This document shows, in pieces, positions 1 through 64,000 of a stretch of DNA of 64,000 nucleotides. Source of the stretch: Lysobacterales bacterium 63-13. GTDB taxonomy: Bacteria > Pseudomonadota > Gammaproteobacteria > Xanthomonadales > Rhodanobacteraceae. Below the pieces are notes generated by a model. The model searched no databases. It worked only from the letters and a program-made list of their open reading frames with translations, and was not told where the DNA came from. The position numbers and the translations under genes are program-made. The DNA lies in NCBI GenBank assembly GCA_001899855.1, contig MKWR01000021.1, positions 1-64,000 of the forward strand. Direction: 5' to 3'. Position 1 is the first letter of the stretch, and each line of letters starts with the position of its first letter.

Positions 1-97
1 AGAAGCCGAGGCAAACTACTACCGGCATCTCGCCAGTCCCGTCGCAATGGCGGCGTGACTTAAACCAAACAGCCTCCACGAAACCCGGGGCGGTTCA
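1..97 (+). mobile_element. Right end of an IS3-family-like insertion sequence interrupting cas9
   Basis: Positions 2-59 on the plus strand read as the last residues of a protein (…NYYRHLASPVAMAA, stop TGA at 57-59), which I take to be the C-terminus of an OrfB-type transposase. After the stop comes a GC-rich stretch whose outer end, read inward from position 97 on the minus strand, begins TGAACCGCCCCGGGTTTCG. That resembles the terminal inverted repeats (TG…CA ends) I know from IS3-family elements. Cas9-like coding sequence resumes immediately at 98. Only this end is present, so the opposite repeat and the target duplication cannot be checked. A contig ending inside a repeated IS would explain why the window starts here. 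The family assignment is from recall of end sequences, not from a search. Confidence 0.6.
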
Positions 98-1905
98 CGA
101 TTGACGCGGACGCCGAGTTTGGTCAGTTCTTCGTCGTAGCGCTCATTGCGGTGTTGGGCTTCGGCTTGACGCTTGCTGATTTCGCGCCGGCGATCGCCCG
201 AAGCACCGAATTCACGGGTCAGTTCGATAATGATTTGATAGGGATGGCCATAACGCTTTATCAACGCATTGACCAATTGCCGCACCTGGTTCAAGCCAAT
301 ATGGACAGTGGGATTTGGGATCTTTCCAAAGCGCCTTTCGTCGTCGTCCCGTGCAGTTGGCTGAGGTGAAGTGTAGCCAACCAGCAACTTTCCGTAATAG
401 GGCAGTTGCTTGAAGATTTCGCCGGTATAGAACCGCGAATGATGCTGGTAGCCCGCGCGCCGAACTGCCTCGTCATAGTTGATCACGTCTCGTTCCAGCT
501 CGGGAACTATTTTGGACAGCGCCTTGAGACTCAGGCTGCCGTAGTCATCCGGCAGATTGAATGACGCAATTGTGCGAGCCTGCGTGGCATCAAACTTTAT
601 CGGGAAAGTGCGCAGGGCATCGGATATGAAGTGGCGCTCAGATTCATCAAAAGTCCCCTTGAGGATTTCATCGCTCGCGTTTGATTGTCCTGGAAGGGCC
701 AGAAGCGCTGCTTCCAAGGTTTCGGCTTGCTCCGCCTGTTCGACAAGAACGGCAATCGCATATTGCTGCTCGGGCGTTAAGGTTTGCCAGCGATCCCCGA
801 TGGCATTCGTTGCGCTGAAACGCGCGGCTACGGCATCACCTCGGAATCCTTTGCGCTTCTCATCTCGACTGAAGTTGAATTCCTTGGAGTTGCGCAAGCC
901 GGCTGCTTTGGCCAAGGCACTGAAGGTCACCAATCCCGGATCATGCGATAGGGTGTCCAACATGGCATTTCGCTCGATGAGCGAGAGGGGTCGGTCACTT
1001 ATCCCATCGCGTACGCGAAGATGGTTCAGATCCTGGAGGATTCGAAAGCGTTGTTGCAGAGGAGCGCAAAGGCGTGCCCGATATTCACTCAACTCGAACT
1101 GGCAACGGCCTGGCTCCACTGGGCGTAGACGTCGCTGAAACAATATGATGTCGCGCAATTGCTCGCGTGCGGATTCGGTGAGTTGGTCGGGATGATGTGC
1201 CTCCTGCGCTGACCATAGTCTGTCGAATTCTTCTTCGACCATTTCGCGCTGAAGATAAAGGACATATTCGCCATCATTGCGTCGACGGCCACGGATGCCG
1301 ACATGCTTGGCTGCTTCGAGCGCGCGGGCCTCGTCCTTGTTGCTTGGATCTTGCCGATCTTTCCGGTATCCCCTTTGCGTGGCGAGATACTCGCCTACGG
1401 TAGCGCAGCCTACGCTGTCGATTCTTTCGCGCAATGCCGCAATTGCGGCATGTACCTTGCCGGCTTCCTTGGCGGCTTCCTCAGTGCGCCCATCCTTGCG
1501 GCTGCTGCGAAATCCGCGTTTGCGACCGAGGTGATATAGGGCGCGACCGAATTCGAACAATGTCAGAACGCCATGCAAGCCTCGCGCTCGCAAAAGATAA
1601 GGGTCCAGTTCCTGCAACTGCTTTCTGGCGACTTGGTCTTTCGGCAGGAAGCCATTGTCGACAAGCGCCATGATCAGCTTATGACGACGTTTGAGCAGTC
1701 GATCGCGGCGGCGGCGCGCCTGCCTGGCTTGCCGGCGATCGGCAGCTCGCGAGGCGAGGGTCTTCGGATCGCGGCCATCCGAGAATATTCGTGAACCCAT
1801 GCGAACAATGGCATCTGGATTGTCGCTTTCGTCCAATCGATAAACACACCAACCGAGCGAGTTCGCACCGAGATCAAGCGCCACGCGATATTTGATATTT
1901 GCCAC
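98..1905 (-). pseudogene. cas9: cas9, type II-C-like, 3' truncated before HNH
   Basis: This encodes the N-terminal two thirds of a CRISPR-associated Cas9 RNA-guided nuclease. The start is GTG at 1905, preceded by AGGGGG five bases upstream. RuvC-I is clear (LDLGANSLGW, residues 10-19), followed by the Arg-rich bridge helix (ASRAADRRQARQARRRRDRL, from about 52), a REC region with GRKRGFRSSRKD, and RuvC-II (IIIELTREF, with the conserved Glu near 561). The linker into HNH (RNERYDEELTKLG) is present. Homology stops at about residue 602, and the reading frame runs through the IS end to a stop at 19-21, giving a 628-residue chimera. HNH, RuvC-III and the PAM-interacting domain are missing, so double-strand cleavage is not expected. 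GC is lower than in neighbouring housekeeping genes, consistent with horizontal acquisition. Type II-C is inferred from the short REC and the tracrRNA form; cas1/cas2 are not visible. Confidence 0.88.
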
Positions 1906-1917
1906 AACAGCCCCCTG

Positions 1918-1946
1918 TTGACGTTCTGATGTGATAAGTGTAACTT
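1918..1946 (+). promoter_or_regulatory. Sigma70-type promoter of the putative tracrRNA
   Basis: TTGACG (1918-1923) and TAACTT (1941-1946) are separated by exactly 17 bases. The predicted transcription start at about 1952-1954 falls at the 5' edge of the anti-repeat-like segment. The promoter sits just upstream of the cas9 start and points away from it. Confidence 0.6.
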
Positions 1947-1951
1947 CAAGC

Positions 1952-2058
1952 GCACTAGCAGATCAGGAAATGCGCTCTTTCCGCTAACAAGCTGATCAGC
2001 CAAAAGCTGAAAGATGCACCAAATCAGACAAAGGCCGAGAAACCGGCCTTTGTCGTTT
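1952..2058 (+). ncRNA. Putative tracrRNA of the type II CRISPR-Cas locus
   Basis: This is a divergent RNA gene next to cas9, about 105 nt long. The first 37 nt (1952-1988) have the layout of a type II-C anti-repeat: a GAAATG bulge-like segment in the middle and CGCTAAC at the 3' side, which would pair with a repeat beginning GTTAGCG. A short hairpin follows (TCAGC 1996-2000, loop CAAAA, GCTGA 2006-2010), then AAGATGCACC, which resembles the CTGAAAAGATGTGCC segment I recall in the Neisseria tracrRNA. It ends in the strong hairpin at 2027-2054. The promoter, size, position and order of elements agree. No array is in the window to confirm the pairing partner, so the call rests on layout and partial similarity. 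Confidence 0.65.
2027..2058 (+). terminator. Rho-independent terminator of the tracrRNA
   Basis: There is a perfect 11-bp stem (GACAAAGGCCG at 2027-2037 with CGGCCTTTGTC at 2044-2054), a six-base loop, and GTTT immediately after it. It ends the putative tracrRNA and matches the terminal hairpin expected of one. Confidence 0.75.
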
Positions 2059-2086
2059 CTATCAACTGCGAATCTCAGGGAGTGAG

Positions 2087-2239
2087 ATGCACGACGAGCG
2101 CATGGTCGACTTGAATCGTGTGTCCGAAGGTTTGCGGTCGGCACTCGCGGGTTTGAATGTTCATGCGCAGCCATGCTGGCCGGGCATGACCTGGCAGCTC
2201 ATCACCAGCTTTCCAATGCTCGCCATCAACTTCTGCTGA
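2087..2239 (+). CDS. Possible 50-residue small protein, unknown
   Basis: This is a short open frame starting ATG at 2087 after AGGGAG. It encodes 50 residues that begin MHDERMVDLNRVSEGL and end in a hydrophobic, Cys-terminated tail (MLAINFC). Its stop overlaps the start of the next small frame as TGATG, the usual form of translational coupling. I recognise no family. It lies between the tracrRNA terminator and the iron permease-like gene and could be chance. Confidence 0.25.
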   Translation: MHDERMVDLNRVSEGLRSALAGLNVHAQPCWPGMTWQLITSFPMLAINFC

Positions 2240-2328
2240 TGCAGGCAATTGTCTGGATTGCCTGGGTCATCTGCGGCGTTGACATGGTTGCGTTGCTGAT
2301 TCCGCCCATCTTCCGCCGCACTGACTGA
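2239..2328 (+). CDS. Possible 29-residue membrane peptide, unknown
   Basis: This frame begins at the ATG that overlaps the preceding stop (TGATG). The peptide is almost wholly hydrophobic from residue 3 to 25 (AIVWIAWVICGVDMVALLIP) and ends FRRTD, so it looks like a single membrane segment with a positively charged tail. Small coupled hydrophobic peptides occur in toxin-antitoxin and stress systems, but nothing here proves expression. Confidence 0.22.
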   Translation: MQAIVWIAWVICGVDMVALLIPPIFRRTD

Positions 2329-2359
2329 TCGTTGCGATCTTGGTACGAGACAAATCGTG

Positions 2360-2752
2360 TCAGATCTGCAGTTCGTCGACGATGCGGCCCCTGCGTGCCT
2401 TGTGCGCCATGGCGGCGTAGTGGGCGCGGTAGCGGTCGAGGGTTTTTTCGTCGAGTTCCTCCAGGTCGAGCAGGGTGTTGTGGGCGAGTTCGGTGACGCG
2501 GATGAGTTCGTCGAGCTTGATCTGCAGCGCGTAGGTGTCGCGGTTTTGCGTGTTCTGGATCAGGAACACCATGAGGAAGGTGATGATCGTGGTGCCGGTG
2601 TTGATGACCAACTGCCAGGTGTCGCTGAAGTGGAAAATCGGGCCGGTGATGATCCAGGCTCCGACAACGCTGGCGGCGAGGCCGAAACACAGCGGTTGGC
2701 CGGTGAAGCGGGCGGCACGCTTGGCGAGTTTGCTGAAGGCACCTTGGCTCAT
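2360..2752 (-). CDS. Low-affinity iron permease family protein
   Basis: This is a 130-residue membrane protein of the low-affinity iron permease family. It has two hydrophobic segments (PLCFGLAASVVGAWIITGPI, about residues 20-39, and VINTGTTIITFLMVFLIQNT, about 48-67), followed by a polar helix rich in acidic residues (IKLDELIRVTELAHNTLLDLEELD). The motif FLMVFLIQNTQNRD is typical of the family. I chose the ATG at 2752, which has GGAG eight bases upstream; longer frames start in non-conserved sequence. Despite the name, iron transport is poorly proven for bacterial members. The gene is divergent from maf. Confidence 0.8.
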   Translation of the reverse strand: MSQGAFSKLAKRAARFTGQPLCFGLAASVVGAWIITGPIFHFSDTWQLVINTGTTIITFLMVFLIQNTQNRDTYALQIKLDELIRVTELAHNTLLDLEELDEKTLDRYRAHYAAMAHKARRGRIVDELQI

Positions 2753-2898
2753 TTCTGTCTCCATTGGCGGATGCTGCGGGGTTTCCCAAGTATGTGCGCA
2801 GCGCCTGCATCGCGCCCGCCCGCGAACCGGGTTCGCCGGAACTCGCCGCGGGGGCGGTGCGTCTGGCACTCTGGCATGTCCCGGATCGGATCACCGTC

Positions 2899-3507
<609 letters not shown>

Positions 3508-3582
3508 CGTGCTTGCGGCATTCGACAACATGCGCTCGCCCCAGCTATAAAACGCTTCAACTTCTTGTGCCAACACCTTGTC

Positions 3583-5061
3583 GTGACCGAAGAAATCCTG
3601 ATCAACGTGACCCCGCGCGAAACCCGCGTTGCGCTGGTCGAGAACGGCATGCTGCAAGAGATGCATATCGAGCGTGCAAGCCGGCGCGGTTATGTCGGCA
3701 ATGTGTACAAAGGCAAGGTCAGCCGGGTCATGCCGGGCATGCAGGCGGCGTTCGTCGAAATCGGGCTGGACCGGGCCGCGTTCCTGCATGCCTCGGACAT
3801 CGTCCGTCCGCAGAACGTCCTGCTTGGCGAAAATGCCGAGTCGGCCACGCCGGCGACACCACCGATCAACGATCTTCTGCGTGATGGCCAGGAGATCGTG
3901 GTGCAGGTGGTCAAGGATCCGATCGGCAGCAAGGGCGCGCGCCTGACCACGCATCTGTCGATTCCTTCGCGTTACCTGGTGCTGCTTCCGTACAGCACCG
4001 TGCTTGGCGTGTCGGTGCGCATCGAGGATGAAACCGAGCGCATGCGCCTGAAGGAGATCCTCGCCGAGACCATCGGCGAAAACCCGCTCGGCTACATCGT
4101 GCGCACGAATGCCGAAGGACAAAGCCGCGAGGCCCTGTGCGAGGACATCGACTACCTCGGCAAGCAGTGGAGTGCCTTGCAGCAACGCATTGCCACGGCC
4201 AAGGTCGGCAAGCGCGTCTACGAGGACCTGCCACTGGCCCTGCGCGCATTGCGCGACCTCATGCGCCCGACCATCGAGCGCGTGCGCATCGATTCACGCG
4301 AGACACTCGATCGCGCCCTCGAATTCACCGGCCAGTTCATGCCCGATCTGGTCGAACGCCTGGAGCACTATCCGGGCGAGCGCCCGGTGTTCGATCTTTA
4401 CGGCATCGAGGACGAGATCCAGCGTGCGCTGAAGAAGGAGGTGCCGCTGAAATCCGGTGGCTACCTGGTCGTCGACCAGACCGAGGCGATGACCACGATC
4501 GACGTCAACACCGGCAGTTACCTGGGCACGCGCAATCTCGAGGAGACCGTCTATCGCACCAATCTCGAGGCGGCACAGGCGGCGGCGCGGCAACTGCGCC
4601 TGCGCAACCTTGGCGGCATCATCATCATCGATTTCATCGACATGATCGACGAGGAACACCAGCGCCAGGTCATCCGCCAACTGGAAAAATCGCTGGTCCG
4701 CGACCACGCCAAGACCACCGTCTATGAAATGTCGCCGCTGGGCCTGGTCGAGATGACGCGCAAGCGCACCACGGAAAGCCTGGAGCGGCAGCTTTGCGAA
4801 CCTTGTCCGGCATGCAGCGGACGCGGCTCGATCAAGACGGCGGAAACCGTGACCTACGAGATATTCCGCGAGATCACCCGCGCGGTGCGCCAGTTCGATG
4901 CGGAAAAGCTGCTGGTGCTGGCGGCGAAGGATGTGGTCGTGCGCATCCTCGACGAGGATTCCACGGCCGTGGCGGAACTCGAGGAGTTCATCGGCAAGAC
5001 CATCCGCTTCCAGCCCGAAGAACACTATTCGCAGGAGCAGTTCGATGTCGTCCTGCTTTGA
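3583..5061 (+). CDS. rng: Ribonuclease G
   Basis: This is a 492-residue RNase E/G family endoribonuclease (E. coli Rng has 489). It matures the 5' end of 16S rRNA and cleaves AU-rich single-stranded RNA. The N-terminus EILINVTPRETRVALVENG, the S1 domain (GNVYKGKVSRVMPGMQAAFVEIGLDRAAFLHASDI), the catalytic DNase I-like part (TTIDVNTG and IIIDFIDMID, with metal-binding Asp residues) and the zinc-link Cys motif (CEPCPACSGRG) are all visible. The start is most likely GTG 3583, matching the E. coli N-terminus; TTG 3565 would add six residues. It lacks the long C-terminal degradosome scaffold of RNase E. It lies between maf and yhdP, the usual order. Confidence 0.95.
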   Translation: MTEEILINVTPRETRVALVENGMLQEMHIERASRRGYVGNVYKGKVSRVMPGMQAAFVEIGLDRAAFLHASDIVRPQNVLLGENAESATPATPPINDLLRDGQEIVVQVVKDPIGSKGARLTTHLSIPSRYLVLLPYSTVLGVSVRIEDETERMRLKEILAETIGENPLGYIVRTNAEGQSREALCEDIDYLGKQWSALQQRIATAKVGKRVYEDLPLALRALRDLMRPTIERVRIDSRETLDRALEFTGQFMPDLVERLEHYPGERPVFDLYGIEDEIQRALKKEVPLKSGGYLVVDQTEAMTTIDVNTGSYLGTRNLEETVYRTNLEAAQAAARQLRLRNLGGIIIIDFIDMIDEEHQRQVIRQLEKSLVRDHAKTTVYEMSPLGLVEMTRKRTTESLERQLCEPCPACSGRGSIKTAETVTYEIFREITRAVRQFDAEKLLVLAAKDVVVRILDEDSTAVAELEEFIGKTIRFQPEEHYSQEQFDVVLL

Positions 5062-5135
5062 CGGATTGGCGGGAACGAACTTGCGTTGCCGATGAATGCC
5101 TTGATCGACAGCATTTCGCGCAACGGCCGTTGCCC

Positions 5136-8100
5136 ATGACGCCGCTGCGCCGACGCCTGCGCAAGCTGCGCTTCTTCGTGCAGGCGATGTTCGTCACCCT
5201 GGTGATTTCCGCCGCGGTCGTCGTCGCCATCGCGCAACTGGCCTTGCCCTGGCTGGCCGACAATCCGCGCCGCGTCGAGGCCTGGCTGTCGGCACAGTTG
5301 CAGCGGCCGGTGAGCATCGGCCAGCTCAGTGGCATGTGGACGCAGGCCGGGCCAAGGCTGGTTCTCGATGACCTGCGCATTGGCGCAACCGCCGCGGGAG
5401 ACGCCGAGCTGCGCTTGCCGCGTTCGGAGCTGGCAATCAACCTGTTTGCGCCCTTGCGCAAGAACCTGGCCTGGAACGAGTTTCGCGTTTTCGGGCCGGA
5501 CCTGGCCTTGAGCCGGGCCGCGGATGGACAGTGGAAGCTGCGCGGCCTGGAACTCGAAGGCAGTGGCGGCGGCAGTGGGGGATCGATGGGCTCGCTGGGT
5601 GCCGTCGTCCTCGTCGACATGAAGCTGGCCGTGCGTGCGCCCAGTCACGCCATCGACCTGGATTTGCGCATCCCCGAATTGCGCGTGGTCAACCACGGGC
5701 GCATCACGCGCGTGCTCGGCCAGGTCGGCACCGGCAACAGCAAGTCATCGCCCTTGTCGCTGGTTGCCGACATTGACCTTGGCGAAGGCTCCGGGCGCGT
5801 GTATGTGGCCGGTCGCGAGGTCGACATCGGCGAGTTGAGCGGGGCGCATGCGCCGGGCGGAATCCGCGTCGTCGCGGCAAAGGGCGACCTGCAGTTCTGG
5901 GCCACCTGGCAGGGCGGCCTGCTCAAGGAGACGCAGCTCAAGCTGGATCTTGGCCAGACAATCCTGCAGGCCAGCAGCGAGGTCAAGGTCGATGACACGC
6001 TCAGCGTGCTGCCGCGCAGTGCGCTTGATCGGCTGGCCTTGAGCGCGCGCTGGCAACGCCAGCCGACGGGCTGGCGTTTCGACCTGGCCGATTATTCCGC
6101 CGGCGCTGCCGATGCGTCGGCGACCGGCGGCCGCGTGATCGCCGAGTACACCAGCGCTGGACAACCTTCCACCCATGTTCGCGCCAGCACGCTGGAACTG
6201 GGCGCGTTCGGCACGCTGGCGATGCTCGGCAACCTGGCGCCCGAGCGCCTGCGCCAATGGTTGTATCTGGCCAATCCGCACTGTGCGGTCGATGCGCTCG
6301 ACCTGCGCTGGTCGAGTCTGCAGGACTTCAATGTCGACGCGAAGATCTCGCGCTGTGGCAGTCGTCCGGCGGCGGCGATCCCGGGAATCGAGCGCCTTGC
6401 AGGGCGCGTGCGCGGCGACAACCAGGCGCTGTGGCTGCAACTGCTCGATCAGCAAACCCGCATTGACTACCCGAAGGTGTTCCGCAAGCCCTTCGTGTTC
6501 ACGCAATTCGGTGGCGACGTGGTGGCCTGGCCCGATGAGGAGGGCTGGCAGCTGCGCAGTCATCGCTTCGACCTGGCAGGCGATGGCTTTGCCGCAAGCC
6601 TGCACGGCGGTGCCGACATGCAGGGCGACGGCACGCGGCCGGCGCTGGATGTGTACGCGCGGATCAGCGACGGCACGGTCGATGCCGCGAAACTATTCTG
6701 GCCAGTCAACGTGATGCCGCCGGCAACCGTCGAATGGCTGGATCGCGCGCTCGCTGTCGGCCGCATCAGCGAAGGCCATGCCCTGGTCCGCGGCGATCTC
6801 GACAGTTGGCCATTCGATGACAATGCCGGCCGCTTCGATGCGCGCGCCGAGTTGCAGGGGCTGAAGCTGGATTTCCTGCGCGATTGGCCGAGTGGCGAGG
6901 ATCTCGCGGTCAGCGCGCGCTTCATCAACAACGGCATGCAAGCCACCGCGCATGCGGGCAGCTCGATGGCGATCGCACTCGCCGAGGTGGACGCCACGAT
7001 CGCCAGTTTCCACGAGCCGCTGCTGGAACTCTCGATCGATGGCCAGGCCAACGGCAAGGATCTGCTGTCCTATCTGCGCGCGACCCCGGTGGGTGCCGAG
7101 CATGCCGATTACCTGCGTGGCCTTGGCATCGGCGGCAAGGGCGTCGTGCATATCGATCTGGATGTGCCGCTCAAGCACAGCGAGGACATGACCCTCGATG
7201 GCTACGTGGACCTGAGCGCGGCACAACTCGACGAACGGACCTGGGGCCTGCACTTTGCCGAGGCTGCGGGTCGCGTGCGCATTGCCCGGGACGGGGTGCT
7301 GGCCGATGCCCTCGATGCGCGCCTCGACGGAATGCCGGTCCGCCTCGGCATCGCCATCGGCAGCTCGGCCACGGATCCGGACAATTCCTTTGAAGCGAAT
7401 CTTCGCGGCGTGCTGCCGGCGGCGGCCGTCTTTGCCAGGGCAACCGACCTTGCCCCGTCCATGGCGAGTTTTCCCGGCCAGGCCGAATGGAACATCGATC
7501 TGGCCATCGGCTCCGATGCCGGTGCCGCCAGGGGGCGCAAGTCGTTGCGCCTGCAAAGCGATCTGCAGGGCATCGCCATCAATCTCCCGGCACCGCTCGG
7601 CAAGCCGGCCGAGGCACGGCTGCCCTTCCTGCTGCAACTGGAAATGCCGCTGGTCGGGCAGCCGTTCAGCGCCAGCCTTGGCGACATCCTGCACATTGGC
7701 GGACGCCTGCCGGGGCCGGACGGGCCGCTTGCGGCCAGGCTCGATCTCGGCCCGGCCACGGCCTCGAACGACGTGCCGGCGAGCGGCCTGCTCATCGGCG
7801 GCCATGCGAAATCCCTGGATGCGGGTGGCTGGATCGGCTTGTTCAACACGGGTGGCGGCGGTGGCGAGCTGTTGCAGGGCGTGCATGTCACTGTCGACGA
7901 GCTGCTCATGGCCGGGCGCAGCTTTGCCAACCTGAGCCTGGCGCTGGTTCCGGACGGCGAGGCGCTGAAGATCGACATCACCGGCGACTCGCTGCAAGGC
8001 AATCTCAGCGTGCCGACGGTCGATCTGCGCCGACGCGGCATCACCGCGCAGATGCAGCGCGTGCACTGGCCGGATCCCATGCCTGGCAACGAGGGTGGCG

Positions 8101-9170
8101 CGGCCCTGGTCGATATCGCGCCGGCCTCGATCCCGCCGCTGCACTTGTGGATCGGCCAGCTGCAACTGGGTGCCGCCTCGCTTGGCGAGTTGCGCCTGGA
8201 GAGTTTTCCGGATGGCGAGGGCATGCGCATTGATCTGCTGGAAGCGAAATCGCCGAATGTCGACCTCCATGCCAGCGGTGCGTGGAGCGGCACAGCCGGC
8301 GACAACCGCTCGCGCATGGTTGTCGAGCTGACTGCCGAAAGCCTCGGCGGCATGCTCGACAGCTTTGGTTTTGCCGGCATCATCGACGGTGGCCAGACCA
8401 TGGCGCATATCGATGCCAGTTGGCCGGGATCGCCGACCGCCTTTGCTCTCGCCAACATGACCGGCTCGCTGGATGTCAGCGTGCAGGAAGGGCGCATCCT
8501 CGATGTCGAGCCCGGTGCCGGCGGTCGCCTGTTCGGCCTGCTGTCGCTGCGCGAGATCCCGCGCCGACTGTCGCTCGATTTCAGCGACTTGTTCAAATCA
8601 GGCATGAGTTTCAACTCGATCAAGGGCACGTTCACGCTTGCCGATGGCAATGCGCAGACCAGCAATCTGCATATCTCGAGTCCAGCCGCGGATATCTCGA
8701 TCAGCGGGCGCACCGGATTGCGCGAGCGCGATTACGACCAGCAGATGATCGTGACGCCGCGCGCCGGAGTGGCCTTGCCGGTGGTCGGTGCACTTGCCGG
8801 CGGCCCGGTCGGTGCGGCGGCCGGGCTGGTCGTGCAGAGCTTGATCGGCAAGTCGATCAATCGTGCCGCGCGCTCGCGTTATCAGGTCAAGGGAAGCTGG
8901 GACAAGCCGCAGATCATCCTCATCGGCAAGGACAGCATCAGGCTGGATGAGACAGGCAACGCGGCGGCCGGCGGCGAGGGCAGCAGCGCGCCGGGCCATG
9001 CGGAAGACCAGCCAACGGTTGCCCAGGATCCATTGCAGGACGTGATCGAAGGCATTCCCGGAGTGCGCCCGCAACCCGGGCAGCGCAGCGAGGCATCGCC
9101 GCTCGATCCGCGCCCGGAGCCGCCGCCGGCAATCGAGGATTCACCAAAGCCCTTGCTGCCCCTGCCATGA
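5136..9170 (+). CDS. yhdP: YhdP-family AsmA-like envelope protein
   Basis: This very large protein (1344 residues) begins with RRRLRKLRFF and one N-terminal membrane anchor (VQAMFVTLVISAAVVVAIAQLALPWL). Long stretches follow that alternate in the way expected of DUF3971/AsmA-like beta-rich periplasmic proteins, and the C-terminal part contains GGRLFGLLSLREIPRRLSLDFSD-type sequence and a Gly-rich hydrophobic patch (VVGALAGGPVGAAAGLVVQSLIG). E. coli YhdP, with TamB and YdbH, moves phospholipids between the inner and outer membranes. The last 80 residues are a Pro/Glu-rich tail. ATG 5136 is chosen because it directly precedes the positively charged anchor. It follows rng by 74 bases and is probably co-transcribed. 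Confidence 0.88.
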   Translation: MTPLRRRLRKLRFFVQAMFVTLVISAAVVVAIAQLALPWLADNPRRVEAWLSAQLQRPVSIGQLSGMWTQAGPRLVLDDLRIGATAAGDAELRLPRSELAINLFAPLRKNLAWNEFRVFGPDLALSRAADGQWKLRGLELEGSGGGSGGSMGSLGAVVLVDMKLAVRAPSHAIDLDLRIPELRVVNHGRITRVLGQVGTGNSKSSPLSLVADIDLGEGSGRVYVAGREVDIGELSGAHAPGGIRVVAAKGDLQFWATWQGGLLKETQLKLDLGQTILQASSEVKVDDTLSVLPRSALDRLALSARWQRQPTGWRFDLADYSAGAADASATGGRVIAEYTSAGQPSTHVRASTLELGAFGTLAMLGNLAPERLRQWLYLANPHCAVDALDLRWSSLQDFNVDAKISRCGSRPAAAIPGIERLAGRVRGDNQALWLQLLDQQTRIDYPKVFRKPFVFTQFGGDVVAWPDEEGWQLRSHRFDLAGDGFAASLHGGADMQGDGTRPALDVYARISDGTVDAAKLFWPVNVMPPATVEWLDRALAVGRISEGHALVRGDLDSWPFDDNAGRFDARAELQGLKLDFLRDWPSGEDLAVSARFINNGMQATAHAGSSMAIALAEVDATIASFHEPLLELSIDGQANGKDLLSYLRATPVGAEHADYLRGLGIGGKGVVHIDLDVPLKHSEDMTLDGYVDLSAAQLDERTWGLHFAEAAGRVRIARDGVLADALDARLDGMPVRLGIAIGSSATDPDNSFEANLRGVLPAAAVFARATDLAPSMASFPGQAEWNIDLAIGSDAGAARGRKSLRLQSDLQGIAINLPAPLGKPAEARLPFLLQLEMPLVGQPFSASLGDILHIGGRLPGPDGPLAARLDLGPATASNDVPASGLLIGGHAKSLDAGGWIGLFNTGGGGGELLQGVHVTVDELLMAGRSFANLSLALVPDGEALKIDITGDSLQGNLSVPTVDLRRRGITAQMQRVHWPDPMPGNEGGAALVDIAPASIPPLHLWIGQLQLGAASLGELRLESFPDGEGMRIDLLEAKSPNVDLHASGAWSGTAGDNRSRMVVELTAESLGGMLDSFGFAGIIDGGQTMAHIDASWPGSPTAFALANMTGSLDVSVQEGRILDVEPGAGGRLFGLLSLREIPRRLSLDFSDLFKSGMSFNSIKGTFTLADGNAQTSNLHISSPAADISISGRTGLRERDYDQQMIVTPRAGVALPVVGALAGGPVGAAAGLVVQSLIGKSINRAARSRYQVKGSWDKPQIILIGKDSIRLDETGNAAAGGEGSSAPGHAEDQPTVAQDPLQDVIEGIPGVRPQPGQRSEASPLDPRPEPPPAIEDSPKPLLPLP

Positions 9171-9178
9171 GCGGGCGC

Positions 9179-9667
9179 TCAGATCCGCGAGTGGCTCCAC
9201 GACAGCATGCGTCCGTCGCGATACGGCATGACGCCGTGGAATGTGCGCGGATCGGCATCGAAGACCAGCGGCAGGAAGTGGCGATCGCCTTCCCACAATG
9301 GCAGATCGAGGATGCGTTCGATGGCCACCCATTCCAGCGTGCCTTCGGCGTTTTGCGTCAGTGGCGTGCCGCTGAACTCCTCGATGAGGAAGATGAAGCC
9401 GAGCCAATCCTCGCCGAGCTTGCCGAAACCGGGCCAGCTGATCGTGCCGCGCAGGCTCATGCGCGTGCATTCGATGGCGGCTTCTTCGCGGATTTCGCGG
9501 CGCATGCAGGCGACGACGTCCTCGCCTGCATCCATCTTGCCGCCAAGGCCGTTGTACTTGCCCAGATGCTGGTCATTGGCGCGCGCGTTGCGGTGGATCA
9601 GCAGGACCTGGCGGCGATCGGCGGAAAGCACATAGCCGAGGGTGGCGACGATCGGGGTATACGGCAT
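9179..9667 (-). CDS. Nudix hydrolase, MutT-like
   Basis: This is a 162-residue Nudix (NTP diphosphatase) protein. The Nudix box is complete: GGKMDAGEDVVACMRREIREE at residues 42-62, with the metal-binding REIREE helix. LGKYNGLGGKMDAGED resembles the human MTH1 (8-oxo-dGTPase) type, so a nucleotide-pool sanitising role is plausible, but the substrate is not shown. I start at ATG 9667; TTG 9673 would add two residues. It is convergent with yhdP, 8 bp apart. Confidence 0.88.
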   Translation of the reverse strand: MPYTPIVATLGYVLSADRRQVLLIHRNARANDQHLGKYNGLGGKMDAGEDVVACMRREIREEAAIECTRMSLRGTISWPGFGKLGEDWLGFIFLIEEFSGTPLTQNAEGTLEWVAIERILDLPLWEGDRHFLPLVFDADPRTFHGVMPYRDGRMLSWSHSRI

Positions 9668-9753
9668 GGACAACGAACGGTTCGGTTGCGATCAGCCATT
9701 TTCGCAGATCCGGTCGCCTTGCCGGAAATCAGCGGCGATCGGCCTGTCCGATC

Positions 9754-10635
9754 ATGAGGGACCTGCGCCGTTCGGCCACCTGGAGTGGCATCTTTGCCAT
9801 CCTGCTGTGGTCGTCCCTGGCCTTGATGGCGGTGTTCACGGCCAGCCTGCCGCCTTTTGAGGTACTCGCCATCAGCTTTGCCATTGGCGGTCTGGCCTCG
9901 TTGCTGGCTTCCCCGGGCAGCCCGCGCGCGCGGCTTGATCGACTGCTGCAGCCGTGGCCGGCCTTTGTCCTCGCCCTGGCAGCCTTGTTCGGCTATCACG
10001 CCTTGTACTTCATCGCCTTCCGCCATGCCCCGGCCATCGAAGTCAACCTGATCAACTATCTGTGGCCGCTGCTGATCGTCGTCTTTGCCGCCTTCCTGCC
10101 CGGTGTGCGCCTGAAGCCCGGGCAATTGATCGGCACCGTGCTCGGCCTGGGCGGCGTCATCATCATGCTGGTGCAGGGGCGGGCGCTGGCAATCGATCCC
10201 GCGCATCTGCCGGGTTATGCCGCGGCATTCGCAGCGGCCTTGATCTGGTCGGGATATTCGGTGTTGAACCGTCGTCACGCCGGCGTGCCCAGCGCGGCGA
10301 TTGCCGGACCCTGCCTGCTGGTTGCGCTGCTTGCCGGTGTGGTGCATCTGCTCATCGAGCAGACGGTGGTGCCGGATCGTGCGCAGACCATCGTGCTCGT
10401 GCTGATGGGACTCGGCCCGGTCGGCGTGGCGTTCCGGCTCTGGGATCGCGGCACCAAACATGGCGACCTGGCCCTGCTTGGAACCTTGTCGTATGCGGCA
10501 CCGCTGCTGTCGAGCCTGCTCCTGCTCGGCAGTGGTCGCGTCGCCGCGCACTGGAGTCAGGCCGTGGCGCTGGGATTGCTCCTGCTTGGCGCGTGGATCA
10601 GCGTGCGCGCATCCCGTGCGGATGCCGCCACTTGA
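9754..10635 (+). CDS. EamA/DMT-family transporter
   Basis: This is a 293-residue inner-membrane protein of the drug/metabolite transporter superfamily, with about ten hydrophobic segments arranged as two EamA repeats. The pattern (ATWSGIFAILLWSSLALM at the start, FGYHALYFIAFRHAPAIEVNLINYLWPLLIVV in the first repeat) is that of the YddG-like branch, which exports aromatic amino acids in enterobacteria. The substrate here is inferred only. The last segment ends in a basic tail (ISVRASRADAAT). Confidence 0.85.
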   Translation: MRDLRRSATWSGIFAILLWSSLALMAVFTASLPPFEVLAISFAIGGLASLLASPGSPRARLDRLLQPWPAFVLALAALFGYHALYFIAFRHAPAIEVNLINYLWPLLIVVFAAFLPGVRLKPGQLIGTVLGLGGVIIMLVQGRALAIDPAHLPGYAAAFAAALIWSGYSVLNRRHAGVPSAAIAGPCLLVALLAGVVHLLIEQTVVPDRAQTIVLVLMGLGPVGVAFRLWDRGTKHGDLALLGTLSYAAPLLSSLLLLGSGRVAAHWSQAVALGLLLLGAWISVRASRADAAT

Positions 10636-10646
10636 TCAACGTTGCG

Positions 10647-10943
10647 CTAGGCGTGCGCCTTTTGCGAGGCGGCAAATGCGGCAAGCTGCTCGGCGCTGGC
10701 TTCGCGCTGGTGTTTGGCCTTCCACGCGGCAAACGGCTCGCCGTAGATGATTTCGCGTGCCTGTTCCTTGTCCAGCGATTGGCCGCGCTGCTCGGCGGCT
10801 TCGCGATACCAGTCGGCAAGGCAATTGCGACAGAATCCGGCGTGGGTCATCAGATCGATGTTCTGCACGTCGCTGCGCGTGTGCAGGTGCTGCAACAGGC
10901 GACGAAACGCGGCGGCTTCGAGTTCGGTGGCGATGTCGTTCAT
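10647..10943 (-). CDS. DUF1244 family protein
   Basis: This is a 98-residue protein of unknown function. The conserved core LMTHAGFCRNCLADWYREAAE, with two Cys, followed by AREIIYGEPFAAWK, identifies the DUF1244 family, found widely in proteobacteria. It is soluble and helical. I start at MNDIATELE (ATG 10943); the longer frame upstream is unconserved. It is divergent from folD. Confidence 0.85.
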   Translation of the reverse strand: MNDIATELEAAAFRRLLQHLHTRSDVQNIDLMTHAGFCRNCLADWYREAAEQRGQSLDKEQAREIIYGEPFAAWKAKHQREASAEQLAAFAASQKAHA

Positions 10944-11053
10944 GGGAGGTCTCGATCGGCAGTGGCCTGGCGGCGGGATGCCGGAATCCCGGCATCCGAA
11001 TTTGAGCGCGTTGGCATCGACATGGATAATGCACGCATTCCCATGGAGTATCG

Positions 11054-11908
11054 ATGAGCGCACGTCTGCTGGACGGCAAGCGGATTGCCGATGAATTGCT
11101 CGACCGCCTGGCTGCGCGGGTGCAGGCGCGCGTGCGCGCCGGCAAGCCGCGACCGGGGCTGGCGGTGATCCTGGTCGGCAACGAGGCGGCCTCGGCCGTG
11201 TATGTGCGCAACAAGCGGCGCGCCTGTGAGCGGGTCGGTTTCTCGTCGCTGGCGTTCGACTTGCCGGAAACCACGCCTGAAGCCGAATTGGCGGCGCTGA
11301 TCGATCGCCTGAACGCCGATCCTGCCGTGCACGGCATCCTCGTCCAGTTGCCGCTGCCCAAGCATGTCGATGCCAATGCCCTGATCAACCGCATCGATCC
11401 GCACAAGGATGTCGATGGCTTCCAGGCCGAGAACGTCGGCCGTCTGGTGCTGCGCCAACGCGGCTTGCGGCCGTGCACCTCGAAAGGCGTGATGACCCTG
11501 CTCGCCAATACCGATCGCCCGGTGCGCGGCAAGCACGCGGTGGTCGTCGGCGTGTCCAATCATGTCGGGCGCCCGCTGGTGCTCGAGTTCCTGCTGGCCG
11601 GTTGCACGACCACGGTCTGCCATCGCTTCACCGAGGACCTGCCGGGTTTCATCGCTGCCGCCGACATCCTCGTCGTTGCCGTCGGCCGCCCCGGCCTGGT
11701 TCGCGGCGAGTGGATCAAGCGCGGTGCCACGGTGATCGATGTCGGCATCAACCGTCGCGACGATGGCAGCCTGACCGGCGATGTCGAGTTTGCCGCCGCT
11801 GCCGAGCGCGCGGCCTGGATCACCCCGGTACCCGGCGGCGTCGGCCCGATGACCGTCGCCACGCTGATGGAAAACACCCTCGAAGCCGCCGAGACGTTTT
11901 TCGACTGA
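11054..11908 (+). CDS. folD: Bifunctional methylene-THF dehydrogenase/cyclohydrolase
   Basis: This is a 284-residue FolD, which converts 5,10-methylene-THF to 10-formyl-THF via NADP-dependent dehydrogenase and cyclohydrolase steps, supplying purine and initiator-Met formylation. The catalytic [13 protein letters not shown] (Tyr…Lys), the [10 protein letters not shown] loop, the KDVDGF signature and the nucleotide-binding GVSNHVGRP are present. [16 protein letters not shown] near the C-terminus is the second family signature. The length is normal. It is convergent with the sulfatase-like gene (stops 1 bp apart). Confidence 0.96.
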
Positions 11909-11909
11909 T

Positions 11910-13733
11910 TCAGCGCTTGCCGGCCTGGCGCACGCGCAGGCCGCGTGCGGCGGCCTCGGCACGCTGCACGTTGATCCACGCGGCAATGTGTTCCGCATCG
12001 GCTGGAGCTTCACCGAGCCAGCGGCTTTCATCGCCATCCAGCAGGAATCCCGACACGCTGTCGTCCTCGTAGATGTCGATGCGGTTGCGATCATCGCCGC
12101 GTGCATGCACGACGATGGCCGGTGCTTGCGGATCGCTGCGCAGGAAATTCCCGCTGTAGGCGGAGCGGCAATGTTCCGCGCCAAACTGCCAGGCCAGCGA
12201 GGGCAACAGGTCGGTCTGCTGGAAGGCATCCTCGACCACCGCCGGCATCTCCACCTTGCCACTGACCACCATCGGCACCCGCGCGTAGGCGCGCTCGCCA
12301 TGCGCGGCGAATTCATCCTCGTGCAGCGGCGTCATGGTGCGGTGATCGCCCATGACGATGAGCACGCCATGGTCGAGAAAGCCGCGCTGGCGCAAGGCCT
12401 CGTGGAAAACGCCGATCTGTTCGTCGACATATCGAAACGATCGCTCGGGATCGACCTTGTGGCTGCGCGGATCGAGAAAGGGCGGATGGCTGCTCACCGT
12501 CAGCAACACCGAGACAAACGGTTTGGCCGTGTCGCGATGGTCGAGCCAGTCGAGGAAGCGCTGGTAGAAGACGCTGTCCTCGACGGAGTTGAACTGCCAG
12601 CGCTCGCGCCCCGCATACCAGGGATCATCGGCACCGGAAATCGTGTCGAAGCCGATCTGCCTGAGCCAGCGGCCGAGATCGAGAAAACCGGTATCGCCGG
12701 GGGTGAAGAAGGCTGATTCATAGCCATTGGCCGTGGCCAGGCCAGGCAGGGAACCGCGGCGCTCGGCAAAGTGGTCGAAGGTGTATTCGAGCACGCCGGG
12801 TGGATAGATCGGCAACTGGCCGCTGCCAATGGCGACTTCGGCACCGCTGGTGGTGAAGCCGTTGGCGTAGAAACGCGTGAAATAGTGGTTGTCGCGGGCA
12901 ATCGCGTCGAGTCGCGGCGTCCAGTCGACTGCACCGCCGAGCAGTCGGCTTTGCCAGGACGACAGGGATTCGACGAGGACGACAATGACACTGGGTCGCT
13001 GCGGTTGCGCGTTGCGCTCGCACTGCTGCGGCACGGCGGCGGCGAGCGTTCGTTGCGTGTCGAGGAATCCAGCACTGAACGGGCGCACGCTGGTTTGCGG
13101 CAGGTTGACCGTCAGGACGTTGTCGATCAACACGGCGTGGACATAGTGCACCGGGTCGCGCAAGTGGATCACCAGGGCAGCCACGGCGCTGCACAGCGCA
13201 AGCACGCCGAATATCCGCGCCATGCGTGGCCGTGGTCGTGCGGAAACACTGGCCAGCACGGGCAGGGCGAGCAGAAGCAGCGCACCCGCCAGCTTGAGCC
13301 AGCCCCAGGGCGCGTGCAGGTTTGCCTCGAGCACGCTCCAGTTGGCCGCGAATTCCCCGCCGAATCGGCCGATATCGCCGAGATGCAGGCGCTGGTTGAG
13401 CAGGTCGAAGATGACCAGGTCGGCCGCCGCGATCGCCAGCAGGGCAAATGCCAGCAGGATCAGGAGACCGCGCAGCAGGCGTCGCCGGCTCAGCGCAACC
13501 AGGGCCATCAGGCCAAGCAGGCCGGCCCACAGCCAGGCGTCGGCACCGAGGGCAGGGGCGACGAAGCAGCCGTGGCAACCGGTGTAGGTGCCGACTATCG
13601 CATCAACCAGCCAGGCGCGGCCAAGGAACAGCAGCGCCGCAGCGAGCACGATGCCGACCAGGGCAATGCCCTGGGCAAGGTCGGCCAATCGATGCCTGCG
13701 TTCGGGTCTGGAGGGGATCGGGCTGGTCTGCAT
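11910..13733 (-). CDS. LTA synthase-like membrane sulfatase-fold protein
   Basis: This is a 607-residue inner-membrane enzyme of the alkaline-phosphatase superfamily, of the phosphoglycerol/phosphoethanolamine transferase type. About five N-terminal membrane segments (residues 20-200) precede a periplasmic catalytic domain that starts PSVIVVLVESLSSWQS, where the Glu binds metal. The nucleophile Thr lies in FYANGFTTSGAEVAIGSG, and VMGDHRTMTPL carries the downstream metal ligands. A Gram-negative bacterium has no lipoteichoic acid, so the role is probably glycerophosphate or phosphoethanolamine transfer to a periplasmic glycan or lipid; this is inferred. Confidence 0.82.
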   Translation of the reverse strand: MQTSPIPSRPERRHRLADLAQGIALVGIVLAAALLFLGRAWLVDAIVGTYTGCHGCFVAPALGADAWLWAGLLGLMALVALSRRRLLRGLLILLAFALLAIAAADLVIFDLLNQRLHLGDIGRFGGEFAANWSVLEANLHAPWGWLKLAGALLLLALPVLASVSARPRPRMARIFGVLALCSAVAALVIHLRDPVHYVHAVLIDNVLTVNLPQTSVRPFSAGFLDTQRTLAAAVPQQCERNAQPQRPSVIVVLVESLSSWQSRLLGGAVDWTPRLDAIARDNHYFTRFYANGFTTSGAEVAIGSGQLPIYPPGVLEYTFDHFAERRGSLPGLATANGYESAFFTPGDTGFLDLGRWLRQIGFDTISGADDPWYAGRERWQFNSVEDSVFYQRFLDWLDHRDTAKPFVSVLLTVSSHPPFLDPRSHKVDPERSFRYVDEQIGVFHEALRQRGFLDHGVLIVMGDHRTMTPLHEDEFAAHGERAYARVPMVVSGKVEMPAVVEDAFQQTDLLPSLAWQFGAEHCRSAYSGNFLRSDPQAPAIVVHARGDDRNRIDIYEDDSVSGFLLDGDESRWLGEAPADAEHIAAWINVQRAEAAARGLRVRQAGKR

Positions 13734-13765
13734 TGGCGGGAGCAGGGGCGAAACCGATAGAATAG

Positions 13766-15247
<1,482 letters not shown>

Positions 15248-15260
15248 TTGAATGCCGAGA

Positions 15261-15358
15261 TTCGGCATTCGGGATTCGGGATTGGCAGGTGCAAAACACA
15301 GCAACGAGGCAGCAATGTCAGTGGTTTCCGAATCCCGAATCCCGAATCCCGAATCCCG
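15261..15358. repeat. Inverted GGGATTC/GAATCCC tandem repeat flanking the guaA start
   Basis: The left arm (about 15261-15284) holds GGCATTCGGGATTCGGGATT; the right arm (about 15327-15358) holds GAATCCC in tandem. The two arms are complementary over most of their length, so the mRNA could fold into a long hairpin. The guaA Shine-Dalgarno and ATG (15315) lie in its loop, and the right arm is translated. Short GGATTCG-type tandem repeats are common in Xanthomonadales intergenic DNA. Confidence 0.8.
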
Positions 15359-16919
15359 GCTGCACAGCGACAAGATCCTCATCCTCGATTTCGGTGCGCA
15401 GTACACGCAGCTGATTGCGCGGCGCATCCGCGAGCTGGGCGTGTATTGCGAAATCTGGGCCTGGGATCATGATCCGGCCGAGATTGCCGCGTTCGGTGCG
15501 AAGGGCATCGTGCTTTCGGGTGGGCCGGAATCCACCACCCTCGCCGGAGCACCGCGCGCTCCGCAGCAGGTTTTCGACAGCGGCCTGCCGATCCTCGGCA
15601 TCTGCTATGGCATGCAGACGCTGGCTGCCCAGCTTGGTGGCTCGACCGAAGCCGCGGATGCTCGCGAATTTGGCCATGCCGAAGTGGAAGTAGTGGCAAA
15701 AGATGAATTGCTGCATGGCCTCAACGATCATCCCGGGCTGCCGCCACGGCTGGATGTCTGGATGAGCCATGGCGATCACGTCGCCTCTGCACCTCCCGGC
15801 TTCGTCGTCACCGCACGCACCGAGCGCATCCCGGTCGCCGCGATGGCCAACGAGGACAAGCGCTGGTACGGCGTGCAGTTCCATCCGGAGGTCACCCATA
15901 CGCGCCAGGGTGAAACCCTGCTGCGCCGCTTTGTCGTCGACATCTGCGGCTGCCGCACGCTGTGGACCGCAGCCAACATCATCGACGACCAGATTGCCCG
16001 CGTGCGCGAAAAGGTCGGCACGGATGAAGTCGTCCTCGGCCTCTCTGGCGGTGTCGATTCCTCGGTTGTCGCCGCCCTGCTGCATCGGGCGATCGGCGAG
16101 CAGCTGACCTGCGTCTTCGTCGACACCGGCCTGCTGCGCTGGCAGGAAGGCGATCAGGTCATGGCCATGTTCGCCGAGCACATGGGCGTCAAGGTCATCC
16201 GTGTCAACGCCGCCGAGCGCTATTTCAGCGCGCTCGCAGGCGTCAGCGACCCGGAAGCCAAGCGCAAGATCATCGGCAACCTGTTCATCGAGATCTTCGA
16301 CGAGGAATCCGCGAAGCTCGCCAATGCACGCTGGCTGGCGCAGGGCACGATCTATCCCGATGTCATCGAATCGGCCGGCAGCGGTACCGGCAAGGCGCAC
16401 GTGATCAAGAGCCATCACAACGTTGGCGGCCTGCCGGCGCACATGAAGCTCGGCCTCGTCGAACCCCTGCGCGAGCTGTTCAAGGATGAAGTGCGCCGAC
16501 TCGGCGTGGAGCTCGGCCTGCCGCGGGCGATGGTCTACCGCCACCCGTTCCCTGGCCCGGGTCTCGGCGTGCGCATCCTCGGTGAAGTGAAGCGCGAATA
16601 CGCCGAACTGCTCGCCCGCGCCGATGCGATCTTCATCGAGGAATTGCGCAAGGCCGATCTCTACGACAAGACCAGCCAGGCTTTCGCCGTGTTCCTGCCG
16701 GTGAAATCGGTCGGCGTGGTCGGCGACGCCCGTGCCTACGAATGGGTCATCGCCCTGCGCGCGGTGGAAACCATCGACTTCATGACCGCGCACTGGGCGC
16801 ATCTACCCTACGACTTCCTCGGCACCGTCTCCAACCGCATCATCAACGAACTGCGCGGCATCTCCCGCGTGGTCTACGACATCAGCGGCAAGCCACCGGC
16901 GACGATCGAGTGGGAGTGA
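15315..16919 (+). CDS. guaA: GMP synthase (glutamine-hydrolysing)
   Basis: This is a 534-residue GMP synthase (E. coli: 525) that converts XMP to GMP with glutamine and ATP. It has the class I amidotransferase domain (Cys in GICYGMQTL, His-Glu in [10 protein letters not shown]), the ATP-pyrophosphatase P-loop LSGGVDSSV and the C-terminal dimerisation domain ([16 protein letters not shown]…[19 protein letters not shown]). The start is ATG 15315 with GAGG upstream. Residues 6-15 ([10 protein letters not shown]) are the translation of an inserted GAATCCC tandem repeat; they lie ahead of the conserved [14 protein letters not shown] and appear tolerated. Confidence 0.96.
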
Positions 16920-16968
16920 GCGTCCGTTCGCGACAGAAGTCATGGGATTCGCTCAAGGGGATTCTTCA

Positions 16969-17784
16969 ATGTCAGTTGAGCAAGAAGTAAAGGAATCGCG
17001 TGTTGCTGTTCTGGTGGATTGCGACAACGTGCCACCAGTGATCCTGGATCATGCCCTGCGCTTTGTTGCACGCTTCGGGCGGGTGGTCGTTCGACGCGGC
17101 TACGGCAATTCGGGAACGCTCGCCAGCAATCGCTGGCAGGACGAACTGGTCCACCAGGCTTTCACCCCGTGCCTTCAATATCAGTATGCGAGCGGAAAGA
17201 ACACGGCCGATATTGCCTTGGCACTGGATGCGCTGGAGCTTCTGTTCGATGACAAGGTGGATACATTCTGCTTCGTCACCAGCGACTCCGACTTTGCGTA
17301 TCTCTGCCGCAAGCTCCGTGAGCGTGGTGCGACCGTTTGCATCGTAGGCGAAGGCAAGACGCCTCCGGCGCTACGCAATGCCAGCGACCACTTCTCCGAA
17401 TGGAAGCCGGAAATTGCGAACGTTCTTTCCGATAGCGATGCATCAGCCGTTTCAATCGTTGTCGGAGCTGGACCCAAGACGAGCGATCAGGCCTCAAAGC
17501 CAGGAAAGCAACGTCCATTGTTCGTGGTGCGCGCGGTGGCAGCCATGGCAGCCGATTCGCCAGAAGGAAAGGTCGCATTGAGCACGCTCGGCCACTACTT
17601 GCGGCGAACTGATCCCGGCTTCTCGCCAGATAGTTACGGTTACTCAGGATTGCTCGAAATGCTAAAGACCTACGATCTGCTTCATTTGACTCAGGAGCAC
17701 GGCGGGCATTGGACTGTCAAGCTGCATCAGGAGAGCATCAACCGTATGCCGTTCAACCCGGTAACCGGCAAGCCGAACGCCTGA
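16969..17784 (+). CDS. NYN domain protein with C-terminal LOTUS/OST-HTH domain
   Basis: This is a 271-residue putative ribonuclease of the NYN (PIN-like, LabA) family. Acidic residues that would bind the metal are visible at VDCDN (D17, D19), ADIALALDA (D81) and VTSDSDFAYL (D106, D108). A linker (about 150-180) leads to a LOTUS/OST-HTH domain (ALSTLGHYLRRTDPGFSPDSYG…HWTVKL), which binds RNA in other proteins. The start is ATG 16969 with AAGGGG eight bases upstream. GC is noticeably lower than in guaA and tadA on either side, suggesting acquisition. Targets are unknown; related proteins have been linked to RNA turnover and phage defence, but no partner gene is adjacent. Confidence 0.85.
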   Translation: MSVEQEVKESRVAVLVDCDNVPPVILDHALRFVARFGRVVVRRGYGNSGTLASNRWQDELVHQAFTPCLQYQYASGKNTADIALALDALELLFDDKVDTFCFVTSDSDFAYLCRKLRERGATVCIVGEGKTPPALRNASDHFSEWKPEIANVLSDSDASAVSIVVGAGPKTSDQASKPGKQRPLFVVRAVAAMAADSPEGKVALSTLGHYLRRTDPGFSPDSYGYSGLLEMLKTYDLLHLTQEHGGHWTVKLHQESINRMPFNPVTGKPNA

Positions 17785-17909
17785 TCAAGGACCGAAAATC
17801 TTCGGAACGTAGAAGAACCCGGGCAAACCAGACTGCGTTTCCACGTCCTGGCAGAAGTCCGCTCTGGCCGTGGCCAACGAACTGCAAGTCCGGGTAGGGT
17901 GATGATCGA

Positions 17910-18419
17910 ATGGGAATCGAAAGCGACAATCCACAATCAGATGATCGAGTTGTGCCTCCGAAATTCAGTGCTGTTGATCTGCGCTGGATGGGGCGCGCGC
18001 TGGAACTCGCCGCGCATGCGCGCGATGCGGATGCTGAGGTGCCGGTCGGTGCCGTGCTGGTTGTCGACGGGCAGGTGATTGGCGAAGGCTGGAACCGCAA
18101 CATCACGCTCAATGATCCGAGTGCGCACGCCGAGATCCTTGCCTTGCGCGATGCCGGCGCCAAGCTCGGCAACTACCGTTTTCCGGGTGCGACCCTGTAC
18201 GCGACACTGGAGCCGTGCGCGATGTGCGCGATGGCCCTGGTGCATGCGCGGGTCGCGCGGGTCGTGTATGCCGCAGCGGATCCGAAAACTGGTGCTGCGG
18301 GCAGCGTGTTCGATACCTTGATCTCGCCGCTGCACAACCATCGCATCGAGGTGGCGGCCGGTCTGCTCGCCGATGAAAGCGGCACGATGTTGCGCGAGTT
18401 TTTCCGCAGCCGTCGCTAG
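17910..18419 (+). CDS. tadA: tRNA-specific adenosine deaminase
   Basis: This is a 169-residue enzyme that deaminates A34 to inosine in tRNA-Arg(ACG), needed to read CGN codons. The zinc-site motifs are complete: HAE at residues 73-75 (catalytic Glu75) and PCAMC (Cys103, Cys106). VPVGAVLVVDGQVIGEGWNRN and the ADPKTGAAGSVFDTL segment are typical. The first 20 residues are poorly conserved, so an internal start is possible. The 125-bp gap before it shows no feature I can support. Confidence 0.94.
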   Translation: MGIESDNPQSDDRVVPPKFSAVDLRWMGRALELAAHARDADAEVPVGAVLVVDGQVIGEGWNRNITLNDPSAHAEILALRDAGAKLGNYRFPGATLYATLEPCAMCAMALVHARVARVVYAAADPKTGAAGSVFDTLISPLHNHRIEVAAGLLADESGTMLREFFRSRR

Positions 18420-18595
18420 CTTGCCGGCAGCCGGATGGTGGATGCGCTGCGCCAATCCAGCCTGCGCATGGGCGCGATCGATCTGGGTGGAACGCAGGGC
18501 GGACACGCTTGGCGCATCCGCTGACCCTGCGTGGCGATCGGCATGCGCCGGCGCGTGGCCGGATCGCGCTTGAGTGAGCGCGACTGCGCAGATGC

Positions 18596-20053
18596 CTAGT
18601 CGAAGCCGTTGGCGAAGATCCGCACCGGTGCCTCGTAAGCGCCCACATCGCAAAGTGCGATGCCGTCGCCGTCGCCATCCTGCGGGCGTGGCATGCCACG
18701 GGCGTCGTATGTGATGCACAGTTCCTGCCCCAGCGCGGGATCGATGGCGGGCGATCCATAGGCGGGAGCCAGCGTGGCAGGGAACACCGAACGGTCCAGT
18801 GCCAGCGAACCGGTGGGACCGATGCTGCCGCCAGACGCGGAAAGCACGCCGCATGTGCTCTCGAACAGGTTGGCACTGGTCGGGCCGGTCAGGACGATGG
18901 ATTCCAACGCACAACTCGTCCCCGAACCGGCGGCGGTGGGGCCGAACAGCGACCATGCCCACTCCGTCACCTCCACGCCGCTCAGCGCCAGATTCGCGCC
19001 GATGGCGGCCTGGTTGCCCGTGAAGCTCAGGTGTCGGGCACCCAGTTCACCTGGCGCCAACGCGAACAGCGCACCTCCGGCGCCGTCGTTGGCGCGATTG
19101 CCGCTGAAGCTGACATTGAGCATGGCCAGGCGCCCGCCCTGGCTGACCAGCGCTCCGCCGCCGATGGTCTCGCCGGAAACGTTGTTGTCGATGAAGCCGA
19201 CATTGGTGATGTCCAGCAAACACTCGCTTTCCAGGCATGCCACCACCGCCGCGCCGCCAGCCGAGAGTGCGCCGTCGGCATCGGCATCAATCACGCGATT
19301 GGATTCAAACTCGACGTTTTTGAGCAACGCCAGCGAGGTCGTGGCCGCATATGCGGCCCCGCCCAGTCCCTGCACCACACCGCCCACACGCTCCGCCACG
19401 TTGTCGGAAAAGCGCGTGGAGGTGATATTGACGCGCTGGCCATTGAGCGCGACCGCGCCGCCGAACATGTCCCTCCGATTGCTGTTGCCGACGACGCCGA
19501 TACTGTTGCCTTCGAAAATGCTGTTGTCGATGAACGTGGTGCTGCCGGCGCTGAACCAGGCGATCGCACCGCCGTAGGCATTGCCCTGGTTGGCGACGGC
19601 CTTGCAGCCTTCGAAACGCGATTCGTAAACGAGGAGATCGGTGCCGGTGGCAGGGGAGGAATACCACAGGCATCCGCCCACTCCCGTCGTTGTGCGCCCG
19701 CGCTGGAAGGTGAGGCCGCGCAAGGTGATTTCGCGCGTACCAGCTGCCACCGTGAGGATACGCACGGCGTTGCGTCCATCCAGCACCGGCGCACGGCCAT
19801 TGCCTTCGATCTTCAGGATGTCGTTCGACCACGTTGGCAACGTGGTCTGCAGTTCGATGACGCCGCCAACAGGGAACGGCGCATTGAACTGGATGACGCG
19901 GGGATACGTGGTATCCGTGCCCGCATCGATCAGCGCCTGCCGCAGCGAACCCGCGCCGCTGTCGGCGGTGCTGGTGACGCTGAAGGTGGCCGCTTGCGAG
20001 AGCAGGGGCAGCGTGAAGGCGAGGACGACGGGCCATGGGCAGAAGCGACGCAT
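18596..20053 (-). CDS. Secreted beta-helix repeat protein with IFANGFD tail
   Basis: This is a 485-residue exported protein. A signal peptide (MRRFCPWPVVLAFTLPLLSQA) precedes ATFSVTSTADSGAGSLRQALIDA, the opening typical of 'choice-of-anchor Q' or parallel beta-helix proteins. Repeated Gly-Gly-Ala and N-rich turns (NSIFEGNSIG, FSDNVAERVGG, SFSGNRANDGAGGALF) look like right-handed helix coils. The C-terminus is DVGAYEAPVRIFANGFD; tails of the form IFANGFD/E recur on many secreted proteins of Dokdonella and relatives and may be a sorting or anchoring signal. The substrate is unknown. It is divergent from the sigma factor-kinase pair. Confidence 0.75.
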   Translation of the reverse strand: MRRFCPWPVVLAFTLPLLSQAATFSVTSTADSGAGSLRQALIDAGTDTTYPRVIQFNAPFPVGGVIELQTTLPTWSNDILKIEGNGRAPVLDGRNAVRILTVAAGTREITLRGLTFQRGRTTTGVGGCLWYSSPATGTDLLVYESRFEGCKAVANQGNAYGGAIAWFSAGSTTFIDNSIFEGNSIGVVGNSNRRDMFGGAVALNGQRVNITSTRFSDNVAERVGGVVQGLGGAAYAATTSLALLKNVEFESNRVIDADADGALSAGGAAVVACLESECLLDITNVGFIDNNVSGETIGGGALVSQGGRLAMLNVSFSGNRANDGAGGALFALAPGELGARHLSFTGNQAAIGANLALSGVEVTEWAWSLFGPTAAGSGTSCALESIVLTGPTSANLFESTCGVLSASGGSIGPTGSLALDRSVFPATLAPAYGSPAIDPALGQELCITYDARGMPRPQDGDGDGIALCDVGAYEAPVRIFANGFD

Positions 20054-20280
20054 GTACACACTCCGGAAATTCGACGACGAGACGGAAAAAACAGGAAACA
20101 GCGCCGAAACCGGACAGGGCTCGGACTTCGTCACGGCTGCGAAGTTGCGAGCCCGGCGTGGATGCTGCCCGGGAGCCTTCGCGGCAAGAAGCCGACCCGG
20201 CTGCAAGCACGCCAGGCGAATCCGCGATTGCGCCTCGCCACGTGCGAAATGACGCCACAAAACCCCCTACACTCCCGCGC

Positions 20281-20853
20281 ATGACCTCCCATGACGCAAC
20301 GCCCGCTGCCGCTCGCCCTGCGCTCGACGATCCCGGTCTGCGTGTGCTGGTGGATCTGTTTTATGGAGATCTGCGCCGCATTGCGCGCCGCGAGCGGTTC
20401 CGCGCCGGGGCAGGTGCCACGCTGTGCACCACGGCGCTGGTCAACGAAGCCTGGCTGAAGCTTCAACGCACTCCCGCCTGGCAGGATCAGCGGCATTTCC
20501 TGGCGACCGCCGCCCTGGCGATACGGCAGGTACTGGTGAGCGATGCGCAGGCGCGCTTTTCCTTCAAGCGCGGCCAGGGTGAAAGCCCGATGAGCCTCGG
20601 CGAGGAAGGCATGCAGGTTCCGGATGCCGCGGATGAACAGATCGTGCAGGTCAATGATGCACTGGAACGACTTGCCGCGTTGAGTCCGCGCCTGGCGCAG
20701 GTGGTGGAGTGTCGCTTCTTCGCCGGCTACAGCGAATCCGAAACCGCGCAGGCGATGGGGCTCACCGATCGCACCGTGCGTCGCGACTGGGTGAAGGCGC
20801 GGGCTTGGCTGTTTCGCGAATTGGGCGAGGGCGCAGCCGATGGGCATGTCTGA
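20281..20853 (+). CDS. ECF-type RNA polymerase sigma factor
   Basis: This is a 190-residue sigma factor with region 2 (LVDLFYGDLRRIARRERFRAG) and region 4 (LERLAALSPRLAQVVECRFFAGYSESETAQAMGLTDRTVRRDWVKARAWLFREL). The hallmark phrase TALVNEAWLKL places it in the ECF subgroup often paired with Ser/Thr kinases instead of anti-sigma factors. It overlaps the kinase gene by 14 bases, so the kinase is probably its regulator. The target promoters are unknown; the divergent beta-helix gene is a candidate. Confidence 0.92.
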   Translation: MTSHDATPAAARPALDDPGLRVLVDLFYGDLRRIARRERFRAGAGATLCTTALVNEAWLKLQRTPAWQDQRHFLATAALAIRQVLVSDAQARFSFKRGQGESPMSLGEEGMQVPDAADEQIVQVNDALERLAALSPRLAQVVECRFFAGYSESETAQAMGLTDRTVRRDWVKARAWLFRELGEGAADGHV

Positions 20854-23227
20854 ATCGGCACGCTTCGCCCGCGTCGAAGCCTTGCTCGATGCGGCGCTCG
20901 AACAACCCGAAGGCGAACGTGAAGCCTTTCTCCATCTGCAGGAATCCGATGCGGCGATTCGCACCGAAGTGCTGGAACTGCTGCGCGCCGTGACTGCGTC
21001 CGAAGGCTTCCTCGAAGCATCCGCCGTGCCAGCAGGCGAACACGAAGGTCGTCGCGTGGGCGCATGGAAGCTGGTTCGCCGCATCGGGCGCGGTGGCATG
21101 GGCGAGGTCTGGCTGGGCGAACGCGATGATGGCCGCTTCGAGCAACAGGTGGCAGTAAAGCTGCTGCGCCACGGCGTTGAGGATGCGCCGCGGTTCCTGC
21201 GCGAGGCACGCCTGCTGGCGCGGCTGCAACATCCCGACATCGCGCGCCTGATCGATGCAGGCAGCCTGCCCGATGGCGCGCCGTACATGGTGATGGAACT
21301 CGTCGAAGGCGTGCCCGTGTCGCGCCATTGCCGCGAGCGCGGGCTGGAACTTCCCGCCCGGTTGGCGCTGTTCGCGCAAATCTGCGAAACGGTGGCGTTC
21401 GCGCACCGGCATCTCATCGTCCATCGCGATTTGAAACCGGACAACATCCTGGTGCGTGCCGATGGCCAGCCCATGCTGCTGGATTTCGGCATCGCGCGTC
21501 CGATCGACGCGGCCCACGGCGATACCCGCGACTTGCACCTCACGCCGCAGTATGCCGCGCCCGAACAGCTTTCCGGTGGCGAACAAAGCACCCTCACCGA
21601 CGTGTACGCGCTGGGCGTCCTGCTGCATGAACTGCTCACCGATCGTTCGCCCTGGGGCGAGCTGGCCGGCGCTGGCGTGCTGGCGCTGCTGCAACGCGCA
21701 CAGGCCGGACCGCCGCCGTCGCCAAGTTCGCAAGCGGCATCGAAGACCGCGGCAAGAAAGTTGCGCGGCGATCTGGATGCCATCGTCCACAAGGCGCTGC
21801 GGCCCGAACCCGCGGCGCGCTACGAATCCGCCGAGGCCTTGGCGCAGGACGTGCGCCGACATCTTGAGCACGCGCCAGTCGCCGCACGCGGTGGCGCGTT
21901 CGGCTATCGTGCGCGGCGCTTCCTGCGGCGCTACTGGCTGGCCGCAAGCGTGCTGCTGTTCGTCTTCGTGGGCCTCGTCGGCGCGCTCGCCGCGATCTCG
22001 ATGGCGCGCCAGGAAGCACTGCGCGAACGCGATATTGCGCAGGTGGAGGCTCGTCGCAGCAAGGCCGTGCGCGATTACCTGGCTCACATGTTCCGCGACG
22101 CCGGGCAGCACGCCCGCGACGGCGAACCGCTAACCGCCAAGCAGGTGCTTGACCAGGCCGCCGCGCGCGTGCAGGCCAGTTTTGCCGACGACCCCGCCAC
22201 CGACGCGCAAGTCCTCAAAGCCCTTGGCGAGCTGCATTTCTATCTGGGCGATTACTCTGCCGCCGAGCCGCTGCTGCGACACTGGCTGGCCTTTGATGCC
22301 GTCATTGCCGATCCCGTCGCTGGTGCCGACGTGCGTTTCACGCTTGCCGAAACGGTGCATCGCATGGGCAATCCAGACGAGGCTCGTGCGTTGCTCGAAC
22401 AAGCGCAAGCATTCTGGAACACCGATCCCGAACGCCACGCCGACGTGCTGCTGACCTCGCGAGCCCTGCAGGCCCGCTTGCAGCGCGAGGCAGGCGATAC
22501 GGCGGCGGCCCTTGAAACACTGGAGGCTGCATTGCCACAACGCGTGCAACACTCCGGTCGCGAACATTTCGAGACCGCCGTACTTGCCACCAACATCGGC
22601 GCAGCCTACGTGCAGGCCGGGCGCATCGATGAAGGCATTGCCGCATCGCAGGAAGCAATGGCGCTGTGGCGCGCGTTGAAACTGGGATCCGGCAACGATG
22701 CCCTGAACACGCTCAACAACCTCGCCGCCGCGCAGTTCCGCAAGGGTGATCTGGCCGCCGCGCAAAGCGCCTTTGCCGAGGCCCTGGCCCTGCGTCGGCA
22801 ATTGTTCGGCCCTTCTGCTGCGACGGCGGCATTGATCGGCAACTACGCTCGTACACTGCAAGGCCTGAAACGCTACGGCGATGCGCTGGAATATGCCGGC
22901 GAAGCGGAGGCCATGGCGCAACGGCACGCAGGTTCCGCCAGCCCGCTCACCCAGGCTGCACGCATCACCCGAGCCGAATTGCTGCTCGTCCTGCAACGCC
23001 ACGAGGATGTGGGCGAGCCGCTTGCCGCCTTCATGGCCGAAGACACCAGCGCCTTGCCTGCCTCGCTGCAGCTGCGTGCCGCCTTGGCGCGTACCGAAAA
23101 CCATCGTCATCGCGGCGAAGCCGATGCGGCGCGGCAGGCGCTGGCGCAGGCCGACGCCCTGTTCGCCACGCTCGGTGCCGAGGCCGAACCCTTCCGTGCC
23201 AATCTGGAAGCGCTGCGCGCACCCTGA
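20840..23227 (+). CDS. Membrane Ser/Thr protein kinase with TPR-like C-terminus
   Basis: This is a 795-residue Hanks-type kinase. The kinase domain (about residues 74-340) has the glycine loop GRGGMGEVW, the ATP-binding Lys in VAVKLL, HRDLKPDN (catalytic Asp197, Lys199) and DFGIARP. A single membrane segment follows (YWLAASVLLFVFVGLVGALAAI), then about 400 residues of helical TPR-like repeats (ALGELHFYLGDYSAAEPLL, NNLAAAQFRKGDLAAAQSAF). The kinase is cytoplasmic and the repeats periplasmic if the segment is a simple anchor. The 14-base overlap with the sigma gene points to coupled translation and a shared signalling job. Confidence 0.93.
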   Translation: MGMSESARFARVEALLDAALEQPEGEREAFLHLQESDAAIRTEVLELLRAVTASEGFLEASAVPAGEHEGRRVGAWKLVRRIGRGGMGEVWLGERDDGRFEQQVAVKLLRHGVEDAPRFLREARLLARLQHPDIARLIDAGSLPDGAPYMVMELVEGVPVSRHCRERGLELPARLALFAQICETVAFAHRHLIVHRDLKPDNILVRADGQPMLLDFGIARPIDAAHGDTRDLHLTPQYAAPEQLSGGEQSTLTDVYALGVLLHELLTDRSPWGELAGAGVLALLQRAQAGPPPSPSSQAASKTAARKLRGDLDAIVHKALRPEPAARYESAEALAQDVRRHLEHAPVAARGGAFGYRARRFLRRYWLAASVLLFVFVGLVGALAAISMARQEALRERDIAQVEARRSKAVRDYLAHMFRDAGQHARDGEPLTAKQVLDQAAARVQASFADDPATDAQVLKALGELHFYLGDYSAAEPLLRHWLAFDAVIADPVAGADVRFTLAETVHRMGNPDEARALLEQAQAFWNTDPERHADVLLTSRALQARLQREAGDTAAALETLEAALPQRVQHSGREHFETAVLATNIGAAYVQAGRIDEGIAASQEAMALWRALKLGSGNDALNTLNNLAAAQFRKGDLAAAQSAFAEALALRRQLFGPSAATAALIGNYARTLQGLKRYGDALEYAGEAEAMAQRHAGSASPLTQAARITRAELLLVLQRHEDVGEPLAAFMAEDTSALPASLQLRAALARTENHRHRGEADAARQALAQADALFATLGAEAEPFRANLEALRAP

Positions 23228-23418
23228 TCCTGACGACACCCTCGGCGGTGGTTGACGAACGGATGGCGTGGCCTGTTCCTGCCGGCAGCGGCGGACATCG
23301 ACCACACCTGGCGCTTCGACGCGCCGGATCCGGTGATCGAGAAGAGTGAAATTCGGGTCGAACAGCCGACCTGCCGCGCCAGTACCGCTCCGATGACAAC
23401 CCGCGAACCGCACGGAAG

Positions 23419-23444
23419 ATCGCCAGGATGGGGATCCTGGCGAT
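23419..23444. terminator. Bidirectional hairpin between convergent genes
   Basis: ATCGCCAGGA (23419-23428) and TCCTGGCGAT (23435-23444) form a perfect 10-bp stem with a six-base loop between the converging kinase and lipoprotein genes. There is no strong T tract on either side, so termination is likely but not certain. Confidence 0.5.
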
Positions 23445-23450
23445 TCGCAC

Positions 23451-24245
23451 TCAGCCCCCGATCTTCGGCATCTCCTTCAGCGGCAGCGCAGCAAAATCGA
23501 AGCGGCCTTCGATTTGTGGCAATGTCGTTCCCTTGAGCTTCTTCGCCAATTTCGATGCGGGTACGTTGGTTGCACTGAAGCTGCCTGAAATCGCATAGCT
23601 GCCGTCCGCATTCTTCTCGAAGCGCTCGATTGCGACTTGTGGCTGCGCATCCTTCTCGGTTTCGTGGAATTCGAACATCGCGCGCGCGTCAGGCCGATAA
23701 CTCAGGCTGGCACGGGACAGTTTCAGGTTCTTGTCGTCGAAGCTCAGTGCGATTTCCAGCTTGCCGCCATCGGCTGCCTTGCCGCTTAGCGAAACCTGCA
23801 GCGACGAGATGATTGCCAGATTGCGCACATCCGAATCGTGGAAGACCTTGCCCGCCATGCCGCCCACGAAATCGCGCACGTCACCCGCGTCGATTCGCGT
23901 GCCGGTGCCCAGCTTGTCGAGCTTGCGGTTGGCGTCGTCGAGGGCCTTGCGGCCCGCGCCGGTGTCGAGCCTGGCGTCCATCTGTTGGCCGATGTCATCG
24001 GCGACCTTCGTCGCGAGTGAACGGAAGGATTGCATGCCGCGCCCGACGTCGGCCTCGATGGTGCCTTGAACGGTCTGTCCCGGCTGCAATGGCGCATCGG
24101 CTGGCGGCGATTTCGTGGCAGCGGCATCGATGACATCGCGCAATCCATCGGCAGGCGGTGCGGTGGTGGATGGTGCTTCCGGGTTGCCGCAAGCGGCCAG
24201 GGCGGCGGCGATCGCAAGAAAAATGACAAGTACACTATTGCGCAT
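23451..24245 (-). CDS. Lipoprotein, unknown function
   Basis: This is a 264-residue exported lipoprotein: a signal peptide (VLVIFLAIAAALAACG) with lipobox LAAC, mature from Cys19. The mature part has a Thr/Pro/Ala-rich linker and a helical segment (FRSLATKVADDIGQQMDARLDTGAGRKALD). A beta-rich C-terminal half follows (LQVSLSGKAADGGKLEIALSFDDKNLKLS…ISGSFSATNVPASKL). I know no family. Its start lies 3 bp after the stop of the VWA-crystallin gene, so the two form an operon and probably act together in the envelope. Confidence 0.75.
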   Translation of the reverse strand: MRNSVLVIFLAIAAALAACGNPEAPSTTAPPADGLRDVIDAAATKSPPADAPLQPGQTVQGTIEADVGRGMQSFRSLATKVADDIGQQMDARLDTGAGRKALDDANRKLDKLGTGTRIDAGDVRDFVGGMAGKVFHDSDVRNLAIISSLQVSLSGKAADGGKLEIALSFDDKNLKLSRASLSYRPDARAMFEFHETEKDAQPQVAIERFEKNADGSYAISGSFSATNVPASKLAKKLKGTTLPQIEGRFDFAALPLKEMPKIGG

Positions 24246-24248
24246 GGC

Positions 24249-25313
24249 TCACTCCGTGGGGGATTCGTCGGGGGGCGATTCCACGTCCGGCTTGATGGTG
24301 GCGTCCGGGACTTCGCCTTGCTCCGCGCCGCCTTCACTGGAATCCTCCTGCTCGATGATCGCGCTGCAGCCCATGTCGAAAGAACCGAACGGCCGGGCGT
24401 AATCGCTGGGCATGCTTGGAAACTGCGAGCCGTCGGGGATGCTGTAGTTTTCGCCATCGTAGCCAGGCTCGGTGAACACAAGGATGCCGCAGCCCGCCTT
24501 GCATGCGAGCGATTTGATGCCATTTCGCCACGCTTCCGGCACTTCGCGCACCCTGCTGTCCGCAGAGCCGCCCATTTGCATGCGGTTGCCGGTGTAGTTT
24601 TCCTGGTCATAGGCAACGCAGCCGTCGTTGAAATGGATTTCGGCGGTTTTCCCGGGTTCGACCACAGGCGTGGGTTCCTGCGTGATGGTTTGCAAGGCGC
24701 GATTGAGCTCGCCCGCGTCCCTTGCGGCCAGGTAGCGCCCGCCAGTGCTGCTGGCCAGGCATTGCAGCTGCTGCTGCGCCTGGCTGCCGGTTTCGATGTC
24801 GAAGCCGATCACATGTGCTGTGAAGTCGATGCCCAGCCCTTCCAGTTCCGCGCCCAGCGCACAGGGATCGGCCTGGCAGGTTTCATCGCCGTCACTGACC
24901 AGGATCACCGTGGCCTTGTGCTCGGTGAAACGCAGCTGTTCGGCGGCGCGGCGTACGGCGGCGGAAATCGGCGTCATGCCTTTCGGATTCAGTGCGCCAA
25001 CCTGCCGGCGGATCGCGGCAGGGTCGAACCCGGTCGGCTCGATCAGAAGCTCGATGTCCTCGCAATCTCCCTTGCGCCGGTGGCCGTAGGCGATCAGGCC
25101 CAGATTGCCGTCGTTCCAGCCCTCCAGCATCACATCCACTGCGTCGCGTGCAATCGTGATCTTTGGCCGGCCATCGATCTGGCCCCACATCGAACCGGAC
25201 GCATCGAGCACGAGGATGGATCGAGACGCGGCAGGGGCTTGCGCGCTGGCGGGTGCACAGGCCAACGCGCAGGCGGCCTGCAGGCACAGCGCTGACAAGA
25301 GGGCAGGTCGCAT
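24249..25313 (-). CDS. Secreted VWA domain protein with betagamma-crystallin module
   Basis: This is a 354-residue exported protein. A signal peptide (ALLSALCLQAACALACAPASAQA) is followed by a von Willebrand A domain with a complete MIDAS: DASGSMWG, then a Thr in KGMTPISAAV and Asp in LVSDGDETC. From about residue 225 there are two betagamma-crystallin-like motifs (VAYDQENYTGNRMQM and LVFTEPGYDGENYSIPDG). The tail is acidic (EQEDSSEGGAEQGE…DESPTE). The combination suggests a metal- or Ca-dependent adhesion or surface-binding role; this is inferred. The start is ATG 25313, at the signal peptide. It is followed by the lipoprotein gene. Confidence 0.8.
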   Translation of the reverse strand: MRPALLSALCLQAACALACAPASAQAPAASRSILVLDASGSMWGQIDGRPKITIARDAVDVMLEGWNDGNLGLIAYGHRRKGDCEDIELLIEPTGFDPAAIRRQVGALNPKGMTPISAAVRRAAEQLRFTEHKATVILVSDGDETCQADPCALGAELEGLGIDFTAHVIGFDIETGSQAQQQLQCLASSTGGRYLAARDAGELNRALQTITQEPTPVVEPGKTAEIHFNDGCVAYDQENYTGNRMQMGGSADSRVREVPEAWRNGIKSLACKAGCGILVFTEPGYDGENYSIPDGSQFPSMPSDYARPFGSFDMGCSAIIEQEDSSEGGAEQGEVPDATIKPDVESPPDESPTE

Positions 25314-25451
25314 CGGGAAGTCTCCAGAAAGCCGCGAACGCGCGGCAGGCTTCCGGAGAAACAGGAAAGCGCGGGAAAAGCGGACATTGCCTGTCGCTGT
25401 GGAATCGCGCAGCGCATCCGCCGCCCGTCTCATGATCGAGTGAGCGATGTC

Positions 25452-26264
25452 TCAATCGATCGCGCGGCGGAAATCGAGGTCGAAGCGGGTGCCGGCGGTG
25501 AGTGCGTGCAGGCGCATGTTGGTGATGCGGATCGGTGCGCCGGGTTCGAGTTCGGCCGCGTTGGAATCGGCCATTTCACTGGGATCGATGATGGTCACGC
25601 CGCCCGTGCCGAATACCTCGAGCGCATTGTCCGGGCCGATCGCGACCACGGTCGAGGCATCGATGCCGAGACCGAGGGCAAACGGATTGAGGGCAAGCGC
25701 GGCGAGCAGGCGGCCGAGTCGATCGCTGGCATTGCCGCCCTGGTCGATGACCACGCGATTGGTCAGGCCAAGTCCCGGTGCAAGGGATGCGCTGCCGACA
25801 CGCGGCGTCGGCCCGGCGGTTCCCGATGCCAGCATGTGTTCGCAAAGCAGGGCGGCACCGGCGCCGACGCCGCAGACCGCCATTCCGGCTGCATTGCGCC
25901 GGCGCAGCAATCGCGCCAGGCTGCTGCCGCCAATCAGGGTGCTGAGCTTGAGCGGTTGCTCGGCATTGAGGATGACCAGATCGGCCTGCTCGACCAGATC
26001 GAGCAGTTGCCGCTGTTCCGCGCCGGCGCGGTTGGTCAGGGCATGGCGATGCAACTGGGTGCAGCCGGCAGCAGTCAGCATGGCCTCCAGCTCGATGTCA
26101 TCGTCATCGGACTTTTCCGGGGCGGAAACCAGGATCACGCGCGGCGAATCGCCGACCAGTCCAATGAGGCGGGCAAGCAGGACGGACGTGCGCTGATTGG
26201 AAGGCAGTTCACCGCAGGCAATGATCGAGCCGCGATTTCGTTCGGGAGCGATTTTGGCTGGCAC
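25452..26264 (-). CDS. Cyanophycinase-like (peptidase S51 fold) protein, probably inactive
   Basis: This 270-residue protein has the overall pattern of CphB cyanophycinases: RGSIIACGE at the N-terminus, a central nucleophile elbow, then a VIDQ…DRLGRLLAAL segment and LGLGIDASTVVAIG. The catalytic positions differ. The elbow reads CGVGAGAAL (residues 131-139) where the active family has GGTSAGA, so the nucleophile Ser is Gly134. The usual DQHF is DQGG, and the usual IDEDT is IDAST. It therefore is unlikely to cleave cyanophycin, and no cyanophycin synthetase is nearby. It may be a binding or regulatory relic. It is transcribed in the same direction as the PAS gene upstream. Confidence 0.7.
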   Translation of the reverse strand: MPAKIAPERNRGSIIACGELPSNQRTSVLLARLIGLVGDSPRVILVSAPEKSDDDDIELEAMLTAAGCTQLHRHALTNRAGAEQRQLLDLVEQADLVILNAEQPLKLSTLIGGSSLARLLRRRNAAGMAVCGVGAGAALLCEHMLASGTAGPTPRVGSASLAPGLGLTNRVVIDQGGNASDRLGRLLAALALNPFALGLGIDASTVVAIGPDNALEVFGTGGVTIIDPSEMADSNAAELEPGAPIRITNMRLHALTAGTRFDLDFRRAID

Positions 26265-26348
26265 GCGGTCGCCTCGACAGGTCGGAAATCCGATACTACA
26301 CGCTGCATCGCATGCGCATGCAAGACAAGGAGGAATACGGTCGACGCA

Positions 26349-27668
26349 TCAATCGAGGGCGCCCGTGGTTTCCTGATCGGTCTCGGAGGTGATGTCCTGC
26401 ACGCAGCCAATCACGCTGCCCTGGGCGGAATCCTTCGGCAGCGCGCGAACGCGGATGCGCACCTGGCGTCGGCGGCCGATGGCGGTGGTCATGCGCACAG
26501 TGATTTCGGTGGTTTCGCTGGGCTTCGCCGCGTCCAGGGTTTGCCGCAGGCGACGCTGATCCATGCCGGCAAAGTGGTTGAGCATGCGTTCGCGTGACAC
26601 CGGCGTCGACAGGGGTACATCGAAAATCGCGTGCATCTGCGCCGACCAGGACATGCGCTCGCCATCCGGGCCCAACTGCCAGGCGCCGAGATTGGTCAGC
26701 GATTGCGCATGCGCGAACAAGGACGCCTCGTGCTTGATCGCAGTGACGTCGGCAAACACCGAGACCACTTCATCGGCCTCGCCATCGGCGCTGCCGTCGC
26801 GCGGCATGGCGGTTACCGAGAGCCAGCGTGGATCGGTCATCTGTGGCGAGCGCACTCCGCAGATCACCGACTCGATGGCCTTGCCGGTGCGCAGGGCCCG
26901 CGCCCACGGCAAGTCATCATGGACAATCGTTGTTCCACCCTCGTCGATGAACTGCCAGTCGGCAATCTGGTCCGTGCGCAAGGCAAGCAGGTCGGGTTCG
27001 CTGGTCTGCAGGATCCGGCACGCTGCCGGGTTGCAGGAAACGACGTGGCCCATGCGGTTGCGCACGAGCATGCCCATGTCCATCTCGTGCAGGATGCGCC
27101 GCAGCTCTGCCTCCGAACTGCGCAATTGCAGCTCGGCAAGGGCGCGCGGGCCGAGATCGCGGGTTACCGCGATGATGCGTTTCTGGTTGCCATCGAGATA
27201 GCCGTGGGCGTTCAGTTCGAGCGTCGCTTCCTCGTCAGCGCCACGCCGGATCGTCGAGGTTGCGGTGACGGTTTCGTCGGCATCGAATGCCCGGTGCAGG
27301 CGACTGATGAACGTGTCGTCGAGTTTCGGGAATGCATCCTCGATCGCGCATCCAAGCAGTCGCTCGCGATCCAGGTCGAGCAACTGGCAGGCGCTGGCAT
27401 TGGCATCGAGAATGAGGCCGGATTCGTCATGGATGGTGATCGCATCGGGCACGGCGTCGATCATCGCGCGGTAGCGGTTGGCGATTGTCGCGGTGACCCC
27501 GCGCAGGTTGCGGTGGGCAGTGATCGCCTCGCCCACGAGCAGGCGCAGGACCGGATCGGCGTCGGCGCGCGAGGCAAACTCGGCGAGTTGTGCCCAGACG
27601 TCCGCATCGGCTGTCCCGGTGTCGGTCGGATGGGTTGTCGCCCCGGAAAATTCCACTTTCTCGACCAT
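26349..27668 (-). CDS. PAS-domain sensor protein without output domain
   Basis: This 439-residue cytoplasmic protein is built from three PAS-type modules (about residues 60-180, 180-310, 310-430). Features include YRAMIDAVPDAITIHDESGLILDANASACQLLDLDRERLLG, ILHEMDMGMLVRNRMGHVVSCNPAACRIL and LGAWQLGPDGERMSWSAQMHAIFDVP. It ends GSVIGCVQDITSE with no histidine kinase, GGDEF, EAL or DNA-binding domain. It may act by protein contact or be a sensor for a partner encoded elsewhere. I start at ATG 27668; longer frames lack conservation. Confidence 0.8.
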   Translation of the reverse strand: MVEKVEFSGATTHPTDTGTADADVWAQLAEFASRADADPVLRLLVGEAITAHRNLRGVTATIANRYRAMIDAVPDAITIHDESGLILDANASACQLLDLDRERLLGCAIEDAFPKLDDTFISRLHRAFDADETVTATSTIRRGADEEATLELNAHGYLDGNQKRIIAVTRDLGPRALAELQLRSSEAELRRILHEMDMGMLVRNRMGHVVSCNPAACRILQTSEPDLLALRTDQIADWQFIDEGGTTIVHDDLPWARALRTGKAIESVICGVRSPQMTDPRWLSVTAMPRDGSADGEADEVVSVFADVTAIKHEASLFAHAQSLTNLGAWQLGPDGERMSWSAQMHAIFDVPLSTPVSRERMLNHFAGMDQRRLRQTLDAAKPSETTEITVRMTTAIGRRRQVRIRVRALPKDSAQGSVIGCVQDITSETDQETTGALD

Positions 27669-27735
27669 GCGTGAATCCCATTCACGTTCGGCAGGTGCTC
27701 CCTTGCGATCCTGCGCGCAGGCAGGATAGCACCGC

Positions 27736-28635
27736 TCAGCCAATACTGGCGCGGGCGACCTTGCTCGCGGTTTCGTGGCCAAGCTGGCTCGACAACCAGA
27801 GGCCGGTCTCGATCAAGGCAGGTAGATCGATGCCGGTGTCGATGCCCATGCCTTCGAGCATGTAGACCACGTCCTCGCTGGCGACGTTGCCGGTGGCGCC
27901 TTTCGCATACGGGCAACCGCCGGTGCCGGAGACGGAACTGTCGACCACGGCGACCCCTTCCTCCAGGCAGGCGAGCACGTTGGCCAGGGCCTGGCCACGC
28001 GTGTCATGGAAATGCACGGCAAGGGCCTCGATCGGCACGTCGCCGGCGACCGCGCGCAACATGTCGCGTGCCTTGCCCGGCGTGCCGATGCCGATCGTGT
28101 CGCCGAGAGAGATTTCATAACAGCCCATGGCGTGCATGCGGCTGGCGACACGCACCACATCGCGCAACGGCACCTCGCCCTGGTAGGGGCAGCCGAGCAC
28201 GGTTGAAACGTAGCCGCGAACCGCCACGCCATCGGCGCGGGCCTTTTCCATGACCGGCAGGAAGCGTTCGATCGATTCGTCGATCGAGGCGTTGATGTTC
28301 TTGCGGTTGAACATTTCCGACGCGGCCGAGAACACGGCGACCTCGCGCGCACCTGCGGCATGGGCACGATCGTAACCCTGCTCATTGGGTACAAGTACCG
28401 GATAGCGCACGCCAGGGCGTTTTTCGATGGCGGCGAATACTTCGGCGGCATCGGCCAGTTGCGGCACCCATTTCGGACTGACGAAACTGGTCGCCTCGAT
28501 CGTGCGCAGGCCCGTGCGCGACAGGCGATTGATCAGCTCGACCTTGGTTGCCGCCGGGATGATTGCCTTTTCGTTCTGCAAGCCGTCGCGAGGACCAACC
28601 TCGACGATGCGCACGCGCCTGGGCATGCCGCTCAT
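27736..28635 (-). CDS. liuE: Hydroxymethylglutaryl-CoA lyase
   Basis: This 299-residue TIM-barrel enzyme splits HMG-CoA to acetoacetate and acetyl-CoA, the last step of leucine and isovalerate breakdown. VEVGPRDGLQNE carries the metal-binding Asp, ATSFVSPKWVPQLAD is typical, HFHDTRG holds the His ligands, and SGTGGCPYAKGATGN contains the catalytic Cys loop. It is the last gene of the minus-strand cluster with liuD and liuC, overlapping the lipoprotein gene by four bases (ATGA). Confidence 0.95.
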   Translation of the reverse strand: MSGMPRRVRIVEVGPRDGLQNEKAIIPAATKVELINRLSRTGLRTIEATSFVSPKWVPQLADAAEVFAAIEKRPGVRYPVLVPNEQGYDRAHAAGAREVAVFSAASEMFNRKNINASIDESIERFLPVMEKARADGVAVRGYVSTVLGCPYQGEVPLRDVVRVASRMHAMGCYEISLGDTIGIGTPGKARDMLRAVAGDVPIEALAVHFHDTRGQALANVLACLEEGVAVVDSSVSGTGGCPYAKGATGNVASEDVVYMLEGMGIDTGIDLPALIETGLWLSSQLGHETASKVARASIG

Positions 28636-29284
28636 GACGGCTTGCCGGCGCGGCGCGCGCTGCGCTGCCGTTCGTATTCGTCGAGGCTCAACGTGCTGCG
28701 ACGAACGTTGGCGGACGGTTTGTCCTCGAAGATCTTCTGCTTGCGCACGATGTCGAGAATCCTCGCGCGATCGCCGCGGATGAACACATGCAGTTCGTTG
28801 TGGCTGTCATCCACGCTGCCGTCGAGTACGCCGTCGATGACCTTGTGCGCGGTGCGTCTGGAATCGACCTGCCAGATGCGCAGGCGGTCATGATCGATCT
28901 GATAGCGGGCAATGAAGAAGGATTTCTCCGGCGCCGGTTCGATGCCGTGGACCGGATCGAGCTTGACCGTCTCGCCAAGCTGGTTGTCGGCGACCACCAC
29001 ATAGTGCTTGCCGCGATCATGCACGTAGTTGACCGGGATGTGGATCTGCTTTGGCGGGCCGTCCTTCTCGGGACGTTCGAGCATGAGGAAGCGGCACTCC
29101 GGGTCGACCAGGAAGGCCAACTCGTCGGGCTCGTCGCTGGAGCGTGGCTCCGATGCATCGACCCACAATCCTTTCCACGCCGGATCACAGGCAACGATTT
29201 CATCGCCAGGCGGTGATTCAAAACGCGTCTCGTTGCAGGCGCCGAGCACGAGCAGGGCGCAGACTGCCGGAATCCATCGAATCC

Positions 29285-29288
<4 letters not shown>
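28632..29288 (-). CDS. Lipoprotein, unknown function, in the liu operon
   Basis: This is a 218-residue predicted lipoprotein: signal peptide MRIRWIPAVCALLVLGAC with lipobox LGAC (Cys18). The mature protein starts with an acidic segment (DEIVACDPAWKGLWVDASEP) that resembles small envelope proteins evaluated for 'PAWKGLW'-type folds, and ends in a basic tail (YERQRSARRAGKPS). I recognise no functional family. It overlaps both neighbours by four bases, so it is translated as part of the leucine-catabolic operon although it is not a known liu gene. Confidence 0.75.
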
Positions 29289-31311
<2,023 letters not shown>

Positions 31312-31312
<1 letters not shown>

Positions 31313-32106
31313 CAATTCCCTGAAATCCAGCGCGGTGGGCGCTTGCCGAGGAAGGCTGACAACCCTTCCTGGCCCTCGTCGGAGACGCGCAGACGCGCAA
31401 TCAGCGCGGCGTTTTCCTGATCCAGTTGCTCGGCGCTTTCGCGGGTGATGCCGGCTATGCGCAGGGCCAGTGCCTTGGCTTCAGCCTGGGCATGCGCACC
31501 GCATTTGCTGAGGAAGTGCAGGCTGCGGGAAACCGCGTCAGTCAGTTGCGAGGGCGCAACCAGCTGGTGCAGCAGGTTGATGCGCAAGGCCTCCTCGGCG
31601 TCGAAAACCTCGGCGCTGATGAACAGCTTGCGCGCATGGCGCGGCCCCACGGCAGCCACCACATACGGCGAGATGACGGCCGGCACGAGGCCAAGCTTGG
31701 CTTCGCTGAGCGAAAACTTCGCGCCTTCCACGCCAATTGCCACGTCGCAGCAGGCAATCAGGCCGATGCCGCCGCCATAGGCCGAACCATTGACCTTGGC
31801 AATCGTCGGTTTGGGCAGGAAGTTGAGCGTGCGCATGAGGCGGGCCAGGCGCAGCGAATCCTCGCGATTCGCCGACTCGCTCGCACCCGCCATGGCGCGC
31901 ATCCAGTTGGCATCGGCGCCGGCGGAAAAGGTGCTGCCCTGGCCGGAGAGCACCAGGGCCCAGATCGAGTCATCCTCGCCGGTTTCGGCGATGGCCGATG
32001 TCAGTTCCGCGATCAGGCGGTCGTCGAATGCGTTGTGCACCGACGGGCGGTTCAAGCTGATTTCACGGATGCCGTTGTTGTCGGTGACAAGGAGGGATGC
32101 AGTCAT
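31312..32106 (-). CDS. liuC: Enoyl-CoA hydratase family, likely methylglutaconyl-CoA hydratase
   Basis: This 264-residue crotonase-fold protein has the oxyanion-hole segments FSAGADANWM and AYGGGIGLIACCDVAIG, and the AKFSLSEAKLGLVPAVISPYVV region contains the second catalytic Glu. Next to liuD and liuE the reaction is most likely hydration of 3-methylglutaconyl-CoA to HMG-CoA. The start is ATG 32106 (MTASLLV). It appears to be the first gene of the operon here; liuA and liuB are absent and feoA lies divergently upstream. Confidence 0.88.
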
Positions 32107-32206
32107 GCGCTCGATCCGGGTGAAAGTCGGAATCATAGGGTGTTCAGCGGAAACCTGCAGGGCAGCGGCCCCTTGCGGGAGCATCGCTGCAAAGCCGTGA
32201 TTGGCA

Positions 32207-32231
32207 TATAATGCGAACCATTCTTATTTGC
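32207..32231 (+). promoter_or_regulatory. feo promoter with Fur box
   Basis: GCGAACCATTCTTATTTGC (32213-32231) is, on the opposite strand, a close match to the GCAAATGAGAATGATTCGC type of Fur operator. It lies directly downstream of, and abutting, a TATAAT -10 hexamer (32207-32212), 13 bp upstream of the feoA ATG. Binding of Fe-Fur here would block the start of transcription. Confidence 0.75.
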
Positions 32232-32243
32232 GGCGGTCATTAA

Positions 32244-32483
32244 ATGCGGTTGTCCGAGCTGTCCCAAGGGGCCGATGCCGTGGTTCAGGAAGTCGAAAAT
32301 GTGATGGATGGCGATCCCATCGCGCGACGCTTGCGTGACTACGGTTTCGTGCGTGGCGAACCGGTGCGCCTGGTCGGGCGTGGCCCGATTGGCGCCGATC
32401 CCTTGCTGGTGCAGATCGGCTTTACCCGTTTTGCCTTGCGCCGCGCCGAGGCCGCGCGCGTGATCGTCGAGTCGGTGCCATGA
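32244..32483 (+). CDS. feoA: Ferrous iron transport protein A
   Basis: This is a 79-residue SH3-like cytoplasmic protein that associates with FeoB. MRLSELSQGADAVVQEVE and the central GDPIARRLRDYGFVRGEPVRLVGRGPIGADPLLVQIGFTRFALRRAEAARVIV match the FeoA fold. It overlaps feoB by four bases. The Fur box upstream indicates iron repression. Confidence 0.93.
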   Translation: MRLSELSQGADAVVQEVENVMDGDPIARRLRDYGFVRGEPVRLVGRGPIGADPLLVQIGFTRFALRRAEAARVIVESVP

Positions 32484-34312
32484 TCGAATCGGTCGTCAGC
32501 CTGCGCCTGGCCCTGGTCGGCAATCCAAACTGCGGCAAGACCGCCTTGTTCAACCAGCTTACCGGCGGGCGGCAAAAAGTAGCCAATTACGCAGGGGTCA
32601 CGGTCGAGCGCAAGGAAGGTCGATTCAGCGGGCCATCCGGGCGCACGTTCCAGTTGATCGACTTGCCGGGCGCGTACAGCCTGGAGGCGGCCAGCCCGGA
32701 TGAGGTCATCACGCGCGATGTCTGCCTCGGTCACTTCCCGGGCGAGACTGCACCGGATGCGATTGTCTGTGTCGCCGATGCCACCAACCTGCGCCTGCAC
32801 CTTCGTTTCGTGCTCGAGGTGCGCCGGCTCGGGCGGCCGATGGTGCTGGCCTTGAACATGATGGACGCGGCACGCAAGCGCGGCATCGACATCGACGTGG
32901 CGAAACTCGAGGCGGCACTCGGTATCCCGGTGGTCGAGACCGTTGCCGTGCGGCGCGGTGGCGCGGCGGCACTGGCTGCACGCCTGGATGGTGAATTGCC
33001 GCCGGCAGTCCTGGTTGATGCCAGCAGCGACCTGCATGCCGAGGTGCGCGCGATGCTTGCCGACGCGGTGAGCATGCCGCGGCGAACGGCCGAAATCGAC
33101 GACGCCCTGGATCGCTTCGTCCTGCATCCGCTGCTCGGTCTCGGCGTGCTCGCGGTGATCATGTTCCTGATCTTCCAGGCTGTTTTCTCCTGGGCCGAGC
33201 CATTGATGGAAGGCATTGAAGCCGCCGTCGGCATGATCGGTACCTGGGTCGGCAGCGGCCTGGCCTCGATGCCGATGCTGCAAAGCCTGGTCGTCGATGG
33301 CATTTTCGCCGGGGTCGGTGGCGTGCTGGTGTTCCTGCCGCAGATCCTCATCCTCTTTCTCTTCATCCTTGCGCTGGAGGAATCCGGCTACCTGCCGCGT
33401 GCAGCCTTCCTGCTTGACCGGCTCATGCTCAAGGCCGGCCTGACCGGCCGTTCGTTCATTCCGCTGCTGTCGAGCTTTGCCTGCGCGATTCCGGGCATCA
33501 TGGCCACGCGCAGCATCCAGGACCCGCGTGATCGCCTGACCACGATCCTGATTGCGCCCTTGATGACCTGTTCGGCGCGGCTGCCCGTCTATGCCCTGCT
33601 GATTGCCGCCTTCATCCCCAACCAGAAGGTCGCCGGCATGTTCAATCTGCAGGGCATCGTCCTGTTCACCCTGTATGTCGCCGGCATCGTCAGTGCACTC
33701 GCCGTGGCCTGGGTGATCAAGCTGATTCGGCGCGACAAGAGCGAGCATGCCTTGCTCATGGAACTGCCCTCGTATCGCATCCCGCATCCGCGCGACATCG
33801 CCATCGGCCTCTGGGAGCGCGCCAACATCTTCCTCAAGCGCGTCGGCGGCATCATCCTCTCGCTGACCATCATCCTGTGGTTCCTCTCGACATTCCCGGG
33901 CGCGCCGGAAGGTGCCACCGAGCCGGCCATCAACTACAGCTTTGCCGGCATGCTCGGGCGCTGGTTGCATGTCCTCTTCGAGCCGATCGGATTCAACTGG
34001 CAGATCTCGATCGCGCTGGTGCCTGGGCTCGCCGCACGCGAAGTGGCGGTCTCGTCACTCGCCACGGTGTATGCGCTGTCCGGTCACGAGGAAGGACTGC
34101 AGGCCATCGTCGCCGCGCAGTGGTCCATGGCGACCGCGTTCTCCCTGCTCGCCTGGTACGTGTTTGCGCCGATGTGCCTGTCGACCCTGGCCACGGTGCG
34201 CCGTGAAACCAACTCTTGGCGCCAGGTCTGGATCATGGCCGGTTACCTGTTTGCACTCGCGTACATCGCCTCGTTCCTGACCTATCAGATCACCCGGGCA
34301 TTCAGCGCATGA
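32480..34312 (+). CDS. feoB: Ferrous iron transporter B
   Basis: This 610-residue inner-membrane Fe(II) uptake protein has an N-terminal G domain with G1 GNPNCGKTALFN, G2 region GVTVERKEG, G3 DLPGAYSL and G4 NMMD. The membrane part has the core motifs SSFACAIPGIMATR and TCSARLPVYALL. It is shorter than the 773-residue E. coli protein, mainly in linker regions, as in other Xanthomonadales. ATG 32480 overlaps the feoA stop (ATGA). Confidence 0.95.
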   Translation: MIESVVSLRLALVGNPNCGKTALFNQLTGGRQKVANYAGVTVERKEGRFSGPSGRTFQLIDLPGAYSLEAASPDEVITRDVCLGHFPGETAPDAIVCVADATNLRLHLRFVLEVRRLGRPMVLALNMMDAARKRGIDIDVAKLEAALGIPVVETVAVRRGGAAALAARLDGELPPAVLVDASSDLHAEVRAMLADAVSMPRRTAEIDDALDRFVLHPLLGLGVLAVIMFLIFQAVFSWAEPLMEGIEAAVGMIGTWVGSGLASMPMLQSLVVDGIFAGVGGVLVFLPQILILFLFILALEESGYLPRAAFLLDRLMLKAGLTGRSFIPLLSSFACAIPGIMATRSIQDPRDRLTTILIAPLMTCSARLPVYALLIAAFIPNQKVAGMFNLQGIVLFTLYVAGIVSALAVAWVIKLIRRDKSEHALLMELPSYRIPHPRDIAIGLWERANIFLKRVGGIILSLTIILWFLSTFPGAPEGATEPAINYSFAGMLGRWLHVLFEPIGFNWQISIALVPGLAAREVAVSSLATVYALSGHEEGLQAIVAAQWSMATAFSLLAWYVFAPMCLSTLATVRRETNSWRQVWIMAGYLFALAYIASFLTYQITRAFSA

Positions 34313-34623
34313 GCACGCAATGGCTGCAGACCTTGCTGGTCGCCGTGATCGTCTCGACCAGTGCGGTGCTGGCCATGCGCCATGTCGCACCGGGGCCGTT
34401 CCGCCTGTGCCAGTCAAGTATTGCGAGGCTGCTGGGGCAATCACGACGCAGTGCCGTGCTGCGCGCGTTCGGGCGCTGGCTGCAGCCGCTGGAGGCCAGG
34501 CAGGGCGGATGCGGCAGCGGCCTCGGTTGCTCCAGTTGTGGCGGCTGCGGCACATCGAGCGCGACAAAGGCGGTCGAATCCATCCCTTTGAAGGTTCCTT
34601 CACCTCCGCTGCAGCGCCACTGA
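34309..34623 (+). CDS. Small Cys-rich membrane-anchored protein of the feo operon
   Basis: This 104-residue protein has one N-terminal membrane segment (LLVAVIVSTSAVLAM). After an Arg-rich linker there is a dense Cys/Gly cluster (GCGSGLGCSSCGGCG, about residues 67-81). It overlaps the feoB stop by four bases (ATGA) and takes the place of feoC. It resembles the DUF6587 proteins seen beside feoB in Xanthomonadales. Its Cys cluster could bind iron or another metal at the membrane; this is inferred. Confidence 0.75.
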   Translation: MSTQWLQTLLVAVIVSTSAVLAMRHVAPGPFRLCQSSIARLLGQSRRSAVLRAFGRWLQPLEARQGGCGSGLGCSSCGGCGTSSATKAVESIPLKVPSPPLQRH

Positions 34624-34685
34624 GCGCAACCTGGATCTGCAACCCGGGATACTGGAAAGCCGCGCGATGCGCGTAGACTGCGCCC

Positions 34686-35468
34686 ATGAAAACACATGAC
34701 CTGCATCGCGGCAGCGCACCCTTGCTGATCAGCCTGCCGCACGATGGCGAGGCGATTCCACCTGCCATTGCCGCGCGCCTGACGCCCTCGGCACGACAGG
34801 TGCCCGATACCGACTGGCACGTCTCGCGCCTGTACGCGTTCGCGCGCGATCTCGGCGCATCGATGCTGGTGCCGAAATACTCGCGCTATGTGGTCGACCT
34901 CAATCGCCCGCCGGATGATGCCTCCTTGTATCCGGGCCAGAACACCACCGGCCTTTGTCCGCTGGTGCAGTTTTCCGGTGAGCCGGTCTATCTGGATGGG
35001 CAGGCGCCAGACGACGACGAGATTGACGAACGCGTAAGGCACTATTGGCAGCCCTATCACGCCACGCTCGCTGCCGAAATCGAGCGCATCCATGCCGAAC
35101 ACGGACGCTGCGTGCTCTGGGAAGGCCATTCGATCCGCAGCTTCGTGCCCTTCCTGTTCGACGCGCGACTGCCTGATTTCAATCTCGGCACCGTCGGCGG
35201 CGCCAGTTGTCGCCCCAGCCTGCGTGCGCAACTGGTTGGCGTGCTGGAGGCCCAGGCCGATTATTCCTTTGTCGTCGATGGCCGCTTCATGGGCGGCTAC
35301 ATCACCCGCCACTACGGCAGGCCGGAGCAGGGCGTCGATGCCATCCAGCTTGAGCTCGCCCAGGCCAACTACATGGACGAGGCCAGTTACGCGTACGACA
35401 ACGAACGCGCCGCATCCACCCAGTCCTTGATCCAGCGCCTGCTCGAAGCGGTCCTGGATGCCGAATAG
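34686..35468 (+). CDS. hutG: N-formylglutamate amidohydrolase
   Basis: This 260-residue zinc amidohydrolase removes formate from N-formylglutamate, the last step of one histidine degradation route. LLISLPHDGEAIP at the N-terminus, DTDWHVSRLY, VDLNRPPDD and LWEGHSIRS contain the conserved acidic and His residues of the family. The C-terminal HYGRPEQGVDAIQLELAQANYM is typical. No other hut gene is adjacent, so its pathway link is inferred from family. Confidence 0.9.
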   Translation: MKTHDLHRGSAPLLISLPHDGEAIPPAIAARLTPSARQVPDTDWHVSRLYAFARDLGASMLVPKYSRYVVDLNRPPDDASLYPGQNTTGLCPLVQFSGEPVYLDGQAPDDDEIDERVRHYWQPYHATLAAEIERIHAEHGRCVLWEGHSIRSFVPFLFDARLPDFNLGTVGGASCRPSLRAQLVGVLEAQADYSFVVDGRFMGGYITRHYGRPEQGVDAIQLELAQANYMDEASYAYDNERAASTQSLIQRLLEAVLDAE

Positions 35469-35513
35469 GCAGGCGACTGGCCTGGAAGCGGGCTCCTGTC
35501 TTTTCCGGCTTGA

Positions 35514-36755
35514 TCACTGTCCTTTGGCTTGATTGAAATCCTGCTTGCGTGGCAGGAACCATGCGAGCAGGCCGATCGCCGGCAACCAGGCGCAGATCCG
35601 GTAGACCGCTTCGATGCCGATATGGTCGGCAAGCTGGCCGAGCACGGCCGCACCAATGCCGCCCATGCCGAAGGCGAAACCGAAAAACAGTCCCGAGATC
35701 ATGCCGGTGCGACCGGGCACGAGTTCCTGGGCAAACACCAGGATTGCCGCGAACGCCGAAGCCAGCACCAGGCCGATGATGACGGTCAGCACGGTAGTCC
35801 ATGCCAGGTTGGCATGCGGCAACAACAGGGTGAACGGCAGCACGCCGAGGATGGAGGCCCAGATCACGTAGCGTCGACCAATGCGGTCGCCAACCGGTCC
35901 GCCAATGAGCGTGCCGGCGGCAACGGCGGCGAGGAATATGAACAGGTGCACCTGGGCGGATTGCGCGCTGAGGCTGAACTTGTGCATGAGGTAGAACGTG
36001 TAATAGCTCGACAGACTGGCCAGGTAGAAGTATTTGGAGAAGATCAGCATGCCGAGCACGCCAATGGCGATCGTCACCTGGCGCCGCGTGTAGGCCGCTC
36101 TGCCGGCAGCGCGCATGGCCGGGCGACGCAGGTTCGGGATCTGCAACTGATACCAGCGGCCAATGCGGCCGAGCACGATGATCGCGATCATCGCCGCCAG
36201 GGCAAACCAGGCAATGCTGGCCTGGCCGCGCGGCATGATGATGAATGCCGCAAGCAGGGGGCCGCTCGCCGAGCCGATATTGCCGCCTACCTGGAAGATC
36301 GATTGCGCCAGCCCGTGTCGGCCTCCCGAAGCAAGGCGGGCGATGCGCGAGGATTCCGGATGGAACACCGCCGAGCCGGTGCCGATCAACGCCGCCGCCA
36401 TCAGCAGGACGGGAAAACTCGGTGCGCGTGACAGCAGGAGCAGGCCGATCAAGGTCGAACCCATGCCGACTGCCAGCGACCAGGGTTTCGGGTGGCGATC
36501 GGTGAACATGCCGACCATCGGCTGCAGCAACGAGGCGGTGATCTGGAAGGTCAGGGTGATCAGGCCGATCTGGCCGAAATCCAGGGCAAACTCGGATTTC
36601 AGCAAGGGATAGATCGCCGGCAGCAGCGACTGGATCATGTCGTTGAGCAGATGACAGAAGCTCAACATGACCAGGATCGGGAAGGTGGTGGCGACCGCTG
36701 CGCCAGGCGGAGCTTGCGACTGCGTGGCGACAATGACTTCAGTGGGTGTCGACAT
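35514..36755 (-). CDS. MFS transporter, fosmidomycin-resistance (Fsr) type
   Basis: This 413-residue inner-membrane protein has about 12 hydrophobic segments. The N-terminal SFCHLLNDMIQSLLPAIYPLLK is the characteristic Fsr start, GMFTDRHPKP is the MFS A-like loop, and AALIGTGSAVFHPESSRIARLASGGRHGLAQSIFQVGGNIG is highly conserved in the family. It is expected to export small phosphonate-like or other compounds; fosmidomycin resistance is known for E. coli Fsr only. The start is ATG 36755. The upstream 268 bp show no further feature. Confidence 0.88.
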   Translation of the reverse strand: MSTPTEVIVATQSQAPPGAAVATTFPILVMLSFCHLLNDMIQSLLPAIYPLLKSEFALDFGQIGLITLTFQITASLLQPMVGMFTDRHPKPWSLAVGMGSTLIGLLLLSRAPSFPVLLMAAALIGTGSAVFHPESSRIARLASGGRHGLAQSIFQVGGNIGSASGPLLAAFIIMPRGQASIAWFALAAMIAIIVLGRIGRWYQLQIPNLRRPAMRAAGRAAYTRRQVTIAIGVLGMLIFSKYFYLASLSSYYTFYLMHKFSLSAQSAQVHLFIFLAAVAAGTLIGGPVGDRIGRRYVIWASILGVLPFTLLLPHANLAWTTVLTVIIGLVLASAFAAILVFAQELVPGRTGMISGLFFGFAFGMGGIGAAVLGQLADHIGIEAVYRICAWLPAIGLLAWFLPRKQDFNQAKGQ

Positions 36756-37023
36756 GACTTCGGGCGATCCTTGGCGGCGTGCCGGTTCGGTGAAGGCGGC
36801 TGCGGTGCTGGCGGGGAATCCACGGCCAGGGTGCACATTATCGGTGGCGACGCGCCCCGTTGCATGGGCCATCATGCATGCCGCAGATCAGGCCGGCCGG
36901 CTGGCCATTCCGGCACGAGGCGGGCCAATCACCGCCTTGCCGCCCGCATAGAGCAGATGCTCGACCTGCGGCTGCTACAAGGGTGCGCTGGATGGTTCCC
37001 TATCCGCCAGGAGTCGCTGCGTC

Positions 37024-38268
37024 ATGCTCAGGTTCTCTCCGATTCGAGCTGCCGATCTGCGTGCCTACAGCCGCCTTGCCATAGAGGCGACAATCGCGGT
37101 CACTGATCTGCTCGAGAACATGCACCACAACATCTCGCGCCTGCCGGGCGTGTTCGGCGAGGCCACCGATGAGCCTGCGCGCGGCATCACCGGCCTCGTT
37201 TACCGCAGCATTCGCGGGGTCACGCGCAAGGTCGGCCATGGCGTCGACAGCATTCTCAGCGTGGTTGCGCCGCAGAGCCTGCCTGACGACGTGTCGACGC
37301 AACGCGAAGTGCTGGTGGCCGTGCTCAATGGCGTGGTCGGTGACTACCTCCTCGCCACCGACAATCCCCTGCAGATCCACATGCAGTTTCGCCGTGAAGG
37401 AAAAACGCTGGAACTGACCCCGGCGGCGCTCGCCGGATCGATTCCGGGAGTGAGCGGAAAGATAGTCGTGCTGGCGCATGGCCTGTGCATGTCCGACCTG
37501 CAGTGGCAGCGGCGCGGCCACAATCACGGCGAGGCTCTGGCGGCCGAGGCGGGTTTCACGCCGGTCTATCTGCATTACAACAGCGGCCTGCATATTTCGA
37601 CGAATGGCCACGAGTTCTCGGAGAAGCTGGAACAACTGATCCAGGCCTGGCCGGTGCCGGTCGAGCAGTTGGTGATCATCGGCTACAGCATGGGTGGATT
37701 GCTCGCACGCAGCGCCTGCGAAGACGCGCGCCGCACCGGCAAATCCTGGATTCGCCATTTGCGCGACCTGGTGTTCATCGGCACGCCGCACGATGGCTCG
37801 CCGCTGGAACGCACCGGCAACCGCCTTGACGCGTTGCTTGGTGCCAGTCCCTACACGGTGGCTTTGTCACGCCTCGGCAAGGTGCGCAGCGCCGGCATCA
37901 CCGACCTGCGCCATGCCAACCTGGATGATGCCGACTGGCACGATCACGATCGCTTCAAGTCCCGGCGCGTCCGCCGCGAGGCAGTGCCGCTTCCCGAAGG
38001 CGTGCGCTGCTACGCCATTGCCGGTTCGGTGGCACGGCGACCAAACGGCTTGAGCGAACGCCTGGCCGGCGATGGCCTGGTGCCGTTGTTCAGTGCACTT
38101 GGCTCGCATCGCAGCCCGAAGCGCAACCTGGGATTGCCCGAGTCGCGGCGCTGGATCGCCTACAAGACCAATCATCTGGATCTGCTGGCCAGTGCGGATG
38201 CCTATGCGCGCATCAGCGCGTGGCTGTCCCCGGCGCCGCAGGCAGCACGGATTGCTGCGGAAGATTGA
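37024..38268 (+). CDS. Alpha/beta-hydrolase, PGAP1/lipase-like
   Basis: This is a 414-residue hydrolase. The N-terminal 140 residues are helical and uncharacterised; the alpha/beta core starts at VVLAHGLCMSDLQWQRRG. The nucleophile elbow is GYSMGG, followed by VFIGTPHDGSPLERTGN, a DGLVPL segment with the acid residue, and KTNHLDLL with the catalytic His. It is a serine esterase or lipase of unknown substrate. It shows no signal peptide, so it is probably cytoplasmic or membrane-associated. The 247 bp after it hold no gene I can see. Confidence 0.85.
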   Translation: MLRFSPIRAADLRAYSRLAIEATIAVTDLLENMHHNISRLPGVFGEATDEPARGITGLVYRSIRGVTRKVGHGVDSILSVVAPQSLPDDVSTQREVLVAVLNGVVGDYLLATDNPLQIHMQFRREGKTLELTPAALAGSIPGVSGKIVVLAHGLCMSDLQWQRRGHNHGEALAAEAGFTPVYLHYNSGLHISTNGHEFSEKLEQLIQAWPVPVEQLVIIGYSMGGLLARSACEDARRTGKSWIRHLRDLVFIGTPHDGSPLERTGNRLDALLGASPYTVALSRLGKVRSAGITDLRHANLDDADWHDHDRFKSRRVRREAVPLPEGVRCYAIAGSVARRPNGLSERLAGDGLVPLFSALGSHRSPKRNLGLPESRRWIAYKTNHLDLLASADAYARISAWLSPAPQAARIAAED

Positions 38269-38515
38269 GTTGTCGGGCCGCCTCACTCAGGGGTTCACGT
38301 TGAGCAGCGCGCCGACAAGACATGCAGTTTCATTGCTTTTCCTTCCGCGCGACTGGATCAGGCACCTGGTGATTCCAGTCCTGGCACCATGCGCTTGAAG
38401 GCGGTGCCGCTGTCCGAGGTCGCCATGCCAGCGGCATCGGATTCCCGGCAATGATGCGGCCTGCGCAAGCTTGTTGCAGCGCACCCTCGACCGGCATGGC
38501 GGAGCAACGCCAGGA

Positions 38516-39037
38516 TCATCGTCGCGGTTTGCGCGGCCCGGGCGCGGAATGCCTCCCCTGGCGCGCATCGATCTCGTCGATCCAGCCGGCCCGCGCCTCG
38601 GGGAAAGCGTCGGCATAGGGAACATAGGGCTTGATGTCGAGAATCGGCGTGGCATCGAGCAGGTCGATGCCGCGGACCTGCAATGCGCCCGGCTCGATCG
38701 CGATCAGTTCCACGGCGGAAAGACCGAGCGCATTCGGTCGATGCGGTGAGCGTGTTGCCAGCACACTGCGCTTGCCGCCACCGCGGGGCGGGCGCACCTC
38801 GGCTTTCCAGCCCTGGCTGCGGTGGAAGGCAAAGATCAGCCAGATGCGTTCGAAGCCTTGCAGGTCGCGATACGCCTCGGCGGGAAACCCTTCGATGAAC
38901 TCGATCCGCGCCAGCGATGAGGTGCCTGTCTCGGTGCCTTCGGTCACGGTCGGTTGATGCGGCGCATCGATGCGCCGCGCATACGGCGAGCGCACGAAGG
39001 CGATGGCTTCAAGGCGGAGGGCAGGGGAGTTTGGCAT
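38516..39037 (-). CDS. trmO: tRNA (N6-threonylcarbamoyladenosine(37)-N6)-methyltransferase, TrmO/TsaA family
   Basis: This is a 173-residue beta-barrel SAM-dependent methyltransferase that adds the methyl group of m6t6A37 in tRNA-Thr. Signatures are AIAFVRSPYARR at the N-terminus, FERIWLIFAFH, RSPHRPNALGLSAVEL and LLDATPILDIKPYVPYADAF. It is shorter than the 235-residue E. coli protein, lacking the C-terminal extension. The start is ATG 39037. The C-terminal tail is basic (GRHSAPGPRKPRR). Confidence 0.9.
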   Translation of the reverse strand: MPNSPALRLEAIAFVRSPYARRIDAPHQPTVTEGTETGTSSLARIEFIEGFPAEAYRDLQGFERIWLIFAFHRSQGWKAEVRPPRGGGKRSVLATRSPHRPNALGLSAVELIAIEPGALQVRGIDLLDATPILDIKPYVPYADAFPEARAGWIDEIDARQGRHSAPGPRKPRR

Positions 39038-39176
39038 GGCTGCGTCAAATGGTTGCACAGTCGCCGGAACGGGGAAACGTGAGGGCAGCGCCAATCGATC
39101 AGCGTTGCCCTGGTTGGTTCGCATTTCGTCCAATCCGTCCTACCATCACGGTTTGACCCACAGGCATGCCCCCGCA

Positions 39177-39569
39177 ATGAGCCAGATAGCCGTTCCCGTT
39201 TCCTATGGCGAACTGATCGACAAGATCACCATTCTCGAAATCAAGTCCGCGCGCATCGGCAATGCGGACAAGCTCGCCAATGTGCGAACCGAGCTTGCGC
39301 TGTTGAATGCGACCTGGTCCGCCGATCCGCTGTCGGCGACGGATATTGCCAGCGAACGCGCCAGGCTGAAGGCGGTCAACGAGGCGCTGTGGGAGATCGA
39401 GGACCGCATCCGCATCAAGGAGAAGGCCCGGGCCTTCGACACGGAATTCGTCGAACTGGCGCGTTCGGTGTATTTCCGCAATGACGACCGCGCTGCCTGC
39501 AAGCGCGAGATCAACGAGAAGCTCGGCTCGACCCTGGTCGAGGAAAAATCCTACGAGAACTACCGTTGA
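39177..39569 (+). CDS. DUF6165 family protein
   Basis: This 130-residue, mainly helical protein of unknown function starts MSQIAVPVSYGELIDKITILEIKSARI and contains LWEIEDRIRIKEKARAFDTEFVELARSVYFRNDDRAACKREIN, the conserved pattern of DUF6165. Members often lie near lipopolysaccharide or glycan genes. It precedes the L,D-transpeptidase-like gene by 1 bp, so the two may be co-transcribed. Confidence 0.8.
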   Translation: MSQIAVPVSYGELIDKITILEIKSARIGNADKLANVRTELALLNATWSADPLSATDIASERARLKAVNEALWEIEDRIRIKEKARAFDTEFVELARSVYFRNDDRAACKREINEKLGSTLVEEKSYENYR

Positions 39570-39570
39570 A

Positions 39571-40335
39571 ATGACGGCTCGCCGCAGCGCCGGCTTGATC
39601 GTCGCAGGCTTGGCGATCGTCCTCGCCGCTGGCATTCCGACGTTGTGGGCGGCAATGGGGACATCGCTGATGGAACGTATTTCCGGCGCACAGGCGGACC
39701 GGGCGCAAATGGCCGAGGCGCGAGTGAAGCCGGCGCTGGAGCGTGACCTGCGCCAACTTGGCTTGCGTTACGGCGCGCCGGTGTTCATGCGCATCTTCAA
39801 GCGTGAAAAGGAACTGGAACTGTGGATCGAGGGCGATGCGCAGCGCTTCGTCCACTTCCGCACCTATCCGGTGTGCACGTATTCCGGTGGACTGGGCCCG
39901 AAACAGCGCGAAGGTGACAACCAGGCGCCGGAAGGCTTTTATCGCGTCGCCGCCGGGCAGCTCAATGCACAGAGTGCCTATCACCTGGCCTTCAACCTCG
40001 GCTATCCGAATGCCTACGATCGCGCGCACGCGCGCACCGGCAGCTTCCTGATGGTGCATGGCTCGTGCGTTTCCATTGGCTGTTACGCCATGGGTGATGA
40101 GGGCATCGAGGAGATCTACACGCTCGCCGCAGCCGCTCTTGCCGGTGGCCAGCGCGCGTTCGACGTGCATGCGTTTCCGTTTCGCCTGGATTCGACCAGT
40201 CTCGCGGGCGCAGGCAACTCGCCGTGGTTTGCGTTCTGGAACGAATTGAAGGCTGGATATGATAGCTTCGAGGAATCCCGCCGCCCGCCACGCATCGACG
40301 TGCGCGATCGCCACTACACGATCAGGGAGCCATGA
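39571..40335 (+). CDS. YafK-like L,D-transpeptidase family protein
   Basis: This 254-residue periplasmic YkuD-fold protein has one N-terminal membrane segment (AGLIVAGLAIVLAAGIPTLWAAM). The catalytic motif is VHGSCVSIGCYAM, with the nucleophile Cys in SIGC. The wider pattern (EGFYRVAAGQLN, YHLAFNLGYPNAYDRAHARTGSFLM) matches the YafK/DpaA branch. E. coli DpaA cuts the covalent link between Braun lipoprotein and peptidoglycan rather than forming it, so that activity is plausible here. The start ATG 39571 follows DUF6165 directly; it overlaps the next gene by four bases. Confidence 0.85.
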   Translation: MTARRSAGLIVAGLAIVLAAGIPTLWAAMGTSLMERISGAQADRAQMAEARVKPALERDLRQLGLRYGAPVFMRIFKREKELELWIEGDAQRFVHFRTYPVCTYSGGLGPKQREGDNQAPEGFYRVAAGQLNAQSAYHLAFNLGYPNAYDRAHARTGSFLMVHGSCVSIGCYAMGDEGIEEIYTLAAAALAGGQRAFDVHAFPFRLDSTSLAGAGNSPWFAFWNELKAGYDSFEESRRPPRIDVRDRHYTIREP

Positions 40336-40712
40336 TGTCCGAAGTGATGGGAATGACGGTCGAGCAACTCGACGATCTGTGCCGGAACTGGCCCGGCGCG
40401 ACGCGGGCGATGAAGTGGGATGTCGACCTGGTCTGGAGCGTTTCGGGAAAGATGTTCGTGGTCATGTGTGCACTCGGCCCGGATCGTGGCCGCATCAGCT
40501 TCAAGGTTGGCGCGGACCGCTTTCTCGAGATGACCGACCAGCCAGGCATCACCACGGCGCCATACATGGCCCGAGCCTATTGGGTCAGCATCAACGAGCC
40601 GGACGGCTTCAGCGAGGCCGAGCTGGCCAATCATGTCCGCCAGTCCTACGAGCTGGTGCGGGCCGGCTTGCCGAAGAAGGTGCAGCGCGCGCTCGGCGTG
40701 ACCCTGGTCTGA
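40332..40712 (+). CDS. MmcQ/YjbR family DNA-binding-like protein
   Basis: This is a 126-residue CyaY-like-fold protein. LDDLCRNWPGATRAMKWDVDLVWSVSGKMFVVM, followed by ISFKVGADRFLEMTDQPGITTAPYMARAYWVSIN and a C-terminal LPKKVQRALG, match the family. DNA binding is annotated for some members but the role is unclear. Its start overlaps the upstream stop (ATGA). Confidence 0.87.
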   Translation: MMSEVMGMTVEQLDDLCRNWPGATRAMKWDVDLVWSVSGKMFVVMCALGPDRGRISFKVGADRFLEMTDQPGITTAPYMARAYWVSINEPDGFSEAELANHVRQSYELVRAGLPKKVQRALGVTLV

Positions 40713-40785
40713 TTCGCGCCTTGATTTTCTCTTGCCGAGCGCATTGCTAGACTGCGCGGCCAGAACAACAAAAGCCGGTGCATCC

Positions 40786-41745
40786 ATGGCGGGACAAGGC
40801 AATTCGATCCGCGCGATCTTCTTCGCACTCGGGGCAAATTTCGCCATTTTCGGGGCCAAGTCGATTGCCGCCGCCGTGACCGGTTCGGGGGCGATGCTGG
40901 CCGAGGCCGTGCACTCCCTGGCCGACTGCGGAAACCAGGTGCTGCTGCTTTTCGGCCTGCGCCAGGCGAAGACGCCGCCCTCGCCGGACTATCCACTCGG
41001 ATACGGCAAGGCCGTCTATTTCTGGTCCTTTCTCGTTGCCCTCATGCTGTTCAGCGTGGGCGGCATGTTTTCCCTGTACGAAGGCTGGCACAAGTTGTCG
41101 GAAGGCCAGCCGCTGACCTCGCCATGGATCGCCATCGGCGTGCTCGTCTTCAGCATCATCGTCGAGGGCATTTCCATGCGTGCGTGCCTGGTCGAGGTCA
41201 ACAAGGCGCGCGGCAACCAGAGTCTCTGGCAGTGGTTTCGGCAATCGCGCCAGGTCGAGCTGGTGGTGATATTCGGCGAAGACCTGGCCGCCTTGCTGGG
41301 CCTGACATTTGCCCTGATCGCCGTGGTTCTTGCCATGCTGACCGGCAATCCACTCTGGGATGCACTCGGCACCCTGGCCATCGGTGCCCTGCTGATCGTT
41401 GTCGCGGTACTGATCTCGATCGAAGTCAAGGCGATGCTGATCGGCCAGAGCATCGAGCCGCAATCACGCCGACGCCTGCTTGATTTTCTCGAACAGCGAC
41501 CGGAAATCGAAAAGGTCTACAACCTGCTCACCCTGCAACTCGGCAACGACGTCATGGTCTCGGTCAAGGCGAAGATGCGCGGCGAGGAATCCGCGCTGGG
41601 CATGATCGGGCAGATCAACACGATCGAGCGCGAGCTGAGGCGGAGTTTTCCCGAAGTCCGCTTCAGCTTCTTCGAGCCGGACATCGCCGACCACGACGAG
41701 CCAGACGCCACGATCAGCGAATCATTACGCCCACACCCACATTGA
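40786..41745 (+). CDS. Cation diffusion facilitator (CDF) transporter
   Basis: This 319-residue inner-membrane divalent metal exporter has about six membrane segments. Segment 2 carries MLAEAVHSLADCGNQVLLL, with the HSxxD metal site, and segment 5 carries NPLWDALGTLAIGALLIV with the partner Asp. A C-terminal cytoplasmic CDF domain follows (KVYNLLTLQLGNDVMVSVKAKM). It probably exports Zn(II) or Fe(II)/Mn(II); the metal is not determined. The start is ATG 40786 (MAGQGNSIRA). Its 3' end overlaps the convergent slp gene by 32 bp. Confidence 0.9.
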   Translation: MAGQGNSIRAIFFALGANFAIFGAKSIAAAVTGSGAMLAEAVHSLADCGNQVLLLFGLRQAKTPPSPDYPLGYGKAVYFWSFLVALMLFSVGGMFSLYEGWHKLSEGQPLTSPWIAIGVLVFSIIVEGISMRACLVEVNKARGNQSLWQWFRQSRQVELVVIFGEDLAALLGLTFALIAVVLAMLTGNPLWDALGTLAIGALLIVVAVLISIEVKAMLIGQSIEPQSRRRLLDFLEQRPEIEKVYNLLTLQLGNDVMVSVKAKMRGEESALGMIGQINTIERELRRSFPEVRFSFFEPDIADHDEPDATISESLRPHPH

Positions 41746-42250
41746 TGCGCGGCTTCTTGTCGAAGATGAAGCCCCAGGGCCAGACCTTGACCTCGCGGGC
41801 CTGCAGCAGCGGGTAGAGGTACTCATGTTCCTCGACCTGGCCCAGGCGCGTTCCTGAAACGCGGCCATGCACGCTCAGGTGTCGACCCGCCGGGTAATCG
41901 AAGGGCTCGACGAAACCCGGCAGGACGATGATGAAACGCCCGACCGTCGGCGCATCGGGCATGGGTTGCTGATCGCGATCCAGCGGATAGCCAATGACCT
42001 CGACTTCGCTGGTCTGCTCGCGATTGGCGACGCCGATGATGCGCCCGCCCCAGACGACATCACTGCCGAGGTGGCGTTCGGGTGACTGCTGCACGTCACT
42101 GGGCATGATCGGGGAGAGATTGCCGACATTCCTGAACACGGGAGCCGCACAGGCGCCCAGCAGCAAGGCTGTCGCAGCAAGCAGGAAGGCCAGGCGCCAC
42201 GGCGCAAACCATCGCTGCTCCGGCAACCTCGATGTGCAGCGCCACCTCAT
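41714..42250 (-). CDS. slp: Slp-family outer-membrane lipoprotein
   Basis: This is a 178-residue lipoprotein: a basic N-terminus, hydrophobic stretch and lipobox LLGAC. The mature sequence has NLSPIMPSDVQQSPERHLGSDVVWGGRIIGVANREQTSEVEVIGYPLD and ends with GYPL/FIV-type strands, matching Slp, an outer-membrane lipoprotein induced in stationary phase and carbon starvation in E. coli. It ends facing the CDF gene with a 32-bp convergent overlap. Confidence 0.87.
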   Translation of the reverse strand: MRWRCTSRLPEQRWFAPWRLAFLLAATALLLGACAAPVFRNVGNLSPIMPSDVQQSPERHLGSDVVWGGRIIGVANREQTSEVEVIGYPLDRDQQPMPDAPTVGRFIIVLPGFVEPFDYPAGRHLSVHGRVSGTRLGQVEEHEYLYPLLQAREVKVWPWGFIFDKKPRINVGVGVMIR

Positions 42251-42267
42251 CGACGCGGTTCTCCTGC

Positions 42268-43113
42268 TCAGTCGCGCAACAGCCATTCAATCCGGTGCTG
42301 ACCATAGCGCCCCTGCGAGAGCAGGTTCTGCAGGGCAGGCAGCAGTTCCTGCAGTTGGCGTTCGAACTTCCACGGTGGATTGATGATGGCCATGCCACAG
42401 CCGTTCAGGCGCAAGGCCGAGTTGTCCGGATGCAGGAGCAGTTCGGCGACGAGGATCTTGTCGAAGCCACTCTTGCCCAGCCAGCGATGGAAGGGTTGCA
42501 CCTGCTGGCGCAGCTTGATCGGATACCACACCGCGTAGATGCCCCCGGGCCAACGCTTTGCCGCGTCGGCCAGTGCCTTCTCGATGAGGCGGAACTCGCC
42601 ATCCTGCGCCTCGAACGGCGGATCGATGAGGACCAGGCCGCGGCGTTGCACGGGTGGCAACAGCGCGTTCATGGCCGCATAACCGTCGCGCTCGTGGATT
42701 GCGAAGCGCGCATCCCCGCTGAGGGCGGAGCGCAGCGCCGCGCATTCCTCCGCCTGCACTTCGCAAAGGATTCCGCGATCTTCCTCGCGCATGACCAGGC
42801 TGGCAATGAGTGGCGAGCCGGGATACTCGATCAGTTCGTCGCGCCCGGCGTTGAGCGAGCGCACGAGATTGACATAGACATGCAGCAGGCTCGGCAAGCG
42901 CGTCGCAGTGAGCAGGCGCTGCACGCCATCCGCGGCTTCGGCCGTGCGCATTGCCTCGCTGTCGTTCAGCAGGTAGTGGCCACGTCCCGCATGCGTATCC
43001 ATGAAGCAGAACGGCTTCTGCTTGGACTTCAATGACTCGAGCAGCCCGATCAGGATCGAGTGCTTGAACACGTCGGCAAAATTTCCGGCATGGAATGCAT
43101 GGCGATAGTTCAT
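42268..43113 (-). CDS. rlmJ: 23S rRNA (adenine(2030)-N6)-methyltransferase
   Basis: This 281-residue SAM-dependent enzyme has MNYRHAFHAGNFADVFKHSILIGLLESL and CFMDTHAGRGHYLL, which form the SAM-binding region, and LVLIDPPFE as the NPPY-type catalytic motif. WYPIKLRQQVQPF and the C-terminal INPPWKFERQLQE are typical of RlmJ (YhiR). The start is ATG 43113. Confidence 0.94.
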   Translation of the reverse strand: MNYRHAFHAGNFADVFKHSILIGLLESLKSKQKPFCFMDTHAGRGHYLLNDSEAMRTAEAADGVQRLLTATRLPSLLHVYVNLVRSLNAGRDELIEYPGSPLIASLVMREEDRGILCEVQAEECAALRSALSGDARFAIHERDGYAAMNALLPPVQRRGLVLIDPPFEAQDGEFRLIEKALADAAKRWPGGIYAVWYPIKLRQQVQPFHRWLGKSGFDKILVAELLLHPDNSALRLNGCGMAIINPPWKFERQLQELLPALQNLLSQGRYGQHRIEWLLRD

Positions 43114-43327
43114 GGGCTTCCCGGCTCGACGCTCAATGACGGTCTGGAACGAGTCGGCAACATAACCGGCGGATGGCTTGCCGGCAAGGGTGTAAAAAGC
43201 TACTCCGGCCACGGCTTTGGCGAGGACCTCGGCGCAGCAGTCGTCGCGCCGCAATTCGTTACCTATGGCCATGCCGAAACTGAATGGCGGGTGCTAGATT
43301 CCGCAGGATTTCCGTCGGGGGTGGGCA

Positions 43328-45148
43328 ATGAGAACACTGTTGAAATGGTTGGCACGCGGGGTCTTGCTGGTGGTTGTCGTGGCGGCTGTCGCCTTCGTCC
43401 ACGTCTGGTACTTCAAGCCGTACAAGATCGACTGGTTTTACGGCAAGACCTTCCTGCAGTTCGCCCTGCAAAGCCCGCAAATGCTCAGCAGCATGCGCAT
43501 CCTGCCGCCGTGGGCCGATTTCTACAGTGACCGGCTCGACGATGCCTCGCCCCGGCATGCCGATGAGATGGCGGCGCTGGTCAAGGCCGATCTCGACATG
43601 CTGCATCGCTACGATCGCGCTGCGCTCGACGACGAGGGCAAGTTGTCCTACGACGCGCTCGAGTTCTTCCTCAAGGACCAGGTCGAAGGCGAGCGATTCC
43701 GCTACAACGATTTTCCGGTCAACCAGATGTTCGGCATCCAGTCGAACCTGCCGAATTTCATGGCCGACACGCATCAGGTCAACAACACGAGCGATGCCGA
43801 GAGCTACATCAAGCGCCTCGATCTCTTTCCCGTGCAGTTCGCTCAGGTCATCGAGGGCCTGAAACTGCGTGAAAGCAGCGGCGCGGTCCCGCCAAAGTTC
43901 ACGGTCGACAAGGTGCTCGAGCAGATGTCCGGCTTCATCGCCATGCCGGCCCGGGAAAACATGCTCTACACCAGTTTCCAGGACAAGCTCGCCAAGCTCG
44001 GCAGCGGCAAGCTGGATCAGGCGCGCCAGGATGACTTGCTGGCGCGCGCGCAGGCAGCCATCGATGGCAAGGTCTATCCGGCCTATCGCGGGCTCATCGC
44101 CTATTTCACCGCACTGCAGCCCAAGGCGACACAGAACCTTGGCGCCTGGAGCTTGCCGGATGGCGATGCCTACTACGCCTGGTGCGTGCGCAGCCACACC
44201 ACGACCGACATGAGCCCGGCGCAGGTCCATGAACTCGGCCTCTCCGAAGTCGCACGCATCAGCGCCGAGATGGATGTCATCCTGCGCGAGCAGGGCTTGA
44301 GCGAAGGCAGCGTCGGCGCGCGCGTGCAGCAACTCGCGCGCCATCCCGAGCAGATGTATGCGAATACGCCGGAAGGGAAGGCGGCAATGATCGCCGGCTA
44401 CCAGGCGATCCTCGATGAGGTCAACGCCAATCTCGGCGATGCCTTCAACCGGCGGCCAAAGCTCGGCGTCGAGGTCAAGGCAGTGCCTGCCTTCTCCGAG
44501 AAGACTGCACCCGGTGCCTACTACCAGGACGGCGCCTTTGACGGCTCACGCCCCGGCGTTTTCTACGCGAACATGCGCGATCCCGGCGAAACGCCGAAAT
44601 TCGCGATGCGCACGCTGGCCTATCACGAAGGCATCCCCGGCCACCATTTCCAGATCACCATCGCCCAGGAATTGCAGGACGTTCCTTTCTTCCGTCGCGT
44701 GTTGCCGTTCACCGCGTACTCGGAAGGCTGGGCCTTGTATGCCGAACGGCTGGCCTGGGAGTTGGGCTTCGAGAAGGATCCGCTCGACAACCTCGGTCGC
44801 CTGCGCGACGAGATGATGCGCGCGGTGCGCCTGGTCGTCGACAGCGGCATCCACTACAAGCGCTGGACCCGCGAGCAGGCCATTGCCTATATGCTTGAAA
44901 ACACCGGCATGGGCGAGGGTGATGTCACCGCCGAAATCGAGCGCTACTTCGTCAACCCGGGGCAGGCGCTTGCCTACAAGGCCGGCATGCTGAAGATCCT
45001 CGCCCTGCGCGAGAAGGCGAAACAGGAACTCGGCGACAAGTTCATGCTCGGCGAATTCCACGACCAGATGCTGAGCCACGGTGCTTTGCCGCTATCCCTG
45101 ATCGAGCGGGTCGTCGACAACTGGATTGCCGAAAGGAAAGGCGGGTGA
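43328..45148 (+). CDS. DUF885 family, zinc-metallopeptidase-like exported protein
   Basis: This is a 606-residue protein. An N-terminal membrane segment (LARGVLLVVVVAAVAFVHVWYF) anchors a large helical periplasmic domain. Near residue 433 the motif AYHEGIPGHHFQI resembles the HExxH zinc site of the family (HEGIPGHH), and a second conserved Glu is in YSEGWALYAERLAWE. DUF885 members are related to carboxypeptidase-like M3-type folds; the substrate is unknown. It is divergent from rlmJ. Confidence 0.85.
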   Translation: MRTLLKWLARGVLLVVVVAAVAFVHVWYFKPYKIDWFYGKTFLQFALQSPQMLSSMRILPPWADFYSDRLDDASPRHADEMAALVKADLDMLHRYDRAALDDEGKLSYDALEFFLKDQVEGERFRYNDFPVNQMFGIQSNLPNFMADTHQVNNTSDAESYIKRLDLFPVQFAQVIEGLKLRESSGAVPPKFTVDKVLEQMSGFIAMPARENMLYTSFQDKLAKLGSGKLDQARQDDLLARAQAAIDGKVYPAYRGLIAYFTALQPKATQNLGAWSLPDGDAYYAWCVRSHTTTDMSPAQVHELGLSEVARISAEMDVILREQGLSEGSVGARVQQLARHPEQMYANTPEGKAAMIAGYQAILDEVNANLGDAFNRRPKLGVEVKAVPAFSEKTAPGAYYQDGAFDGSRPGVFYANMRDPGETPKFAMRTLAYHEGIPGHHFQITIAQELQDVPFFRRVLPFTAYSEGWALYAERLAWELGFEKDPLDNLGRLRDEMMRAVRLVVDSGIHYKRWTREQAIAYMLENTGMGEGDVTAEIERYFVNPGQALAYKAGMLKILALREKAKQELGDKFMLGEFHDQMLSHGALPLSLIERVVDNWIAERKGG

Positions 45149-45244
45149 CAAAGGTCAGGCGCGATGGCTGACGCGCGCACCTGCCACGCATCGCCCGCAG
45201 GGGCGATGCTTCCAGCGCACCCTGTCGGTGCACTGGAGTCGAAC

Positions 45245-45415
45245 ATGAACCTGTCAGTTGATCAGCGCGATACCTTGAGCCGTTGGCTGCCCACCGTCCT
45301 TGTCGTCGCAGCCGTCTGGTTGCTCGCCCGTGGCCTCAAGCGGTCCTTCTGGGCGGTCTTCGGCATTGGCTGGGTGATGCACTGGAGCGGCGGGCGCTTG
45401 CCGTTCTGGTTCTGA
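45245..45415 (+). CDS. Small membrane protein, unknown
   Basis: This 56-residue protein has a central hydrophobic segment (WLPTVLVVAAVWLLARGL) and a second weaker one (FWAVFGIGWVMHWSGG). It has no family I recognise. It starts ATG 45245 with no obvious Shine-Dalgarno sequence. It lies between the DUF885 gene and the convergent miaB, so it is either a small expressed protein or a chance frame. Confidence 0.45.
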   Translation: MNLSVDQRDTLSRWLPTVLVVAAVWLLARGLKRSFWAVFGIGWVMHWSGGRLPFWF

Positions 45416-45433
45416 CTCCGGATTGGCCAGCGA

Positions 45434-46780
45434 TCAGGCGGCTTGCTCGTCGCTCTTGTGCGGCACGCGGCCACGCAGGGAATTGGCCATGACCTCGGTG
45501 ATGACCACGTCGACGAACTGGCCGGTCATGCGCGGGTGGCCGACGAAGTTGACCTTGCGCATGTTTTCCGTGCGCCCGGTCATCTCCTCGGGATCGCGCC
45601 GACTCGGGCCTTCGACGAGGATGCTTTGCGTGGTTCCAAGCATGGCCTCGTTGATCCTGCGGGCGTTCTCGTTGAGCGCGGCCTGCAGTTGCTGCAGGCG
45701 TTCGTGCTTGACCTCGACCGGGGTTTCGTCGGCCAGGCTGGCGGCCGGCGTGCCGGGGCGCGAGGAGAATATGAAGCTGAAACTCTGGTCAAAGCCGACT
45801 TCGTCGATCAGTTTCATGGTCCTGGCGAAATCGGCATCGCTTTCGCCGGGGAAGCCGACGATGAAATCCGTGGACACGCAGATGTCCGGGCGAACGCCGC
45901 GCAGCTTGCGGATGCGCTGCTTGTATTCAAGCGCCGTGTAGCCGCGCTTCATGGCCGCAAGGATGCGATCGGAACCGGATTGCACGGGCAGGTGAAGGTA
46001 ATTGGCCAATTGCGGAACATTCGCGTAGGCCTCGATCAGCGAATCACTGAATTCCATCGGATGCGAAGTGGTAAAGCGGATACGGCCGATGCCATCGATC
46101 TGCGCCACGGCATGGATGAGCAAGCCAAGGTCGGCAGTGCCACCTTCGTGCATCGGTCCGCGGTAGGCATTGACGTTCTGGCCGAGCAGGTTGACCTCGC
46201 GCACGCCTTGTTCGGCAAGCTGGGCAATCTCGGCAAGCACGTCATCGAACGGCCGGCTGATTTCCTCGCCGCGCGTGTACGGCACGACGCAAAAGCTGCA
46301 GTATTTCGAGCAGCCTTCCATGATCGAGACAAAGGCGCTCGGGCCTTCCGCGCGCGGCTCGGGCAGGCGATCGAATTTCTCGATCTCGGGAAAGCTGATG
46401 TCGACCTGCGGCTTGCCGCTGCGGCGCCGCGCCTCGATCATTTCCGGCAAGCGGTGCAGGGTCTGCGGGCCGAAAACCAGATCGACATACGGTGCCCGCT
46501 TGACGATTGCCGCGCCTTCCTGGCTGGCCACGCAGCCGCCGACGCCGATGACCACGGATTCCTTGTGCTGCTTGAGTTCCTTCCAGCGGCCAAGCTGGCT
46601 GAACACCTTTTCCTGGGCCTTCTCGCGGATCGAGCAGGTATTGATCAGGATGACGTCGGCCTCGGCCTCATCGTCGGTCAATTGCAGACCGTGCGCGGTG
46701 CCGAGCACATCGGCCATTTTTGCCGAGTCGTACTCGTTCATCTGGCAACCGTGCGTCTTGATGTAGAGCTTTCCGGTCAT
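45434..46780 (-). CDS. miaB: tRNA-2-methylthio-N6-dimethylallyladenosine synthase
   Basis: This 448-residue radical-SAM methylthiotransferase converts i6A37 to ms2i6A37 in tRNA. The UPF0004 domain carries cluster Cys in [26 protein letters not shown] and [11 protein letters not shown], and the radical SAM cluster is in [16 protein letters not shown]. The TRAM domain is at the C-terminus ([28 protein letters not shown]…[16 protein letters not shown]). The length is normal. Confidence 0.97.
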
Positions 46781-46925
46781 GGGATCTGGAGAATTGTCAG
46801 GAAACCCAGTAGTTTACGCACTGGACTTGAGGCTCGCCAGCAACACGCCGGCGAATTCAAGGCGTTTTCCGGAGCCGCAGCGCCGTTTCCGGAACGCCGC
46901 TGGGCCAGGTTGTTGAACGGTGGTG

Positions 46926-47861
46926 ATGAAAAAAATATCGAAAAATCAGCTATTTGGCGGATTCTTCTCGATCGGGTTGATGTTCTCGACCGGCGCGCTT
47001 GCGGATACCTTGTACAAATGCGCGGGCCCGGGCGGCAGCGTCGCCTACACCAACAAGCAGTCCTCGTTCACCGCGTGCAAGGCGATTGGCAGCTACGCGC
47101 TCAAGCCAGCCGCGGCCCGCAGCAAGCAAGCCGAGCGCAAGGTCGATTATTCGGAGCGGCCTGACGTTCGTGCGACCAGCACGGGTGTCGTTTCATCGGC
47201 GGCAATGCTGCCATCGGCGAAAGCCGAGCCCGTCGCCGCGCTGCCGGAACAGCCGGTTGCCAAGGTGATGACCAGCGCGACGACATCGAGCGCCGCTCCC
47301 AAGGTGCTGCGCGGTGCCGTCTACAAGGTCGAGCGCAGCAGCGGCATCACCGAGTACACCAATGTGCGCCCGCGCGACGGACGCTTCGCCTTGCTCTTCA
47401 CCTATATTTCAACCTGCGTCGCCTGCGATCTGCATTCGACGATCAACTTTGCCCGCACCGCGCTCAATGTCGATGCCTACAAGGCCGAGGTTGACCTGGC
47501 CGCCAGCGAGTTCGGCGTCGATGCGGCCTTGCTGCGCGCGGTCATCCATGCCGAGTCGGCCTTCAATCCAATGGCGATTTCAGCCAAGGGCGCGCAAGGA
47601 TTGATGCAGCTGATGCCGGGCACGGCCACCGATCTCGGCGTGGAGGATGCGTTCGATGCCGCGCAGAACATCCGCGGCGGGGCCGAATACCTCGCCCGCA
47701 TGCTCAAGGATTTCGATGGCGACGAGCGCCTCGCCGCCGCGGCTTACAACGCTGGCCCGGGCGCTGTCCGCAAATATGCGAATGTGCCGCCGTATGCCGA
47801 AACCCAGGTCTATGTCGAACGCGTGGCAACCTTGCGCGATCGTTACCGCAAGGCGCTCTAG
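46926..47861 (+). CDS. Lytic transglycosylase (SLT domain)
   Basis: This is a 311-residue exported protein. A signal peptide (LFGGFFSIGLMFSTGALA) precedes a Cys-containing DUF4124-like segment (DTLYKCAGPGGSVAYTNKQSSFTAC), then a linker and an SLT domain: VIHAESAFNPMAISAKGAQGLMQLMPGTATDLGV, with the catalytic Glu in HAESAFN, and AAAAYNAGPGAVRKYA near the end. It cleaves peptidoglycan glycan strands. The start could be ATG 46926, or GTG 46920/46923 just upstream. Confidence 0.9.
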   Translation: MKKISKNQLFGGFFSIGLMFSTGALADTLYKCAGPGGSVAYTNKQSSFTACKAIGSYALKPAAARSKQAERKVDYSERPDVRATSTGVVSSAAMLPSAKAEPVAALPEQPVAKVMTSATTSSAAPKVLRGAVYKVERSSGITEYTNVRPRDGRFALLFTYISTCVACDLHSTINFARTALNVDAYKAEVDLAASEFGVDAALLRAVIHAESAFNPMAISAKGAQGLMQLMPGTATDLGVEDAFDAAQNIRGGAEYLARMLKDFDGDERLAAAAYNAGPGAVRKYANVPPYAETQVYVERVATLRDRYRKAL

Positions 47862-47893
47862 GGCAAGCCTGATCCGGCGTGATCCGGCCGGTT

Positions 47894-49117
47894 TCAGGTT
47901 CCGCTGGCGGTAATCTGCGGGCGCTGCATCAGGGTGATTTCCACCGAGAACGGCGTGCCACCGCGCAAGCCGGAGAGGTGCGCCGTCGTGCCCGGGGCGA
48001 GGGCAGCCTCGTGACTGCGCAGATCGGCCTGGTCGATGATTTCCTCGGCATCCAGCTTGAGCAGGAGATCGCCGCGGCGCAGGCCGGCGTTGTCCGCTGG
48101 TCCGCCCGGCAACACTTCAACGACGACGACTCCGCGCTGCAACGGCGTGGTTTCCGGCGTGCCCGCACTGAGCGCGGATACATCGGCATATTCCGCACCA
48201 AACCAGCCGCGGATGACCATGCCATGGCTGATGATCTGGTCGAGCACGGCCTTGGCCGTGCTCACCGGTATGGCAAAGCCGATTCCCTCGGCATTGTTCT
48301 GCGGTGATCCGCCGCCGCGCGTGTCGCCACCGGCGTTGCGGTAGACGGCGGTATTGATGCCGACCAGTTCGCCAAGGGCATTGACCAGGGCACCTCCGGA
48401 ATTGCCGAAGTTGATCGCCGCGTCGGTCTGGATGAAGTCCTCATAAGCGGACAGGCGCAATTGCCGGCCGGTCGCGCTGACGATGCCCATGGTCACCGTC
48501 TTGCCGACGCCGAACGGATTGCCGATGGCGAGGACGACATCGCCGACGTTGACATCGCCACGATCGGCGACGGCAATCGTCGGCAGGTCGCTGGCGTCGA
48601 TCTTGAGCACGGCCAGGTCGGTGTCCGCATCGGCGCCGATCACGCGCGCCTGGGCAACGCGCCCGTCTGACAGCAGCACCTGGATGTCATCGGCACCGCT
48701 GATCACGTGATTGTTGGTCAGCACGTAGCCATCGGCGCTGAAGACCACGCCCGAGCCCAGGCTGTGTTCCTGCTTCTTGTATGCCGGGCCGGCGGCAATC
48801 GCGCCAAACAAGCGCCGCGTTACCGGATCGGGAACGATGCGGAACTGGCGGACCGTGGTGATCTTGTTGGCATAGATGCTGACCACTGCAGGTGCCGCCC
48901 GACTCACCGCATCGGCATAGGAAACCGGTCCCTCGGAGTGCGCGGAGCCTGCGCTGGGAAGATTCCTGGCCGGCTCGCTCCGCGTGGCCATCGCCTTCTC
49001 TCCACGCAAGCGGTCGACAATGCCGGGAGCAAGCAGGCTCAGCACGAACGCCAGCGCCAGGCCGAGGACGCTGAAGCGCAGGATGAAGGAAAGGATTCGG
49101 GTGGTTGAGCGGCGCAT
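47894..49117 (-). CDS. HtrA/DegS-like serine protease with one PDZ domain
   Basis: This is a 407-residue periplasmic protease anchored by one N-terminal segment (LSFILRFSVLGLALAFVLSLLA). The trypsin-like triad is complete: His137 (TNNHVIS), Asp167 (DTDLAVLKID) and Ser240 (INFGNSGGALVN). One PDZ domain (GVVVVEVLPGGPADNAGLRRGDLLLKLDAEEI) follows, so it resembles DegS more than the two-PDZ DegP. An insert (AGGDTRGGGSPQNNAEGIGFAIPV) lies near the active site. I start at ATG 49117; ATG 49156 is an alternative in frame. It is divergent from petA. Confidence 0.88.
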   Translation of the reverse strand: MRRSTTRILSFILRFSVLGLALAFVLSLLAPGIVDRLRGEKAMATRSEPARNLPSAGSAHSEGPVSYADAVSRAAPAVVSIYANKITTVRQFRIVPDPVTRRLFGAIAAGPAYKKQEHSLGSGVVFSADGYVLTNNHVISGADDIQVLLSDGRVAQARVIGADADTDLAVLKIDASDLPTIAVADRGDVNVGDVVLAIGNPFGVGKTVTMGIVSATGRQLRLSAYEDFIQTDAAINFGNSGGALVNALGELVGINTAVYRNAGGDTRGGGSPQNNAEGIGFAIPVSTAKAVLDQIISHGMVIRGWFGAEYADVSALSAGTPETTPLQRGVVVVEVLPGGPADNAGLRRGDLLLKLDAEEIIDQADLRSHEAALAPGTTAHLSGLRGGTPFSVEITLMQRPQITASGT

Positions 49118-49279
49118 GAGGGTAAACTGACGGTTGGCGCGGGTGATGGTGGACATCCTGCCACGCTGCTCTCGATTGTGCGGTGCAGACAGCTTCGTTA
49201 AACTAGCATGATATTGCGGCACCCCCGCGTTCAATCCCAGTTCCTTTTCCTTTTTCAGCAAGCTCTCGTGGAGTGCCGG

Positions 49280-49876
49280 ATGGCAAATGACGGCGTCGAC
49301 ATGGGCCGCCGCAGGTTCCTCACCGCAACGACAGCCGTCGTTGGTGGTGCAGGAATCGCAATGGCGGCCATACCTTTCATCAAATCGTGGCAACCGAGTG
49401 CGCGGGCGAAGACCGCCGGTGCTCCGGTCGAAGCCGACATCAGCAAGCTCGAACTCGGGCAGATGGTGATGTTCGAGTGGCGCGGCCAGCCGATCTGGAT
49501 CATCCGCCGCACCCAGGCGCAACTCGACGTGCTGTCGAGCCTGGATCCGCAGCTCAAGGACCCGAAGTCCGAGGTCACCGAGCAGCAGCCGGCGTTCGCG
49601 AAGAACGAATATCGTTCGGAGAAGCCCGAGCTGTTTGTCGTCGTCGGCATCTGCACGCACCTGGGCTGCGCGCCGAAATTGCACGCCGAGCTCAAGCCCG
49701 AGCCGTTCGATCCGGACTGGAAGGGCGGCTTCTTCTGTCCATGCCACAAGTCGCGCTTCGACATGGCAGGTCGCGTCTATGACGGTGTGCCCGCACCCAC
49801 CAACCTGGTGGTGCCGCCGTACTACTTCATTGACGACAACCACATCATGATCGGCGAGATGAAGGGGGCAGCGTAA
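49280..49876 (+). CDS. petA: Ubiquinol-cytochrome c reductase Rieske iron-sulfur subunit
   Basis: This is the 198-residue Rieske protein of the cytochrome bc1 complex. A twin-arginine signal/anchor (MGRRRFLTATTAVVGGAGIAM) precedes the cluster motifs ICTHLGC and FFCPCHKSRFD, with the [2Fe-2S] ligands C-x-H and C-x-x-H. The second motif reads CPCHKS where many homologues have CPCHGS; the ligands themselves are intact. The start is ATG 49280. It is the first gene of petABC, whose stop overlaps the petB start by one base. Confidence 0.96.
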   Translation: MANDGVDMGRRRFLTATTAVVGGAGIAMAAIPFIKSWQPSARAKTAGAPVEADISKLELGQMVMFEWRGQPIWIIRRTQAQLDVLSSLDPQLKDPKSEVTEQQPAFAKNEYRSEKPELFVVVGICTHLGCAPKLHAELKPEPFDPDWKGGFFCPCHKSRFDMAGRVYDGVPAPTNLVVPPYYFIDDNHIMIGEMKGAA

Positions 49877-51141
49877 TGGCCAATCGACTGACCCAGGCCG
49901 TCACCGGCATGCAGGAATGGTTCAACGAGCGGGCACCGTCGTTCCTGCCGGTCTACCGCAAGCACATGACGGAGTACTACGCTCCGAAAAACTTCAACAT
50001 CTGGTACATCTTCGGCGTGCTGTCGATGGTGGTGCTGGTCAACCAGATCGTCACCGGCATCTTCCTGACGATGTTCTTCAAGCCGAGCGCAGCGGAAGCG
50101 TTCGCCTCGGTCGAATACATCATGCGTGACGTCGAGTGGGGCTGGCTGATCCGCTACATGCACTCGACCGGCGCATCGGCGTTCTTCCTGGTTGTCTACA
50201 TCCACATGTTCCGTGGCGTGATGTACGGCTCCTACAAGAAGCCGCGCGAGCTGGTCTGGCTGCTCGGCATGCTCATCTACCTGGTATTGATGGCCGAAGC
50301 GTTCATGGGCTATGTGCTGCCCTGGGGCCAGATGTCGTTCTGGGGCGCCAAGGTAATCATCTCGCTGTTTGGCGCTGTTCCCTACATTGGCGGTGCCCTG
50401 ACCGAATGGATCATGGGCGACTACCTGCCCTCGGATGCCACGCTCAACCGCTTCTTCGCCTTGCACGTGATCGCCTTGCCGCTGGTGCTGCTGCTGCTGG
50501 TCGTCCTGCACATCTTTGCCCTGCATGAAGTCGGCTCGAACAATCCGGACGGCGTCGAGATCAAGAAGGGGCCGAAGGGTAATCGCTGGTCGGACAAGGC
50601 ACCGGCGGACGGCATCCCGTTCCATCCGTATTTCACGGTCAAGGACATCTTCTACACCGGCTGCTTCCTGTTGATCTGTGCCTTCATCATATTTTTCGAG
50701 CCGACCGTAGGCGGTCTGTTCCTTGAGCATGACAACTTCATCGAGGCCAACCGGCTGGTGACGCCCGCACATATCAAGCCGACCTGGTACTACACGCCGT
50801 TCTACGCCATGTTGCGCGTGATCCCGAACAAGCTGGCCGGCGTGCTGACCATGTTCAGCGCGATCATCGTGCTGTTTTTCCTGCCCTGGCTGGATCGCGG
50901 CAAGGTCAAATCGTGGCGTTATCGCGGAGTCGGATTCCGGGTTGGCCTGTTCGTGCTCGGCATCTGCTTCGTCTGGCTCGGCAAGATCGGTTCGGGCCCG
51001 GGAACGGATCCGGTCGAGACGATCATCGGCCGCTTCCTGACCGCCGCCTATTTCGGTTTCTTCATCTACCTCTGGGTTTACACCGCATTCGGCTTCGAGA
51101 AGACCAAGCCGGTTCCGGAGCGGGTGACCGGCCATGACTGA
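49876..51141 (+). CDS. petB: Cytochrome b subunit of bc1 complex
   Basis: This is the 421-residue membrane cytochrome b with eight transmembrane segments. His ligands for the two hemes lie in the MHSTGASAFFLVVYIHMFRG and FFALHVIALPLVLLLLVVLHIFALHEVG segments. The Qo motif PEWY of many species is not seen in that form; the corresponding loop reads IKPTWYYTPFYAML, with PTWY. The protein is longer than mitochondrial cytochrome b at its C-terminus (WVYTAFGFEKTKPVPERVTGHD). It overlaps petC by eight bases. Confidence 0.96.
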   Translation: MANRLTQAVTGMQEWFNERAPSFLPVYRKHMTEYYAPKNFNIWYIFGVLSMVVLVNQIVTGIFLTMFFKPSAAEAFASVEYIMRDVEWGWLIRYMHSTGASAFFLVVYIHMFRGVMYGSYKKPRELVWLLGMLIYLVLMAEAFMGYVLPWGQMSFWGAKVIISLFGAVPYIGGALTEWIMGDYLPSDATLNRFFALHVIALPLVLLLLVVLHIFALHEVGSNNPDGVEIKKGPKGNRWSDKAPADGIPFHPYFTVKDIFYTGCFLLICAFIIFFEPTVGGLFLEHDNFIEANRLVTPAHIKPTWYYTPFYAMLRVIPNKLAGVLTMFSAIIVLFFLPWLDRGKVKSWRYRGVGFRVGLFVLGICFVWLGKIGSGPGTDPVETIIGRFLTAAYFGFFIYLWVYTAFGFEKTKPVPERVTGHD

Positions 51142-51895
51142 TACGGGCATGCACACGATGCAAAGATTGTTCAGCGGTTTCCTGCTCGGTCTGGCACTGG
51201 CCGTCGCACCGGCGGCGATGGCGGCCACCGAGGGCGCATTGCCGGCCTCGAATGCAAACCTTGCGGACACGGGTTCGCTGCAGAACGGCGCGAAGATCTT
51301 CTTCAACTATTGTTCCGGCTGCCATTCCTTGAGTCTGATGCGCTATTCGCGCATCGCCGAGGATCTGCAACTGAGCCAGGATCAGGTGATGCAGAACCTG
51401 AACTTCACCGGGGCGAATTTCGGCGAGCGCATTCCCGCCTCGATGAACCCGGTGGACGGCAAAGCCTGGTTTGGCGCGCCGCCGCCGGATCTCTCCCTGA
51501 TCGCGCGGGCCAAGGGCGTCGATTACGTCTACAACTACCTGAGGTCGTTCTATCTCGATTCGAGTCGACCAATCGGCTGGAACAACACGATGTTCCCGAA
51601 CGCCTCGATGCCAAACGCATTGTGGGAACTGCAAGGGGTGCAGACTGCCAGGTTCAAGCCGGCCCAGGGCGACAATCCTGAGGTATTCGAAGGGTTTGAC
51701 CTGCATCAGGCAGGGTCGCTGAAGCCGAAGGAATTCGATGAAGTTGCCCGGGATGTCGCCAACTTCCTCCAGTACGCGGCCGAACCGGCGGCCATGCAGC
51801 GCAAGTCCATCGGCATCTGGGTGGTCCTCTTCCTTGCCGTATTCACCCTGGTGGCTTATTTCCTCAAGCAGGAATACTGGAAAGACGTCCATTGA
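51134..51895 (+). CDS. petC: Cytochrome c1 subunit of bc1 complex
   Basis: This is a 253-residue cytochrome c1. A signal peptide (FSGFLLGLALAVAPAAMAA) precedes the heme-binding motif CSGCHS in FFNYCSGCHSLSLMRYSR. The axial Met is likely within the later segment TMFPNASMPNALWELQG. One C-terminal anchor (SIGIWVVLFLAVFTLVAYFLKQEYW) fixes it in the inner membrane. It passes electrons from the Rieske centre to soluble or bound cytochrome c. Confidence 0.95.
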   Translation: MTDTGMHTMQRLFSGFLLGLALAVAPAAMAATEGALPASNANLADTGSLQNGAKIFFNYCSGCHSLSLMRYSRIAEDLQLSQDQVMQNLNFTGANFGERIPASMNPVDGKAWFGAPPPDLSLIARAKGVDYVYNYLRSFYLDSSRPIGWNNTMFPNASMPNALWELQGVQTARFKPAQGDNPEVFEGFDLHQAGSLKPKEFDEVARDVANFLQYAAEPAAMQRKSIGIWVVLFLAVFTLVAYFLKQEYWKDVH

Positions 51896-51901
51896 GCCTG
51901 G

Positions 51902-51918
51902 CCGGGGCTTGGCCCCGG
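51902..51918 (+). terminator. Possible terminator after petC
   Basis: CCGGGGC (51902-51908) and GCCCCGG (51912-51918) form a strong 7-bp hairpin with a three-base loop, starting six bases after the petC stop. It lacks a long T run (CCGTTCCCC follows), so it may be a pause site or part of an mRNA 3' end. A second hairpin (GGCCGCA 51943-51949 with TGCGGCC 51959-51965) lies further on, before sspA. Confidence 0.4.
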
Positions 51919-52090
51919 TCCGTTCCCCTGTGCCGTACTCGCGGCCGCATCCCCGGGCTGCGGCCACAACCCCCGGTGATCTATGCGGTTTCGTTTCCGC
52001 GTAGTAGAGTGCGGACGAACGGGGACGGCCGGGATTGACACGGTCGCTTGATCTTGCGGGCGTCCAGTCCGCCAGGGGAGGTGTGCCGAC

Positions 52091-52714
52091 ATGGCCTTGA
52101 GTCAGCGTTCGCGGGCAGTACTCACTCTATTTACGGCGCGCAATTGCGTGCATTGTCATCGGATCCGGCTCGTCCTGTCGGCCAAGGGCGTCAGTTACGA
52201 CCAAGTTATCGTCGATCTCGACGATCCCCCAGAGGACCTGATCGAGCTGAATCCGTACAACTCGGTGCCGACCCTGGTCGATCGCGACTTGGTGCTGTAT
52301 GACACCAGCGTCATTTCCGAATATCTGGATGAGCGCTATCCGCACCCACCGTTGATGCCGGTCGACCCGCTTTCCCGGGCGCGACTGCGCCTGGCCATGG
52401 TGCGGCTGGAAAATGACTGGTTGACCCTGGTTGACCAGATCGAAGAGGGCGGCAAGGGAGCCGAGCCGGCGCGCAAGGCACTGCGGGCAGAGCTGATCAG
52501 CAATGCACCGGCATTCAAGGCGTCGAAATTCTTCCTGAGCCCCGAAATCAGCCTTGCGGATTGTGCGTTTGCGCCATTGGTCTGGCGTTTCCAGTCATTG
52601 GGGATCCAGTTGCCGAAGGAAGCCCAGTCGATCATCGACTACGGCGAGCGGATTTTTCACAGTCAGGTGTTCACGCGCAGCATGACCCCTGAAGAACGCG
52701 TCTTGCATGCATGA
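52091..52714 (+). CDS. sspA: Stringent starvation protein A
   Basis: This 207-residue GST-fold protein associates with RNA polymerase during starvation. VLTLFTARNCVHCHRIRLVLSAKGV is the thioredoxin-like N-terminus, and NPYNSVPTLVDRDLVLYDTSVISEYLDERYPHPPLMPVDP is strongly conserved in SspA. The C-terminal helical domain ends RSMTPEERVLHA. It is followed by sspB 9 bp later; the pair after petABC is the usual order in this group. Confidence 0.95.
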   Translation: MALSQRSRAVLTLFTARNCVHCHRIRLVLSAKGVSYDQVIVDLDDPPEDLIELNPYNSVPTLVDRDLVLYDTSVISEYLDERYPHPPLMPVDPLSRARLRLAMVRLENDWLTLVDQIEEGGKGAEPARKALRAELISNAPAFKASKFFLSPEISLADCAFAPLVWRFQSLGIQLPKEAQSIIDYGERIFHSQVFTRSMTPEERVLHA

Positions 52715-52723
52715 GGAAACAGG

Positions 52724-53125
52724 GTGTCGGAACCAGCAATGACCTCGAATCGGCCGTACCTCTTGCGCGCCATCCACGATTGGATCAATGACAATGGCCT
52801 CACACCCCACCTGCTGGTCGACGCCAGTGTCGCCGGTGTGCGCGTGCCGCCCAGTGCAATCAAGGATGGCCGCGTGGTCCTGAGCGTCGCACCGCGTGCG
52901 GTCGCCCGCTTCGAGATCGGCACGGACAGTGTGCGCTTCATGGCTCGATTTTCCGGTGTGAGCCAGCCGATCGAAGTGCCGATGGCTGCCGTGCTTGCCA
53001 TTTATGCGCAGGAGAACGGCAAAGGCATGATGTTTCCCGCCGAACCGGCAGGCTCGCTGCCGCCACCCGAGGCGCCTGAACCTGAGCCGGCGCCGCAGCG
53101 ACCAAGGCTCCATGTGGTCAAGTAG
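52724..53125 (+). CDS. sspB: ClpXP adaptor SspB
   Basis: This 133-residue protein delivers ssrA-tagged proteins to ClpXP. RPYLLRAIHDWINDNGLTPHLLVDA and GRVVLSVAPRAVARFEIGTDSVRFMARFSGVSQPIEVPMAAVLAIYAQENGKGMMFP form the substrate-binding domain. A Pro/Glu-rich linker and the ClpX-binding tail (QRPRLHVVK) complete it. I start at GTG 52724 with GAGG upstream; ATG 52739 is an alternative. Confidence 0.94.
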   Translation: MSEPAMTSNRPYLLRAIHDWINDNGLTPHLLVDASVAGVRVPPSAIKDGRVVLSVAPRAVARFEIGTDSVRFMARFSGVSQPIEVPMAAVLAIYAQENGKGMMFPAEPAGSLPPPEAPEPEPAPQRPRLHVVK

Positions 53126-53334
53126 GCGCAGCTGCATGGGTCAGGCAGGTCGGGTCCGCAAGCGCGCTTTGCGGGCTGGGCCGTCGCCCGCGCAAGGGCG
53201 CCAATTCGAGTCACGGATGCAGGGTTCGCGGCGGCGGAAAGCTGCCGCCATCCGGGGTTTCCTTGAACCGGCTGGAATTCGCAGACAATTGTTCGTGATT
53301 CGTTACAATCGTGGCGCAAAATTAGGGAGCGAGC

Positions 53335-55767
53335 GTGACTGCGATTGACATCCCCGGGTATGTGATTCGACGCGAAGTGGGCGTTGGTGGCATGGCCAGC
53401 GTCTATCTGGCACTGCAGACCTCGCTTGATCGTGAAGTGGCGCTCAAGGTCATGGCCCCCGCACTGGCAGCGGATCCGACGTTTTCGAAACGCTTCCTGC
53501 AGGAAGCGCGGATGCTCGCCTCGCTGGCGCACCCGAATATCGTCCAGGTCTACGATGTCGGGGTCACCCAGGCCCAGCTCAATTACTTCTCGATGCAATA
53601 CCTGTCGGGCGGAGACTTCGCCCAACGCGTGCGCCTCGGCATGAGCGAGAAGGATCTGCTGCGCATCCTCGAAGGCATCGGCAATGCGCTCGGCTATGCG
53701 CACCATCGTGGCTATGTCCATCGCGACGTTGCCCCGGGAAACATCCTGTTCGATGTCAGCGATACCCCGCTGCTGACCGACTTCGGCATTGCCCGCGCCT
53801 TCAGCCAGACGGCACGCATCACCAGCGCCGGCATATCGGTCGGAACCAGCCATTACATGAGTCCCGAGCAGGCCCGTGGCAGCGATGTCGACGCGCGTTC
53901 GGACTTGTATGGCCTCGGCGTGTTGACCTGGTTCGGCCTGACGGGCAAACCCCCGTATGAAGGAGCCGATGGCTTTGCGGTTTCCTATGCCCATGTATTC
54001 GAACCCATTCCGCGCTTGCCGGCGGGCAAGGAGCACTGGCAGCCCTTGATCGACAAGGCCCTGGCCAAGGATCCGGCCGAGCGCTACCAGAGTGCGGAGG
54101 AGTTCATCGCGGCGCTCGCCGGCATCGAGCCACGCGGGGTTGCCGCAACGGCGCCAGCACAGGATGCGCCAACCCGGGTCCTGCAACGCGAAACGATGGC
54201 ATCGGCCCTGCGTGCCAGCGAGGCACCGACGCGCATCGGCGTTTTGCCGAGCATGGAGGCCTCGGCCGCCGCCACGGCTGCCAGCAAGGAGGTCGGCAAT
54301 TCACCGCGATCCTGGCTGCCATTGGTATTCGCGGCACTCGGCATCCTCTTGATCGGCTCGGTGGGCTACGCCCTGTTTGCGGGTCGGGGAAATGAGGCGC
54401 CGACAAAAGTCGCCGACAGCAGTGAAGCCGCGCCCAGGCCAGCCAGCCAAGCCATCGCATCACCAATCGCTGCCACTGGTCAGGCCCCGGGCACGCCGGT
54501 GAGCGAGACACCGCGTGCCCAGGATGCAAGCAGCGATGAATTGTTTGGCGCTGATGAATTGGGTCCGGCCTTGCCGTTTGACCTGGCCAGCGTGCCGACC
54601 GTGGTCGATCCGGTTGCGCAACTGGTGCGCCAGGCGCGTGCTGATCTGGCAGGACAGCGATTGACCAACCCGCCGCGTTTGAACGCGTTCGAGCGATTCA
54701 GTCTGGCCTTGCGCATCGATCCTTCGTCGAAGGTGGCCAAGCAGGGCGTCGTGGACACGGCACGGGCGTACCTGGACCTGGCGGAAAAATCGATGGCAGC
54801 CGGCAACCTGGCCGAATTCGCCAGCTATCTCGACAAGGTCGAAGAAGTCGCCGGGTCAATCAGCGAAGGTGCCGATACCGTCGCCGAGGCGAAATCACGA
54901 CGCAAGCGTGAAGTCGACCAGTGGCTTGCGGCTGCCCTGGCCGCCAGCAACGGCCTCGACGCACAGGGTGCAAAAGCCGCCTATGAAAAGATCCTTGCTG
55001 TGGATGCGAAAAACCCTGCCGCCCGCGATGGCCTGCGCGCGGCCGATCGCATTGGCAAGCCCGGCTATGTCTTCAGCGACCTAATCGACGGGCGCAAAGG
55101 TCCGGAATTGGTCGTCGTCAGCAATACCCTGGCATTCGCGCGGCACGAAACCACGCGTGGCGAATTTTCCGCGTGGTGGAGGGCGGCCGGACAACGCCAG
55201 TTCGCCGGAAAGGAGCCGTCCTGCCGCGATCGGGAATCGATTTTCCGATCCTCGCGCAAGCGTGACTGGAAATCCGCCGACATCAATCAGACCGATCGCC
55301 ATCCGGTGGTCTGCGTGAGTTTCGCCGAGGCCCGGGCATATGCCGACTGGATCGCCAAGCAGTCCGGCAAACGCTATCGACTGCCGACACCTGCCGAATG
55401 GGAGCAGGTGGCTCGAAATGCGCCTGCGGGAACCTGCGCGAGCGCAAATCTCGCCGATGCAAGTTACCGCAAGTTGTTCGATGCGCGCACGGGTGCCGCT
55501 TGCGATGATGACAACGCGGCGACTGCACAGGTAGGCAGCTACCCTGCGGTGGCCGGGGTATTCGATATCGACGGCAACGTGCGTGAATGGGTTGCCTCCT
55601 GCGGGAAAGGTGCAGCCTTGTCCGACGGCTGTCGCGAACACGGCCTGCGTGGTCGCGGCTGGCTTTCGCTTGCCGACAAGGAGAGCGTGCTGGAGAGCGA
55701 CAGCTACTCGGAAGACGTGGCCCTGAACAGTCTCGGCTTTCGCCTGGTTCGTGAACTGGAAAAATAA
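53335..55767 (+). CDS. Ser/Thr kinase fused to a formylglycine-generating-enzyme-like domain
   Basis: This is an 810-residue membrane signalling protein starting GTG 53335 with AGGGAG upstream. The kinase domain (residues 8-265) has GVGGMASVY, Lys38 in VALKVM, and DFGIARA (Asp149). Its catalytic loop is HRDVAPGN (129-136), with Ala133 where most Ser/Thr kinases have Lys; Asp131 and Asn136 are kept. A membrane segment (SWLPLVFAALGILLIGSVGYALF, about 323-345) is followed by a helical linker and an FGE/SUMF-like domain (from about 585: FARHETTRGEFSAWWRAAG, RLPTPAEWEQVAR, GNVREWVAS, LGFRLVRE). That domain is probably periplasmic and used for ligand sensing, not sulfatase activation. An FHA gene follows by 31 bp. 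Confidence 0.9.
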   Translation: MTAIDIPGYVIRREVGVGGMASVYLALQTSLDREVALKVMAPALAADPTFSKRFLQEARMLASLAHPNIVQVYDVGVTQAQLNYFSMQYLSGGDFAQRVRLGMSEKDLLRILEGIGNALGYAHHRGYVHRDVAPGNILFDVSDTPLLTDFGIARAFSQTARITSAGISVGTSHYMSPEQARGSDVDARSDLYGLGVLTWFGLTGKPPYEGADGFAVSYAHVFEPIPRLPAGKEHWQPLIDKALAKDPAERYQSAEEFIAALAGIEPRGVAATAPAQDAPTRVLQRETMASALRASEAPTRIGVLPSMEASAAATAASKEVGNSPRSWLPLVFAALGILLIGSVGYALFAGRGNEAPTKVADSSEAAPRPASQAIASPIAATGQAPGTPVSETPRAQDASSDELFGADELGPALPFDLASVPTVVDPVAQLVRQARADLAGQRLTNPPRLNAFERFSLALRIDPSSKVAKQGVVDTARAYLDLAEKSMAAGNLAEFASYLDKVEEVAGSISEGADTVAEAKSRRKREVDQWLAAALAASNGLDAQGAKAAYEKILAVDAKNPAARDGLRAADRIGKPGYVFSDLIDGRKGPELVVVSNTLAFARHETTRGEFSAWWRAAGQRQFAGKEPSCRDRESIFRSSRKRDWKSADINQTDRHPVVCVSFAEARAYADWIAKQSGKRYRLPTPAEWEQVARNAPAGTCASANLADASYRKLFDARTGAACDDDNAATAQVGSYPAVAGVFDIDGNVREWVASCGKGAALSDGCREHGLRGRGWLSLADKESVLESDSYSEDVALNSLGFRLVRELEK

Positions 55768-55798
55768 TCTAGCGCGCAAGCGCCTTGGGGAAGATGTG

Positions 55799-56605
55799 AT
55801 GAAGTTGATATTTCCGAATGGTGAGCACGCTGCCGTGGATCTGGTTGACGGCATCACATTGATTGGTTCCGGGAGCAACTGCCAGGTGGTGCTGATAGCA
55901 CCCGGGGTTGCCGTCAATCATTGCGAGATCGAGGTCCGCGAGGGCAAGGGCAAGGTTCGCATCCGCGACCAGAGCGTGGCGACGGTCTTGAATGGACGCC
56001 AGATCACGCAGGAGAGTCCGCTCAAGGCCGGTGACCTGCTCCTGTTTGGGCGTATTGGCTGTCGCGTCGTGGCACCGGATCGAAGCACGGCGGCACCGGT
56101 AATCGCGGCCGCCCCCGTTGCCGATGACGCCGACGGGCGAACCCGCGTGCGCATGGCCTTGCCGAAATTCATGTTGCGCGGAGTTTCCGGCTCCACGTTT
56201 GGACGCAATTTCGCGCTGACCGGAACGATGACGATTGGCCGCCAGAGCGACTGCGGCATCCCGATCCAGGCCGAGGAGATCTCGCGCCACCATGCACGCC
56301 TGCAGGTCACCGCCGAAGGCGTCATGGTCGAGGATCTCGGATCGGCCAACGGTACCTGGATCAACGACAAGCGCGTGCATACCGGAATGCTGATGCCCGG
56401 TGATGAACTGCGCCTGGACACCGTGCGCTTCCTGCTGCTGGCACCGGGAGCCCCGACACCGGCGACTGTGGCGCCTGCCGCCGAAGAAGTCACCAGGCCC
56501 GCCCCGGGGAAGGGTTCCAGCTCGCCGATCGGCTGGGTGGTCAGTGGAATCGTCGTTGTCGCGATCGTGGTTGCCGGCGTTCTCAAGTTGCTCGGCAAAT
56601 TCTGA
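55799..56605 (+). CDS. FHA domain protein with C-terminal membrane anchor
   Basis: This 268-residue protein has a forkhead-associated (phosphothreonine-binding) fold twice. The first copy (residues 1-95: LIGSGSNCQVVLIAPGVAVNHCEIEV) keeps Ser/Asn/His-type recognition positions. The second (about 130-215: MTIGRQSDCGIPIQAEEISRHHARLQV…DLGSANGTWIND) is the canonical GR…SRHH…NGT form. One hydrophobic segment (IGWVVSGIVVVAIVVAGVLKLL) closes the protein, so the FHA domains face the cytoplasm. It is expected to bind a phosphoprotein made by the upstream kinase. The start is ATG 55799, with GGGGAAG upstream. Confidence 0.9.
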   Translation: MKLIFPNGEHAAVDLVDGITLIGSGSNCQVVLIAPGVAVNHCEIEVREGKGKVRIRDQSVATVLNGRQITQESPLKAGDLLLFGRIGCRVVAPDRSTAAPVIAAAPVADDADGRTRVRMALPKFMLRGVSGSTFGRNFALTGTMTIGRQSDCGIPIQAEEISRHHARLQVTAEGVMVEDLGSANGTWINDKRVHTGMLMPGDELRLDTVRFLLLAPGAPTPATVAPAAEEVTRPAPGKGSSSPIGWVVSGIVVVAIVVAGVLKLLGKF

Positions 56606-56612
56606 CTAGGCA

Positions 56613-57512
56613 TCAACCCATGGCGATGCGCATGGACAGGTCGATGGCGCGGATGTGCTTGGTCAGGGCACCGATCGAGATATAGTCGACACCGGTTTCA
56701 GCGATGGCGCGGACGCGATCGATGCCGACACCTCCGGATACTTCCAGGGGGACGCGGCCATCGACTTCGGCGACCGCTTGCATCAGCTCGTCGAGTTCGA
56801 ACTCGTCGAGCATGATGCGGTCGACGCCCGCTTCAAGTGCTTCCCGGAGCTCGCTGAAATTCTCCACTTCCACTTCGACCATCACCTGCGGGTGAAGCTG
56901 GCGTGCGCGCGCCACGGCTGCGCCCAGCGAGCCCGCGGCGGCAATGTGGTTTTCCTTGATCAGGATTGCGTCGTGCAGGCCCATGCGGTGATTCTTTCCG
57001 CCGCCCGTGCGCACCGCGTATTTCTGCGCAAAGCGCAGGCCCGGCAAGGTCTTGCGTGTATCAAGGATGCATGCGCGCGTGCCGCGAATCGCATTGACAT
57101 AGGCGGCCGTCACGGTGGCGGTGGCAGACAGCGTCTGCAGGAAATTCAACGCGCTGCGTTCAGCCGTCACCAGGGCGCGGACTGGCCCGCTGACGTCGCA
57201 CAACGGCTGGCCCGGGCGAACAGCCGAGCCTTCGTCGGCCAGCCAGTTGATGCGAACGCTTGCGTCGAGCGCCATGAAGCATTGGTCGAACCATGGCTGG
57301 CCACAAAGCACGGCGGCCTCGCGGGTGATCACCCGCGCCGTGGCTTGTCGTGATTGCGGCAGCAGATCGGCCGTCACGTCGCCGCTGCCAATATCCTCGG
57401 CAAGGGCGCGGCTGACATCGTTGCGGATGGATTTGGCATCCGGCCTGGCAAGTGCAATCGGATCTGAAATGCCGCCGGCTTCGGCAGTTTCGGAGTGTTC
57501 GAAATCATGCAT
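56613..57512 (-). CDS. nadC: Nicotinate-nucleotide pyrophosphorylase (carboxylating)
   Basis: This is a 299-residue quinolinate phosphoribosyltransferase, the de novo NAD step from quinolinate and PRPP to NaMN. Signatures are EDIGSGDVTADLLP, ALNFLQTLSATAT, DTRKTLPGLRFAQKYAVRTGGGKNHRMGLHDAILIKENHI (substrate phosphate and base binding) and the C-terminal EVSGGVGIDRVRAIAETGVDYISIGALTKHI. I start at ATG 57512 (MHDFEHSE). Confidence 0.96.
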   Translation of the reverse strand: MHDFEHSETAEAGGISDPIALARPDAKSIRNDVSRALAEDIGSGDVTADLLPQSRQATARVITREAAVLCGQPWFDQCFMALDASVRINWLADEGSAVRPGQPLCDVSGPVRALVTAERSALNFLQTLSATATVTAAYVNAIRGTRACILDTRKTLPGLRFAQKYAVRTGGGKNHRMGLHDAILIKENHIAAAGSLGAAVARARQLHPQVMVEVEVENFSELREALEAGVDRIMLDEFELDELMQAVAEVDGRVPLEVSGGVGIDRVRAIAETGVDYISIGALTKHIRAIDLSMRIAMG

Positions 57513-57615
57513 GCGCTGGATCCTGGGTTTGGCTGTCCGCATGGCGCTGCCGTATCGACTCTGGCTGGCCACGGTAACCGCACAGGGTAATCCATCGACC
57601 GGTGCCGAGGAACCC

Positions 57616-60027
57616 TCAGGAAGCAGTGGGTGACGGCGATTCCGTTGCGTGCGTCTGCTTCAGGCGCTCGACGATCGCATCAAGGGCGCGGTCAAACAGC
57701 GGAACCTCTTCAAGCAGGACGGCGGAGCCACGCCGCAGTTCGATGGCCAATGCGGCGACCGATTTGTCGCAGACCTTGAGTCCGCGACGGTTGACGAACA
57801 GGTATTTCGAGCTGATCGGGCTGACCCAGGAAAGCTTGGCGCGTTCACGGTTGCCGCTTTCGTCGATGAACTCGATCCAGTTGCCAACCTTCATCTGTTG
57901 CGCAGCTTCGACAAACTCGTCGCCGCTCGCTGGCGATTCCTCGGGCTCGGCTTCGATGCTGCCCGAGGAGAGGATGATTTCCTCGACCGGGCTCTGGTTG
58001 ACTGGCGGCACCGGGGGTTCGCCGGTCACGGTTGCCTTTTCCGCCTCGGCCAACTGCTCGGATGCGGCATTTTCGGCAATCACCACCTCGGCGGTCTTGA
58101 CCTCGAACGCCTCGCCATTCAACAAACCCTGGTAGAAGCGCGAGAGCTCCTGCATCAGCAAGCGCACGTCGCCTTCATGGTAGGCGACGGTACCCAAGCC
58201 GTGCTTCAGCGTCTTCTCGAGCTGGGGCAGCAGGGCGCGCAATCGCGTCTTCTCGGCTTCGGTGGTCTTCGGCAGTGAGCTCCAGACAAACTCGTCGGCA
58301 AAACGCAATGCGTTCTTCCATTCCTCCGAGTCATTGCCGTGACGCAGATCGGTGAGGACCAGGTAGTTGGCCCAGGGACGCGAAAGGACATTGTGGATGA
58401 CCGGTGCCAGCTCGCGATTGCCGATCCGCGCGAGGATTTCGCGAGCGGCATCGCGCCGCGCGGTATGCAGCTTTTCGCGGCCACGCGTCACTTCCGCGGC
58501 ACGTTGCTCGGCCAGTTCGGCGCGACGCTTGTGCTGGTGCAGGAATTGTTCGAATCCCGCCAGCTCATGCTCGATGACGGCAAGGTCGTCATCGAAATCA
58601 CTTAGGATCGTTTCGACGACCGTCCTGATGCGGTCATGCAGCTTGTTGTCGACATCCGATTCCGCCGACCAGCTCTTGCCAGCCTCGGCCATTGCGTCCA
58701 GCAGTCGCCGCGCGGGATGGGTCTTCTGCGCAAACAGGTGCTTGTCGAGAATTGCAATCTTCAGGTACGGGATCTGCAAGCGCCCGATCAACGCCTGGAT
58801 CTGTGGCGGCAGGTTGCGATCCTGCAGGATGAACTCGAACAACATGCCGACCAGGTCGATGGTGTCCTCGTCGGCCGAGGACACGGAATAATTGCTGGTT
58901 GCCGTGCCGCCGAGGCGCTGTGCCTGATCGAGCAATTCCTGCTTGAGCTGCTGCACGATCTTCGCCGCATCGGCAACACTCTCGGCCTGAGCCTGGGATG
59001 CCTGCGACTGGCTCTGCAATATCGTCAATGCGCTGAGCAGGTCGGTCGGGCTCAGGTTGGGAACGATGCCGCCTGTGGCCCCATATCCTGCAAACCCGTC
59101 TCCGCCATGCTCGTGGTGCGCAGGGCGGCGGCTGGCCAGCAGATTGCGCAAGGTGGAATACAACTCGGCCTGCAGTTCCGCAGCGACCGGGTCGTAGCCG
59201 ACATCGCCATAGCTGCCACCACCCTGTGCCACTTGCCCGTCGGGCGTGGGTGGCGGAGCGGCACCCGCTGCGCCGGGCAGCGGCCCCTGCGGTGCCCGAT
59301 TGCGCATGGACGGCGGCAACTGGTGGCGGATCTGCGGCAACACCCCGGCACGGATCAGTTCGGTATTGACCTCCTCGTACAAGGGTTCAAGCCCGGCCAT
59401 CACGTAGCGGTCATACAACTTGTAGATGATCAGCTTGACCTGGACATTGAGATCGAACTCGCGCACCGCCGAGCGGAACGCCTGGCACAACGGTGCCGGG
59501 CCGATCGGGTTGCTCGCATCCTCGACGACATTGCCGCCGCTGATGACCGAGAGGCGTTGATTGACCAGGTGCAGGGGCCGCGCAAGCCGGTTTTCCGACT
59601 TTGCCACCATGCTCGAAATGGCCAGCGAATCCTCGAGTTCCTGATCGTCGACCAGGCTCAAGCCCGCGTTTGACGGATTGGCGACTTCCGGGCGAACCGG
59701 TTTCAGCTTGCCGTCGGCAAAATCATTGAAGATCTGCGAAAGCTGTTCCTGGAAGACGCGCTCGACAAGCTGGCGCTTCTTGCGCACTTCGCGCATGCCA
59801 TCGAAGAACTGGACCTGGACGGCATTGCTTTCGGCTCGCTCGGCGAGATGGAAAAGTGCGTCGTCGACGTTTTCGAAAAGGGTGCTGACGAGGCCGTTGA
59901 CGCGCTTCAGCGCGATGCCACGGACCAGCTTGAGCAACTCGCCCAACCGATCCGGCGATCCGCCTGCGCCGGCCTGGCGCTGCTTGAGTTCGACGATCTT
60001 GCTGGGTTTGTCTTCAGGCGTTGCCAT
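57616..60027 (-). CDS. DUF1631 family protein
   Basis: This 803-residue, largely helical cytoplasmic protein belongs to DUF1631. It has RLGELLKLVRGIALKRVNGLVSTLFENVDDALFHLAERAE near the N-terminus, a Gly/Pro-rich low-complexity stretch (about 245-275), then LVGMLFEFILQDRNLPPQIQALIGRLQIPYLKIAILDKHLFAQKTHPARRLLDAMAEAG. The C-terminal part (VGNWIEFIDESGNRERAKLSWVSPISSKYLFVNRRGLKVCDKS) resembles a PilZ-like or S1-like small barrel. In some bacteria relatives are tied to c-di-GMP or motility, but no function is established. I start at ATG 60027; GTG 60036 is possible. Confidence 0.82.
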   Translation of the reverse strand: MATPEDKPSKIVELKQRQAGAGGSPDRLGELLKLVRGIALKRVNGLVSTLFENVDDALFHLAERAESNAVQVQFFDGMREVRKKRQLVERVFQEQLSQIFNDFADGKLKPVRPEVANPSNAGLSLVDDQELEDSLAISSMVAKSENRLARPLHLVNQRLSVISGGNVVEDASNPIGPAPLCQAFRSAVREFDLNVQVKLIIYKLYDRYVMAGLEPLYEEVNTELIRAGVLPQIRHQLPPSMRNRAPQGPLPGAAGAAPPPTPDGQVAQGGGSYGDVGYDPVAAELQAELYSTLRNLLASRRPAHHEHGGDGFAGYGATGGIVPNLSPTDLLSALTILQSQSQASQAQAESVADAAKIVQQLKQELLDQAQRLGGTATSNYSVSSADEDTIDLVGMLFEFILQDRNLPPQIQALIGRLQIPYLKIAILDKHLFAQKTHPARRLLDAMAEAGKSWSAESDVDNKLHDRIRTVVETILSDFDDDLAVIEHELAGFEQFLHQHKRRAELAEQRAAEVTRGREKLHTARRDAAREILARIGNRELAPVIHNVLSRPWANYLVLTDLRHGNDSEEWKNALRFADEFVWSSLPKTTEAEKTRLRALLPQLEKTLKHGLGTVAYHEGDVRLLMQELSRFYQGLLNGEAFEVKTAEVVIAENAASEQLAEAEKATVTGEPPVPPVNQSPVEEIILSSGSIEAEPEESPASGDEFVEAAQQMKVGNWIEFIDESGNRERAKLSWVSPISSKYLFVNRRGLKVCDKSVAALAIELRRGSAVLLEEVPLFDRALDAIVERLKQTHATESPSPTAS

Positions 60028-60150
60028 CGGCTTCACGGGGTCAGCGCATGCGTGCGCAATGCTGCATGCAAAGGATGCATCAAGAACGACCCGGATTCAT
60101 GTGGAATTAGCCCGTCTAATGTGACGTGGTTCACAAATCCGCCGGTCCTG

Positions 60151-60417
60151 CTACGAAGGAAAGTCGTTCACCTGCAAGGTGCCGATCCCCTCGTCGATCA
60201 ACATGACCGGAATGCCGTCTTCAACGCGGTATATGACCTTGCCATCGCGCGTTATCAAGGCTTCCTCCAGAGGTGTCTTGATCGCCACGCCTGCCACCGT
60301 GACGACGCTGCCGGCTTTGATTGCCCGGTTCAGTGCCTCAAGTTCGTCGCGACGTGATGGGCGCACCGCTACTCTTGATGCAGGGCAGCAAAGGATTTCA
60401 AGCAGGTTTTTGTCCAT
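60151..60417 (-). CDS. Trm112-like protein
   Basis: This 88-residue protein of the Trm112/YcaR family starts MDKNLLEILCCPASR and ends IYRVEDGIPVMLIDEGIGTLQ, the conserved strands. Bacterial members are small, and some associate with methyltransferases as the yeast Trm112 does. The zinc Cys pair is present only as CC in LEILCCPAS. It is divergent from purE. Confidence 0.87.
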   Translation of the reverse strand: MDKNLLEILCCPASRVAVRPSRRDELEALNRAIKAGSVVTVAGVAIKTPLEEALITRDGKVIYRVEDGIPVMLIDEGIGTLQVNDFPS

Positions 60418-60503
60418 GGACTGTCCTGGTTCTGGCTGATGCCGGCCTTGTCCTGGTTGATTGGACAATATGCGTACAATAGCGATTTTGCCGTGATACG
60501 AAC

Positions 60504-61010
60504 ATGACAGACACTGCAGACCTGTCGCGAATCGGCGTCGTCATGGGCTCCCGATCCGACTGGGATACCCTGTGCCACGCGGTGGAAACGCTCGATCGCT
60601 TACAGATCGCCCATGAGGTTCGCGTGGTTTCGGCGCACCGCACGCCGGATCTGCTGTTCAGCTACGCGGCGGAAGCCGATTCGCGCGGACTCGCCGCCAT
60701 CATTGCCGGTGCCGGTGGCGCCGCGCACCTGCCTGGCATGCTGGCGGCGAAAACCCGCATTCCCGTACTCGGCGTGCCGGTCCAGTCACAGGCCTTGAAT
60801 GGCATGGACTCCCTGCTCTCGATCGTGCAGATGCCTGCCGGGATTCCCGTGGCCACATTCGCCATCGGTCGGGCTGGTGCCATCAATGCAGCCTTGTTTG
60901 CGGCGGCAATCCTGTCCCTGCGTGATCCTTCCGTCGCCGCGCGACTCGAAGCCTTCCGGCGCGAGCAGACTGAAATCGTACTCGCCCATCCGGATCCGAG
61001 GCAGGAGTAG
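60504..61010 (+). CDS. purE: N5-carboxyaminoimidazole ribonucleotide mutase
   Basis: This 168-residue enzyme rearranges N5-CAIR to CAIR in purine synthesis. The signatures [23 protein letters not shown] (catalytic His) and [17 protein letters not shown] are present, and [30 protein letters not shown] is strongly conserved. purK follows two bases after its stop. Confidence 0.97.
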
Positions 61011-61012
61011 TC

Positions 61013-62149
61013 GTGGCGACCATCGGCATACTTGGTGGAGGGCAACTGGCGCGCATGCTTGCGCTCGCCGGCGCACCACTTGGCCACCGCTTTCTCGTCG
61101 TCGACAGCGCGGAGGATGCCTGTGCAGGGCAGGTCGCGCCTTTGCTGCGCGCCGATTGGCGTGATTTCGAGGCCTTGCTGAAATTTGCCGGGCAGGTCGA
61201 CGTGGCGACGTTTGATTTCGAGAATGTGCCGGCCGTGACCGCCGAATGGCTGACCGGGCATACATGCGTGTTCCCGAACCCGGCGGCACTGGCAGTCGCC
61301 CAGGATCGCCTGCAGGAGAAGACCCTGTTCGGCGAGGTCGGCCTTGAAACGCCGTTGTTCGCCACGGTCGACAGCATCGATGATTTGCGCGCGGGCGTGG
61401 CCAGGACCGGACTTCCGGCGGTGCTGAAGACGCGACGTCTCGGTTACGACGGCAAGGGCCAGTTCGTCCTGCGCCAGCCTGCGGATATCGAGGCTGCGTG
61501 GGCGGTGCTGGGCGGGGTGCCGCTGATCCTGGAGGCCTTCGTTGCCTTCGACAGCGAGATTTCAGTGGTTGCTGTGCGTTCGCGCAGTGGCGAATTCCGC
61601 CACTATCCATTGACCCGCAACTGGCATCGCAACGGCATCCTCTCGGCGAGCCTGGCACCCGTGGTGGTCGATGAAACTCTGCAGCAGCTTGCGGTGGCAC
61701 GCGCCCATGCACTGGCCGAGCGCCTGGACTACGTGGGCGTCTTTGCCCTCGAACTGTTTTCCTTCGATGGCAAGCTGCTCGGCAACGAGATGGCCCCGCG
61801 TGTGCACAACTCCGGACATTGGACGATCGAAGGCGCGGTCTGCAGCCAGTTCGAGAACCATGTGCGTGCAGTGCTCGGCTTGCCGCTCGGCGACACCGCT
61901 GCGCGCGGATGCAGCGTCATGTTGAACTGGGTCGGCGAATTGCCCGATGCGAACCCGGTGCTCGGTGAAATGGGCGCGCATTGGCATGACTATGGCAAGC
62001 CACCGCGCGAAGGTCGCAAAGTCGGCCACACGACAATTTGCGCGGACAGCGCTGCGGGGCTGGTCGAGCCCCTGCAGCGCCTTGGCCGGTCATTGGGCCG
62101 GCAGGAGCAGATCGCGCCGGTGATTGCAGCGCTCCTCGGCAAGGAATAG
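61013..62149 (+). CDS. purK: 5-(carboxyamino)imidazole ribonucleotide synthase
   Basis: This is a 378-residue ATP-grasp enzyme that makes N5-CAIR from AIR, bicarbonate and ATP, supplying PurE. IGILGGGQLARMLALAG opens it; ATP-grasp segments include PAVLKTRRLGYDGKGQF, LILEAFVAFDSEISVVAVR and the metal-binding LFSFDGKLLGNEMAPRVHNSGHWT. The start is GTG 61013. The last 40 residues (PRRLGRSLGRQEQ-type tail) are weaker. Confidence 0.96.
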   Translation: MATIGILGGGQLARMLALAGAPLGHRFLVVDSAEDACAGQVAPLLRADWRDFEALLKFAGQVDVATFDFENVPAVTAEWLTGHTCVFPNPAALAVAQDRLQEKTLFGEVGLETPLFATVDSIDDLRAGVARTGLPAVLKTRRLGYDGKGQFVLRQPADIEAAWAVLGGVPLILEAFVAFDSEISVVAVRSRSGEFRHYPLTRNWHRNGILSASLAPVVVDETLQQLAVARAHALAERLDYVGVFALELFSFDGKLLGNEMAPRVHNSGHWTIEGAVCSQFENHVRAVLGLPLGDTAARGCSVMLNWVGELPDANPVLGEMGAHWHDYGKPPREGRKVGHTTICADSAAGLVEPLQRLGRSLGRQEQIAPVIAALLGKE

Positions 62150-62154
62150 GGAAG

Positions 62155-62180
62155 CGGGAATTTCAATTCCCGAATCCCGC
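62155..62180. repeat. GGGATTC/GAATCCC-type hairpin between purK and sodB
   Basis: CGGGAAT (62155-62161) and ATTCCCG (62166-62172) form a short hairpin, followed by AATCCCGC. This is the same repeat family as at guaA and may end both convergent transcripts. Confidence 0.5.
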
Positions 62181-62213
62181 CTTTCAACAGCCGAGCGGCT
62201 GGTCATCCCGGCT

Positions 62214-62792
62214 CTACGCCATCCGGCTCTCGACAAACTTCCAGTTGACCAGGTTCCAGAATGCTTCAAGGTATTTCGGACGCGCGTTGCGGTAGTCGAT
62301 GTAGTAGGCGTGTTCCCAGACATCGCAGGTGAGCAGCGCGCGATCGCTGCCGGTCAGCGGTGTGGCCGCGTTCGAAGTGCTGACCAGGGCAAGGTCGCCA
62401 TCGGCGCGCTGCACCAGCCAGCCCCAGCCTGAGCCAAATGTTCCCACCGAGATCTTGGTGAACTCTTCCTTGAACTTGGCGAAGCTGCCGAAAGACTTAT
62501 TGATGGCATCTGCGAGTCTTCCGCCGGGTTCGCCGCCGCCGTTTGGCGCGAGGCAGTTCCAGTAGAACGTGTGGTTCCAGACCTGTGCGGCATTGTTGAA
62601 CATGCCGCCGCTGGATTTGCGGATGATGTCTTCCAGCGCCATGTTTTCGAATTCGCTGCCGGCAATCTGGTTGTTCAGATTGGTCACGTATGCCTGATGG
62701 TGCTTGCCGTAGTGGAAATCGATGGTCTCGGCGGAAATATGCGGAGCGAGCGCGTCACGGGCCCACGGGAGCGGGGGAAGTTCGATAGCCAT
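62214..62792 (-). CDS. sodB: Superoxide dismutase (Fe type)
   Basis: This 192-residue cytoplasmic enzyme converts superoxide to oxygen and peroxide. [47 protein letters not shown] and [23 protein letters not shown] hold the metal ligands (His, His, Asp, His) and the Fe-type signature residues ([24 protein letters not shown]). The start is ATG 62792, with AGGAG upstream. It is preceded by a possible promoter (TTGATT…TATGCT, minus strand). Confidence 0.97.
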
Positions 62793-62893
62793 TGGAATCT
62801 CCTTGCTGGCGGCGTTGGAATGGTTGGAGGGAACGACGAACAGCGGATCGTTGCAGGATCCGCTTGCACGAGGCGTGAATGGAGGCACTCCGC

Positions 62894-62923
62894 AGCATAT
62901 GAAGTTGCTTCACTGCAAATCAA
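62894..62923 (-). promoter_or_regulatory. Candidate sodB promoter
   Basis: On the minus strand, TTGATT (62923-62918) and TATGCT (62899-62894) are 18 bp apart, pointing to sodB. The -10 box is weak and no Fur or SoxR box was found, so this is a modest prediction. Confidence 0.35.
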
Positions 62924-62995
62924 CCGGAACGCATGCGGGCTGCTAAAATGGGCGATTGCCCGACCTTGTCGCCAGCATCTTCAACCGAGACCAGC

Positions 62996-63313
62996 ATGGA
63001 CATCATGGAACGCATCAAATCCACCGTGGAATCCGCCCCGATCGTGTTGTTCATGAAGGGTACGCCCGAGTATCCGATGTGCGGATTCTCCGGCCGCACG
63101 GTCAAGGCCCTGAGCTCGGTCGGTGCCTCGTTTGTCTCGATCAATGTCCTCGAGGATCCCGAGATCAGGGCCAACCTCCCGCGATTCTCCAACTGGCCGA
63201 CGTTTCCGCAGCTTTTCATAGGCGGTGAACTGATTGGCGGCTGCGACATCACCGTGGAGCTCCAGGAGAGCGGTGATCTTGAACGCATCGTCCGCGATCT
63301 GCAGAAGGCTTGA
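62996..63313 (+). CDS. grxD: Monothiol glutaredoxin
   Basis: This is a 105-residue CGFS-type glutaredoxin: CGFS at residues 29-32, WPTFPQLFIGGELIGGCDI with the glutathione-binding TFP and GG-CD motifs. Such proteins bind and deliver [2Fe-2S] clusters. The start is ATG 62996. An SDR gene follows 5 bp after its stop. Confidence 0.96.
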   Translation: MDIMERIKSTVESAPIVLFMKGTPEYPMCGFSGRTVKALSSVGASFVSINVLEDPEIRANLPRFSNWPTFPQLFIGGELIGGCDITVELQESGDLERIVRDLQKA

Positions 63314-63318
63314 CCGCA

Positions 63319-64000
63319 ATGCTGCCTCTGCGTCGAAGCGAGCCCGCGGCCATCTCTGGCGACGCACTGCGCGATCGAGTCGTGCTGATCACCGGTGCCA
63401 CCGGCGGGCTTGGCCGCGCCTGCGCCATCGCCTGCGCGAAGGCCGGGGCGACCGTTGTCCTGGTCGGACGCAAGGTGCGCCCACTCGAAGCGCTTTACGA
63501 TGAACTGGAAGGTCTCGGCGCACCGAAGCCGGCGATCTATCCGATGGATCTCGAAGGTGCCACGGCGGACGACTACCTCGACATGGCCGAGGCGATCCGT
63601 TTCCAGTGCGGCCGCCTCGATGCGATCGTGCATGCGGCGGTCCTCTTCGATGGCCTGCGGCCACTGGATCAGTTCAAGCCGGTCGACTGGTTGCGCATCC
63701 AGCAGGTGGCGCTGAACGCGCCATTCCTGATCACCCAGGCCTGCCTGCCGCTGATGCGGGCGAACGACGACGCGGCCGTGGTGTTCGTCATGGAAGATGC
63801 CGGGCGCGTCGGCAAGGCGTTCTGGGGCAGTTATGGCGTGGCCAAGTCCGCGCTGGGCGCATTGGCCTCGATCCTCAATCAGGAAACGGAAAACAGCCCG
63901 GTCCGCATCCACGCCGTTTTGCCGCCGCCCATGCGGACCGGCTTGCGGCGAATGGCCTATTTTGGCGAGAACACGCTGGAACGCGAATTGCCCGAGGCGA
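63319..64000 (+). CDS. SDR family oxidoreductase (YciK-like), cut by window edge
   Basis: This is at least 227 residues of a short-chain dehydrogenase/reductase starting ATG 63319; the 3' end is missing. The Rossmann motif is VVLITGATGGLGRAC, then VLVGRKVRPLEALYDEL and RLDAIVHAAVLFDGLRPL, with the NAG-like motif altered to HAAV. The active-site YxxxK is present in SYGVAKSALGAL. The usual catalytic Ser before it is not seen: the segment reads VVFVMEDAGRVGKAFWG. YciK-type SDRs of this group often share that change. The substrate is unknown; it lies just after grxD. Confidence 0.85.
   Translation, partial: MLPLRRSEPAAISGDALRDRVVLITGATGGLGRACAIACAKAGATVVLVGRKVRPLEALYDELEGLGAPKPAIYPMDLEGATADDYLDMAEAIRFQCGRLDAIVHAAVLFDGLRPLDQFKPVDWLRIQQVALNAPFLITQACLPLMRANDDAAVVFVMEDAGRVGKAFWGSYGVAKSALGALASILNQETENSPVRIHAVLPPPMRTGLRRMAYFGENTLERELPEA

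Follow-up and report, generated by a model that had tools for sequence, protein, structure and literature searches.

Positions 1953 to about 2058 of the window (the whole 64,000-nucleotide stretch of DNA analysed here, which is the start of contig C21 in a 3.75 Mb genome of 36 contigs) in all likelihood encode the tracrRNA of a type II-C locus whose cas9 gene is split by an insertion sequence (IS), with the guide RNA parts probably left stranded. That the stretch is the tracrRNA gene of a bacterial CRISPR-Cas9 system, in itself very probable, is supported at the sequence level by its pairing with the CRISPR repeat, the change of anti-repeat together with repeat in distant relatives, the promoter pattern, the 3′ hairpin and the gene order. 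The features of the locus are as follows, in window coordinates unless a contig is named.

1–97, no strand assigned: end of a multicopy insertion sequence, with terminal TGAACCGCCCCGGG, that cuts cas9
98–1905, minus strand: cas9, N-terminal part (602 whole codons), oriented divergently to the tracrRNA gene
1918–1946, plus strand: predicted tracrRNA promoter, TTGACG (1918–1923), 17 nt, TAACTT (1941–1946), with the start expected at about 1953
1953 to about 2058, plus strand: putative tracrRNA gene with its own promoter and its own terminator, divergent from cas9
about 1953–1988, plus strand: anti-repeat, in which the 20 bases 1959–1978 recur unchanged in the CRISPR repeat on contig C14
1989–2020, plus strand: nexus region AAGC...GATGCACC, with inner hairpin TCAGC (1996–2000)/GCTGA (2006–2010)
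2027–2054, plus strand: predicted intrinsic terminator, a perfect 11-bp stem with a 6-nt loop and a weak T-tract
contig C14, L009:81–1524: HNH and RuvC-III part of cas9, the second half of the split gene

The first-pass annotation had proposed that an array should be sought in the same genome and its repeat tested for pairing with 1952–1988, to which it was expected to be largely complementary. An HNH_4 search of the genome led to such an array on contig C14, where the second part of cas9 at the contig start is followed by cas1, cas2 and then the array, which has 37-nt repeats and spacers mostly of 30 nt and is adjoined by a DUF3025 gene. A second HNH_4 match, on contig C3, was judged to be a short, unrelated open reading frame (ORF) and discounted. 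The repeat, written as crRNA, is GTTCCGGCCAGAGCGCATTTCCTGATCTGTTACGCTC, and its core on the tracrRNA strand, CAGATCAGGAAATGCGCTCT, occurs 20 times in the whole genome at up to three mismatches: 19 times in the array (18 exact, one mismatched) and once, exactly, at window 1959–1978. The first-pass annotation had named an array whose repeat lacks this complementarity as refuting, and that outcome did not arise. The complementarity is extensive, with a predicted repeat/anti-repeat duplex of -51.1 kcal/mol and 33 of the 37 repeat bases paired when the anti-repeat stretch is taken from 1945, compared with -17.7 ± 3.1 kcal/mol (minimum -30.2) for 2000 dinucleotide shuffles of the anti-repeat; limited to bases from the expected RNA start at 1953, the duplex still reaches -46.9 kcal/mol. 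The expected repeat start GTTAGCG, by contrast, was wrong from the fourth base, the actual start being GTTCCGG, in which GTT and CGG pair and small internal loops intervene before the long core; a pattern search for GTTAGCG returned the window itself and one unrelated place. Pairing with the tracrRNA demands that the array be read against the cas genes, which sets the probable crRNA direction. Two places are altered in the cas2-distal repeat, whose pairing energy is -46.7 as against -51.1 kcal/mol. A run of 14 N within the array (L009:3933–3946) leaves one spacer and part of one repeat unreadable.

The genes beside the array identify the class of the system. Both cas1 and cas2 are recognized by family models, Cas1 being of the NMENI type, and at the neighbouring genes examined the set consists of cas9, cas1 and cas2, with no csn2 and no cas4, and a compact Cas9, as in type II-C. 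Cas9 matches to the N-terminal part (E≤0.001) were found in 8 of 233 genomes of the family, four of them (own genome included) at 65–100% identity. The other three (G033, G152 and G223) have uninterrupted cas9 together with cas1 and cas2, by family models, an identical or near-identical repeat, and the same divergent RNA upstream of cas9; the uninterrupted Cas9 proteins of relatives measure about 1060 amino acids. From a wider contig collection, the best 80 of 179 Cas9 relatives were kept; a first scan of that collection with the half Cas9 as query confirmed no relative, and none was found in viral contigs. The closest seven among these best 80 of 179 share 59–75% identity with the G033 Cas9 and include Rhodanobacter lindaniclasticus and a Rudaea metagenome-assembled genome (MAG), the other five being MAGs labelled Proteobacteria, Thiobacillus, Lysobacteraceae, Nitratireductor and Rhizobiales. 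The close sets of Cas9 and tracrRNA at L038–L044, with repeats where the contig reaches them, lie in contigs of different proteobacterial labels, which suggests either horizontal transfer or mis-binned MAG contigs. Thirteen loci were inspected, namely 11 of the 80 (L038–L047 and L049; L048 was left out), the window and G033, and a divergent RNA lies upstream of cas9 in all of them.

Comparison of these loci bears on the possibility that there is no RNA gene here and that promoter, hairpin and terminator are chance matches. The hexamers TTGACG and TAACTT are present with the 17-nt spacing that the first-pass annotation had given, and match the consensus at 5/6 and 3/6 positions, respectively (8/12 in total). 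A consensus promoter scan of window 1–7000 at a threshold of 9/12, under which this promoter falls, returned no site (shuffles, mean 1.4). By consensus score alone the promoter is within chance, and it is accepted through conservation: TTGAC[G/A/C], 17 nt (18 in one locus) and TA...T recur in 12 of the 13 loci (window and G033 included), a count to be read in the light of the mutual relatedness of the loci and made without a shuffled control, and in these 12 the pattern ends 13–14 nt before one fixed position of the anti-repeat. Only L046 is without it. It is this recurrence at a fixed position that makes the promoter credible despite its weak consensus. The terminator stem, perfect over 11 bp as had been noted, is the longest of eight terminator-like sites in window 1–7000, a number near shuffle level (mean 6.7), and its T-tract, GTTTCTAT, is poor. 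Against chance stand the 20-base identity with the repeat, a duplex energy far outside that of the shuffles and the conservation in relatives, which together make the absence of an RNA gene hardly conceivable.

Downstream of the anti-repeat, the predicted fold of the window sequence shows a nexus-like hairpin followed by a 3′ hairpin, and the TCAGC/GCTGA hairpin is present as described earlier. All 13 sequences folded give a predicted 3′ hairpin, whereas their predicted nexus folds vary. An extra inner nexus segment, able to form a hairpin, is found in 7 of the 13 tracrRNAs (window, G033, Rhodanobacter, WH4.bin29, Thiobacillus, Lysobacteraceae and Rubrivivax), and the other six have a shorter form; because these six include Rudaea, of the same bacterial family as the window, nexus length appears quick to change. 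A nexus regular expression run over 80 upstream regions was not discriminating (43/80, compared with 17/80 when shuffled and 24/80 on the other strand). On alignment A4, RNAalifold gave a consensus fold in which anti-repeat and nexus pair with each other, with little backing from covariation; this fold neither supports nor excludes the guide-bound one and was set aside.

By sequence, the putative RNA gene is part of the cas9 locus and separate from the array, and it has a terminator and a promoter of its own, the latter recognized by conservation and not by consensus score. On its far side are an iron permease gene and a Maf gene. A mechanical ORF of 166 amino acids (1674–2174, minus strand) overlaps the stretch and is taken as spurious. 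Rfam returned no matches in the 64-kb window at gathering scores, and at E≤5 four weak hits in window 1900–2080, all unrelated.

Repeat and anti-repeat appear to have changed together between groups of loci. The clearest case is L045, the locus with the most divergent repeat, whose anti-repeat pairs at -51.3 kcal/mol with its own repeat and at -31.4 kcal/mol or weaker with the nine others tested; conversely, anti-repeats of the window group reach only about -21 kcal/mol with the L045 repeat. Within the window group, repeats are interchangeable. Indeed, the window anti-repeat pairs at -49.3 and -48.2 kcal/mol with the repeats of G033 and L046, compared with -46.9 with its own, and the L047 anti-repeat pairs slightly better with the L049 repeat than with its own. 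In a swap test on the 70 of 80 loci in which a script found arrays, with 15 swapped repeats per locus, pairing with the own repeat exceeded the mean of the swapped ones in 69 of 70. The one locus that departs is L111, where the array lies at a distance of 10.7 kb and its repeat is dissimilar. In 29 of 70 loci, at least one of the 15 swapped repeats pairs as well as or better than the own repeat, and for 6 of 70 pairing is strongest in the opposite orientation, so that the test speaks more for resemblance within groups than for exact matching; it supports co-variation between groups, short of a proven tracrRNA at every locus. R1, a sequence-only model of the RNA built without structure, matches upstream of cas9 at E<0.001 in 14 of 81 loci searched, seven of these 14 being training sequences.

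The first-pass annotation had described a complete type II-C locus. This description fails, because an IS end interrupts cas9 at window 97 and leaves the type II-C picture incomplete here; the uninterrupted cas9 of a working system is lacking in this genome. The start of contig C14 (L009:1–80) is the opposite IS end, and the ends carry TGAACCGCCCCGGG on both sides. The break, at window 97 and L009:80, falls just before the HNH domain. The trinucleotide TCG is common to both cas9 flanks of the IS, and the reconstructed empty site, ...GVRVN-RENRL..., is in frame with no residue missing relative to the relatives, giving 1083 codons with the stop summed across the break. The IS ends are multicopy in the genome, the C14-type end being present at 10 places and the other at five (cas9 copy included). 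The assembly is interrupted at this multicopy element, so that C21 and C14 are putatively joined, through what would be a single IS copy; the copy inside cas9 is unassembled. An 87-amino-acid frame in the expected direction beside a 91%-identical IS end on contig C1 matches the IS3 family transposase model NF033516 (E 7e-9, below the model cut-off), and by this one fragment beside a related end the element is tentatively placed in the IS3 family. An ORF with an rve transposase domain at the same place, considered as the IS gene, was dropped, as it sits on the other strand.

The working conclusion is that Cas9 has been inactivated by the insertion. Since the IS splits cas9 before HNH, the guide RNA parts are probably without a working nuclease, and the CRISPR system of this genome probably no longer works. 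Could the two Cas9 parts be made separately and associate as a split Cas9 with intact tracrRNA and crRNAs, so that the locus still works? The break just before the HNH domain, RuvC and HNH motifs that look kept on both parts in an alignment and the continued presence of cas1, cas2 and the array would fit such an arrangement. The IS end beside the C-terminal part, however, reads away, against cas9, so that the element's own gene should provide no read-through. That C-terminal part has a TTG (L009:94) as its first listed start, and insertion is the simplest route to loss. We therefore regard a locus still at work as very unlikely. A natural split Cas9, in which an N-terminal part (RuvC-I, REC and RuvC-II) and an HNH/RuvC-III part would be assembled by tracrRNA/crRNA for cutting or for binding only, seems highly improbable. 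Returning to inactivation by the insertion, the undamaged state of tracrRNA, cas1, cas2 and array suggests that the event may be recent.

In type II systems, trimming by RNase III followed by Cas9 loading is established. The same route can be proposed for this RNA, whose transcription, processing and binding by Cas9 we infer from sequence. Transcription of the tracrRNA would begin at its own promoter, lead away from cas9 and stop at its own terminator; the 5′ part of the RNA would pair with the repeat in pre-crRNA made from the C14 array; the duplex would be trimmed by RNase III; and the trimmed duplex, together with the nexus and 3′ hairpin, would be loaded into Cas9.

The array may retain a record of earlier encounters. 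It has 17 readable spacers, one interval holding N, and one of the 17 finds a full-length target among the matches compared (family-genome matches at loci L122–L129 and L134–L149, ungapped, with up to eight mismatches shown):

L122:1501–1531 (G180:C11:27436–27466): protospacer-like match of spacer 10 in a phage terminase large subunit gene

All 30 bases of spacer 10 align in G180 with two mismatches (E 1.6e-5 for that genome; 233 searched), and the target gene encodes a terminase large subunit (PHROG 15, E 8e-213), which fits anti-phage memory. The 3′ flank of the target begins CAGGGCAC; with one target site only, a PAM is not callable. Besides spacer 10, the best targets of the array among the matches compared have five mismatches (spacers 5 and 14). 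A match of spacer 11 in G219 (E 2.7e-4) needs a one-base gap. Phage and plasmid collections gave no target for spacers of the C14 array; the spacers of the G033 array gave four weak matches (E 0.09–0.3) and those of the L039 array no target at E≤0.1. As for self-targeting spacers, an own-genome search at E≤0.01 gave, besides the array, only the tracrRNA.

An RNA model search of the 233 family genomes, with strict filters by which weak matches are lost, gave matches in seven: the four cas9 loci, G010, G164 and G022, the last being terminator-like only. Taken with a further stretch in G217, the candidate remnants are:

G010, L160:6842–6926: nexus and terminator, plus roughly half of an anti-repeat
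G164, L161:6550–6605: nexus and terminator only
G217, L123:1470–1530: lone repeat-like stretch beside a terminator-like remnant

None of G010, G164, G022 and G217 has a Cas9 match (E≤0.001, with the N-terminal part as the query). The stretches in G010, G164 and G217 may be remains of lost II-C loci, and as such suggest that parts of these loci can outlive cas9. They also lend some colour to the idea that the RNA of the window is itself no more than a relic, or that it has taken on a different regulatory function since cas9 was broken; in Neisseria a regulatory RNA associated with CRISPR, the scaRNA, is reported (PMC13431127). The window copy, however, keeps its promoter, full anti-repeat, nexus and terminator together with a matching array, and nothing was found pointing to another target, which makes such a relic or change of role unlikely. 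The preferred reading remains that of a tracrRNA whose nuclease has probably been lost to the IS.

Comparison with known systems places the locus within type II-C. It shares with Neisseria meningitidis a Cas1 of the NMENI type, and its nexus presumably resembles that of Neisseria, from which its repeat and anti-repeat, we assume, differ. Also in distinction from N. meningitidis, the system has a 37-nt repeat and an inner nexus hairpin, and the best PDB matches are 9ar4 for the full Cas9 of a relative and 21dz for the window half; 6kc8 and 6jdq, labelled Cas9 and which we take to be NmeCas9, also rank high for that same full-length protein. The closest parallel by description is the II-C locus of Bordetella pseudohinzii, for which PMC4624362 gives the order cas9-cas1-cas2 with the array downstream, a terminal repeat with changes, and a putative tracrRNA divergent upstream of cas9 with a predicted promoter and stem-loop terminator. 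Gene order, divergent tracrRNA and altered terminal repeat are alike here, but whereas cas gene expression and mature crRNAs are reported for B. pseudohinzii, cas9 of the window is IS-split. In PMC12080349, II-C arrays acquire spacers at the last repeat and have a mutated extra repeat; the C14 array is likewise read against the cas genes with a mutated cas2-distal repeat, and its acquisition end would, by comparison with those arrays, be the corresponding one. Two further papers state that the position of the tracrRNA varies within type II-C (PMC3936727) and that tracrRNAs cluster with Cas9 clades (PMC7606464). Searches of open-licence literature returned nothing on type II-C Cas9 in Rhodanobacter, on the tracrRNA of type II-C in Xanthomonadales or on an IS-interrupted II-C cas9, and the papers listed for broader queries on Cas9 in these groups bear titles that look unrelated. 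The architecture of the locus is already known from B. pseudohinzii (PMC4624362), and the tracrRNA described here is a further example, in a damaged locus.

The analysis settles, as far as sequence allows, a guide RNA annotation that Rfam misses, and yields matched sets of tracrRNA, repeat and Cas9 from a II-C clade found in contigs of several proteobacterial labels. A modest addition comes from the tracrRNA scars of those relatives in which no matching Cas9 was found. The locus itself is apparently a CRISPR system caught at the point of loss, with its nuclease broken, its guide parts intact and scars in its relatives; scars and broken locus together would make the loss of CRISPR traceable in the Rhodanobacteraceae.
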